DNA from: Cruorifilaria tuberocauda
Taxonomy: Eukaryota > Nematoda > Chromadorea > Rhabditida > Onchocercidae
Assembly (NCBI GenBank): GCA_013365365.1
Contig: JABVXU010000171.1
Location: forward strand, 42,565-106,564
DNA length: 64,000 nt
Direction of reading: 5' to 3'
The position numbers and the translations under genes were made by a program. Below the pieces are notes generated by a model that was not told where the DNA came from, ran no database searches, and saw only the letters and a list, made by a program, of their open reading frames with translations. Shown in pieces: positions 1-64,000 of the stretch (position 1 is its first letter; the number at the start of each line of letters is the position of its first letter).

Positions 1-839
1 TTCTTCAGCATTTAAATTATGATTGGAGAAAACAACAGGGAATTACCTAATTAGTGATTCTCTGTTTGGTAATGAATTACCATTTTCAAATTGCTGCATA
101 CTCATAATATATCACATTGTTTGTTAATTGAACTTTAAATCGTTCATTTTAATTGTTCAAGAATTAATTTATGTGATAAAAAATCCTTTGGCATTGATTT
201 TTCAGTCGATATTTTATAAAATAATATTAAATACTTTCCGATTATCTGTAAATTTTATAAAATTGCAGTGAAATGACTTATAAACTGTCTAAATGATAAA
301 AGAAATGATGGAGATTAATTATCATAATTAAATTAACTCTTCTTCAATGGTTCAAATTGCACTTTTCATCAACAATCAGTTTCCTCAATCAAACTCTAAT
401 CACAGTATCTGTGAACTGTTGACTTCTATTATTTTCCATATACAATAATATTGTTAATTAAATTAGCTTATAATATTCAGTTCTTTTTTTGAAATTTCGA
501 TATCAAATATTGCAATTTGCAATTACTGCTATTCATTGATTAGCTTTTTCGCATTTCATCGAATGGGAAGGGAAGAAGACGGAAGTAAAAGACGTGAAGT
601 AGGCGGAAGTACGCTTCAAGCCTATTGCATTTATTTAATTTACATTTCTTTCTTTCCACTTAACCAAATTTTAAGCCTTTTAATATATATATATGTGTGT
701 GTGTGTCTGTATAATATACCTGCACATACCTTTCTACCGTCAATCTTACCTCATTTACTTGACCTTTCCACTTCAATCATTTCAAAATTCTCATATTATT
801 ATATCTTTAATAACAAATCTTTCCATTGATAGATACAAT

Positions 840-862
840 TTCTCTCTCTCTCTCTCTCTCTC
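840..862. repeat. (CT)n microsatellite
   Basis: An uninterrupted run of CT dinucleotides of about 22 bases in non-coding DNA. Confidence 0.9.
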
Positions 863-3800
863 GAATAAAAGAGATAAACATCATGTGTAACTGTTAAAAG
901 AACAACCGGTTAAAAGAGCTGAAGTGAAGAGAAGTAGGGATAGGAGAAAGATAAGAGAGAAAAGAAAATTAATAAATTAAAAAGGAAAAGAATGAAATAA
1001 GGGTTTTTTTGTTGCATTTTAAAAAGTTAAAAATGCTTACTGAAGGAAAAGCGCTAAACGACAAGGATAAATAGAAAGTTACAAGAGAGAGAGAAAGAGG
1101 AAGAGAGAGGGAAATATCTTCCAATAAACATAGGAAATTCATCAATCGTTCTATTTTCCTCATTGTTTGGTAAAAAATTTTATCCAAAAAGACAAGATGT
1201 GATATATTGGCAATAAATTCAAATTTGCTAATTTAATCGTAAAATTTCCGGCAGAAATTCGATCATTCATTATTCACGCGTAACATGATAATTAATGTTA
1301 AAATTTGATTATTTAATCTAAAATTCTCCTCAAAAAAGAACAGAATGATTTAACAAATTCAATTAATTAATTGCTATTAGATGGCTTGGCATCAAATTTT
1401 AATTTTATAAGAGAAAATTCTTTTCAAATGTCAACTTTTTTTAAAACCTTTTTTTCCCTAACATTTATAAAATGATATGAAAAAGGGAAATTATCCATTA
1501 AAATTGAATGTTCTCATGCGAATCAATCTTATTTACTTTATCAATTTAAATTTAATTCAATTTCAAACGATGAATGATTGATTATTTCAGAAGTTAATAT
1601 TTTCAGTTAAGCTACATTTTAAATATTTTTTTTATATTAATAAATTTTGGCGCAGTTATTTCTCACTAATCATTAAGTATTTGAATTTCATCATAATCGA
1701 AATGAGTAATTTTTGACAGATAGTACTGTTTCACTACTATATAAGTTATCAAATTTGAGATCAGTAAGTTAGAGTTTTCATTAATTTATAAGCGATCTTC
1801 TGAGAGTTACAACATAATAGTTACCATCAATTAATTTTCTTTTATAATTAATCAGTTTAAAGAAAAAAATGTTTATTATTGTTCCTTATTGTTTCAGTAT
1901 TAAATTATTATCTCACACTGTATCCAAGTAGGTGAAGAGGCAATTATATTATAAGTAGTAGGTAATGGTACCATCATTACTACTACCTTTACTACCATTT
2001 TCTCACTGGTATAACTCTTCCGGTACCACTTCATTCATGTTCATATCGTTTGCAGATTAGATCAAATTACATTCATGTACATACACAAACAGTAATCATT
2101 CTTAATTGTACACAAATTTGCTGAAATATTCCAGTTCTTTTCCCTTTAAATCTCTCTCTCTCCCTCTTTTTCTCTCTCCCTGTGTTTTTTCTTAATTACA
2201 TTAATTACTTTCTTTTTCTTTGTTTTTTTAGAAAAGGGAAGGAAGTTTTTTTCCATTCTAAAAATTAAAATTACTAAAAATTTAGTATAAAATACAATTC
2301 AAGTGATACTGTTCAAGTGATGAAGTTAATATTGATATTGATAAAATTAAAATATCAAATTAAGTTATGGAATTTAATTTAAATTTAAAATTAACAGATA
2401 ATTAAAAATTGCAATACGACAAAATATGTATGAAATAATGAAATCTTTCCATTTTTTCTTTTTTTTGGATCAGAAATTGATATTAGTGAAATGTTTCAGG
2501 GGAAGGTTAGCATTTTTATCAATGATTTAATAAAATTTCCGGTTTCTCAAGATGTTGTAAAAATTTATGATAGCTGAAGAGATTTGTTGAGATAAGGTCA
2601 ATCATCTTTTTTTATCATCAATGAATATTACTCGCATTTCTTTCCATATTATTCAATAGCATATTGTTCACGATGGAAATTTCTTCACTTTTTTTTACTT
2701 ATAGATTTATTAAATGAAAATTTCAGATAAATTCTTCCACAGATTATCTTCTCATTTGATATATTGCAATTGAAATGTAAAAAGAAAAATTCACTTATAA
2801 GTCAAATTTAAAATACTTTAAAATTAAAATACTAAATATGATGCACTAAAATTAAAGGCAAGTAAAAGGCATATACATATATATGTAACTTTAACCAGGT
2901 TATCATATCTTATCATGAAATAAACATCATTTGGCTTTTGCTTCGTTTTCTTTTCCTATTAAATCTTTTTTAAATGAACGAAATGTTTTAAGTTGTTTGA
3001 AATGATTAATTTATACAATTATATTATTAATTATTATCTTTTCAATGATTTTACTCAAAGATGGCTGAGTAATTTTATAATTTTCGATGAATATATAATT
3101 AGTCGAAAAAAGGAATTGTAAATGAATAACACTTGAAATGATTGATTGCCTTAATCTTATAGCAACAAGATGTAAGCATTGGAAGAAGCAGTTGACAAAG
3201 TGGAATAGAAATTGAATTGAAGATGGTAATACGATTACTCAGAATGCTATAATCAACATCACATGTTGCTCATCCACTAATACATACATCTAATTGCCGA
3301 AGCTAAGGCCAAAAGCTATTCTTACCATAATTTCATGTAAACAATAATTTATTCTATGCAATTTCTTTCACATTTTGATTTTCATCAATTGATTGAATGA
3401 AATTTCAAAAGGGAATAGTAAAGGTATGAATAGAAAAAACAAATGAAATGAAAAGGATTTTAGTGATAGCAACAAAATGGTAGGAAATTAGTAAATAATT
3501 CTTTCCTTTCTTTGAAAAAATGAAAATTATTAGCTAAACATTATTGCTAATAAAAAAAATTAGAGAAGGATAGGATTGTAAGAGAATAGAAATTATGAAA
3601 GACCAAATGATTTGATAATAATTTTTGGGAATGATAAGAAATCGTATGAAATATTACCGTATTTTATTTTCAAGAAAGAATTATTTGCTTTAATAATTTG
3701 GGTCCAAATTAAGTAATCAAATATATTCAAGGATAAAAGTGAATATAATTCTGTTTTTCAATTTGGTATAATTTTAATTTATACTTTAATTTATACTGTC

Positions 3801-4489
3801 AATTATTTAAAGTTACATAATTTAAATTTTACTTATGAATTTTAAAATTTCTATTAACTTTCCAATATTGTGCAATTATATCAACTTTTATCATTAAACA
3901 CTTTTGATTATTTGATTTCGATTGGAGTTATTTTATTGATATAATTCTGTTAATTGGTTGAAATTAAAATACAGTAAAAGATTTAAAAGTTTAGGGTAAG
4001 AGTATAAAAATTTTCAGAATTAAGCGATTGACTGTAGCCTACAGTCAATTGACATTTTTCAACCACATTTCAATTACTTTACTATCTGAAATAGCTTTTT
4101 AACTTAAACTCTTTAATGATTATTTCTACTCAAAAACCAAAAAACAAAGTACATTTACTGTAAAAATTTAAATTAAGCAAAAAGAAAAGAAATATAGAAA
4201 TAATGGAAGAAATATCGAAAAAACAAAAAATCAAGTATTATTGCAAAACTTTCAATTATTTTTGAAAGAGAGAAAAAATTTAGTTTCACTTAAGTTATCA
4301 ATCAATTTCCTATTCCATTTTCTTTTTATAAGTTGACAATGTTATCGTTTTATGAGGAAAAAAAGGAAGAATCATTAAGTATGCAAAGAAAGGAACAATA
4401 GGTCATAGGACAAAGGGAACTTTCAATACAAAAGATCGGGAGGTTTTTTATTTCTCTCTTTATGGGTGGTAAAATTGATTGATCGGTTA

Positions 4490-4830
4490 AATATTGTGAG
4501 AAAATTTTCGGCATCCTGTTGTATGATGAATGTTTGTGGTATGTTATTGTATGAAGAATGCTTGAGGTATTTTATTGTTGAGGAATACTTCTAGTATGCT
4601 ATTGTATGAAGAACATTAGCATTTAGGATGTCTTTTCGCGTGAGGAATACTTAATATTAACCGTAGCTCTCTATATAAGCCATGAAAGATGACAAAACAT
4701 TGTAAATATACTTTTTCTAATCATGATTTTGATTACTGATAATTAAACATGGGATAACGTTATTTTTCGACATATAACCGGGATTTAATCCGGAAAATTA
4801 AGAAATGAAACTGGCAGAATTAAAGAATGC
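4490..4830 (+). mobile_element. Possible LTR fragment of a retrotransposon
   Basis: This patch differs from the flanking A/T-rich DNA. It contains about five degenerate copies of a roughly 28-bp unit built around GTATGAAGAATG (4515-4650), then a TATA-like CTCTATATAAGCC (4670-4682), and about 70 bases later a run ending AAACA followed by TGGGATAACG (4746-4760), which has the form of an LTR end next to a tRNA primer-binding site. An imperfect CCGGGATTTAATCCGG palindrome follows. No polyprotein frame and no second LTR is visible, so a solo or truncated LTR is the most that can be claimed; the family (Pao/BEL would be usual in nematodes) is a guess. Confidence 0.3.
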
Positions 4831-5912
4831 ATTCATTTCATAGACACTTGGGAAAACCGAGCAAAGAAATGATTGTTTTCCAAATTTAATTCAGTTTCCG
4901 TTCCATCCAAATAAATGTAAGTGGAGAAAACATACAAGTTTATCAATTTAACAATTCTGACATCACAAATCATTTTTAGTATTTCAATTCAATCAAAGTA
5001 AATATCTTTATTTATATGCTGCAATCATACAAAAAAATGATTTCAAAAATTGCAAATTTTAAAAGTTTGAATTTCTTTTGAAATTTAATGAAAAGTAATT
5101 TTTTTTGCGATATATTATTCATTAGCAAATTTATATTATGAGCAAAATTACAATATAAAAAATTCTACTTGATATGATTATCAGTAATATATTATTATAT
5201 ACGATCACGTCAAATGTCCACGTATCATACTTAAATGTATATAAATATTGTTGCAAATTAATTTCTGATACTTACGCATTAAAATATTTTGGGCATAAAA
5301 AAAGAACTGAAGTAATTATAATATTAAAAACAAAAACTGTATTATAAACATTTTTTAAAATTTTTTTTAAATTATTTAATTAGTAATTCTTTTATTTCAT
5401 GGTGATGTTATGACTTTTTAAAGCATTTTAAAGAAACAAAACTTAATGTGCAAAGTTGAAAAGGAGAAAAATTTAAAAATTATCATTGCATTTAATGATT
5501 TCAACATTACCATGTGCTTTTTTCCCCGTTGACCTTTTAGCATTACATTACAACACGATTTGTTGCTAATTTAATGATAATTAGTAATAATTAATATGCA
5601 TTAAATTATTTCGTTCTAAATTTCTTATGAAATTTTTTCCAGCATCAATTTAATAATTCTTTTTAAAAATTCCGAATATTCTCAATATTCATCAATGAAT
5701 AAATAATTATTTCATTCTACAATAATAAATCGTTTGAATTTATCATCTCATCTTACCATCATCATTTCACATCGCTATTTTTATCATCATCATTATCATC
5801 ATCTTGATAATTGAGCCGGCTATCATAAAAGAAGCAAAAAAGAGCTTTAAAAATAGGTGGAAAAAAAGGTAAGAAAACCTTGGAGATAAGAAGATCAATT
5901 ATGTACAGTAAA

Positions 5913-5930
5913 AAGAGAGAGAGAGAGAGA
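5913..5930. repeat. (GA)n microsatellite
   Basis: Short GA dinucleotide run in a purine-rich, non-coding stretch. Confidence 0.8.
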
Positions 5931-7649
5931 AAAAAAGAATAACACTAACTATCAAATCACATTCTTTTCTTTTTCTTGCTTTTTTTAAAAAATCTAACCA
6001 TTCAAAATTTTTTGAAAAAAAATAAAAGAAAAAAGAAAAGAGAGAGATGAAAAATGGATAATTTTTTGAGGTGTAGAGTTGAAAAAAGAAAAGAAAAGGT
6101 TCCTTTTTTCACCTTTTGTATATCAATCAAACCTCTCTCTCTTCTAAATAATACAATAATACAATACAGTGAAGGGAGCAGAAAATTGAGCGGAAATAAT
6201 TTGCCTATGTTTAATTCTCATAACGGTACACAAAGGAAGAATAAATGAATGAAATGGAATGATGATAATGACCAGATGACAGTATCTTTTCTTTTTTATT
6301 GAAAAAAAAATTAATTTTAAAAATTTGCTATTTAAATTATGAATTAAAGATATAAGGAAATATTTGAAATGAGATGAAAAACAAAGAAAATAATAATTGA
6401 AATTCATGCCATCCTATTAAAAATAATTATGTAAATAATGATCATTTTGCATCAGAAAATAGATATATATTCATTACTAATATTCATTCTCATCATAGAT
6501 CGTAGTGTTATCACCGAATTTTTATGAATTGGATGAATGTATTTCAATTCATTACCAATGGATTCAATTAAACCATGAAATGAATAAATGATGATCATTA
6601 TGAATACTATTATCGTTTGTTTAACATTATTCAAATGGATTTAAACCATTTAAACAAAATCACTGAAATAAAAATTTTGAATTCTGTGTTCAAATCTTTA
6701 CCCAATGAATTTTATTAAATATAGTAAATGGTGGAAATTTTTTAATTTCAAAATTTTCTTTTTTTTAAATTCATTAATACACGGATTAGTTCATTGCAAC
6801 ATTTGGTACTTCTTTACAGCTCGTAAATAGCAAATTTCAAAATTATCACCGATGATTCCGTAATTTTACAATCCAATAATCAAATTGTAAAAATACTTGA
6901 TATAAACCTAAAAAACCTTTCACTTCATAGCTAAAAATAATGCAAAAAAATACTTTAAAATTCCTTCATATAGAGATGGCAATGATTTTATGATAATAAA
7001 AAAAAGAAAGGAAAAAGAAAAGGAAACAAATTTCCATTAAACTACCTGCATCACATCATAATTTCCTCTTTTCTTCATTTATACAAGATACGTACTTAAA
7101 TAGAGCATATACTATTGAAATCAATTAAAATTATTTTATTTGACGGTGCCTACTAAGTTGCTAATTTGCTAATTCTATTAGAGTAACTTTCATTCTGAGC
7201 GAAATTGGATGGAAATGAAAACGATTTTCATTATCTTTTTTCTCTTCATTCTAATATTTGAATGCATAAAAGAAATCACTTTTTCTTAATTTACATTCAG
7301 CTTTATGATATGATTTGATGTACATGTTGTATGTACGTAGTCCGGGAAAAAAATATTTAAATCCAAAAAAAAAAAACAAAGTGGTAGGCAAATGAAATAT
7401 GAAAGATGTTAAATGCTTCTTCTCAATTTGGAAAAATATCTAAAATCTTTGCAATTCCAAAAGAAAATGCATTTTTTTTTCAGTATTTCACATAAACCTC
7501 CTAAATTAGGATCTTCAATTAGAGGAATCATTATACATATGTGTTAAGTATTCCATTTCAATTCTAATAAAGTACAACAAGAAAGACTGATGTAACAAAC
7601 AACAATTTGCTGATTTGCAATCAAAACAATTCTTTTTTCCAATTATAAT

Positions 7650-10040
7650 TCATTTTTCGTCACTCTCTTTTGTAATCATTTTTTGAATCCAATGATGCTT
7701 CAGAACATCCGCTAACGGTAAACGTTTGCTTGGTTCTTTTTGAAGAAGCTAAAAATTTGATTAAATTTAATTAATTATTAGGATTTAATTATTAAAATTT
7801 AATTAGTTATTAGGAAAAAAATTCCTTCATCAAGAAAATTATAAAATTGTTAATAATTACATTCAAAATTGTTGTATACACAAAACAATAACTTTTTAAC
7901 TGATTGCAATGGCTTTTTTCCACTCTTTTCGATATATTTTATTAGTTTACTAAAAATACTTATCATTGCTAAAATTTAACGTTCATTTTTCTTTAAACGA
8001 AAATTGGAACGTGAAAATAAGCTCTAATTTATCATTTTAAAAGTTTTCCATCATTTTTCAACCATTAATTAATTGATCAAATTAACGATGATGAAAAGTT
8101 CGACAAGTTATTTGCGTAACTTATGGAAAGAAAATCAAGAAAAAAAAAAGAAAAAGCATTGAAACGAACGCTTGTTATGAGATCTTTTGCACCATCTGGT
8201 ACACTATCCGGAATTGTATATCTACAGTTTCGAATATTGTCGAGAGTAAGTTCTACCGACTGAAATATTTAAAGATTGGAATAATTTTACTGTAATGATA
8301 GTGTAAATGATACGATATATTGAATGTAATTTGAAAAATATTAGTAATTAACACATGATTTTAATGTGATTTACCACAATATTTCAAGATCATCCATTTG
8401 TTAATTACACTTATAAATTTTGGATGCATTCAAACTAATGTTAGTGTTTCTGTGTGTTTAATTTCAGAATATTAAAAGTGCTGCCATTAGGATTCTGTAC
8501 GCGAAATTAAGTTGATTAAATTTTACACATTGATATGTAATAAAATTCAAAAAATAAAAAAGCGAAAATTTAATTCCGTTTACTTTATTCTACGTAACAT
8601 TTCTTTCTGAGAAACTGCAGATTAATTCTATAGTTAGTATGATAAGACGGAATCAAATATTTCTTTTACCTTAGCTTCAAATGCAGGCCTACCAACTAAA
8701 AATTCATAGAGTATAACACCCAATGACCAATTATCAACTTTTGAATCATGCGTTTTATCGGGTGCCACTTCTGGTGCTATGTAATCCAACGTACCACACA
8801 CGATATTTCGTCTAAACAAAAAAAAAGAACAAAATGTTTTTGAAAATTTTCATTAAATGTGACAGTTTTAACTATTTTTAAAATAGATAAGCGGTAAATG
8901 TAAATTAAATGATTGAAATGCGATATTTTCTAATTTCAAATAAATTGAAGGAACAAATTTCTTCGGTAGAATTTTCCCTTCAAAAAAAATATTTCACAGA
9001 GCGCGAAATAAATTGCTACACTCGACAGTTGTTGGGAAAAGTTTTAAAATAATTGGAAATTCTAATATTGAGATGAAATCAATGATCATTATAATTCTGA
9101 GACTAACAAACAATAACTAAATAATACCTTGATGAAGGTTCATGTACTGACCACCCAAAATCGGATATTTTCAAATCACCATTTGCACTAATAAGAACAT
9201 TTTCAGGTTTCAAATCTCGATGTATCACTTTCTTATCTTGACAATATTCCATAGCTGATGTCAATTGATACATGTATTTAGCAGCTAATTCGGGTGGGAA
9301 TGTTTTCATCTGAATAAAAATTTTGCTTATTAACAAAATGAAAATGAATTTATATAATATCATTAATTTTAAAATGATTATCAACTGAATTAAATTTGAA
9401 AAAATCAAAAAAATGTGAACAAAATAGATTGAACTTTAAACAATCCATCGATACCACTTGAAGTTGTTGAAAGACATTTCCTTTCGGAGCAAATTCTAAC
9501 ACTAAATAGACGCATTCTTCATCATGAAAATAACCATATAAGCGAAGAATATTCCGATGCCTAAACTTAATATACATAAACATCATCAAAAGTTTACCTA
9601 TACCGCCTTTACCAACAAGTTATCTTTATTTTTTAGAGAAAATAAACAAACATTGAAATATGCCAATTCTCATCTATTCGTGTAATATTAGGGTAAAAGG
9701 TCAGATAGTAATGTATCGCGCAAAACACTTCATTTAAAATTCCAATTTTAGTTTCAAATATCTACCTTAAATGAAACTGAATTTCAATTTCACGTCGTAA
9801 TTGCAATTTCAAATTATTGTCCTCCAATTGTGATTTATACACGGCTTTAATAGCAACGACAAATTTGGATTCAATTTCTCGAGCCAAATATACACTTCCA
9901 AATCTACCTTTACCCAACTGTCGGCCAATATCGAAATCTTTCAACGACCATTGACGAGTTTTTGGTCGTACATCAACAACAGAACAAACCTCATTAAACT
10001 TAGTGACAAGATCCTCATCATCTGATAATTGTTCATCCAT
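7650..10040 (-). CDS. Divergent Aurora kinase (Ser/Thr kinase)
   Basis: Six exons, all in phase: 9766-10040, 9455-9560, 9128-9309, 8670-8811, 8170-8259, 7650-7748; about 297 aa. Aurora kinases drive centrosome, spindle and chromosome-passenger steps of mitosis. Visible: glycine loop GKGRFG (about 43-48), VAIK lysine 65, alpha-C Glu 84 in LRREIEIQ, the Aurora signature [21 protein letters not shown] (157-164), [13 protein letters not shown] (177-189), [10 protein letters not shown], and a C-lobe ending WIQKM near residue 286. The start is the first ATG, 7 nt behind an acceptor (TTTCACAG at 10048), so the mRNA is probably trans-spliced. The hinge (APKGNVF) and SSRR before CGT look closer to Aurora A than B. 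Odd: the activation loop reads RRNIVCGT, lacking the Thr normally phosphorylated (see findings). The exon-2 donor could lie 3 nt earlier, removing one residue. It sits 133 bp behind the stop of the upstream gene. Confidence 0.9.
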
Positions 10041-10046
10041 AGAATT

Positions 10047-10050
10047 CCTG
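10047..10050 (-). promoter_or_regulatory. Probable trans-splice acceptor of the Aurora gene
   Basis: TTTGTTTCACAG precedes GAATTCT-ATG. Joining it to the upstream donor at 10231-10232 would put the kinase out of frame, so a spliced-leader acceptor in an operon is the better reading. Confidence 0.55.
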
Positions 10051-10180
10051 TGAAACAAAAAGAAGTTTACAATCCAATGAGAAATCTTAAAAATTTAAAC
10101 ATAACATTATAAAAAATGCGAATAACATTTTATCCAACAGTATTAAGACCTATTTTAAAAAGAGTTCTAAGACTTATTTT

Positions 10181-10792
10181 TTAAATCATAAGTCTTAATA
10201 CTAAATCACCATAAAAACAACTTATGAATTTACCTGCAGATGGAATGTTAGAAGATAAATGAAAGAACGATTTGTACAGATCCACATCTACATTATCTCG
10301 AAGATCAAAAAAACATTCAAAAGAAAGATCTGGAGAAAATTTGATGTTTTTCGCATTAATTTCCAATTGCTTCACAAAATTAACTACATTTTCGTATTTC
10401 GAATGGAAAATTTATTAATTTAAAAGCGCTATAAATGCATACAAATATATAATTTATTTGAAAAATATGTCATTTCCCATTTCAAAGGATCTCATTCACT
10501 TTTCAAAATTAATTCAGAATTTTACGCCATAAATTTTTGAATTTTATTAACTTTTGCCATATTTCTCGAATATTCTAACTTCAATTTCTGAAATAATTCG
10601 AGATTTGCAAAACTTCAGACATATGAAAATGATTCTCCTTGCATTTCCACTTGTTACTTCATTTTCGACATGAAAAATACTAGTGGAAATGCCAAAAGTA
10701 TCATCAATACATTCTTCTATCAAATCCCAATCTTTTATTTCTTTAAACTGGCATAAATATTCCGAAAATAATGAATATCTCAACGTTTCCAT
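10181..10792 (-). CDS. Unknown 147-aa protein, first gene of a likely operon
   Basis: Two exons, 10552-10792 and 10181-10383, joined in phase (AAA A|TT gives Lys-Ile). The ATG at 10792 opens METLRYSLFSEYLCQF and lies about 20 nt behind a possible acceptor (TTTCATCAG). The chain is acidic to neutral, with no signal peptide, membrane segment or motif I recognise; I cannot assign a family. A good donor (CTGCAG|GTAAAT) lies inside the last exon about 17 codons before the stop, so a different C-terminus is possible, but splicing from it to the kinase acceptor breaks the kinase frame. Its close tandem position to the Aurora gene suggests co-transcription. Confidence 0.55.
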
Positions 10793-11763
10793 TTATGTAT
10801 ATTTTCAAACTGTCTGATGAAATAATTATTATCATACGTGGCATAAGATTTAGTGATCATCTGAATGCTTAATTCAAATAGATCAATATTTTATATGAGA
10901 AACAAAAGATAGGGATGTGTTTTTAATTTCAAAACATATCCATGCATATATTTTAAATTAATATGAAATAGATGAGTAATAACTTTATAAAATATCTGAA
11001 ATTGATATCTATGCTCGGTTTATTCAGCTCCTGTCGTGAATGACGGTACGAGAAAGAATATGATCACAAATCGTGGTTAAATCAATATTTCAAAATTCAC
11101 TAGTAAAATTCCTGGAATCTTTTGTAACGCAAAATTTAAATATTAAATAATATCAAATTTTACACAGTGTATAACTGGACCAGAAAATTATCAAAAAAAA
11201 TAATCATATATTGTTCCATATTAATCAGTTACATCAACCACTGTAAAAAAAGTCGGAAAACTCTTGAATTCCTTTAAAATAATTAAATTGGAGTGAAGCA
11301 TAAATAACTTTCACGTACTATCAATAAAATAGAAATCAATCAACGGTTTCGAAAATATAAACTTTCCTAGAGGTATTATTTCTGTATCTACAATACACAA
11401 AAGGAACAAAAATGTAAATGCCTTTGTTTAAATCCTGTGCTTAAAAAATAGCAAAGAAAAAATTGATTAGATAACAGGATGGCGGGCCAGAAATGATGTA
11501 AACATTAGATTCCTTAAAAAGGCTTCTATCAAACTTTCAACTTTTAAGCATCAATGGAGAAAAGAAGCCCATAAGATGAAAATTATTTTTAAAAAACAAA
11601 AGATAAATAGTAGCACATTTGTACATCAGAATGAAATATACAGAAAATTATTGCTTGGAATTGTTAAGTGATTTTATTCTGAAAATGTAATGCACCCAAA
11701 TCCTTGAATACTCGAACTTCCAAGTGATTCCAGATGAAACATTCATTTTAGCAGAAATTCATT
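10793..11763. other. Intergenic spacer, nothing recognised
   Basis: AT-rich spacer between the MADF gene and the operon, both on the minus strand; it should hold the 3' UTR of the former and the promoter of the latter, but no defined element is visible. Confidence 0.5.
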
Positions 11764-13141
11764 TCATATCATCTTTAACTTCCAAAGAATGATCTGCCTC
11801 TGTTTTCATGGCCAATAAATCCGACCTATAATGTGATATAAAGTGATGATGTCTCTTATTCATGCCCAGAACTTACATAAAGCACAAAACACCGAATGGA
11901 TGAGATTGTACGAAGATTCCTTACTGAAATGAGAAATCTTACATTACCTATCATTTGGGCAGTTATCATCTTCCGATTCGCTTTCGAGAACTGTTGAATG
12001 AATCGCAGAATCATCGTCTGATTCACTATCCAAAACTATTGGTTGAACTGTCCTTGGACGTCTGAAAAAACCACTTTCTCAACTTTAAATTCGTTGTAAT
12101 AGAAGGCTGATAAAACAGTTATTTGTATGGTAAGTGATAATTCGAAACTAGTGAATATCAAAAATGATTAAACTATTCACTTTCTATAAATAAGTTTTTT
12201 GAAGAGCGAAGTTCAATGACAAGTTTTGGGAATTTCTTTAAATCTTGAATAACTCTTTTAAATTGGATATCCAAACATTGCATTAAACTTACACTGGCCC
12301 CAACGTATTGGCCGCATATTATATCTACATAATCCTGTATTTCGTTTAGGATTTTTCGGTTGAGTGAAGAAAAATATTTTTTCTTTTATTTTATTTATAC
12401 TTAAAAATCTTATTCTGCTTATTTATATTCAAAAAAGGAAAATTTTGAGAAGTTTTTAACAGGAAAAAGAAAGAAAGAAAAGTTACGCTTTATAATCATC
12501 AAGAAATGGATTGAGAAATGCAAGCGAATCGAAATATTTTGCGCAAGAACTCCTCAAAGGGGGAGTGCCTTGGATTCTTCTTAATGTTCGATCCCGAGTA
12601 TAAGCGAATTTCAGCTTATTCCATCTCCTACGACATCCATCATCTAAATTATTAAACGATGATATCATTGGTGATGATACCAGGAAAGTTCGGGAAAGAA
12701 TCGATTATACTAATCATTGTAGTTATTCAATATTTTTCTCGTAAAACATCACTTCCAATGTCAATGTATACAAACATATTCAATCTACTTGTTAAGAAAT
12801 TGAAGCTGGCCAGTAACTTCAGAAATGAGGTGTTTTTGAATTTATATGAATTTTTGATATAAATCTGCTGCATAAATTCCATTTCTCAGCACTTTTGACG
12901 TCATTTATCAGTTTTAATTTGTAAACAAGTAGACTGAAAATTAATTGAAAATTCCTTCAAAAAAAATATGCGAAGAGAAATCACCGTTAATATCATGCCC
13001 TCGTTGCTGCATACACTTTGCAACGGCCTGCCATGCCTTCTCACGTCTTGAACCTCGTTTTTGATAACCCTTCATACGTATATCATAAATTATAGGATGT
13101 GCTTTTACTACTTCGATGAGATCATCGAAAATCGTTGACAT
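11764..13141 (-). CDS. MADF-domain protein
   Basis: Four exons in phase: 12985-13141, 12487-12643, 11948-12061, 11764-11825; about 164 aa. MADF is a Myb/SANT-like DNA-binding helical domain. It fills the first 95 or so residues: LIEVVKAHPIIYDIRMKGYQ, REKAWQAVAKCM, then after the first intron RRRWNKLKFAYTRDR, with the spaced tryptophans and the RWxxLR-like third helix. The tail is acidic, with two similar LDSESDDD / LESESEDD segments, and ends SLEVKDDMK. No BESS motif is evident. The ATG lies 8 nt behind an acceptor (TTATTTCAG), again suggesting trans-splicing. It probably acts in the nucleus as a transcription regulator; the target is unknown. Confidence 0.8.
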
Positions 13142-13149
13142 GGTGAAAC

Positions 13150-14602
13150 CTGAAATAAGATAAATTACCCGGTAAGTTATCTCAGAACTTTAGACCTATA
13201 AAAAGGAACGATAAAATTTCAAACATATTTTAAATTTTTGATGAAGAATCGCCAAAACATTGAATAACGATTCAGTTCCGACGAAATGAAACTTCTTCCC
13301 AATCCTTCTGCTCATAAATCATTGCTTCAAATACTAAGACTGTACATTTAACGATCGCAATTGAACTAAACTTGATTATTGTCCTGAACGTAAGAATTAC
13401 AACTTGTAGAATGAGAACTGTCAAATATGAATTAGGCTTTACGGGCAGTTTAGTAAAGCTAACTGATTAACACTGATGAATGGTTAGAAAATGCGACTCA
13501 GAGAATGACTGTACTGCAAATATTTCCAGGGAACACTAGAATTAGAAGTGACAGTAAACCAATAATTTCTGCGCCGTTTTTATTCCATTGCAAACACATC
13601 TTTTTTAATATCAGTTGCATATAAGAATAACTGATATACATTAAAATGATAAAAATCCCCTTAATCCCAGTTTTTTTATACAGAATTGCTAAAATAAAAT
13701 CCTAGCAACTGCAACCAAACACATAAATCTTCCACTCACTGACATTTCAAAAAAATTAATTCAACACTGATACGTCTTCTCGAATAACTCTAATCTACAT
13801 TCCTGAATCAATATATAGAATTTTAAAATAGATTTCAACAAATTCAAATCAAATATCTGACAAACACAAAAACACTTGACCTTTAATTTTTTCACAAGCG
13901 AATGACCACACAAAAGATTGGAATTCTAAAAAATATAAAAATTTTCTAGAAACGACAGCTCAAAATCGATGTGAATTACAAAATCCGAAATACAACTGTA
14001 AGAGTATCGGCATTTTTCATAAAACAGTTATATGAAATTCTGTGATTCATCTGGACAAATAATACAACTTCCAATCAAATGTTTTTTGAACTGGATGCTT
14101 TTTATAATTCATAAATATCTGCTTTAAATTAGTCATCGATCAGGTAGCGAAAGTGGCAAAAGACAGATCCAACATCACTACGCATCGATATAAAAATTTC
14201 CAATTCTAGAAATTTGAAATATCTAAAATATAATTTGTGAGCGAATACCCCACATTTAAGTGGAATTATCATGATTCTTTCAATTAATAAGATTATTCCT
14301 CATTCCAAAAACCTATAAATTTGCTATCCGAAAACTGTAATTGATAATTTTCCTCTTTGAAAAAAAAACACGGCCGGTAAAAAAGCGTAGTTTGAAGATA
14401 TACTTCCCAATCTATCACCATGATGAAAGTAACGAATTTTTTTTACTAATAAAAGCGCACGTCTCCTCTGACAATAAGAAAGCTATCCAAGTAATTAAAT
14501 TAAAAAAAAAAACATTCGAATGATTTATAATCATAATACAAAATTAAAAAACCAGAATTTCACAGATTTTTCTCTCTCTCATCAATAGATCGCACGCATC
14601 TG
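13150..14602. other. Intergenic spacer, nothing recognised
   Basis: AT-rich spacer between the end of the hnRNP K gene and the start of the MADF gene (same strand). A 60-codon open frame at 14341-14523 is lysine-rich, has no splice or homology support and is not called. Confidence 0.5.
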
Positions 14603-17600
14603 TTAGATTTCGTTCAAATATCTTCGTCCCGCAACGGACTGCCGAACACTGAAAAATGTAACTGATCAGTTCGTTAACACTCGAAACATTTAGAAAGAAT
14701 TTAACAATAGAATATTTGCTGTATTACTATTTATTAACTTTCAAATGCAAACAAAATGATCCTAACTGAGACATCATAGAAGCCTGAACTCTGGTAACCA
14801 CTAGTATGACACTGAGCTTTATAAGTTTTCTCAATCCTACTAAAACTAATACTAACCACTGCTGTAACAAATATTGGGCTGTTTGAATAGCTGTTGAGGT
14901 ACCAGTAATTGTTATAATACGTTCGCCAGATTCTTGCTGCGGTCCTACAACGATCTGAGCTCCTGATTCTTCACGTACTCTATTAATTCGTTCACCACCT
15001 TTACCAATTATAGTACCACCAAGCTCATTTGGTATCGTGACCTAAGACTTTTTTCTTTTTAAAACTTTTGAAAATCACAATCAAAACCAGAATCAATCAC
15101 AGTAATTTAAAACTGTTGAATAAAAATCTTTTATCTTAATTTCAACCTGAGTGCTTTCTTCCGGTCCCAAATATGGTGGCAACGCAACGGCTGACAAAGG
15201 ACCACGCCCGCCAATCTGTCGCGGAAAACTGCGACCATAATTACCATACGAAGATATGGCCATTGGTCCACGGATCATTGGGCCGCGATAGTTTCGATCG
15301 GGTGGATATCCACCATACTCAGCTGAGTAGCTTGGATCATAGAACATTGATTCATATGGCTTTGTTACTCCTTTGATTGGAATCTGAAATCGTTTTGGTA
15401 CGACAAACTCTGCAGTAAATTACTGCAAATTTTGAAACTTTCTACACATTATAGTTCATTATTACTTTTGGTTTGAGCCCTAAATTTCAAATTTCATCAA
15501 AGAATTAAATAAATAAGGACCATATAGTAAATGGATCCTTGGTACCAATAAAACTGGTAAAACTATACCTCCTTAAGCATGTTCATTATATGATTCACGC
15601 AGGCTATAATTTTGTCGGGAGCTCCCTTAATTGATACGACACGTTCTGTCGACTGAGGTGGACACTGTGCAAATACCTAAAATTACCATTTGTTATGCTG
15701 CATGATAACTTTCATGCAGTAAACATACCAGATCACATAAAAAAGATGTTTTTAAAAGATAAAAGAATGCGCCAAAACTGGGAAATATATGGGCGTTCGT
15801 CGAGCAGAGATGATTCGTAAGAAAATAATTTTATACGATTAAAATTTGGAAACGGTAAAAAGACGAAATTTGGAGATAATGTTTATGAACAAAACATGAA
15901 TTACGAAGATAAAAATGATAACAAATCAAATCTTATGTTTACAAAACAATTATGACAAATTGAACGATTTACAGATGCCAATAACATTTATGAAGTCAAT
16001 CTTTATGTTTTACACTAAGAGTAATATATTAAAATTACCTTCATCTGCACACCAAGTTCTTCCTTCATTTCCTTAATTTTCGACCCCTGACGTCCGATAA
16101 CGGCACCAGCATGTGATGAATGTACCAAAACACGAAGCTCTATTGGGCGATTGGAATCACCTTCTCGACTCTATAATAATCTTTTAATTTTTTCAATCAT
16201 TTGTTTTTCCGAGAGTGAAGCACTGCAAAATGAACACAACTTTTTGCTGTCAGACTTTCGCTAGTATATTGACAAAAGCTTGATGAAGAATAGGGAATTA
16301 AGAAGATCACAAATGACAAATAAAACTTTTTTTTTGAAGAATAATTGCTTAAGCATAAAAAAATGCAACCTTTAGATATAATTCAACTATAACTTCGGTA
16401 TGAATGAGAGAATGTGATTATGACTGAACTGCAAATAGATCTCCTTTCTAGCGATATCAATGTTTGAATACAGTAAAATATGAATTAAAATCAGATTACA
16501 AAGTTATGTACCAAACATTTTGCTCTAATACTAAGCTTTCTAATTTCTTCATTCCGGTTTAACATAATACTGGGATAAAAAGCATCAATAAATTAACTAA
16601 CATCGTCAAGCTTCGGAATAATTTCATTAACAATTGCGAGTACATTTTCGATTGTCGCAACAACAGTGGCAATCCTGAAAGGGATGAAATAAGGATTTCG
16701 AAACTTAGCAATAGAATTTACTTCATTATCAAAAAAATCTTTTTTTGGTTAAATCATTTAATTCCTTTTAAGTAAATTCGTTGTCTTCAGTGGTTTTTTG
16801 GGAAAAAAGGCTTAACCGGTAACATACGAAATAGAACTCTCCCTCCACTCAAAACTGTCACCTAACAGAAAAGAACTGAAGGAAGGGGAGCTGACGAGAA
16901 CTTAGTTTTATTTCGAATGAAGTAAAAAATACTTATTCCGCCCGGTGTTCAATGCACTGTGTTTCTGTGCACGCCGGATATAGCCCAACATCGACTAGCC
17001 AAAAACTAGCTCAAAACGGCAACAGTTCATTACTTTACTTAATTCACTTAATAGTTATATATTAGTGGTTTTCATAACAATGTGACCCAAGAAAAAAAGT
17101 AATGCTTGTGAAATAACAATTACCGCTTGGCAATTATGTAATCGTATTGGACTGAATAAACTAAGCAAAAAAATTTTTGTTCCCATTTAATAGATTGGAA
17201 AGAAGAAAAATACAGAGAAAATTGAGAGACGGGAGCAGGGATTACCGTTCAGGAGTTTGGCTATCGGGGACTGTGACATTCGCATCGTACTGCAAAGCAA
17301 AGATGAAGTGTTAATTTAAGAGAAAAAAAAATTGAAAACTGTGGGACTGAAATGGACATGAGGACAAAGACAGGCAGTTGGTGTTTGGTAGCAGGTTTGC
17401 CTTGGCCTTTCACTTAAATTCATAATCCATAAATACATATTGCATCATCCAACAACAACAGTGTGTTGCAGGTGAACTTGAAGGAGATCGGGCATCGGGA
17501 TTGGATATCAGAATTCTGACTGGGAGTTAGGGCTGAAAAGAGCGCATTAATCAACTGAATTATATATGATCGAATTTTTCGGGAAATATTCTTCAAGAAA

Positions 17601-18128
17601 GTAACACTTCAAGTAAGGTAATACTTCTTTTTGAACGTACCACTACGAATTATTTAACAATTTTAACAAAAAAGGAATATCGACTGTCCAACAAACAGAC
17701 GTCTCGATATTCACACGTTTTGCCCGGCTCGTAAAAGTCTTCAGAGGCGAATCATTATGCTGATTGCTAAACGAGCACTTTAACCTGGTCTTACAATGTC
17801 GGCCATCAGGAACTGTCTTATTGTCGAACACGTTGCAAGTGTCCGACATTTCAATCAAAATCCTTGGGTCCGTCCAGTGCAGTGCAATCTTGTTTGATAT
17901 ACGAGTTTTCCAAGAAAGAAAGCAAACCTCCGATCTTAATCGCTTAATATTTTCGCCACCTTTGCCGATGATTCCACCAGCCCCACGACTGGACACTAAG
18001 AGTCTTAATTCATATTTACCAGCCGCCAATGCTTCTTGATAACTGTCTGGCCGTTGTCGTTTGCCGGATTTTGAGCTTTCATGATTATCCGATGGGCCTA
18101 AATCATCGTCACCACCATGGCGCTTCAT
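14603..18128 (-). CDS. hrpk-1: hnRNP K-type protein with three KH domains
   Basis: Eight exons in phase: 17928-18128, 17246-17289, 16602-16674, 16039-16170, 15569-15676, 15147-15383, 14857-15041, 14603-14648; 341 aa. The family binds C-rich single-stranded RNA/DNA and works in splicing, translation and, in C. elegans, with microRNAs. KH1 (about 38-105) carries [16 protein letters not shown]2 (about 113-185) [16 protein letters not shown]3 (about 263-326) [14 protein letters not shown]; all GxxG loops are intact. The N-terminus is polar, ending in a basic GKRQR stretch (likely nuclear localisation). Between KH2 and KH3 is a Gly/Pro/Arg/Tyr-rich linker ([19 protein letters not shown]), as in hnRNP K. 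The C-terminus [17 protein letters not shown] lies in a tiny last exon. The ATG follows a possible acceptor at 18165. It is divergent from the NUP42-like gene, 970 bp away. Confidence 0.93.
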
Positions 18129-19100
18129 CGTGCTTTAGCCCCACTAGCAAACTCCTCTACAATAAGATGTGAAGATGAAAAAAAAACAGAATACGTCACT
18201 AGGATGTTATCCATGTAGTCACATTATAATGCAAAAGGTGTGTAGTGAAAATATTATTGAACTAAATATTCAATTTGATCTGATCCCATTCTTCATTCAT
18301 GCATTTGGAATTGCTTAATTCAATCTTACAATATGTGCAAGAACGTACAAAAGTCAAGATCATTTAAACATGGATAGAACCTTCCACATCCATTTACTGC
18401 TCTGTTTATAGGAACTGTAAGAAAGAGAATCTCAAAAAGGTTATAAAGACCACATAAATTTCTATGAACAATCTGCAGAATAACTGGCGTAAGATAGAGA
18501 AAAATGAAATTAGTCTAAGTGAAACATTTAAGCGAACCTCCGAACAATAAGTTAAACAAGATTAACCGATATATCGTAATAAGAACTACGAACCCTGAAT
18601 GGCAACGGGAACCGGCAGAAGGAACCTCAAGACAACCAGCAGCAAAGGTAAATAACTTTGTTCTATAAAAGATCGAATAAATATCAATCACCAAAATTCG
18701 CACTGAACATTTGTACGCAGTACGAACTTACGCAGAATATGAAAAAACGTCTTCCCTTTCATATTCGGTTTATCCTAAGTTATAAATTGATTATGATCTT
18801 CGCATTAATTTGTTTTTGGTCAAGTAAAAGGTCAGGTGAGTTCTTCATTTTAATTTTTTTCTCATTTTCCATCAATGCATTATTTCATTAATTTTAGGCG
18901 AAGTGGATGATTCATTTTGCAATTCAAATATTCTTACAATCAACAAAATGTTGATTTGTATTATAGCTCTTGGATTTTAATTTGTGTGAACTAGTACAGG
19001 TAGTAGTATCTTGAGAATGTATATTTCTAGTTTGCAGTTTTCTGGGTTTATTATTTTGTTTTCAATGAATCTTTTTTCTCAGAGATTTGCAATAATCATC
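18129..19100. promoter_or_regulatory. Shared upstream region of two divergent genes
   Basis: The 970 bp between the hnRNP K start and the CCCH-protein start must hold both promoters. The open frames inside are short and lack splice support. I cannot name a specific element; a TTTTTTCTCAG acceptor ends it on the plus side at 19082. Confidence 0.4.
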
Positions 19101-20649
19101 ATGCATCACCCTGTGATCCGATGTAAATTTTTTGCTCGAGGTAATTGTCGTAATGGTGAAACGTGCCCATTTGCTCATATTTTACCAGAAATTCTCGATC
19201 CACAGCAGTCAGATACAAGAAATGTTAACGTACTACGCGAACGTCGTAGGCGTCCAACTGGACAGGTAAATCAGTCATTCTGATGAATAGCGTAGCAGGT
19301 TCATTGATTTTTGCGTCTTGCACTCCTATAGTAATGTTTCAATCCCTCTTTCAAAGTTCTGTGTTGTGTTTCTATTCAACTTATCATTAGTAACTTCCCT
19401 ACCAATTAGCTTTGATTTCTTGTGCTCAGTTGGTTTCCCATTGATGATTTCTTTGTGATTTTGAATTAAAAGCCTATTAATAGAATGATTTGTTATTTCT
19501 TCCGATAACTGCTTTCATTTATTTACTAAATGATATGTTCATATATACATCTGTTTTTTAGTTATTTTATCATTTTTATTTTCATCTAGCAATATTAAAT
19601 TTTAATTTTTTTAAAAGTATGCTTCTATAACTTTGAACTTTATAAATTTCATTTCAAGGAAAGATTTATTATTGAAAGAATAACGGTGAACAAGACTAAG
19701 TGCTGTGATAAAGCAAAACTTGAAATTTGACGAATACATGAGTGGAATTCACTAATTATTCTCGATTATTTGTAGTAATTTTTACTGGAACAAATAAACA
19801 GAGTTTAAGTAATGTTTGCTTCTCGAATTTTACATTGTTGATTCAAATTGGAATTTTAATTTCAATTCTTGCTTAAATTTTATTTCAGACAGGTTTTAGT
19901 ACGTACGAATTGAAGGAGCATTTACAATCATCCTCACAACATTTTGACAAAAAGTAATTCTTCAGTGCATAAAGTTTTAGCACTCATTTTTCAAATTTTT
20001 ATTTTTACACGAAAATTAAATAGGAGCAGAAAGACAAAAGTCAATCCAAGGTTGCGCTCATTTTGTAGTTGTATATCCTTCTTGGCTTATTTCTTTTTTG
20101 TTTCAGCCGCTACAAGTGGGTTTCACCAGTGTTGAAAGATCGTGAAGAAGCCAAAATTAAGGTGGTACAAAATAAGGGCATTCTTAATAAAGGCATTATT
20201 CCCAATAGAAATTCAGTAGCGGAAACATCAAGCATAGACAACCCAGATAACAATAAAACAGAACTCGAACAGGTCCTCAACAAAACAAAGTAAACATATT
20301 TTTTATAAACGATGTTCATTAGAGATTTATTAAGTGTTAGTCCTCCCCATTATTGTGATGCATAGGACCAAGTAGATTATTTCAGCATCATTTATCAGTG
20401 TTGAATATTGCTAATGAAGTATAAGGATAGCAGTTTATATAATCTGATTTAAGATCAGAAAGTCTAATCGACGAGGACGTACTTCGAGAAAAGAATGGAT
20501 TTACTTATGATGATTGCAATATCCTAATGCAACAAATTTACTCAAAGATGAATAACTTGACTATTGAACAAATGAAGCAGTTCGATGGCGATGAATTTGA
20601 ATATGGGAAAGTTCCAACGATTCCACCTCCCAAAGAATTTTGTTTCTAA
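19101..20649 (+). CDS. CCCH zinc-finger protein, NUP42-like
   Basis: Four exons in phase: 19101-19265, 19889-19953, 20107-20289, 20454-20649; 202 aa. An N-terminal zinc finger C-x7-C-x5-C-x3-H ([19 protein letters not shown]) has the spacing of the nuclear pore protein NUP42/NUPL2, which binds GLE1 and helps mRNA export. The C-terminus [17 protein letters not shown] resembles the short conserved end of that family. FG repeats, present in vertebrate and yeast members, are absent; the middle is polar (about half the family's length), so this would be a reduced form. The ATG is 18 nt behind the acceptor TTTTTTCTCAG. An alternative is another single-CCCH RNA-binding protein; the call rests on the finger spacing and the tail. 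Confidence 0.6.
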
Positions 20650-21713
20650 TAGGTTTGGTTCGTTGTATTTTACGTTCATATTAGATCGATTGTGATTCTC
20701 ATCTGATGTATTCGATAAATATCTAACATAATGACTGCAGTCAATTATATTCAGTTTATAATTTGAAACTGATCAGATGTATACAAAATAAAACAGTGTC
20801 TGCTGTATTTCATTTAATTCATTATAATCGACAAGATGGATAAATTTTTTGTAGATTACTTTGTCGAATCCTTCATTTTCTTATATTTGATATTCATTTA
20901 AATCGTATATTAATATAATGTGAAGCCAGTTATATTTGTTCGACAAACAATAAAAGATTGAAACTCCACTACTATTCATGATTCCTTTATTGAAATCTGT
21001 ATTATCACTAGATCATTGTGGTGGAAATGCAATAATTTATCAATATTTAATCTATTGTGGTGGAAAGACAATAATTTATGAACATTTAATCTATTGATCT
21101 AAGTGGTAGTAAGCTCAGGATTGTTATTGTGAGATTAGAGATTTCACAAGGAGTTGAGAATTGACACATAACGGTTTGATTTATATGTGGATAACAATAA
21201 TAATACATTGCTTGAGAGGGAGAGCGATGCTTAAATATTACAAAAAAGAAGGTTGCAGAAGTGTTCAAGGTTTGTAGAATGTATATGCGCAGAGAGTAAA
21301 AGGATGATGAAAGAATTATTGTTTGTTGTGGTTACAGTGATTGAAAGCAATTTGTTTATAGGAACATGCAAGAAGGATAGGTTCACAAATAATTAATTTG
21401 TGGTTTTGGTCGTTCGCTGTTTTACTTTATGAAGTCTTTTATAACATAGCCAATTTCGTAAGGATAGAATGTAAAGATGAGCGATTTTTGCGTGGAAGAA
21501 ATTTTTTTCAGGTTGAATATTAGTTGTTAAGTTGAATACATGTTATTTTCGTGATGCGCACATGTTAGCTTCATCATCCAAGATACTACTACGCATACAC
21601 ATTATTCACTCTCGTTCGCGTAGATTCTAGATATATATGTATAGTACTATACTCACGTACGTTCATTTCATTTGGTGAGTGGAATAATATTTAAAATCGG
21701 TATATAATTTCAG
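20650..21713. other. Intergenic spacer with a 39-bp tandem repeat
   Basis: 3' flank of the CCCH gene (AATAAA at about 20789) and 5' flank of cyclin C. The only structure seen is the tandem repeat at 21015-21092. Confidence 0.5.
21015..21092. repeat. 39-bp direct tandem repeat, two copies
   Basis: Copies at 21015-21053 and 21054-21092 each begin ATTGTGGTGGAAA and end TTTAATCT, with a few differences; a third copy starts (ATTG) and breaks off. Confidence 0.85.
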
Positions 21714-21762
21714 ATGTTGAAGTTATGAACAATGAGAGGTGCACAGTAAGCTATGTAACGAA

Positions 21763-24619
21763 ATGGCAGGAAACTTCTGGCAAAGTTCACACTGGTTTGT
21801 ACAACTTTTAATTTACGCCTATTTGTGAATATTCACCATGTGGATTTAGATATGTACCGTAATATTTTTGATTGCATTTTTAGCGGAAAGATCCATGTGG
21901 TTATATGCGTTACCTAAAATGCTTCATTACATGTTTGTAATTGTTACAGAGTATTTTCTTCCTCCTCTACTTGCGTATTTTTTATTCCATAAAATAAGCT
22001 AATTGAATTAAGCAAAAAAATTCTAGGGAACAATGGATTTTGGACAAGCAGGATATTCTGCGAATGCGTGGAGAAGATATGAAATGTATTACAGAAGAAG
22101 AATATACAAAGTTGATGATATTTTTCTGCAATTGTAAGTAATTTATGTCGTATTATTTATTTATTCATTGTTTATAATGCAAATATCCCCGACTCATACT
22201 CTGTTGCAAATTATGGAGTATATTGTATTCCATAAGGTAATGTTGTCTTTTCAGTTTCATTTTCGTTTTCATTACGAATTTAAAAATCCTTTCCAGTCAT
22301 TCATGCTATTGGAATGGATTCACAGCAACCACATAAAACACGAATGCAAGTAATTGCTACGGCTTGTGTTTATTTCCGTCGTTTTTATGCTAGGTAACAA
22401 AATTTGATTTCTATCTGAAAAATAGTAAATGCAAAGATCAGGGGAAAATTCTTTCGAGTTTTTTTTTTGAAATTTATTTCAGACTATCATTGAAATTTAT
22501 TTCAGACGATCATTGAAAGATGTTGATCCGTTTTTATTGGCGCCCACTTCCTTATTTCTAGCATCCAAAGTTGAAGAACATGGAATGATGTCTCACAATA
22601 AGCTCATACAAGCCACAAATAATGCTTGTAAGTTACTGAAATCTTTGGGGATTTTTTCCATCTATTATGTTTAAAGCAGTTTTAATTCTTTTTTTGATGA
22701 ACAGTGAGCGAATGAACTTGCGAATATTACATAATTCCCATTGGTAATTATAACTAAATTATAAGTCAAAATCCCTTCCATTCATTCAGAGTTTGCATAT
22801 GAAATTGCTACGGTGGCATATTTATGTGTAGGCTTGCTTATTAATTTCCTTTCTTCAGTATTTTCACAGAAAATAATATAATTCAAGATTTTACGCTTTA
22901 GCTTGTATAACTTATTCTATAAAAAGTACTTCTGCGAACTGGGAAGAATCTTTTCTATTACTCGACATAATGAGTAAGACAAAAAACATAAACATTGAAA
23001 TCAAATGGATTCTTCTCATGCTTGTTAATACCTATTGAAACTGCCGTTTGTTATTTTGTAATCAGATTTCACAATTGCAGTGAAGCGATGGCCCTTCATT
23101 CAGCAAGACTTGATGATACGGGTGCAACATATACAGGAAGCAGAATTCTTTCTTCTGGAAATTTTGGACTGTTGCCTAATTGTTTATCATCCATATAGGT
23201 TTATTTCTATGCGTATTTCTGTTATACGCTTGAGTAGTAAGTGTATAAATATTTTAAAAAAGTGAAAGCATGAATGGTTCAATTTGATTATTATGGATCA
23301 CATAAAAATTAAATTAAATTGTTTACTGCTGCCTTATTGTTTAAATTAAATTTTCTATGTGATCCATAATTATCAAATTGCATATTTATTGTAGATGGGG
23401 TTAAAAAGTTAGATCGCAATTTTGTTAATGCAGCAGCTGTGCATTTAAATGCTGCAGCTTTTCAGATTTCTCTTTTTCTTTTAGAAAGTTTGATTGCAGA
23501 AATGCACTCAGAAATTTTTAAATACAAAGTTATAACGATTTTGGAATTTTGAAGACATAATTTGCAGACCACTGAATCAATTAGTGGCTGAAATGGGAAG
23601 GGAGCACAAAGATCTCGATGCAATATCATCATATGCGTGGAAAATTTGCAATGATTGTACGAGAACCGATCTTTCGTTAATGTATCCTCCTCATCAGATT
23701 GCAATTGGTAAGTTTCATTTCGCATACAGATAGTTTCTGTAGTTTGAAATAACGAAATACATTGCAACTAACGATAACAAACACTTAAATTCATATGCTT
23801 GTTGTGACGGATTGGTAACTGTTCACTCTGTTATTTTGAGGATAGTAAATGTTATATCAAAATGAACTAAAAGTAAAGAAAAGCGAAATAAACTTGGCAC
23901 AAGTCTCTTAATGTGAGAATAGAAAAAGCTAATGGGATCATATAAATACAAAGTTTCGAATAATAATTTTTTTAGCATGTATTTTGATAGCATCAGTTTG
24001 GACAAATAGAGATAGGGAGTTGAAAAATTGGTTTGCAGAGCTCGCGGTGGATTTTGAAAAGGTGAATACATATTTTGTTTATCAAATCTATTTGAAGATA
24101 TTTTTTGGTAATTTAGCTTTGTGCTGAATTTTTGGTTATTAAATATCGAAAATGATCTCTGAAATTTAAGATTTCGGATGTTAACTGTGCAAACAGCATG
24201 ATTAATAATTTTTTACGTATGTTAATAGAGTGAAAGATACACAAGCATCAGAAATTTGTCACACTCTATAAAGAAGCTATAATGAGTTCTGAAAGCTATT
24301 CATTTCATACTTCTTGATAAGGGACTTAATAAACTTAAATGATCACACTGTCGTCGAAATGTTTCAGGTACTCGAAATTCAAAAAATCATTATAAATTTA
24401 TATAGCGTGTGGAAAACATTTGATGAAAAAGAGCAACTCGTAGTGATTCTTCAGAAAATTCCACGCCCTAATCCGGGTCCGCAATCGTCAGGTGCCACTA
24501 TGATGCAGTCACATTCTCATGGTGGTCTTCAAGTAAATAATATGAATGTACATCAAGGTGTTACAATGGGACCTCCACCTATGCCTCCAGTTGGTAATAT
24601 AAAATTTGAAACACATTAG
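21763..24619 (+). CDS. cic-1: Cyclin C
   Basis: Eight exons in phase: 21763-21794, 22027-22133, 22297-22393, 22506-22627, 23081-23198, 23568-23707, 23976-24061, 24368-24619; 317 aa. Cyclin C pairs with CDK8 in the Mediator kinase module and regulates RNA polymerase II transcription. The start MAGNFWQSSHW is the family hallmark. First cyclin fold (about 40-145): QVIATACVYFRRFYARRSL, LFLASKVEEHG, then LLEILDCCLIVYHPYRPL; second fold (about 150-250): CTRTDLSLMYPPHQIAIACI, WFAELAVDFEKVLEI. The tail is Gly/Pro/Met/His-rich, longer than the human one (human cyclin C is about 283 aa). Upstream, the probable acceptor at 21713 is followed by two short out-of-frame ATGs. The third intron ends with a duplicated acceptor (see findings). 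Confidence 0.97.
22468..22513 (+). repeat. 23-bp tandem duplication carrying a 3' splice site
   Basis: Copies 22468-22490 and 22491-22513 differ at one base; each contains TTTATTTCAG|AC. The second acceptor (exon from 22506) keeps the cyclin C frame; the first (exon from 22483) adds 23 nt and hits a stop after about ten codons. Confidence 0.9.
23280..23380. repeat. Inverted repeat inside a cyclin C intron
   Basis: Left arm 23280-23320 and right arm 23340-23380 share GGATCACATA / TATGTGATCC in a longer, nearly perfect reverse complement (about 26 of the outer 28 positions), with a 19-bp loop. Could be a small hairpin-type element or a MITE remnant. Confidence 0.75.
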
Positions 24620-26330
24620 CTTTACCGAAGAAATTTGATACTATGGTATGCAACAAAAAGACGTATTCCCTTCCACACAACTTTCGGATTTCTTTTTATT
24701 GCTCTTTGAAAGAGATGATTTCTCACGGACATTCTGATGTGTCTCAAGTAGAAAATGGAGTCAATATGCAGTCGATATCTTATTTAAACTGCATTTGTCA
24801 TTCCAGGACTATTCTACAGTCCATGCTTCATGGCACTTTTACTCATTTGTCGAGCTTTACTCTTTATTTCTTTGCTATGATATACGAAATGTTGTTTATG
24901 ATTCTTGATTTTTTTTCATGAAATACAATTAATGAACGTTGGCATTTTACAATTTTGTTTTCTATGGTAGGGTTCACATATATAAATCTTCTTTGATGAT
25001 TTTATAACATTTTCTGCTATATGAAGATATGCTATGTTCCTATTATTTAATAAACTTTCATCTACTAACGAAATTCATCCTCTAATATGATTATGATTGT
25101 GATATGCTAAAGAATCCGATAATAAGCATTTGACTGCTGTACGCTCGCTGAAGCATCTAAATATTAGCATCATATAACCGGAGACGGCTAGTAATTCTGC
25201 TGCATCGTCGGATTCGACAAATCAAGAAACGGATTGAGCAAACTAATCGGTGTTAAGTGAGGAATTCACCTCTTAACTGTCGTTGTCAAATTTAATATAA
25301 TCACTTTACATTGAGCTAAGCTTTATCAGTAAACATTTCGGTGTAGTTTTTCGGTAATTTCTGATATCAAATCTTTTCTTAAACACAAAAGTACACTTTA
25401 CAACAGCAATTGAATTTATAGCACTTTAAATTTATCTGTAAATTATCAAATTATGCTATATGCAGCTTTGCAAACCGATCAAAAAGGCAGCAAATTATTC
25501 AAATTAACTAAAAAGAAGCGAAAAATAATCCTAAGGTTGCACATAATTATGATAGGAAGTTGCATTCTAGTTTTACTGAAATTAAAAGACCTTTTACTTT
25601 TTCTTTTACTTTACTTTTTCCAGTCTTGATGAGGTACTTAACAAAACGCAATTAGAGTATTTTTCTTCATTAAATCATTATTATTAGTGAGATACTACTT
25701 TTACTTCAAATTTATCGATAGGTTAACTTTATAATGAAAATTTCATCATATTATGCCACCTAATGATCACATAAGTTGGTCTTGTTCGTTTACTACTATA
25801 TCACTTATCCGATACAATGCTAATATAATATGACATAGTTGATGAAAGAACTTTTAAATTACAACCTGAAAAATACAATAGATTAGATGATAACAAATAA
25901 TTTACAAATGCTTTTTGAAAATCTTTCATTTTTCTTCTTTCCTAAATAAAATCTCGAAAATCGAAGAAGAGAAAAATGCAGCAAAGTGGATGAAGACATT
26001 TTGTAGGAACAGCACTTTCAGAATCAATTCATTCATTTCTTTTTCCTCTAATTACTTTATTTTTTTTCCTTTCACTTACTTTGATTATACCTTACCAATA
26101 TTCATTAATTTACGAGAAAAAGTATCACTTTTGATTTCCATCATTTTCCTGTTGTCTCATTTCAAATTCAATTCTACTTAATCATTTCATCTAATTATTT
26201 TAATTTTACTTCTTCCTTTCACTTTTCGTTTAAAATGATCCCATTAAAATTTTTCTTTCTCAATTCATAAGTCAAACACATTTGCTTGATGTTTAGTTTC
26301 TGACAAGTTGAAAATGACATTTTAGTTTCT

Positions 26331-26761
26331 GTTTAACTTGTACTTTGAACACAATCAAAATAAACCTTATCAAAAGAATCGTTTTCGGTAATTTTTTGCA
26401 AGGCATTGGAATAATTTTGATATGGAGTATCACTAAAATTCTGATTATATATGCTTAAATGATTGTGATTGATTTCTGATTATATGCTTAATGATCAATC
26501 AAGAATGATTGATCGTTTATTTAATAGAGATATTTTTTAGTTTTTAAAATTTTTAGTTTGAAAATTTTTTTCCGATTTTTTAAACGTAAAATTTGTTCAC
26601 TTCATTTTCATTTAATCTTTTGAAATTCAGTCCATTCAACTCATTTGAAATCGGATTACTGTTTAACCTGTATTTTGAAATAATCGAAGCAAACCTTATC
26701 AAAAGAATCGTTTCCGGTGATTTTTATTGGAACGATTTTGATGTGGAATATCAGTAAAATT
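26331..26761. repeat. Imperfect direct repeat, two copies of about 100 bp
   Basis: 26331-26440 and 26661-26761 both begin GTTTAAC(C/T)TGTA(C/T)TTTGAA and share the block ACCTTATCAAAAGAATCG and the end TATCA(C/G)TAAAATT; the copies start 330 bp apart. Confidence 0.7.
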
Positions 26762-29700
26762 AAGTCATTTTATTCTAATTTTTTTCACTTTTATTAAGTT
26801 TTGGTTAATTAAGAAAGAAATAAACACTTACATTTGATTTAGTGTTTATAAAAATTGTTTTGATGAAAGAATGTTCAACATGTTTGAATTAAATATTTAA
26901 ATTTCCAATATATTTATATTTTATATTTGTCTCAAATATATTTCAAATTTCAATATATACATTTCAATGATAGATTTCTCTTTTCAAATATAATATATTT
27001 TCAACAATAATGATAATGATTTATAATATATTTAAATTATTTATGAAATTATTTGAGATTATAGACTATGTAATTTCTATATTTATTATAATTTCATTTA
27101 GACATTATCCCATTTTAGTTATTAATTTTTTTCGGAATACATTACTTTAACCTCTACTTTTTCAAAGAATATTTACTAATAATAATAATCACACCCCTTA
27201 CTCTTTTTAATGTGACAAGTATTGTTTTTAATTAACATAACAAATCCAGCTGTTGCTATTTGTCCTTTTTAATTAATGATGCTTAAGAATGATGAACTAA
27301 TTAATGATACTTAAGAATTGGTAATACTTTTTTATAATAATTCATAATTAATAATACATGCCACATTACAATTTCATTCCACCTTTTCTAACGCGTAATA
27401 GTGACGCATACAATGACGTATGGATAATCATTGTATACGTTGTTGGTCTGTATTCGTATACTTTTCCTCCTTTTTCTTTTCTCTTTTCTTCATTTATTGA
27501 GATTTCTTGTTAAATGATCAATGAGTTAACATTAAGCTTGCAGCTGTCAGTTGCTTAGAAAATATACTTTTAAACTGTTGAACTTATTATTTGTTAGTCT
27601 TTCGTCTCTGTATTTAATTATCTAATAAAATTATCAGATGTGAATTTTCATTCATTCTAATTTTGCTGAAATGGAAAAATAAGCTTAACGATTAATGACA
27701 AATATTTAAATTAATCAGTTTCATAATTTGACATTTTGAAGTTGAATGGTTCAAATATTGAAAATAAAAGTAATCCTTATAATATAATTTTTATAAATAT
27801 TATTCTATTCTTGAAGTGTATTTAGACTTTACCCATCCATATCAGATTGAAATTCCAATCTTTTCTGTTTTAGAGTTATAATTTAATGATAATTCTTGAG
27901 TAAATGTCGTTCAGAATTCACGTTGCATTTTCATCAAACGTCAATGAATACTATCATTTGCGATTTCTTGATCATAATGAGTACAAAATTCTATTTGCAA
28001 TAAACATTTTAGAATGTCTTCTCGAATTTCAAATTTGATGGCGTCAAAATCTTCACGAAACTACAATTTCATTCAAACAACCAATGGTTAGCTTTCATTT
28101 TCTTAATGAATTTACCTTTTATGCCTGTATAAATCCTAATATTATCCAATTAAATTCCCTTTTAAATTCATTTCTTATCATGAAAAGCTATTGTATTTTC
28201 TGTTTTTTTCCTGGCATTTTCTTTAGAACTAATTTTTTTTCTTATCTCATTCTTCCAAAATTTGTAGGATAAAAAAAAAACAATAATCAGAATAATCTTT
28301 AGCTAAACAAATTTCCAAATTATTTTCAAGGAGAGAAATGGAACGAAAAACTTCCTATTTACACATTTTCTTATCATGAAAAGGACGAATTTATGATTTA
28401 TGTTATCAATTATTGAAAATTACTGTACTAACTTTTCCGCATGTCATAAAACCCTACAACAAAAATGTTTGCATATAAGTAACATTTTGTGTTACGTCTA
28501 TCTAAAGAATTATTATTTATAGCATAAAGGTAAACAAATTCCAAAGTTTCTTTCCTTCTCTAATAAAAACAGCTTTAATTTTGAACATTGTTCAAAGATT
28601 ACTGATAAATTTTGCCTTTCGTTGATAATTTGCAATTTGATAACTTCTATTTTGAAAGAATTTTCCGCAAAACCTTTATTATTTAACTGTGGAAATGACA
28701 AATTTTTTCTTTAAAGAAATTTGCAACATAGATAAGATTTTAAATGTTTCAAAATTTTTATTACACTAATGGTGTATGTGCTTAATTGTTTAATTACTTC
28801 ATATTTCATATTCATAGATATGAGTGGGAAACGGAAATATAATTTCTTATCTAAAAATGAAAATAAATATTAAGTATCAAAGCTAATTTCTTTTTTTTTC
28901 TAAATATTACAAGTCAAGAAATCAGCGTTATTTTATTACTAACAATACAATATAATTTTTGATCGAATTTGAATTTCAAAGTTTCTCTCCTCCGATTTTA
29001 TTGCTTCCTATATTCTTATGTATTGACTGATTGAGAATTTATTGCAGTGTGAAATCATAGAATGATGAAGCTTGCTAAATTATCTTATCATATAAAATTT
29101 TAATGATATATTTATATTGCATTAAAAAAGATGGCACAGTACTAATATTCAGTAACATTTTGTAAATTTTGATATAATTACTTGATAAGATTTTCTAAAT
29201 TATCCCTATTTCAAAAAGTGGAATAATATTTGCTAATAGTATCGTTACGGAATGAAATTCTCAAAAATTGGATAAATTACCATGGAAACCTGCTTTCCAT
29301 ATTAATTTAATATTGAAAGGATTTTTTCCTAAATATTCATCGTTGCTATAACATTCCTTAGCTACTTTATTCTTGGCTAATAATATAACACAACTTTGCT
29401 CAGACATCTTAAATCTTTCCAGCATTCTATCAGCTGTTTATAACTTATCATGTAATCAGTTGTTTGCTTTTTTTCCTTCAATTTCCTCCTTCTTAATAAT
29501 TTCATTTTAAACCTCGATTAATATTCATAATTGATGATAAAAATTAATAGTTCCATTGATAGCAAAAACTATTTTTTGCTTTGTTCCTTTTATTTCCTAT
29601 GTTCAAAATATATTATTTAACTCAAAAGATTACAATTATAATAATTATGTAGTTATAACTGTAACTGTAGAAAAAAACACAGCATTTATCTTATATTCCA

Positions 29701-30342
29701 TTTATTATTGTATTTATTATTATGATAATTTTGGAATCAAATTGTTCCAATTGTTCAAAATTAAAAATTAGTAGAAAAATTTATAACTTTAATCATTGAT
29801 TTACGAAATTTCAGCAAAAAAAAGATCATAAAAAACTCGAAACAGAAATCGTTGCAGCAATCGAATAACGGTGTAAACAATTTTTGAGCAAAGATTGTAT
29901 CATTTAAATGCAAACAATTTCATGAGAAGAATGTGAACCTTCCTGAAAGCAAAAGTTACACTTCCAATGACATTACAGCTAACTTTTTTTTTCATGACGA
30001 ATTCTACAAAAAACAATCATATAAATTGATCCATTCTTCTACAGTTACTTCACAATTAGTTTCATGTTTTATTTAAAATCATCCTGCTACCCGATTATTT
30101 ATGATATTACTCGTTTATCTTTTTCTTATCACTAAAAATTATACTGATAATCTGAAGAATTGCGACTGAAAAATTAGACCTGGAAGTTAAAAAATATACG
30201 AATTTAAACTTATTTAAATAATCGATAATATTTTATATTTCAATTATCATAAAAAATTCTTTCAAATAATAAAGTTAACTGATTAAATATAAGTTGTTTC
30301 TTTTCTCTGGCATTAAAAATTTATATTGCTAGGAATTGAAAA

Positions 30343-30343
30343 A

Positions 30344-30375
<32 letters not shown>

Positions 30376-30394
30376 AGAGGGAGAGAGAGAGAGT
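30343..30394. repeat. GA-rich tract
   Basis: About 50 bases of GA repeats interrupted by GGGA, in non-coding DNA. Confidence 0.9.
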
Positions 30395-31136
30395 GGATGA
30401 AAATTAACAAAATGCTTCTCAAATTAATTTTCTTAAATTTCTATATTTCATCTACTGTACCGGCTAAATACTTCCATCTCCAATTCCTGATTACTTTTCT
30501 TAATTTTCGATTAATTTTCTTATTTCGTCTCAATTATACTATCTAATTGTGTGTTTAACATTTCATTCTCTAACTACATGGAGTGCTGAATGATCCATTC
30601 AATCATTTTTCTCAAGAATAGAAAGTTAACTGTGGAAGGAATGATTCAGAAGAATTAGTTTGATAAATGTTATTGGAAATGAAAAGGGAGGAATTCCGTT
30701 TCGCAAACGACATTCGAGATTCAACCGAGAAAAATTTGACAGATAATTTATTTTTGAATGAAGAGTATCTATTTTGCTGTTTACGTAGTTATGAAATGAT
30801 CGATTAAAGTGTAATCAGCATTTATGCAACGAAAAATTTAAAGATTTATTTTCGCTAAATTATTGACGAAAATTTATTTAAATTTGAAAGTTATAAAAGT
30901 CAAATTAGTCCCAAAAAATGTAAATTTGAAATTGAATTTTAATATTTCTTATCTTGCAAATATAATTTGTCTCGAAAAATCTATTTTACATTAATATTCC
31001 AAAAATCATAACCTTTGACCTTATTCGAAACGGCGCCACTTTTAGCTGATATTTACCGCTGAACTTACAGAATGCAAAATTCGTGCATACGGTAGTAGGA
31101 GTAGGGGGAATTTTTTTAATTTGTTTTTGTGCAAAT

Positions 31137-31165
31137 ATTGATCAAGCATTTAATGCTTGATCAAT
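31137..31165. promoter_or_regulatory. Perfect 14-bp-arm palindrome upstream of Ttd14
   Basis: ATTGATCAAGCATT, one T, then its exact reverse complement. It lies 336 bp before the Ttd14 start. It contains TTGATCAA-like halves (TGATCA), which could bind a dimeric factor; no function is shown. Confidence 0.6.
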
Positions 31166-31500
31166 TTTCCCTTTCCTGTTTTATTGGGATCATCAAAGGG
31201 TTTCGTGGTTGGCGCTAATTTCAAATACCAGTTTCAAATACTTTCGATATCTCATCATAACAGTAGGTTACAGTTAAGCGTTATCAATTGCGCAATCGAT
31301 TATAATAGCATGCGTGCGTACGCCTCAGTATGAGGTATAAGGTATATATATAGTATGAAGTATATCTATTTTGTATCTGTTGACATTAAAATGTATACAG
31401 TACCTTTTGTTTCATTACAGTTTGCTGTAATCCACTCTCGTACAGTACCGTGATAACTCAGACATTACCAACGGTTTGCATCCGAAACGGGAAATTCCGA

Positions 31501-34500
31501 ATGGTTGAACCGGATCCAGTTGTTGCCAAACGTCGTATCTATAAAATTGTTCTTACTGGTGGTCCATGTGGTGGAAAAACCACAGGACAAGTGAGAAATC
31601 TAACTTTTACTTTGTAGCTATTGCTATGATTTGAAAAGTTTAGAATTATTGGATCGTTCTAAAGTCGTTGATTACTTCAGAAATAAAAAAGCACACAATT
31701 TACCCAATTTGATATATTGATTCGATCATTTAAAAGCAGAAAAGAACATGTGTCTATTTGTTTTTTCAATCTGAGTGGGAATGCTTTATTGTAAGCTTTT
31801 CATCAATAATTTACTTCTCCATTATTAATATTATCCTCCAAATAACTCTTGATTCTTATTATGTTGTGCGTTTTAGGAGCGCCTTCGAACATTTTTCGAA
31901 GAAATTGGATGGAAAGTATATACTGTACCGGAAACAGCTAATATATTACTTGGTGGTGGCGTGAAATTTTCTGAGTTGTCAAAGGAACAAACCTACAAAT
32001 TTCAGAAGGATATGTTATTAACTTTGCTGAGACTTGAAACGGTAAGAATTTATTTTTTATTGTAAATTTATCGTGCATTAGCAAATTACTGCCAATTTAC
32101 TAACGGTTATACCAGTTATTTTCGGTTAGAAAAAACAAACGCACCTACTGTTATGAATGTAAAAATAGTTTCACAATAGATTGAAACGCTTATAGTTGTT
32201 AAAAATCGTAATGCAACTTCACGTTTTTTATTGTAGATTTTACATTATTCTTCATTAAATACAAAATACATTGATCAATAAAATGATGAATAATTAGAGT
32301 TTGCGAACAATTCGATTATATATAAATTATTTAGAAAAGAAAAAATCAGTTCACTGTTTTACTCTGCTTTAACATTTCGAATTTTTCCTGGTAAACACTA
32401 AGAAATCGCAGTAACTGTACTAACGAAGTATTTTTTCTAAGTGATTTCTGTAGTGGTGGTTGAAAAAATTGGCAGGTTTTCTTCAATCAAGCCAATGCAT
32501 CAAATGCTGAACGTATCTTGATCATATGTGATCGTGGAGCCATGGATCCATCAGCATACATCGACAAGAAATCTTGGAATCAAATATTAAAGGAAGTAAA
32601 TTTGGATCAATTCAGTCTACGAGAAGATAGATACGATCAAGTAAATTTTTTTAATTCTGTTTTAAATGTTTCAGCTATCATTTATTAGCTTAGAAAAGTT
32701 GTTACTAGAATTTCTGAAAAAATTATATGAAAGATTATGTGATTTTTTCCCAAAACTGCGATACAGAAATATAATTACAAAATGCAGTTTAGAATGTTCA
32801 AACAATAACTTAGTAACTTATATTACCGTATCATCGTTTTTCCCACAAAGTCGATGCTGTAATTCTTGAAACTAATTTATTCTTGGAAAAATTGATACCT
32901 GTAAATTTCGCTTATTAATGCATATTGAATGAAAGTGATTGGGATAGTATTTCGAGATCACGTTCTAAGACTGAAATTCTTAAATTAAAATAATTCGTTG
33001 ATTTAAACACTGATTCTACGCACTTTATAATATTTCAAACAGTTTTTTATTTTAATTATTGGAGACATTGATTTGCAGATTTTGCATATGACAACAGCAG
33101 CAGATGGTGCTGAAGAATACTATACTATAGCAAATAGTAATGTAAGAATGGAAACGGCTGAGAAAGCTATAGAATTAGATCGACTTACCCGAGATGTAAA
33201 CAACCTTTTTTGATTTAATATCAACATATTTGTTATTCCAGGACTTATTTATTTTTGCAAAATGTCTACGACTCCAAAATTATTACTGAATCTCTATTCA
33301 AGGATGTGTTCTCTGAATGTTTCAGTCTCTCTTAATTTTGTTTTCAATATATAAAGATAAAGGAGTCTTAAGCCGTATAAAAATGAGTAATAATACCTAC
33401 TTTTTTGAACTTAATAAACTACGTATATGAAATGATGAATGTTTTGAAGAAGAAAGTTATGGAAAGAAGCAGTAACATCCATGTGGTGACTTAATATTCT
33501 AATTAAATTAGCTTCAATCAAAATTTATTGCTGAAAATATGTACTAAACGCAGAGATTGTTTTTATCAGGCTTGGCTTGGGCATCCACGCGTTGATGTAA
33601 TCGAAAACGTCGGGTGCAAATCATTTGACGATAAAATATTGAAACTAATTGCTGCCATATGCAATCGAATGGGTCTTCCTACTCAAGATCGATTGGCCTT
33701 CAATAGCAAGTAACTTTTTATGATTTAAGATTACTGACATTTCAAACAGAAGTTAGATTAAATACTACAATGAAACTATTCATGTCATGAGCTTGTTTTG
33801 GAAAGTCACATATAGATGAAGTAACTTTATCATTTTCTGCTATTAGATGAAAGAGCCTAAATTGAAAGAGAATGTTCCTACCTCACAATTAAAAAGAGAA
33901 ATAGAAATATATGGAACATAGCGACTTTTTTATTTTCTACAATAAAGGAAAGCATGAGAATTAAATGAAGATTTGATAAATTTGCTAGTTATAACTGCAC
34001 TGCAAAAAGTATTTTGTAGGAAAAGAAAGTGGCTTGTTGCATCAATTGATGAAAAGCGTTTTCCACGTTGCGAGGTGTTCCTTGTACGACACAATTACTT
34101 GTGTACCGAAGACCAAAATGTTCAGGTTGAACTTTATTCTCATTATATAGTTTGTGGAGAATCTTATTTACATGATTCTAATGTTGTCCCCAACAACATA
34201 ATTTCAGAAGAGAGAAGGATAATCTGTTCTTTATTTTAATCTTTACTGTGAAACTCCTCCAGAGTGTGATGTCCAGTAAACGTTTACTTCCTTAAGATAA
34301 GTAAAAATTAATTAGTAGCAAGTCGTAGTTAAGGTTCGACTACGTTCACGAAGTCAGCATGGACGTACAACATATGCTATAACAACTCGACATTTTGTTG
34401 GTCCAGAGCCAGTAGAAACTCGCATGCAGCTAAACTACCGAGAATATATCAATTATATTAAAATGGAAGATCGTTCGAGAGCACCAATCAATAAGGAACG

Positions 34501-35095
34501 GAGATGTTTCGTGTACGGCAAACAGGCATGTTCTTGTTTTTTGCTTTATTTTAATTTTCCATTTTTTTAAAATTAAATGTCATATAGTCTTCGTTGAGAA
34601 TTCCACTGCACATAAAAGATTCTAGAAATCAACATCAACAAGCACTTTACTGAATAAATCAAAAAATAAATTGTAAACTAAATTTTATTTGGTTTCATGT
34701 TCCTACTGAAAAATTTCTTTTATTTGAACTCTTCAAATAAAGTTTCAAATATTTTTTGAACATAGACATACTTTCTGCAGACAGAATTACTACATTCGGA
34801 ATTAAAACTTGAAGTATATGTTCTTTAAGAAGTCCGTTTATTTACTTAATTAACCTTACCAAATATGTGTCTATACGATTTCCAGTACTATCATTTGGAT
34901 ACATATACTTCACCATTACCACCATCATGTGAGGGAAAACCGTTAATGTTGCTGGAAACATACACGACAGCTCCAGTTGGTGATACAAGTGAACCACTAT
35001 TACCTGACTTCATGACTATTTCAAAAGAAGTTACAGGTGATGAAGCATACAGCATGTATACAATTGCAAATCTAAAGATGACCAAGAAAAGCTAA
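31501..35095 (+). CDS. Ttd14: Ttd14-like GTP-binding protein
   Basis: Eight exons in phase: 31501-31590, 31877-32041, 32476-32640, 33079-33195, 33570-33709, 34020-34125, 34334-34525, 34886-35095; 394 aa. In Drosophila TRPL translocation defect 14 binds GTP and phosphatidylinositol 3-phosphate and is needed for trafficking of the TRPL channel. The N-terminal AAA_28-type P-loop fold shows Walker [13 protein letters not shown] (about 18-29) and a probable Walker [16 protein letters not shown] (about 100-114). The second half ([20 protein letters not shown] ... TYAITTRHF ... REYINY ... [13 protein letters not shown]) has the beta-rich look of the CYTH-like C-terminal region. Full length for the family. 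Intron 7 uses a GC donor. The ATG is about 80 nt behind an acceptor (TTTCATTACAG). Confidence 0.85.
34524..34529 (+). other. GC donor splice site of a GC-AG intron
   Basis: Exon 7 of Ttd14 ends ...AAACAG and the intron starts GCATGT; the partner acceptor is TTTCCAG at 34879-34885. No in-frame GT donor gives the family's [13 protein letters not shown] junction. Confidence 0.75.
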
Positions 35096-38000
35096 TACTT
35101 TATTGCTTGTTTTATCCTTTGAAAATTATTCTGCATTACCAGTCTTCATTCTCTGTCAGTATCAACAATTTTAGAGTTATTGTAACCGTAACCTATTATT
35201 GTATAGCCGGAGTTCTTTTAAATTATATATGTCTTTTGATTTATGTCAAAGAAATTATGGTTTAGAAAAGATGCGGAGAAGACTGTACCTTTAATTTTTG
35301 TTGCTTTCCTTATAAATAATTTTCTCGCCTAGAGAATGGTATTGTCAATAACAGGACATGATAAAATGATTCGTTTTCTTGCATAGTTTATTGGAATGAA
35401 GTAATTGTTTTTACCATTTCAAAGCGCAAAGAGCCAAGTATTTAAACTTCAAAATTTTCAGATGTTTTCTCAAGTTTCTATTGTTATCAAGCTCTTTCGC
35501 TTTACTCTATCTACGAAGTTTGGTTTTCAAGATGGTTTTCAAATATTTTCATATTTAAATTAATTTTGAAATCTGAACTGCATTGTTATTTTAAGGAAGA
35601 GGTACTGGTAGAGTGGCTATAAGTCAGTTTATAAACTTGAATTTCATGACGAAGTCTAGCATCACCTTTATAGCTGAACGTATCAGACAATGGCCATTCT
35701 ATCATTTGGAATGCTGTTTAATGAATTTTATTTTATTGATGAGATTTGAAAAATAATTAGCATCGAAGATTTCTGAAATCTCGTGAATTTATGTAGTTAA
35801 CTACTATTGGTGGAAACGGATCGAATCATTTTTTTTAATCGCTTTAAAATGAGTCAAAATTAGTCAGCAGTATTATTTGTTAACTGTTGGAAAATTAAGA
35901 TGAAATGTAATGCAGAACCAATAATAATTGTTCAAACATGTATTCCATTATATTTTTATATATAGTTTTATTTATATTTTAATTTACTGGAATTTCAAAA
36001 CTATATTTCTTAGGTCTGCATATCTTGGAAATGTTTTCCATGGTTGTTTTAATATATTGAAATTTGACATCTATATTTCTGAAATTTATGTTTCTTCGAG
36101 CGTTTGCCACTATTCTTCAGCTTTGTCCTACTGATTGTTACTCTTTTAACATCCATGTTGCTAATTCGCAAATTGGGTTTAAATCTTTTATCAAAAATTA
36201 TCAACATTCTGTGAAGAAGGAAATACAGCTAAAGCCAGAATTCCTTTATAATAATTGGAAACAAAAAGTTGCTGTACTTATTATCGGAGCATGACAATTT
36301 AATGAAAACGAAGTTAGTCATTCTCTTCTTTTCTCTTTTGATTAAAAACGATTAACAAATTAGTACGTTGATTATTACGGGAATTTTTAAAGTTATTCAA
36401 GTGTTGGTATTATAAAGTTGACAAAAGTCGAGAAGTATACTTCATTTTATTACGCAGTTGTTTTATAGATATTTAACGAATTGTTGGAAACAATGGGTCA
36501 TATTTTAAGTAATTTGAAGCAAGCTTAAAAGGTCGTGAATATACTGAAATCAGATAACTTGTTTTCGATGACTAATTCGACCGGAAATGAATGAGTACGA
36601 CTATCAATAAAAGTTAACATGTAAAAAAAGTGCTAATGCAAGAGCTATCTTGTATTTCTAAAAATTCTTGTACATAACCTCTTCCACTATAATGAGGAAT
36701 TACTTTTTCTATAGGCAACAATAATGAGCAATCAAAAAAACTTTGAACTACTAAAACTCGATTAATCCAAAAAAGAATTATCAGTGATAAAAAATGATTG
36801 AATTAATAAATGATGACTGTTGAACTTTAAAATTTTGTAACTGGCTTATAGATTATTAAAATACTTCGAAAATATATGCTAATTAATGAAGTTTTCTAAT
36901 ATATTTACCAGTTATTGTCCTCAAAATTGTTTTTCGTTTGCTTTTCGATAAATTTAACAAATTATCTCAAATCTATCTAATATTATGGTTTTTAAAATTA
37001 GTGAAGATATGATTTCCTATGGAGTATTTATTTTGCAATTACCATTTTTTATATTTAATTTTATCATATCAAATTAGCAGCAATATAATAGTTTGGTCAA
37101 TTCATAATTGAATCAATCGCTTTATTTTCTACCAAAATTGGTACTGATACAATTATAATTGATATGATAAAATTGTGATAATCTCATAATAGGAGTGAAA
37201 TTTGAATAATCATTAAATTACAACGAAATATGTTCTAGTTATGCTTATATGTCTTTACAAATGTTTGATATGTCAAATTTCTGTTAATACAAAGATCTTG
37301 TAAGAATAATGCAATGATTTGATAACAGTATTGTATAGTATACTAATTATATTAAAATTGCAATTATTATTTTGCATGAGAAAATAATGATTCGACAGGT
37401 TCAAGTAATTTCCTATCGTTTTTAGGCTGAAATTAGTTGAAATGATAAAAGTATCAACCTTGTATGAATATCTAATTAACGGTATAGTGGAGGAAGAATT
37501 AACCGGAATCCGTGGCAGATAATAAGTTCGACAGAAATTCAAATAGTTGAAATACTCAAATCACATAATAATTTATATCTAAGTACTTTCATTGTTTTGC
37601 TGAACCTTTGTATACGAATTAAGAGAGATTTTTCATGCAAGTTGATTCAGTAGTTGTAATTGAGTAAACATTGTCCATTAAAAGTTTCAAAATTTCGAAA
37701 TGATTTTTTAAAACAGTATTATATAGTAACATGTTTGCTGCATTATTAATATTAGCCAGATCGTCCGAATATTTATATGATATACCATATACAATTATTG
37801 CATATATTGTAATTTTAGAGAACAAAGAAGTTTCTTATAAATTATTCACCTAAACGATATCACTATTATTTTGAATTATCTTTAAAAGGTCTAAACTGTT
37901 TTCTTCACAAAATCACATTAACTTATGAATTGGAAATTTATCACGAGAGATTTTCACCATATTTAATTATTATCAGCTAATTTTTTAATTTTTGTTTTCA

Positions 38001-38261
38001 AAAATGTGGTTCATGTTTTTTTCAGGTAATAACAATATTTGTCTGTATGAAAGAAAAAGAAACAAACAAAGAGAATTTCCTTTCAAGAACAAAGCAATAA
38101 AAATTTTTTGATAACAGCAATTTAGATTACATAACCAATTGACAATGAAGAAATAAATATAGATAAAACAACTTACAATGAAAAAATAAATACACATAAT
38201 CAAAAAAGATCGAATGAATAAGACTAAACAAATACAAATATTATTATGTAACTTGAAAAAT
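35096..38261. other. Convergent intergenic region
   Basis: 3.2 kb between the 3' ends of Ttd14 (plus) and the myosin gene (minus). Short open frames on both strands lack splice support. A 19-20-bp inverted repeat lies at 37056-37076.. and 37056-37074 +100 (arms 37057-37076 and 37156-37174). Nothing else seen. Confidence 0.45.
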
Positions 38262-41200
38262 TCATAATTCCTTAACATAGTTTCCTGGAAATAGACCCGT
38301 TCGATTCTGTATTCTGCCCTGCCACCAACCAGAAGAATCTGAAAATATAATCATAACAATTAGGCATATAAATGTAATTAACTGCAGCAGTGATAAACTG
38401 ATAAAATTTAAAGAATTCAGAAAACCTGCTAAAAAGTCTGTTTGAAGAAAAATCTAACAAAAGAAATTAATTTTAAATCGAAAAATTTTATAATTTAAAA
38501 ACAAAAATAAAAAACAAGAACTGTATATTGATATTTCACTTTGCAGACTAATTAATTTTCGAAAATATGATTATCTGAATAATGAAATATCTAAGATTAG
38601 AAAATACCGGTACAAAAAAATTTTTCATATTTTCATGGATTTAAATTAATAAATTAAAATTTTGATGTAAAAACTGACCTTTATTTACAAGTTCAAATTT
38701 ATCACCAGCAATAAATGACAGTTCATCGGTATCTTGAGCTTCGTACGGATACAAAGCTTCAACAAGGGGAAGCGGTTTCGGTTTCAGTGGTGGCCTAGGT
38801 TTCTCGTAGTGTCGCACAGCATTCTGCAAGTATTCTTCAGTATATATCAATAATTTGTTACCATAAGGTTTTAATTCTTATCCGCACGAAATATAAAACA
38901 ATTGGAAGCATAAGAACTTACCTGTGCACGAGTAATTCCACAATTTTTATTAATATTCGTATTGTTATTATTTATTATTGGATAGACACGATTTGACATA
39001 TTTACGTATTGTGATGACGAAGGTGTCTGATATGCAGTGAGGGTAGTGTTACGTTTTTCATAATGCTGTTTCACTACGCTTTTATCATTCGGTCCTGAAA
39101 TTTTATGAGCTAATTCATTTATTTATTTTGTAAAATTCAATTTATTAAATATTAATAGTGCAATTTAACAAATTCAATCAATTTTTTTAATTAACTAATT
39201 AGTAATGAAAAGATGAAGAGATAGATGGCTTTCAATAAAAAAGGAAAGATAAAAATTTTACAATTCAATTAGCGAAGATATAATTGATAATTTTTATGAC
39301 TAAAATTATGAATTTGGGATTATCATGTCAGTTGTTCTACCAAATAAATGATGATCCATTAGGTAATAGTAAAAAGCATACTTGTGCTGCTAGATAATCC
39401 TGGTCCAACAGAAACGAATAAAATTTTCCCTTTTGGAAACAACTGTGTGCTATCTGATCCATTATCATTTTTCGAAAACTTAACAGTTCGAGAACCAAAT
39501 CGACCACCAAATCGAGTTTTCTTTAGTATAATTTGATGAGATGTATTGAAATTTAAGGGTAAAATTTGTCCACTTGCCATATCATGATACCGTTTACTAC
39601 AATAATAATGATTATATATTTTGAAAGTTTATTACAATAACAGACAAATCGCTTTCCACAAAATCTAAATTATCGAAAGTAATAAATAATTCTTCTAATG
39701 ATTGATTAAATATATAAAATTTACTTGATAGCATTTATAAGTTCTGTTTTCAACGGTGTCTCCAGAAGTGATGTATAAGAATCATGGACATTGAGAATAA
39801 TAAAATTATCTTGGTATGGACTTAATCCAATGTTGGCTATATCATTGTAACCAAGTTGTCTTTTTATAATCTGGAAGAAGAAAAAGCAACGGTTGCATGA
39901 TAATTAGGATCTATTGAATTAATAGAAATGATATCATGTAGGGAACGAACAATGATAAAATTCACCTCAATAATTTTCCCTTTATTTGGTCCTTTTTTTT
40001 CTACTTCTCTACCGATAAGAACAATTTTGTTCGTTGTTATAAGAAAATCAAGTTTTGAAACCTGAAAAATGTCATGAAAAAGATATCTGAAAAAAAAAGG
40101 AAGGATTAAACATCGCCAATTTCTCGAAAATAACTTTCCTAATAAACTGCAGATTATTTATAGACCAAATTATTGGAACAATTAATCTACTCGTTTCATA
40201 TCTTCTAATTGTCATTCATTAAAAACGAAATTTAAATACGCAAACTTAGAATGTTTTCTGAGATTTGATAATATTTATGCAAATTTTACTTTTTTGATCA
40301 AATTCATTTATTGATCAAAAACAGACACCAAACTAAAAAATACCAAAATAGAATTAAATAACATTTAACCAACTTTAAATCTTCGATCGTATTTATTAAC
40401 TGTAGCAGCGAAAACAATGCGCTCTTTTCTACCAGCCAATGCTTGTAAAGCGGGATGATATTCGAGACCAATGTAATCACCAACAAAATTACGATTTATC
40501 GAAGATCGTCTTCGTTCTTTTTTATTCAAGAATAAGTTGTACGCATCTTTCTAAAATGAATTCATCTTCCTTTAATAAATGAAACACCATGGGAGTATTA
40601 GAAGCTATCCATTTTGATCTCGTCGGATCCTGGTCTAACTGTCCATGAAATGCTTCAGATTAAAATTTTAAACGTAAAACTTCATTCAAATATTAAATTA
40701 TGATTAATTCTAACCAAAGTACAATTCTCGATACATTATTTTTATTAATCATATTGATATTATTGTCAAGATCGAAAATGATAAACGGAAACTAAGAATT
40801 CTAATAAAAAAATTTTATCTTTTCTGTTAACTGAATTATACTTTTCTTTATCGCTAATATTTTCAGCAAATAGCCAAATGAAAAGTTACCTTTAATTTAG
40901 CATATCGTTTTTGAGCGGTGAATTTCTTAAATGCTTTTTGAATTACACGTGCGTAGCTATCATACTTCCTTTCACGCATTTCTTCCAAAAGGAAAAGCTA
41001 TATTAATACAAAATAGATAAGAAATATGAAGTATGAAGTTTTCATGCAAATCATAGTTTAAAAATATGCAAGAGTGAATTAAATTAGCAATAATTAAACA
41101 CATAATATATAGATAAATTAGTAATTATTTCAAAGAACAATAATAACGAACCGATTCCGGATTTTTGATGAAAATTTTTGTTCTACCCATTTGATATTGA

Positions 41201-44200
41201 TCAGGATCCATGTTTACTGTTTGACAAATGATCTAAAGTAAATTTTTGAAACGCTATAAGAAAAAAGTTGTTATTATTGAAAAAGAAGTAAAATTGAAGA
41301 ATTGATATCTCCCCATACGTAGTGATCTATAGTGACTGTTTTGGAATATCCATCAGAAATGGAAATTCTCCCAGCTTTTATTTAACTGTAAGAGTATATA
41401 ATAATAATCGAAGTTTCTGCTATCACTAAGCAATGACAAGATATACATGAAAACCTTAATTCCTTCCCGAGGATCACCATGATAATTGGGCCATGTTTTC
41501 GGGCTAAGAATAGCATAACGATAAAGAAATTTGCCAAAAAGACGACGATAAGCAAAACCCGCACGTCGAACTCGAATATTTTCTTTTAAACCCAAATATT
41601 CTACTTGATGTAGTACACTAGAAAAAAACTATATAATATTCACGATGATCAATGTTAATCATTAATTCATTCATAAATTTCTTTAATTTTCTAATTTGAC
41701 CTATTAAATGAAGAATTTAGATGATATTGCGAATTGTATAATATCATCGTTTTCATCAACAATTCAAATGATTTAAAAAAGCAAATGAAATTGAATTACT
41801 GACCGTTTCTCATCCCATTCTAATGATCGCTTAGTATCATTTGGTTTAATACAACGTACATAATGAGGAGCACATTTACTAAGCGAATCAACAAGTTCAT
41901 TAGCTTGATTCTGTAATACTTTTTTTTTTAATTTGTTAAAGCAAAAGAAAAAGTGTAAATTATGTGAAAACCATATTCGATTTAATTTAAAATCGATTTA
42001 ATTTCTATTAACTTAATTTAATTCAATTCAATTCATTTTATTTTTGATATAGTATATAAATTTTATAAAAGGTTATTAATTGCTTTTCTCTTCTCAATTT
42101 TCCATGCAATTAATTTTTCGAAATTTAAAGTTAAAAACTTATATAAGACGGATAACAATAAGTTACAAATAACTAAACTAACCCTAATTTTAGATGAAAA
42201 GCTTGTTGGCATCTTACTATTAGAAGATAATATTTCCGGAAAAAGTTGCTTGAAAAATTGCCTGTAAGAAAAATTTCGTTTGGCAGTTTTTTTACTTTTT
42301 TAAGCAATAAATAAATTTGATGAAATCTTACACCATGAAATTGTTTTTTCTCATATTTCATCCAATCAACATTTCAAATGATATCAGTAATAATTTAAAT
42401 TAAAAATTAAAATAAAAGAAATAGAATAAAAAAAAAGATCTAACCGACTACTTTGTTGCATCAATGCAATAAGATCCTTATAGAGTGTATCACGATTTTT
42501 CTCGCAAAAACCATCAATATTGTATGAAACCTGACAATTTTTAAAATATATATGAGATTATAGTACACATAAGTTTACTGAAGCTTTAAAGTAAATATAA
42601 AGTTGCGTTATATGTTATCCAATTAAATAGCTTATAATTTGAAAATTTCACGATACTAAATTGAATTGAAATGATACAATACGACGAATGAAAACATTTC
42701 ATTAAACTTTTCTCAGCAAGTTTAAAGATAAAAATAAGAATATAAATATGAAATTAAAAAAAATGATATAACAAACAGCTCCAGCATAATGTTTGATAAT
42801 AAAACATTGTGCACCACTTTGATAATGCTCATTTTGTGACATATATTTATTTAATTCAACCAAAAATTGACTATCCGCGCCATCATTTTGTGCATGAATC
42901 TGAGAGCATGTATCATCCAAAATACACATTATTCCTCAAAATGATAATATAACAACATATAAACGCAGTACAACAGATAAATAAGCATTCACGCATTGAA
43001 TGTTTCTTTTTCAAAAAAAAAGGAAAAATATATGAACCAGTACTTTACTGGAAATTAAATTAGACAAAGTTGATTTACACTTTATATCTAAGATATTACA
43101 AATCAATAAAATAATACTATTATATTTTAAGAAGTGAAAATTTCTATTAATTTCATGTTTGGAAAATATCTGCTAGCAAAGTGTTATCGGTTTTCAATTA
43201 TTTACTATTTTCTTTTAAATGCAATTGAACTTCGAGAAATACAATTATCAAAAATACCTGGTGGTTTTCGGGCCTCAAATAAATCACAAACAATTTTATT
43301 ATTGAAATATTCAATTGGTGTCCATTTGATCCCTTCGTTAACATATTCTTCTTGCTCTGCTTTTAACGTTAATTCGATAAATATTTGTTGCAACTTTTCA
43401 TTTACAAAATTTATGCTAAAAAAGAATAAAAAGGTATAAATCAAATGAACTAAATAGATTTTTTTTCTATTGTTTCATTAATATTCGCTATTATACTGTT
43501 AGGTTTAATTAATTTGATCGTTTTTAAATCTTGAGAAATACTGGTATGTAACTACTTTGTGTAACTTTACATTTACAACAATAAATATTTTGAACCCGTT
43601 TTAAAGAAAGGAAGTGATTGATAGACTTAATTGTTAAGATATCATTTATTTATAATATTAATGACACTTCCTTACCTCACTGAGTATAAATAAATGATAA
43701 ATGGGGAACTGCTATATAAATAAAAAAGTAGTTTGATAAATAAAAGATTAGATGGCGAAATTCATAGAAACTTTCATATCCTAAATACCGCTCCTAATTT
43801 AGTGAAAATTAAAATTACAGGATTCTGTCCGATTATTCAGTATACATTTGTATCCTTTTCTTGTACAGGAAGCTGAAAATATAATTTTCGTCACCATTCC
43901 GCCTAATCTTTATCATACAATATTAGCCTACCAAAATTGTTCGAAACCGTTATTATCGAATATTTCGAAACCATAAATATCAAGGATACCAATTGACAAT
44001 GGCACTCCGGATGTTCGCGAAGTGATCTTCATTCCCTCATTAACTGATGCAACTGCAATAAAAATGACTGATAAGTATAATGCAAAGTTTTAGTTATTCT
44101 TTAATTCTTGCAAAGTTTTTAAAGCTACTATTAAAATATTTACTACTAAAATTATCATTTCTATAAAAATTTATCTGAGGAAAATTTCTTACTTAAAAAT

Positions 44201-47200
44201 TGAAACAGACGAGTGTATAGATCTTTCGACCATGCATCACGTGTAAATTCCGCTTGTTCAACATTTAATGTCACGTTAATTTGCTCTGTTTGTTTACCCC
44301 ATTTACTTTCCATTCGCCGACTTGTTAATTTTTCACGTATTGCTGATGACTTTAAACCAAGTAAGTAAGCTGGGAATTCCAAAACTGAAACATTATCGCT
44401 TTTAACTTAAAAATATACCGAAGAAATTTTGAAATTTTGAAGTGATTTCAATAATGTATTCACTTACTTGTCGATTTGGTAGCTTATCACTGTGACTAGA
44501 ATTGCAATAATTTAATGACAATAACTTATATTAATTAACTTATATCTATGAGGATATCTATATTGTAAGTATAATGTATCCATAATGGTAAATGTAAGAT
44601 TGATCATAATATCATTGTTTAATGATAAATGTTGTTCAGAACGATTATTTAAACAAGATCAAAAAAAAGTTGAAAATTCCAGAAATATCCTGTCATAATT
44701 TAAGTGTCAAAAATATTTTCAAGTTAATTATCACAGAAAAAAAAGAGATAATTAGCAATTTGCAAAACATTCCATGACAATACTTACAATGTTCATCGGC
44801 GACTGCTGCAAAATTATTATTTTCAACAAATGTGATATTACCAATGTGCATAATTGCAGCAACAAGTTGCAGAATTTCCATTTGTTTTACTGTATCAATA
44901 CCAATGACATCCATTGCATGCTAAGATGAAAGAAAGAATTCAAACAGATTAATAATAATTATCTAAGAAAATATAATTATATTTAAAAACGAAAATATGA
45001 TTAAAAGGTGTAAATTTTTTTCAGTAAATAAAATATTTACTTATAGGCACATAATACTTGAGATTTTAAGATAAGATAGAAACACATATTTAAATAACTG
45101 AATAGTATTTTAGAGGAAGATCATTCCATTTTGATGGTGTTCGTATACTAAGTGGAGAAATAAATCATTAAATAAACAAATGAATGAATAGATACATACA
45201 TAGAAAATATATGAATGAAATTTATATTGAATTTCTTATTTTTTTCGTTAATTTTAGAAAGAATTTCATTGCTTTACAATGATTTTATCTTAAATTATAG
45301 AGCATTACTTTCCAGTACTGCTGAATTTATTAAATATTTCATTACTTACGAGAATCTGTTTAAATTCTTTAATATCATCGATTCCATCGACTGTATAACA
45401 GCCATTGTGATTCAAATAATTGTAATAATCCAATGTCGTAATACCGAGATTAGCTTAAAAATAATTCTCAAAATCGACCAAAAAATGTTGTTTGCAGTTA
45501 TTTTTCTTTACAACCTATTTAGCTAATTACTAAAATTAATGTCTTGCCGAATTCTTATAATAAAGCATATCATAATTCACTATATTTCTAATTAAATAAA
45601 AGCAAAATAATCAAATATGACTTGTAAAAATAGCGATTAGAAGAAAAAAATCACTTTTCAAATTTTCGTCCGCTCCAGCACATAATTGGTAAAATATATG
45701 AAAATTACGTTCTCCCTGATTCTGATGTACCACTCGAGATTTCTCGAGTAGAAAATTGGATACCTATAAACTATGTTATCAAAATTATGCTCCATGAATA
45801 CTGCATGAGGATTTACCAAACGAAAGCAAATTTGATGCGATGGTTAAGTACAATTTCTAGGTTTTAAAAATATTATATGAACATCCGAGAAACCGCAGTA
45901 GTTCTAACTATATATTTTATAGTTAACTAATTACTAAAATGAATCCAGCAAGGTAGGAAATGGAAAAGATAGATAGATTTACCCTTCCACCGATCGGTTC
46001 ACCTCCTCGGCTGAATATAATTTCAACATATTTACCAAAACGACTAGAATTCCAATTTCTAACAGTTGCACTGTTACCAAACGATTCTAGCAATGGATTT
46101 GATTGCAAAATGACATCTTTTACATACTGAAATTAAAAAAAAATTCATTCGATGTAAAATTTAGAATTTTTAAACTAAAAACAGCAAAATGACCTATTTT
46201 TATTTTTATTTTTATAAATCAGGGAAAAATTTTTATCATCTTTTAAACAAATTTGGAAAACATCCGATTGCTTTATTTTATAGCTTATGGGAAATTATTA
46301 TGTTAATTTAATTTATTTTCACTTCATTCTCTAAATTCATGAATTTATAAAGTTTTTTATGAATTCGTAAAAAGCTTTATTTTCTTGCCTTCCAAATCGA
46401 ACAGAGGCTAAATCTTGATATTCTAAAATTTTCTAAAAAAAAAATTAAAATTACAGAAAAAGAAATTTCAAAACCTGAAGCCGTTGTCCACCGCCAGATA
46501 TTCGGGCGATATATCTCATAATATGTTTAGCTTCAACCGTTTTACCAGCACCACTTTCACCGCTTATTATAACACATTGGCTTTCGTTGTCTATTATCAT
46601 ATTCATGAAATATGATAACGAAATCCCAAATTGCACATGATAATTAGTTATCGTTGAAAAGTATAACAATAAGTTCCAATTTTATTAAAAAAACTTTACT
46701 TTACAACGAATAGAAGAAATATTAAGAAAAATAAACAAAAAGAGAATTGAGAAAGGTAGAATTTTACTTAAAAAGAAGAAAAAATTATGTTAGAATTTGT
46801 TCTAAATAGTGGAAAAACTTGAGATCCTACAATTCAAATACTTGAAACCTAAGAAATTGAAATGAAAAATTAAAATTTTTACCTAAACATATTATCAGCA
46901 AGAGCATAAATATGTGGCGGATTTTCATATTGTGCTGCACCCTGATATAATTCCATTTCTTTATCCGTAAAGTATGGCATATCTTTGAATGGATTAACTG
47001 CTATAAGTACCGGTCCAATGTATGTCTGAAATTTAAAATTAAAAAAAAAAAACAAAATAAAACTGCGCGAAATGTTCGAATATTATTATAATTCTAATAA
47101 AAGATTCACAAATGACTCGTTATGGGAGAGAGAAAAGAAATCATGATTTCAAATATTATTAAATTAATACAATACTTTAATAGATTAAAAGTATTGGAAA

Positions 47201-47277
47201 TTAATCAATGTTATTTTAAATTAATGCAATATCGTTAATATGAGTTAACGTTACTTTAACATTACTTTAACTACAGC

Positions 47278-47310
<33 letters not shown>

Positions 47311-48900
47311 ATGATTCAAACTTTATCACTTTATCAAGTACACTTTGAACTTTAAACTTTATCACGTACAAAAATAGAATTAGCCATAAAACGTTTGCGT
47401 AGATTATCAACGATTGCTTGCTCATTAAGTTTACCGAGTAATACCATATCATCCACGCCAACATGCTGAATGTTTACTTTTGATTGCCAATGGAATGCCT
47501 AAAAATTGAAGCACCAGTTTTTAATATATATATACGAAATCAGGAATATAGTTTAATAATATTGTAATATGTGATATCTCATCGAAATCTAATTCCACAT
47601 TAAGGAAAGTTAGTATCATTGTTAATATCATACCTATACATTAATTGACAAGTGTGTCCAAGTATATGAATGTGGAAATTTTAACTGATTAGCTAACATC
47701 ACATAATCACTTTTCTAAAATGCTCAAGTTGAGAGAAATTTTTACTTATCAATGAATGCTTAAAATTTTTAACGGTTTCCTAGCTTAGCATGAAATAATC
47801 CTCACAAGTTTTATTCAAAAATTTCTTAAATTTCATCTTTTTCCAACTTTTTCACTTCTCATTTTTAAGTTCGCAACAAAATTCATAAATACTTCTACAT
47901 TTTCAGTAAATAGTAAATCTCAAAAAAAACAATTGGAACTGATATTTATCAGATCAGCTGATCGATATCTTACAAAAATTCAAACGCATCATCTAATTGT
48001 CTATGAACAAATTATACCATTGAAATTTCATTGAATAAAAAGAATTCTTAAGCAAACTTATTCTGACAATCTATTAAAATATTTATTGTCGAAATCTAAT
48101 TGAATCTAAATTTCAACCATTTTGATACTTTGCTGCTCGTTTTGTAAACAGTACTTAGTTATGACTAATGTAGTTGCTTACTTTTTCCAGCAGCAATAAA
48201 ATGATGTCGTAAATGTTTTAGGTCCAATAAGCTAACAAATTGATTAGGAAATCTGCTACATTAATAAAACGATTCATATTTGATGAAAAATGCATATAAG
48301 ATAAAATTTCGTTTCCTTATATATTAATGATATTTGGTTAATGGACGCTTATGTAGATGTAAAGTTTAGTAAGAAAATTTTTGAAAAAAATACAAGACAG
48401 AAGCATATAAAATATTTTAGGGATGTCAGAATTCGTCAATATTATCAAATTTATTCAAAATTTCAAAGTACCTCGATAATTACTAAGAATGATGATATAT
48501 TATCAAACAATCGTTTTCTGATCGTTTTTACTTTCAGTTAAATAACACACAAATAATTCATTTAGCTCTTTTTTTTAGTCAAAAATTTGACTTGATGTAT
48601 TTAATTTTAGATGAGAAAGAATCGAATATTAACACATTGAAATGGACAAATTATTGAAGTTAGATATTCAACAACAATAGTTTTAACAGAGCAACAAGTA
48701 TTGTATTATATTATTTGAGAATGAATAAATTCATTTCAATTTCAATTTTTGTGAGAAGTTAAAATTAAATTCCTAATTGTTCTATTGCTATTAAAATCAT
48801 AATTAGCTTTTTTTTCTGAAAAGAAAACAGTCAGAGAGAGTGGAAAATTTTTCAAAAAATTGAAAAATATTGAAGAATTCCGAAAATTTAAACTTACCAT
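38262..48900 (-). CDS. hum-1: Long-tailed class I myosin (MYO1E/hum-1 type)
   Basis: Twenty-five exons, 1058 aa; from the start: 48898-48900, 47370-47498, 46883-47025, 46475-46604, 45983-46126, 45655-45763, 45350-45453, 44788-44920, 44193-44384, 43932-44052, 43258-43415, 42777-42934, 42445-42530, 42183-42261, 41804-41910, 41455-41617, 41152-41232, 40890-40997, 40374-40550, 39966-40061, 39725-39870, 39382-39596, 38922-39094, 38679-38823, 38262-38338. An actin-based motor linking membranes to actin, e.g. in endocytosis. Motor (1-690): P-loop GESGAGKT (about 107-114), switch [10 protein letters not shown], switch [11 protein letters not shown], actin-site [11 protein letters not shown]. One IQ motif ([15 protein letters not shown], about 695-716), lipid-binding TH1 (to about 930, [19 protein letters not shown]), a short Asn-rich/Pro-rich linker, and an SH3 domain at the end ([15 protein letters not shown] ... 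GWWQGR ... FPGNYV). Human MYO1E is 1108 aa. All junctions keep phase, but intron 3 lacks an AG acceptor. Confidence 0.95.
46605..46607 (-). other. Non-AG 3' splice site (CAT) before the myosin P-loop exon
   Basis: Exon 3 ends TTTAG at a normal GT donor (46883). To give the conserved R-N-M-I-I-D, exon 4 must begin GAATATG at 46604, preceded on the minus strand by ATATTTCAT instead of CAG. No AG occurs between the in-frame stop near 46690 and this point. Confidence 0.7.
47277..47306. repeat. (TA)n microsatellite in a myosin intron
   Basis: About 15 TA units, just past the end of coding exon 2 in the gene's direction (intron 2). Confidence 0.9.
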
Positions 48901-51170
48901 TATTATATCGTCTACTGATTAAAGTTCATTCCATCGAATTGACATTAACTTTGAGAAATTTGCTGAAATGAAGAAGGAAAAATAGAAGAATCGAATTTTC
49001 GGATTTCCCTATGACGAAAATATAGCATCTAATGCTATAAGATGGAAAACTATATCAGGAAAAGAGCAGTAAAAATAATAACTATCCGATAAAGCACTGT
49101 TTCTTCACTGATAATTGCTTAACTTATATTTTTGAAAAGGACATATGAGACGATCATTATTAAGTATTTCACTCAGTGACTGCATGGCTTAGGCTAATTT
49201 GCATATTACAAGAAGTAAAGATTGGAACTGATGATAAGCAAATGATTAGAATATCCACAAATGGTATGATCTTTTGACCTTTTATGATGGAAAAATGACG
49301 AATGTTCGTGTTACTTTTGTTTTCGAGATGAAATCTCCCATTGCCACCAGTCTGATGTGAACAATTAAGAGAAAGATGAAGAAGGAAAACGATGGCCTCG
49401 ATCGATGATGACAATGACATATAAAGTTTCGTAGTGACACTGTATTAGTAAAACTAATTGAACCTATTCACGATATGTGATTTTGAAAGATTTCAATCGA
49501 TTTCAGTAAAATTTAAATTTATTTTGAAAAATTTTCAAGTTGAACAAATCAGTAACTAATAAATATTTCGAAGTTTGTAAATGAAATTAATAAAAAGATT
49601 TGTAAAGGTACCATTGACATTCAATTCAACAATGAAGGTTAGATCAAAATATCCGATGAGAGTTGTCAGGTATGGGATTTCGATGATAATCAATAAACTG
49701 CGCAAGCAGACAACGGAGAAAAAAAACCTGAAACTGAACTAACAAAGGATCGAAAAAAGAATAACTACGACAATTTTGTTGACCCAAATTCAAAAAAAAA
49801 AAATCAAACAATCAATCCATTTGTTGACCACAAACTCTTAAAAAAAGAATGACCAATCATATGAATAGATAATGTAACCCACAATCCATAACCAAAAAAT
49901 AAAATCCAGTCTGAGGCATCGTACTGAGAATGCAAAGGAATGATTGAACATTATATGATAGTGGAATTAATTTGGTATGAAAAGAAATTCATCAAGGTGA
50001 GAAGTTATTTGAGTGATGATGCACTTCAAGGCTATTACCGCCAGGTACCTTATTGTCAATTACCGCTAGATTCATTGACGATAAAAGGTAACAAACTGGT
50101 TGCAAAATGCATACATAGTACATGATGATTCATTGAAGAAGAAAACTTTTCGGTTAGAACTCATGGAATTTTAGAATTACAATTTTAGATTTGATTAAAT
50201 TTGTTCATATTTGAAATTTCCCAATATTTAATTTAAAATTTATTTTGAATAAATTTGTCGTTAAATATTTTTTCAATGTCCGTCCCATCAAATAATGTTT
50301 CAAACTGAAATTTCTTCTGCTTCTATCACTTCTAAGTTATTCAACTAATCAAATGATTGTTATCTCTCCCGAAATTTATCAATCTGTATATCAGACCGAA
50401 TTTTTAGATCAGACAAGAAGCAAAAAAAGAAAGATAATACGAAAAAAACCAAAAAAAAAATGGAAGAAAGACGATACATTAAAAGAATTTTGATAGTGAA
50501 TGAACCAAATGGAAACAAAAAATGACAAAATTTCATTCAAATTAACACTAAGGTAAAATGCAGGAAAAAGAAGAAAAGGTGAAAGAGAAATGAGTGATTT
50601 GTTATTTCCGCTCACTTCCAACCATTAATATCAATTAAAAGTAATGAGAAATATGATTATAATCCACTGATAGTGCTATCTGTTATCGATTAGATTAATG
50701 AATAGAAAAAACTTTATCATAATTAGTCAAATGATTGTTGTCATGTTTGCTATAGACGGCAACTGAAGACGAAAACACGTGAACACGTTTAATAAGAGAT
50801 TAATATACTGAATTACTTCAATTACTTCTCTCGAAATTGCTTCTTTTAATCTTTATCAAATGATTAGATTAAGCAACATCAATGATTGATCCGTCCATTT
50901 CAAAGCTTCCAATAAGAATTTCAAATGACTTATCTTTGATGACTCACTCATAGTTTCATAAATTAAGCGAATTATTTAAATGAAATCGTAAAATAAATGG
51001 AAAATGTGGAATAAATTATTGAAGATTGCATAAATATCATGCAGAAAGATGAGGAATTTGATTTTTTTTTGACGAACAACTCGAAATTCAAATTGAAACT
51101 TCGCGAAAGTTGAAATTCGATTTGAAAAACTGCAAAAGTTCCATAAATGAAAAAAGAACAGAATGGCATG

Positions 51171-51300
51171 AACTAATAGTGGCAGCGACACGCATGGACG
51201 TGACGTGGCGGCGATGGTAGCGGCGGTAGGCAAGACATCGCTTGAGAAACGGCTAAGAGTCAGCTCAAAGCATGGATGACTCATCCCAAGAGCATCCCCT
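51171..51300. other. GC-rich island in AT-rich DNA
   Basis: About 130 bp (CGTGACGTGGCGGCGATGG, CGGCGGTAGG) with much higher GC than its surroundings. It contains a CRE-like TGACGT core. No coding frame is supported; a promoter element or a non-coding exon are possible. Confidence 0.35.
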
Positions 51301-53351
51301 GTAAATATCAGCAGTGAATAATGATGAAATTGTAGCAATTACTTTTGGTTAAATCGCAAGAGAATTATCGATTGATCGACATATTGGTTAATTTTAATCG
51401 ATAGGTAATGCATGAGAAAAGTGCACGCAGTGAATTCATATCAATTATTTCACTTTGGATAGATTATTGTGAATTTTTGGTTTTAAGTAATTTAGTTAAA
51501 AATTAATCATTATATGAACAGGACTTAGTATCGTAGCATATATTTTGATGATATCTAATTTATGCAATAATTCAATTAGTTCATTTCAGGAATGCGGGAA
51601 GAGAAAAATATGGAATAGAAAAGATATATAGATTTTAGAAAATTGTCCGGGAGAATTTTTAAATTCTCGAATGATGCCTAAAGTAGAATCCTTTCAGCAT
51701 TCTATCAGTATGGAAGCAAAACTCTATCTACCAGAGAATAATGAATACAGGTGTTTTTAAAAATTTATAATTTTTCAATTTCAGTTTTAAATTTGTAAAC
51801 AATTAAGAAATAGAGAAACAAGAAAAAAAGCATATCTTTATTCATCACCTAAATCATTATTTAATCATACCAGTATTCATTATCTAAGTCATTATTCAAT
51901 CGATTTTATTATTATTAAGAAAAAACACATTTATCCAACTAGTTTCCGAAAAAAACCTATTGAACTGGTTTTTTGAACTGGGAATAATTACCCAGTTATG
52001 TTTCTCAATAAGAAATGAAAATAATTATCCAATCAGATTTTCATTACAATATAATTTCACAATAGTAATAATATAATTATATCATATCTGAAATTTGCAA
52101 AATAAATAAATATTCGCATAATTGGCTGAAACCATACATCTTTAAAATGAAAATAAATCAAATTAGTTTTTCCAATAGAAGTCTATGTATATATGCGTAG
52201 GATGATACTAGTAGATATGATGAAAATTTTGAAAACGAATTAAACTAAAGGTCGTAAAGGTGGTATTAGTAGTGACGGAAGAAACGAGAGTAAGTGAGAG
52301 GAAACCGGAGAGAGGGAGAGAGAGAGGGAATGATAACAATCGAAAAATAACAAAATCAAATATTTCTCTAAAATGAATTTCAGCTACCATTGTTGACTGA
52401 GTTAGTTGACAATTTTACAAACATCATTAGTAAAATAATTAACAAATGAAATACGCAAAATGAATTGATAAGAAGTGAATGTGACATTTTTACTTTCATA
52501 AAAACCATTGCAAAATCATCTTATACTTCTAAAATTGTACTGTTTTTTTTTCTGCTACAATTTCAAGCTATAATTAATTAATTTTACCTATAACTCAAAA
52601 ATCTAAACTACACGATTTTACCTATAATTAACAAACTAAAACACTTTTTTCAATAAATCAGAAACTAAAATTTGAAGTTGTAATAAAATATTTGAAGAAT
52701 CGAAAAAAAAGATCAATTCTTAATTATCAATTACAAATAGAATGAGCAAAGTTATTTCAAAATGGAAGAAAAAAAAGATTAATTTTTTAAACATATGATG
52801 TGATTATAGTAAGAAAAGAATGAAATTAGAAAGAATAAAATTAAAAAGATAAGTAAATTAAAATCATTCGGTGGAAAATCATTAATTACTGGAAAATAAA
52901 GTAAACAATATTTTCCTTTTGTTATAAGTGATATCCATCGACCTTTGATTATAGTTGTATTAAATAGATTGATATATATATCTATTTACCAGTAATTATG
53001 CTCACCTGTACTATTAATGGATAGGTATTATTTGGGGTATATTTACGCGAAATTATTCTTCATTGGACAACAACCACTTCAAATGCTTCCAAACGATATC
53101 ATTCATCAATAAAAACAAAATTTATATAAATCTCCACTATCTTGTTAATTTAAATGAAATATTTGAAAGATTTATAAAAAAATTTTGAGAAATGATCAAA
53201 AACAATAAGAAAAAAAGTAATCGATAAAAAGAAAATTATAGTTATAAATTGTTCAGGACAAATTTGATATTAAATTCAATATTTTTTACATTAGTTACTT
53301 TAAACACTAACCTATGTCTAAGTTATTATTTAATAATTTCTTAAATCTGAC

Positions 53352-53416
53352 GATTGGCATGCCAGCAAGTTGAAGGAATTTGTTTGACTGATTGATATGC
53401 CAGGAAGTTGAAGGAA
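53352..53416. repeat. 27-bp direct near-repeat
   Basis: GATTGGCATGCCAGCAAG.. at 53352-53378 and GATTGATATGCCAGGAAG.. at 53390-53416, both ending TTGAAGGAA. Confidence 0.7.
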
Positions 53417-53929
53417 ATCGAGAAGATCCATTTGTCTCATTAGGCATAAGACAGAAAGTTTTACCTCAATATGCAATGCTTACTTAATTGATAGTCTTTA
53501 GTGAATTTGAACTTAAATAAGATAGATAATATAAAAATAACGATAGATAAAGAATAAGATCGATAATAAGATAACTCTTATTTAACTAATTCATCAAATA
53601 GTAAAGAAGATACTTATTGTCTCGTGTCATCTGATATTAATTTAGTATTTCTACAATTTCAGGTGTCTATTAAATTACAGTCTGTATGAAATTAAATGAT
53701 AATAAGTAATCAATAATCGTACCCGTAATAACAATTGCTAATAATACAACCGTAATGATAGTAATAATAATGGTAAATGATATGATATAGTGATAACGGA
53801 AAATTACTATATTATTATCACATTATCATATCACAACATTTTATGATTAAAATTTTGTGATCAAAAGATAATGATAGGGAAAAATTAATTGAAACTAATC
53901 AATAATTGTATACCACCCGACGGGTAGTT

Positions 53930-54003
53930 GCCTGAGTAGCGCAGTAGGTTAGCGCGTCAGTCTCATAATCTGAAGGTCGTGAGTTCGAACCTCACCTCGG
54001 GCA
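53930..54003 (+). tRNA. tRNA-Met (anticodon CAT), elongator type
   Basis: A full cloverleaf without intron. The acceptor stem GCCTGAG pairs with CTCGGGC (one G-U), with discriminator A at 54003; the D arm contains TAGCGCAGTAGG (A box), the anticodon loop CTCATAA, the T arm GTGAG-TTCGAAC-CTCAC (B box). The anticodon arm GCGTCAGTCTCATAATCTGA and the G1:C72 pair match eukaryotic elongator tRNA-Met rather than the initiator (A1:U72). Only a short T run (CCCTTT) follows, so termination is weak or further downstream. Confidence 0.95.
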
Positions 54004-54176
54004 TTCCCTTTGCAGAACTTGCTGAACAATATAGGATATTAAAAAACTCCCATATTATATTTCAGACTTGCAAATTGCAATAATTTCGTTTGTAACTACT
54101 AACAAGAATTAGGGGTTATTTTATGAAATTATTGAAATAAGGATAAAATTCGGTAAATTATTTAATATGAAATGAT

Positions 54177-54467
54177 TTGGTATTTAAATATTTATTAGCA
54201 AATAAAAAAGAATCAAGTTACGATATTAATGATATATTATATATAGATGATAAATTTATTAATTGCAAATTAACAGACAAAATTGACGCTTCAGAAACCA
54301 AACAAAGATTATCGCACGAGAAAAAGGAGATCAACAAAGACCTAGAAAGAAACATATGGTACCATCAGATGAGTACCACTGAAGACTATGAAATATATTA
54401 CAACGAGTCACGGAAAAAAATTCTTGTTAAGCTAGCGACATATAAAAAAAGCAATGAAACAAAATAG
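54177..54467 (+). CDS. Orphan Lys/Glu-rich open frame, possible exon
   Basis: A 96-codon open frame between the tRNA and the tRNA-like sequence, starting at TTG, with no ATG before the middle. From an acceptor-like TTTATTAG (about 54197) it could be a terminal exon. The predicted chain is charged and helical (e.g. ASETKQRLSHEKKEINKDLE). The codon-level composition is less A/T-biased than the flanks, which is why it is listed, but no partner exon, family or start is seen. Confidence 0.2.
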   Translation: MVFKYLLANKKESSYDINDILYIDDKFINCKLTDKIDASETKQRLSHEKKEINKDLERNIWYHQMSTTEDYEIYYNESRKKILVKLATYKKSNETK

Positions 54468-54540
54468 GTTTGAAAAGGAAAAAAAGAAAAATGAGAATGA
54501 AAAATAAATTTCAAAAATATCTGCGACATTTTAAGGATTC

Positions 54541-55130
54541 GTAAGTTGCAGGCCTCCTGGTTTGTTCGAATGGTTCAGTTGAGCAGGGCGTCAGTCTTCT
54601 CAATCTGAAGACCATGGGTTCGGACCTCACCTTGTGCAGTCATCATGTGAAGAACACTAGCCAGGGCAGCACCGCGCTTGATTCTTTCCTAAGTCTCCGT
54701 TGAAATGAAACGCAGTATATAGGGAAACACGAGCCATGTCAATTTGATTTCTTCATGTTTATCAGTGTTTCGCGATGTCTCTAATAGTCAAGGAATTCTC
54801 AACTAATTGTTTGTCAGGAATGTATACAATGTGATCATCAACTGATTGCATTCATGATTCCCACATCAGTGTTCTTTCGTATTGCTAATTTATCTTCCAC
54901 ATCCCTTTCTTTGTCATCTGTCACAGGCCAGTAATCTACCTTGGCGCCATTCGCACCTACAGATCATCTCGGCTTGGCTGCTTGGGTGGCTTCCTTCCTC
55001 CCCCCCCGACATCGAACTCCCGCGACATGAACTGTTTCTGTGTTGAAGTTTAGGGATTTTGCCAAAGAAAGAAAAGAAGTGGATATGGGACGTGTCTGTC
55101 ACTTCATTACGCTTACTTATAGTCAATAAT
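54541..55130 (+). mobile_element. Degenerate tRNA-derived sequence, possible SINE
   Basis: 54564-54638 aligns along its length with the intact tRNA-Met 600 bp away: GGCGTCAGTCT..CAATCTGAAG, then GGGTTCGGACCTCACC in place of the B-box arm, ending TGCA. The acceptor stem no longer pairs and the anticodon loop has an extra base, so it is not a working tRNA. It is followed by a stretch of higher GC than the surroundings (to about 55130, including a C8 run), which is not tRNA-like. A tRNA head plus unrelated tail is the layout of a SINE; a plain tRNA pseudogene is the alternative. Confidence 0.45.
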
Positions 55131-55139
55131 TCTCTTTCT

Positions 55140-55814
55140 TCCTCTCTCTCTCCCTCTTTACCCTCCCTCCCTCACTCTCTCTTCTGCAGACTTATCAACA
55201 ATTCTCTTCCCCTATCTCTCCCCTTTTCGTAATTTTCACTTCATGATTTACTTAAATCAGTTATCATTAGACGTGCATTAACATAACCGAAGATCTATCT
55301 ATTCATCTAATTATCAAAGTTCGATAAGAAATCTTTTTGAGCTTTCTTTCCTAATTTCGTAGCACTGAATATATTCCTGTTTATCATCCATTTAGGATCG
55401 TTGTGCACAATTCTTTCCTCAACTGACTATGTTTGTTGTACTTTACCATACTTTATATTACTGTTGCTTACTGCACATTTACATTACTGTATTTTGATAA
55501 TCTCCATTTTTATTTTCATTTCTTTTTTTCGATAAAAAGTTTTCATATAATTATTTTAAAAATAAATATTTAATAATGATGAATAAAAAAACTTGATATT
55601 AGTATTAATTCTTAATAACTTGAAACGCTTATCTCATGTATTTTTAATCTTCTAACATGAAGAAATGCGCGGTTGAAACGCTCAAATTGTTATATTTGTC
55701 TGGCGTTTTTATATTCAGTAAATCCTGCATCCATTTTAATTCTAAAATTATCAAGAAATCCTTTATTCATTTTTTCAATTGTAAAATTAGCATAGCTAAG
55801 AAAAAATTCTTAAA
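55140..55814. other. AT-rich spacer with CT-rich start
   Basis: A pyrimidine-rich tract (55140-55185) and then ordinary AT-rich DNA; it would contain the 3' UTR, or a further exon, of the gene to the right. Nothing else seen. Confidence 0.4.
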
Positions 55815-58800
55815 TTAAACGTTTTGAATAGAACTCACAATTTTAGCTAAAATCTTTAATTTAATTAAACAATTAATCCAATATTCGCTATTTGAAAAAG
55901 TTTTGAAAAGCATACGATGAGGATTTTCAGGATCAAAACCCATAACATTTGATGGGCAATAGCCCAAATCTTCCCTGTTTTGTGTGACAATAAGGACCAG
56001 TGCAAATAGCATTAATAGCATAATAACAAATATTAAAGTTCCTATGGCCAAAATCTTCATTCCATTATCTTTCTGAAATCATTTGCTTTCGTTTAAAAAT
56101 TTTTATCAGCTAAAATCAGTTTTTAAATTTTAATTTCAACATGTTATTAGAATTTATAAATAGTAATGCATTGCAGAAGTTTATTTAATAACAAAACAAT
56201 CTCGACAAATTATTTGCAACTGAATGAATGAATACGGTATTAGTTATTGTTTAAGTATTTTTTCATGAAATCGGTTAACATAAAATTAAACTTTCTTTTC
56301 AAATCATACGGTTTATTTACAGGAACTCTGGAAAATGAAATTTATTTACTAGATGATGACGATGAAAGAATTCAATAACACGTGGTATTAACAGACGATC
56401 AGCACGATCAGCCAGTGCTAAATTGGAAAAATCTGAATCCAATGGCCATGCATCACTATCAGCTACCTAGAGGATTGGAAAATTTATTCCTATAAATTTT
56501 TTCTTATAAAGTTATCACATTATCAATACTATAGCTATTTCGGTTTATGAAAAGAGTTTGTAAATTGAGATTAGAAGCGGATAACCGTTGTAGTTATCTA
56601 AAAACATTAGACAATCAAAATTTCGGAGGATTTCTAACCGTGACTTAAATAATAATAACAACAATAAAAATAATAATTGATAATAATCAATGATAATAAC
56701 AATAAATAATAATGAATAGTGGCAGTAATTAATAAGAACAGTTACAGCAGTAAAAGAAACTATACTTTAAAATATCTAAGCATGAACTTTACCCAACTTC
56801 AGTTCTATTAAATATTAAATAAGCTAACATATTAGAACTTTTCCAGTTCTATTAATAATGTAAAATAACTTAAAAGATATTGCATTACTTAATATATTCT
56901 CCATAATTCTTTAGTAAATTATCACCTAGGTAATTGAATAAAATTTAATTTAGCAAGAGAGTTTTTTTCAAAATAAACAGACTATTGCTATTGTTCACTA
57001 CAAAGTTTATAATCGTAGGCGTATTGTATTTTGTACAAAAGGAAATATTACAATACCAGTAATTTCAAAATTTGCAATACGTTTGATGGAATACGATTGG
57101 AATCAATTGTTCGTCGCCAGCTATCGTTCATATACAAATGTGATGCCGATGGGTGATCATAACTTCGCAGGATGCCAGCTGATAACGTTTTTTCCTTATC
57201 AGACTAAAAGAGTTACATATATCTTTTGATGAAATCTTAATTTTCATCTTAACTTTAGATTTTTGCTCCATGGAAATTTAATAAAGTGTATTAAAATTTT
57301 AATCATCAGGTTATTTATTAAAACTAATTGGTTCATTGTCTTCTCATTCTATTTGATACTATTTATGTGTTCTTTCAATGTAATGTCCCTCTGAAGTAAT
57401 ATTATGTTATCAACTGATAAACTTTTCTAACTTTAGCTTTAATTAACTTTCTTAACAGCAACTAGCAAAATGATCGTCATTATGGCTTACTTATTAAAAA
57501 TTTTTTCAAGATATCAATGAGGAATTAAATATACAGGCATAAAAAGTTAATGATAAATGAAGAAAAAAAAGTAAAGTTATCCAACTTGAAGATTATCAGT
57601 TGATTGTATCGATGGAGAGCTATCATACTTTGATAATGTTTGCTCATAGCGTTGCTTGGCATAATACAAAACCTTAATATTATAATTATTATTCTCTTGA
57701 AATTTCACTAAAAATCCTTTTTATTTAATCATTTATAAAAAGATGATTAGAAATGGTTGGCATCGTCATATGTTAAGCTATGCTTAATTAACAAATAGCT
57801 GATCACACAAACTTTTTGATGAAACATTAAATTATTTAAGAATTTCAAAAAGTCTACAATCAACATTTTTCATTCATTTTCCGCTCTATTTAAATTTATT
57901 CATTAATGAAACAGATATGTATCAATAGTGATATTATCAAAGAGAAGCTTAAATTTCTTAAACAGTTTGAATAATTGATCAATTCGTCAATTTAAGTTTT
58001 GCTGGCGAAATGAGATTGACAAGCAGAATAGAAAATCTGTCATTTAATAGTAGTGGATGTACATCTGAATAAAATATGCCTTCTTTGGTTAAAATTTTTT
58101 AAAAAGAAAGAAGAAATCTGTCGATAACTATTTTGATGAAATACTTTTAAATCTTTTTTTTCTTCGTTAGTTGGATTATCCTTCATCAATATAGAACTGA
58201 TATATGATTCGGCTTTTTTCAGCCATGTCATATCACCATGTCTGTCCAGAATAGTGGGTAAGGTTTCAGAATCACAGGCTGCTATAACACGTGGATCCAT
58301 TTTGTAATTCAACATTGTCGTCGATAGTACCATTTCAACATCACTGAAAATTGAACAATTTGATAACACTAATTATTTCAAAAGTGAAAGATGAGTGGAA
58401 TAATTATGAAATACTATAATGGATGATAATAACTACAAGCATTCTTTTTCTGGATATGAATGATGGATATTTGTTTTAGATTAGAGCTAACTGCAACATG
58501 AAAGTTACGCAAGAGCGAAATCAATTCGTTTATTGAGTTCCTTATTGAATCGAACAGCAAATTGTTCATCGCCGCGAGCGCGTGTATCACGTAAATTTGG
58601 TATCGTCGCTTCCGTCAAACGATGATCGTACTCATCATGTCGAGATTGCATCTTCCAATCATTTTGCCATGAATTGGGTGACTTAAGGTGAAATTCTTAC
58701 CATTAATTTAGTTAATAATTATATCATAATGTTATAATGTTCATCCATTGATCAGTGATTATTAGATTAAAAGTAAAGTATGATATGAGAATACGATAGT

Positions 58801-61800
58801 AACACCTAGCAGTATCAAAATTAAGGATTCCCATGTAGTTAGTTGAACACGAACTGTAGTAGCAGTAGACATTTTTGTAATCGTAGAATATCCAGAAACT
58901 GATTCGATGCTGGGAGGATAGTTACTGAGTGGCCAATGGTTCAGAGGAATCTAAGGAAAGACTGAAAATTATTCTCAAAATCTAAATAATAGTATAAATA
59001 AATGGAAAAATTAAGTTTGATATGATAATTAAATTATCATATAAAAAAATTATCAGATAAAGAAATAGCTCAAAAGAGAGGGAACGAAAAAGAGATAAAC
59101 AAACGAATGCATAAATAAAGTTAAAGTTAATCATGCAAAAATATTCTGATTTTAAAAGCATATCGAATGATCGATAACAGATCAATTTCAATCACTCAGT
59201 ATGGTAAATTTATTCTTTAACGATTAAAAATTTAGTGATTTTCAATTCATCTCACTATTACCTTTCCTTTACTATAAACTTTTGTTTCACCAAAAACTGT
59301 TGTGGCCTGTGGTTTATATGTATATTTGGAGGGCGAAATGCGTAAATGACGCAATTTTCCATCTTCTTGCTAGAAAATTCTCTATTGAAAAAAAGTGAAA
59401 CCAAATTTTGTACTTAAAAAGAAAATGAAGTAAGTGTTTTTTAATAATTTTCATAATTTTGAAGTTAAATTAGAACAATCAAAATTGCTAATAATACAAC
59501 CAAACAATTTTCATGAAATAATTGCCAGTTTCAATAACCTAATCACAAATAAATTTTTAACTTCAGAGGTATAATAACTCTAAGCTTATCTTTTTTAGTA
59601 TAATATAAATTTTACAAAGTCACACAGATTAATTTATTGAAGTATTTGTATTAAGTTAAGATTACGGCAAATAACTGTATTGCTTTAATTACATAACTAA
59701 TAAGGGAAATATTATGTTTCCAAGATGCACTCAAAGAGTACTGTAATTTACCATTTCTACATTTAAATCACAGAACTCCACATATAGTACATATATGTAC
59801 AGTACTTCCAAGAAAATAGAATAATTTAAATAATCAAAACAAGATGTAAGGCAAATAATTGTATTACTTTAATAATATAACTAATAAAGGAGATGTTTGT
59901 TTCCGAGATGTACTCAGAGAATACTGTAATTTTACATTTTATTACAGTACTCTTACATATATAACAGTACTCCCACACACCTATGCAGTACTTCCAAGAA
60001 AATAACAAAATAATTAAATTGAAAGATAACATGAAATATTTGCGAAAGAAATAGCAAAACTCACGACTGCATAATTGATATCATCATAGATAATATGTAA
60101 GCCATTTTTGTTGAGTACTCGCATGAAATAGTAATGAAAACCAACCCAAATTGGATAGTCAATTAATTCATTGCATAAATCCGATACAGATACTCCTTTT
60201 AAAACTATTAACCTATTCCAAAAATTCTTTTCAATATTCAATTACTTACAATTAGCAACAAAATTTTTTGAAATAATATGAAATCTGCACTTTAATCTTA
60301 TCCTTTAGCATTATTTCTTTTTTATTACTATGCAAAAAATTGAATTAACAAAATATTGGTACGGCCATTTTTAGTATGATAAGCTTTATTATTTTAAAAT
60401 TCATAAGTAATATAATATAAATTAGAATTGATAAAATTAAAATTTTTTTATCAGAAAAGTAAAAAACTTTCCTCTAAAATAATGGGACAAATTTCAATAA
60501 AATTAAATATTTATTAAATTATCTAGTAATATTTTTCTATAAACTCTCATATTCTCATTTCGAAGCCATTAAGCCAATTAACGATATTAGGTTGGATTTA
60601 ATTTATGAATAAAAAAAAAGAAACAAAGACCTTGTAGCAGAAGATCGTTTGAAGGGAACTGTTTTCCGTACTTTATGCTGTAGTACCGCATAATTACTCA
60701 TTTGTTTCCGGGCATGAACCCATTTTTTGTGATTTGATATGAAAATCTGGAAAGACAGATGACGAAATTTCTCGTGATAATGATATTGCAATGATAGCTT
60801 TAGGAAGAACTCTTCTCTTGTATGTTTGTTCTCGAAATGTTCCAGAAAATATGGAAATTCGAAGAAGTTCAATAAAATATGTACTTTAATTTGTTTAGCA
60901 ATATTATTTTGCTCTAAATTTTTTTCAATATATTGAATTCTTTTCTGCTGATAAGCTCGTAGATCAGCAATATGACGATCGATCAATATTTTTATCATTG
61001 CCGGTCCACATTTCTAAAAATATTATTGATGTAGTTAAGTTTATTTTCAAGCTGTTGGTTGTTATCTGTTTATCATTATAATCATTACAAATGCTTAATA
61101 AATATCATCTCTAAACATAATAAAGTTAAAATTCTGATTTATTTCTAATTTAAAATTGTGATTTCTTCACTGTCAGTAAAAAAATGAATTACGGTCCAAA
61201 AATGGAACATACCTGTTCTCTTGCATAGGATGCTAAAAATGTCGGTAAGACTTTACGACCTTTCATTGAACGTAAATTTGGTCGAAATCCTCCACCTGTA
61301 ACGTGTTGTAGTTCTAATTTACGATTATATTCACCATGTAACACTGATACTGTCCTGAAATAAAATATATATTTACGTAATAATCCAAATTTGCACAAAT
61401 TTCATTCCAAAAATAAAATTTTGTTAAATGCACTTAACAGTTCTAAATATATAAAAGAAAAATTAGGATTTCTTAGTATTCTTATCTACGTGAAATCTTA
61501 TTGCTACAATAGGAAGTTTGATTAACGTACGAGATGAAATCGTTAATTTCATAAAAATCACCACGATTCATAATATCATCCGGAATTAAACCCATATAAT
61601 AGACTTTTGCATTAAAGCTATCAATTGCATATAGCTATAAAAAATGTTATGATCAATAATTTCAGGACTTCTTCTAAAAATTTTATGTGAGGGATATTAA
61701 CAGAAACTACGTTAGACATTTTACAATTAATGTTAAATGTCTGATTAATTTCTTCAAGTTATTTATCAGCAGATTTTAGATAATTTTATTTCTTTTATTA

Positions 61801-62490
61801 ATATGTAGTCATCAAATCTATTCGAAAATTTGACGTACGCTTGTTTGATTGATTCCTTCTTTTCATAATTTAATTAAAATAAATTCAGTTAAAAATTTTC
61901 CCTTAATAATTTGTTATTGTCTCTTGAATATAGCAAACTTACATCACTGATACGTTGATAACTCTTATATACAAACCATCGATTAGTAATATTATGAAAA
62001 TAGACACGATACGGTTCATTTTCCGGATAATAACTGTAATTTTCACATGCTCAACTCATACGTTAAAAAATTGAATTTTTAGTTTTAATTCTTCATCAAA
62101 TTCCTTAGATCATTCTCAACTTTTAATTCTATAAGTGAAGCATGGAATCAAAAAATATTTCTTCTTAGCACTCACTATTCCTCATGACAATATTGTTCAG
62201 GAAGAAGTTTCAATCGAAAATATTTCATTTCGGTAATATCTTCCGGTTTCATCTTTGCTTGTGAAACAATCAATTTCGAATACTGAAAGTAGAATTATCC
62301 GTACGGTAGTACATAAGATAGTAAAAAAATCATTTAGAAATAAATGAAACCATATAAAATTAGATTTAATAACATGAATTAATGTGCTAAGATTTACCTC
62401 ACGCTCTTTTAATAGATTTATCGGTTTGTTCCGCAATATAAGCTCTGTTTGATGATTGCCAACTTCAAACTTTCCAGCTAACTTCGACAT
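55815..62490 (-). CDS. Unknown about 771-aa protein with C-terminal membrane segment
   Basis: Fifteen exons that join in phase: 62398-62490, 62176-62282, 61943-62033, 61531-61634, 61213-61354, 60631-61013, 60065-60212, 59262-59369, 58806-58950, 58509-58695, 58145-58343, 57586-57672, 57057-57203, 56350-56466, 55815-56072. The ATG (MSKLAGKFEVGNHQTELIL) is 4 nt behind an acceptor (TTTATTTAG). I do not recognise the family. Visible: a Tyr-rich region (YYYPENEPYRVYFHNITNRW), a Gly/Arg stretch (TGGGFRPNLRSMKGRKVLP), a large basic exon 6 (128 aa), a Ser/Thr-rich segment near 400-440, and one strong hydrophobic segment (about 691-715, ILAIGTLIFVIMLLMLFALV) followed by a 55-residue tail. No signal peptide. 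So either a tail-anchored/C-terminally anchored cytoplasmic protein, or the last exon belongs to a separate gene. A donor-like ATT|GTGAGT near the end means a further exon may exist. Confidence 0.65.
59660..60016. repeat. 183-bp imperfect tandem duplication in an intron
   Basis: Copies at about 59660-59842 and 59843-60016 share blocks such as GGCAAATAA(C/T)TGTATT, CATAACTAATAA / TATAACTAATAA, CTGTAATTT and CAGTACTTCCAAGAAAATA. They lie in intron 7 of the unknown gene. Confidence 0.8.
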
Positions 62491-64000
62491 TTTCCTAAAT
62501 AAATACTGTGATAACATCTTATTTGAATCCTATTTACCTGCTTCACCTTATTATTGATTGTTGAAAGGTCAAATAATATCGTCCATTTCCTGATGGAGTA
62601 ATGAGTATTGGCAATTTATTACTTATGTAAATATAGCAGCTTATAGCGGATGTTACAAATATACGAACTTTTTTATATTTTTACAGCAATACGTGTAGCA
62701 GTAATACTTATTTATAACTTTTTATATTTATAGCTATACAAATCTTTATACGATTATCCGTTTTCAAATTTTAATAAGTTCTTCTGATACACTAATAAAA
62801 TCCAATACGGTGAAATGTTATCACTGCACAAATGACTTAAATATTATTCACTACATTAAATAATTAAAAATATTTCACATAGCTTACACAGCATATGAAT
62901 AATGAAATAAAATGACGGCAGAAATTAAAACAAACAACTGCTTAACAGCAATGAAAGATGATATTATGAATGTGAAAAAGTTTATAAGAATTTATATAAG
63001 AATTAACTTCAATCATTATTATATTTTTACTTTTGAAGATGATAAAACGTTAAAAAATAGTGATTTCAAGCTTTGTTTAGTTGAAATTTGGTGACAATTA
63101 GTGATGAATTTAAGCAAATATTTATTCAGAAATGAATAAATACCTTCAAATCTGCAGAAGTTTTTATCATGCAAAATCAAAAAGTTAAACAGTGATAAAT
63201 GTGAGATAAATGAAGCCAGATACTTTAATGCATTGCACAATTAGCTTTTTTCAAGTTTATTATTGATAAATTTATCCATTTTATAACTCTCGACTGATCA
63301 TCGCTAGTGTTTCCATTGATAGCTCACTGAGTTCAAACAAAGTGAATGAATATGTGACTGTCTTTCTCTTGTTCTTCTAGCGCTCATATCACTGTTGTAA
63401 CAATTGACCTTTACCCTTTATCCAACTTATTTCACCGCTCTTTTCGTTTCTTAAATTGATTCTGATCTCTCTTCTGGTTAAGTCGTTTAATGTACAGTCG
63501 GTCGAATTTCTCTAAATCGGGACTGTGAACGCTTCAACACGTACGTCTACAATTTCTGACTTACTGAAACACTCTGCTTATTTTCTCTCTTCCACAGTTG
63601 AAGCAGTTATTTTCACAGTTTCCCACAGACAGCATTTAATCCAATAGATGCACCAGTTCAAAGTTCACGTCTTCACCATCACCCGTCTTCACCGATTTAA
63701 ACTACGAATGCTTGGGTTAACCATCGGGAAGAACGTTAAAAACTTAAAATACGCTATATTAAGTAAGCTTCGCGCTTTTCTCACTTTTCTTTAACTATGA
63801 AAAAATGAAATTTTCAAACACAAAAAGTAAGTAAAGTAAAATTGCTTGGGACTTCGAACGGTTCACATGAAAACACGCATTTGAACTCTTGCAGAAGTTT
63901 CATTCAGTTTGATACAACGATCGGTGCAAACAAAAACAATACAAATGAGAAAATTGATGATATTACTAGGAGAGAGCTTTGTTGTTACTGATCAGTTCAA
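62491..64000. other. Upstream region, no gene recognised
   Basis: The first part is the promoter side of the unknown gene. From about 63270 the DNA is somewhat less A/T-rich and contains no open frame I can support; it may hold a promoter or a non-coding exon of a gene beyond the window. Confidence 0.4.

What the first reader, a model, noticed from the sequence alone, without database searches (positions are those of the whole stretch)
8670..9309. Aurora kinase with its activating threonine replaced by isoleucine
Seen: the activation loop, read across the 9128/8811 splice, is [13 protein letters not shown]. Aurora A has SSRRTTLCGTLDY there, and Aurora B RRKTMCGT; the second T (T288 in human Aurora A) is autophosphorylated for activity. 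Here both T positions are N and I (Ile about 191), while the catalytic Lys, Glu, HRD Asp and DFG Asp are all present. Inference: a divergent Aurora paralogue that works without loop phosphorylation, through partner binding only, or that has taken on another role. If conserved in related worms this would also alter the drug-binding state of the kinase.
Basis: partly seen in the sequence, partly recalled or inferred. Interest (0 to 1): 0.75.

Follow-up and report, generated by a model that had tools for sequence, protein, structure and literature searches.

The report
Filarial Aurora kinase without activating threonine
In filarial worms one copy of the cell-division kinase Aurora A has, in several species including this one, replaced the threonine that the kinase normally phosphorylates to switch itself on, so it is probably switched on by a partner protein instead.

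Summary
A six-exon minus-strand gene (10040-7650, 296 aa, GT-AG introns) encodes an Aurora A-type kinase with loop SSRRN189-I190-VCGT; N189/I190 align with human T287/T288. It is not a sequencing slip: Cercopithifilaria johnstoni, Onchocerca volvulus and O. flexuosa records carry the same N-I, Elaeophora elaphi N-N. All fall in one filarial Aurora A group ("X", clade support 100/100). Acanthocheilonema, Loa, Wuchereria and Setaria X keep the second Thr. Of 268 aligned Aurora-like rows with a residue there, 263 have Thr; the 5 exceptions are all X. The same genome has a canonical copy "Y" (KRTTVCGT) and an Aurora B. The loss looks recurrent (3 changes; single clade rejected, p-AU 1.2e-7). Catalytic residues and three phosphate-pocket arginines are kept, so an active kinase is likelier than a pseudokinase. 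Best model (inferred): partner activation. Phospho-Bora supplies the missing phosphate in trans to human AURKA T288V (PMC7997955), and this genome encodes a Bora with the Ser-Pro motif. No biochemical, RNA or population evidence was available.

The parts
9766..10040 (-). Exon 1 of Aurora A paralogue X: short N-terminus, GKGRFG loop, K65 (=K162), E84 (=E181)
   Evidence: gene model; homologues; PF00069
9458..9560 (-). Exon 2: N-lobe, hinge, G101 (=G198, Aurora A-type)
9128..9309 (-). Exon 3: HRD 156-158, DFG 176-178, start of activation loop (SSR)
8670..8811 (-). Exon 4: R188-N189-I190-V-C-G-T194, APE, to EAK
8170..8259 (-). Exon 5 of the kinase C-lobe
   Evidence: same exon length (90) in the Y paralogue
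7650..7748 (-). Exon 6 and stop
8802..8807 (-). Codons AAT ATC = Asn189 Ile190 in place of human T287/T288
9164..9224 (-). 61-bp stretch identical to the Y paralogue (HRD to just before DFG), read as a Y-to-X gene-conversion tract ending before the loop
   Evidence: longest identical run 61 nt, most in 2000 shuffles 38; 21 of 21 same-residue codons identical versus 101 of 182 elsewhere

Best explanation
The gene is the X copy of a filarial duplication of Aurora A (nematode AIR-1 type), and it encodes a still-active kinase. Shown by sequence: X has Asn for the first loop Thr (T287; Ser in Setaria), and the autophosphorylated Thr (T288) was replaced, probably more than once, by Ile or Asn, while the catalytic residues, most of the partner groove and the phosphate-binding arginines stayed. 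Inferred: X cannot autophosphorylate at this site and is switched on by cofactor binding, most likely by Cdk-phosphorylated Bora/SPAT-1, whose Ser-Pro phosphate occupies the arginine pocket in trans, with or without a TPX2-like protein. In this genome the Y copy would keep the classical self-phosphorylating role.
For: X clade 100/100. Thr lost in 5 of the 9 X sequences that have a residue there (a second Wuchereria model, P0005, with Thr is not counted). Equivalents of K162, E181, R180, R255, D256, N261, D274, R286, T292, P298 and E299 are unchanged in the five non-Thr X proteins wherever the record covers them; the O. flexuosa fragment lacks the N-lobe. Differences between X relatives are rarer in the conserved core: this gene vs A. 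viteae 8 of 124 conserved columns against 27 of 131 others; E. elaphi 9/124 vs 28/131; C. johnstoni 3/124 vs 21/131. Published: phospho-Bora activates human AURKA T288V in vitro and T288V works in Xenopus extracts, needing R180, R255, R286 and H176 (PMC7997955 abstract, sections 8 and 9, and passages). Bora is encoded in this genome: joined exon pieces score 80.6 bits for BORA_N against a 27-bit cut-off, and the exon with NKFWKSQKYVLPSP raises the score from 65.6.
Against: H176, the fourth phosphate contact, is Leu here and Arg or Leu in other X; it is also not His in 6 of 7 Y rows, so the weakness is not specific to X. Human T288V alone, or with unphosphorylated Bora, is inactive, so this needs phospho-Bora or compensating changes not identified. 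The aromatic-pair-to-Ser spacing in the filarial Bora is one residue longer than human F104-S112 (against the numbering). No TPX2-family match passed its cut-off. X core columns change more than Y core columns (Y pairs 1/124 and 4/122). Thr is retained in 4 of 9 X sequences. No expression or activity data.
Confidence: 0.5

Rival explanations
1. Relaxed duplicate: Y does the Aurora A work, and X is drifting toward loss of regulation or toward a pseudokinase or scaffold; Thr loss is an early step of decay.
For: X departs from the 124 conserved Aurora columns somewhat more than Y (11-19 in the 8 X rows covering at least 120 of them, 9-15 in the 7 Y rows). X pairs differ at 3-9 of 120-124 core columns, Y pairs at 1/124 and 4/122. 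End branch 0.19 for this X versus 0.098 for its Y. Thr replaced by both Ile and Asn.
Against: Catalytic and pocket arginine residues intact in every X sequence that covers them, ten species, eight of them covering both lobes. Substitutions still avoid the core. Open reading frame and splice sites intact here. The duplication is old: Setaria has both copies.
Confidence: 0.25
2. Constitutive kinase: Ile or Asn in the pocket, with other X changes, stabilises the active loop without phosphate or partner.
For: Hydrophobic Ile in 4 of the 5 non-Thr X sequences.
Against: Human T288V shows negligible activity alone. Three arginines would face an uncharged side chain. No acidic residue replaces the neighbours of position 190 in the loops printed.
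Confidence: 0.12
3. Another loop site, such as S185/S186 (human S283/S284) or T194 (T292), is phosphorylated instead.
For: Ser-Ser is conserved in the X rows that cover it.
Against: These residues are conserved in ordinary Auroras too (S283 in 238, S284 in 247 and T292 in 251 of 251 other rows), so they are not a compensation.
Confidence: 0.08
4. Assembly, base-call or splice error; the true residue is Thr.
For: No reads were available to check the bases.
Against: Same N-I in C. johnstoni, O. volvulus and O. flexuosa records; no alternative loop exon in 7001-11000; no second copy found.
Confidence: 0.02

Closest known systems
Aurora A / AIR-1 (filarial Y paralogue; human AURKA)
   Same: Catalytic motifs, Gly198-type residue, R180/R255/R286 pocket; Y in the same genome has six exons split at the same places, with one extra codon at the end of exon 2
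   Different: T287 and T288 equivalents are Asn and Ile; H176 is Leu (Arg in Y)
AURKA T288V laboratory mutant activated by phospho-Bora (PMC7997955)
   Same: Non-phosphorylatable aliphatic residue at 288 with intact pocket arginines
   Different: Natural, probably recurrent and in a paralogue; response to Bora not tested; H176 absent
Aurora B (this genome, C1045)
   Same: Kinase fold and loop context
   Different: Aurora B has RRATMCGT and Asn at the G198 position (YNYFYD)

Membership tests
Aurora kinase family | Protein kinase domain with Aurora as nearest relatives | tested here: met
   PF00069 231 bits; the 60 best PDB sequences shown are Aurora A or its synonyms; tree
Aurora kinase family | Catalytic Lys, Glu, HRD Asp, DFG Asp | tested here: met
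Aurora A subfamily | Gly at 198 (recalled TPX2/INCENP selector) | tested here: met
   G101; Asn in the Aurora B of the same genome
Aurora activated by T-loop autophosphorylation | Phosphorylatable residue at T288 | tested here: not met
   Ile190
Aurora activated by phosphate supplied in trans by Bora | R180, R255, R286 and H176 on the kinase | tested here: inconclusive
   three arginines met, H176 not (Leu79)
Aurora activated by phosphate supplied in trans by Bora | Bora with M2 aromatic pair and Ser-Pro motif in the genome | tested here: met
   spacing one residue longer than in human
Aurora activated by phosphate supplied in trans by Bora | Activation by phospho-Bora in an assay | not testable with these tools
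   needs protein
Pseudokinase | Loss of catalytic residues | tested here: not met

The most novel reading that the evidence does not exclude
One paralogue of Aurora A has, repeatedly and in parallel, handed its activating phosphate over to a partner: a naturally obligate trans-activated Aurora (phospho-Bora/SPAT-1 dependent), splitting the two activation modes of Aurora A between two genes, with gene conversion from the canonical copy renewing the catalytic loop but leaving the loop change in place.
Probability: 0.3. Interest if true: 0.8.

Novelty: new variant of a known kind. Interest (0 to 1): 0.6.

Why it matters
The T-loop Thr was present in 251 of 251 rows outside the filarial X and Y groups (one of those rows, P0212, is a Loa Aurora B). 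A paralogue that has lost it, probably several times, while keeping the rest of the kinase is a natural counterpart of the T288V mutant used to show activation in trans by Bora. It would let one ask directly whether Aurora A's two activation modes can be divided between genes. It also shows that some filarial worms (this genome, Setaria, and by the records seen Wuchereria and Dirofilaria) carry two Aurora A-type copies, which a model built on C. elegans alone (one AIR-1, recalled) would miss.

Tried and rejected
Assembly or splice error: rejected. TPX2 as partner: PF09041 gave one hit of 16.3 bits, below its 21-bit cut-off. On reading, it lies in a pyrimidine-rich stretch just before a 3' splice site, apparently an intron of another gene, so it is not counted. 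PF06886 found nothing; the tool warns that this does not show absence. INCENP (PF03941) was found but belongs to the Aurora B side. For all four families the tool's 14 control genomes rang in 0, so those controls tell nothing. dN/dS was not done: for the other worms only proteins were at hand. No structure was predicted: a static model would not settle activation. The species was not identified; the nearest X sequences are A. viteae and C. johnstoni.

The gene-conversion test shuffles codons and so ignores regional constraint; the tract was chosen after looking. Direction (Y to X) rests on the 8 other X rows with a residue at G170 all having N, S or E where this X agrees with Y.

A Y copy was seen by name only for this genome, Setaria, Dirofilaria and, as Y-type rows that pair apart, Brugia and Wuchereria. 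For O. volvulus, O. flexuosa, C. johnstoni, A. viteae, Loa and E. elaphi none was listed under their name; the lists are capped and the database is clustered at 90% identity, so absence is not shown. Y-type rows are not resolved as one clade, and the place of Thelazia relative to the duplication is open.

Literature: listings of searches (4 of 4 shown; 2 of 2; 4 of 4; 3 of 3; 12 of 75) show no title or abstract start describing a filarial Aurora duplicate or a natural Aurora without the T-loop Thr; most subscription papers are not held. Papers opened: PMC7997955 (abstract, sections 8 and 9, passages), PMC5849412 (passages), PMC12953780 (part 1 of 2), PMC8080662 (passages); others only as listings.

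Full report
What is there. On the minus strand, 10040-7650, six exons with GT-AG introns give a 296-residue protein. The best Pfam match is the protein kinase domain (PF00069, 231 bits), and the 60 best solved-structure sequences shown are Aurora A. The loop reads [13 protein letters not shown]. By alignment to the Aurora A chains, N189 and I190 stand where 3d14_A has T-T (human T287 and T288, recalled numbering).

Is it real? A motif scan of the gene region found no other loop exon, and a DNA search of the 71.7-Mb assembly finds these two exons once, plus a paralogue at 88% and 78% identity. Three homologue searches (best 120 listed of 7469, 7536 and 6758) gave 267 different proteins. In one alignment of these plus the window protein and its paralogue (269 rows), 263 of 268 rows with a residue at this column have Thr, 4 have Ile and 1 has Asn; one row (D. 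immitis P0014) has a gap. The Ile rows are this gene, C. johnstoni, O. volvulus and O. flexuosa; the Asn row is E. elaphi. Outside the filarial X and Y groups the count is 251 of 251 Thr, one of them a Loa Aurora B. Many rows are vertebrate and all are near hits, so this is not a census.

Three Auroras in one genome. The assembly (window = C190:42565-106564) also holds a canonical Aurora A, called Y here (C662:16173-14359, 300 aa, loop SSKRTTVCGT, six exons split at the same places with one extra codon at the end of exon 2), and an Aurora B (C1045, loop RRATMCGT and YNYFYD in place of YGYFHD). In a tree of 24 chosen rows the nine X sequences form one clade with 100/100 support. Setaria has an X and a Y-type copy, so the duplication predates the split of Setaria from the other filariae sampled. 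The Y-type rows are not resolved as a clade of their own, and Thelazia's place is open. A Y record was not listed under the names of the other species whose X lacks Thr, which may be due to capped, clustered lists.

Recurrent loss. With the two loop residues masked, a tree of 16 chosen rows needs three changes between Thr and not-Thr (15 rows counted, D. immitis X left out), and holding the five non-Thr sequences together as one clade is rejected (p-AU 1.2e-7). Many inner branches of that tree are weak (1 of 13 starred), the O. flexuosa row is 46% filled, and reversal to Thr is not excluded, so 'more than once' is the safe reading. T287 is Asn in 8 of the 9 X sequences that have a residue there and Ser in Setaria, so its loss is shared more widely and probably came first.

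Still a kinase? In the X sequences, wherever the record covers them, the equivalents of K162, E181, R180, R255, D256, N261, D274, R286, T292 and P298 are unchanged, and E299 too except in D. immitis P0014, next to the missing part where the alignment has no meaning. Differences between X relatives fall mainly outside the conserved core: 8 of 124 conserved against 27 of 131 other columns for this gene versus A. viteae, 9/124 against 28/131 for E. elaphi, 3/124 against 21/131 for C. johnstoni, 6/120 against 19/120 for O. volvulus versus Loa. X is less constrained than Y: Y pairs differ at 1/124 and 4/122 core columns, and this X departs from the common residue at 15 core columns against 11 in its Y. 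That fits a constrained but changed enzyme better than decay, without excluding early relaxation.

Gene conversion. A 61-bp stretch of exon 3 (9224-9164, HRD to just before DFG) is identical between X and Y in this genome, while overall third-position identity is 55%. Of same-residue codons, 21 of 21 in the tract are identical against 101 of 182 elsewhere; the longest run in 2000 codon shuffles was 38. The 8 other X rows with a residue at G170 all differ there, so the likely direction is Y to X. The tract ends 13 codons short of the Asn-Ile pair and did not restore Thr.

How it probably works. T288 phosphorylation raises human AURKA activity about 100-fold, and TPX2 and phosphorylation act independently and together (PMC5849412 passages). 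Human T288V is inactive alone and with unphosphorylated Bora, but is strongly activated by Cdk-phosphorylated Bora, and works in Xenopus egg extracts (PMC7997955 sections 8 and 9). The response needs R180, R255, R286 and H176 on the kinase and phospho-S112 on Bora (passages). X has the three arginines but Leu for H176. The same genome encodes Bora (PF15280 hits at C126:76249-76347 and 76441-76566). Joined with the next exon, with approximate boundaries, the match is 80.6 bits and reaches profile position 111, against 65.6 bits and position 71 without it. That exon carries NKFWKSQKYVLPSP, corresponding to the second TPX2-like motif and the Ser-Pro site, one residue longer in spacing than the human numbering implies. 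KSFNWS resembles the Phe56/Trp58 pair that binds PLK1 (PMC12953780; by eye). I therefore think activation in trans by phospho-Bora, perhaps helped by other groove-binding partners, is the most likely way X works. This step is inference (about 0.5 for partner activation in general, 0.3 for Bora in particular).

Verdict. It is a new variant of a known kind, not a new family.

Noticed in passing
window 9224-9164 and C662:15546-15365 (L009): 61-bp identical tract between the two Aurora A paralogues, probably recent gene conversion from Y into X.
   Followed up: partly
window 11944-12078 (-): An acidic ORF upstream of the kinase (PRTVQPIVLDSESDDDSAIHST...) matches by eye the N-terminal part of the D. 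immitis record P0014, which fuses it to its Aurora X: conserved gene order and probably a fused gene model.
   Followed up: no
D. immitis protein record P0014: The record lacks the stretch with HRD, DFG and loop although its flanks align; probably a gene-model problem. Not mended.
   Followed up: no
G000 C126:76249-76720 (L014, L017): Bora (aurora borealis) homologue with, by eye, the PLK1-binding F-x-W and the Ser-Pro motif.
   Followed up: partly
window 17643-18134 (-): ORF with a KH-domain-like motif ([13 protein letters not shown]), hnRNP K-like by eye.
   Followed up: no
window 53929-54004 (+): tRNA-Met gene.
   Followed up: no
P0011 (Brugia) and P0043 (Wuchereria): These Y-type Auroras pair apart on a longer stem (0.24) and may be a faster or separate copy.
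   Followed up: no
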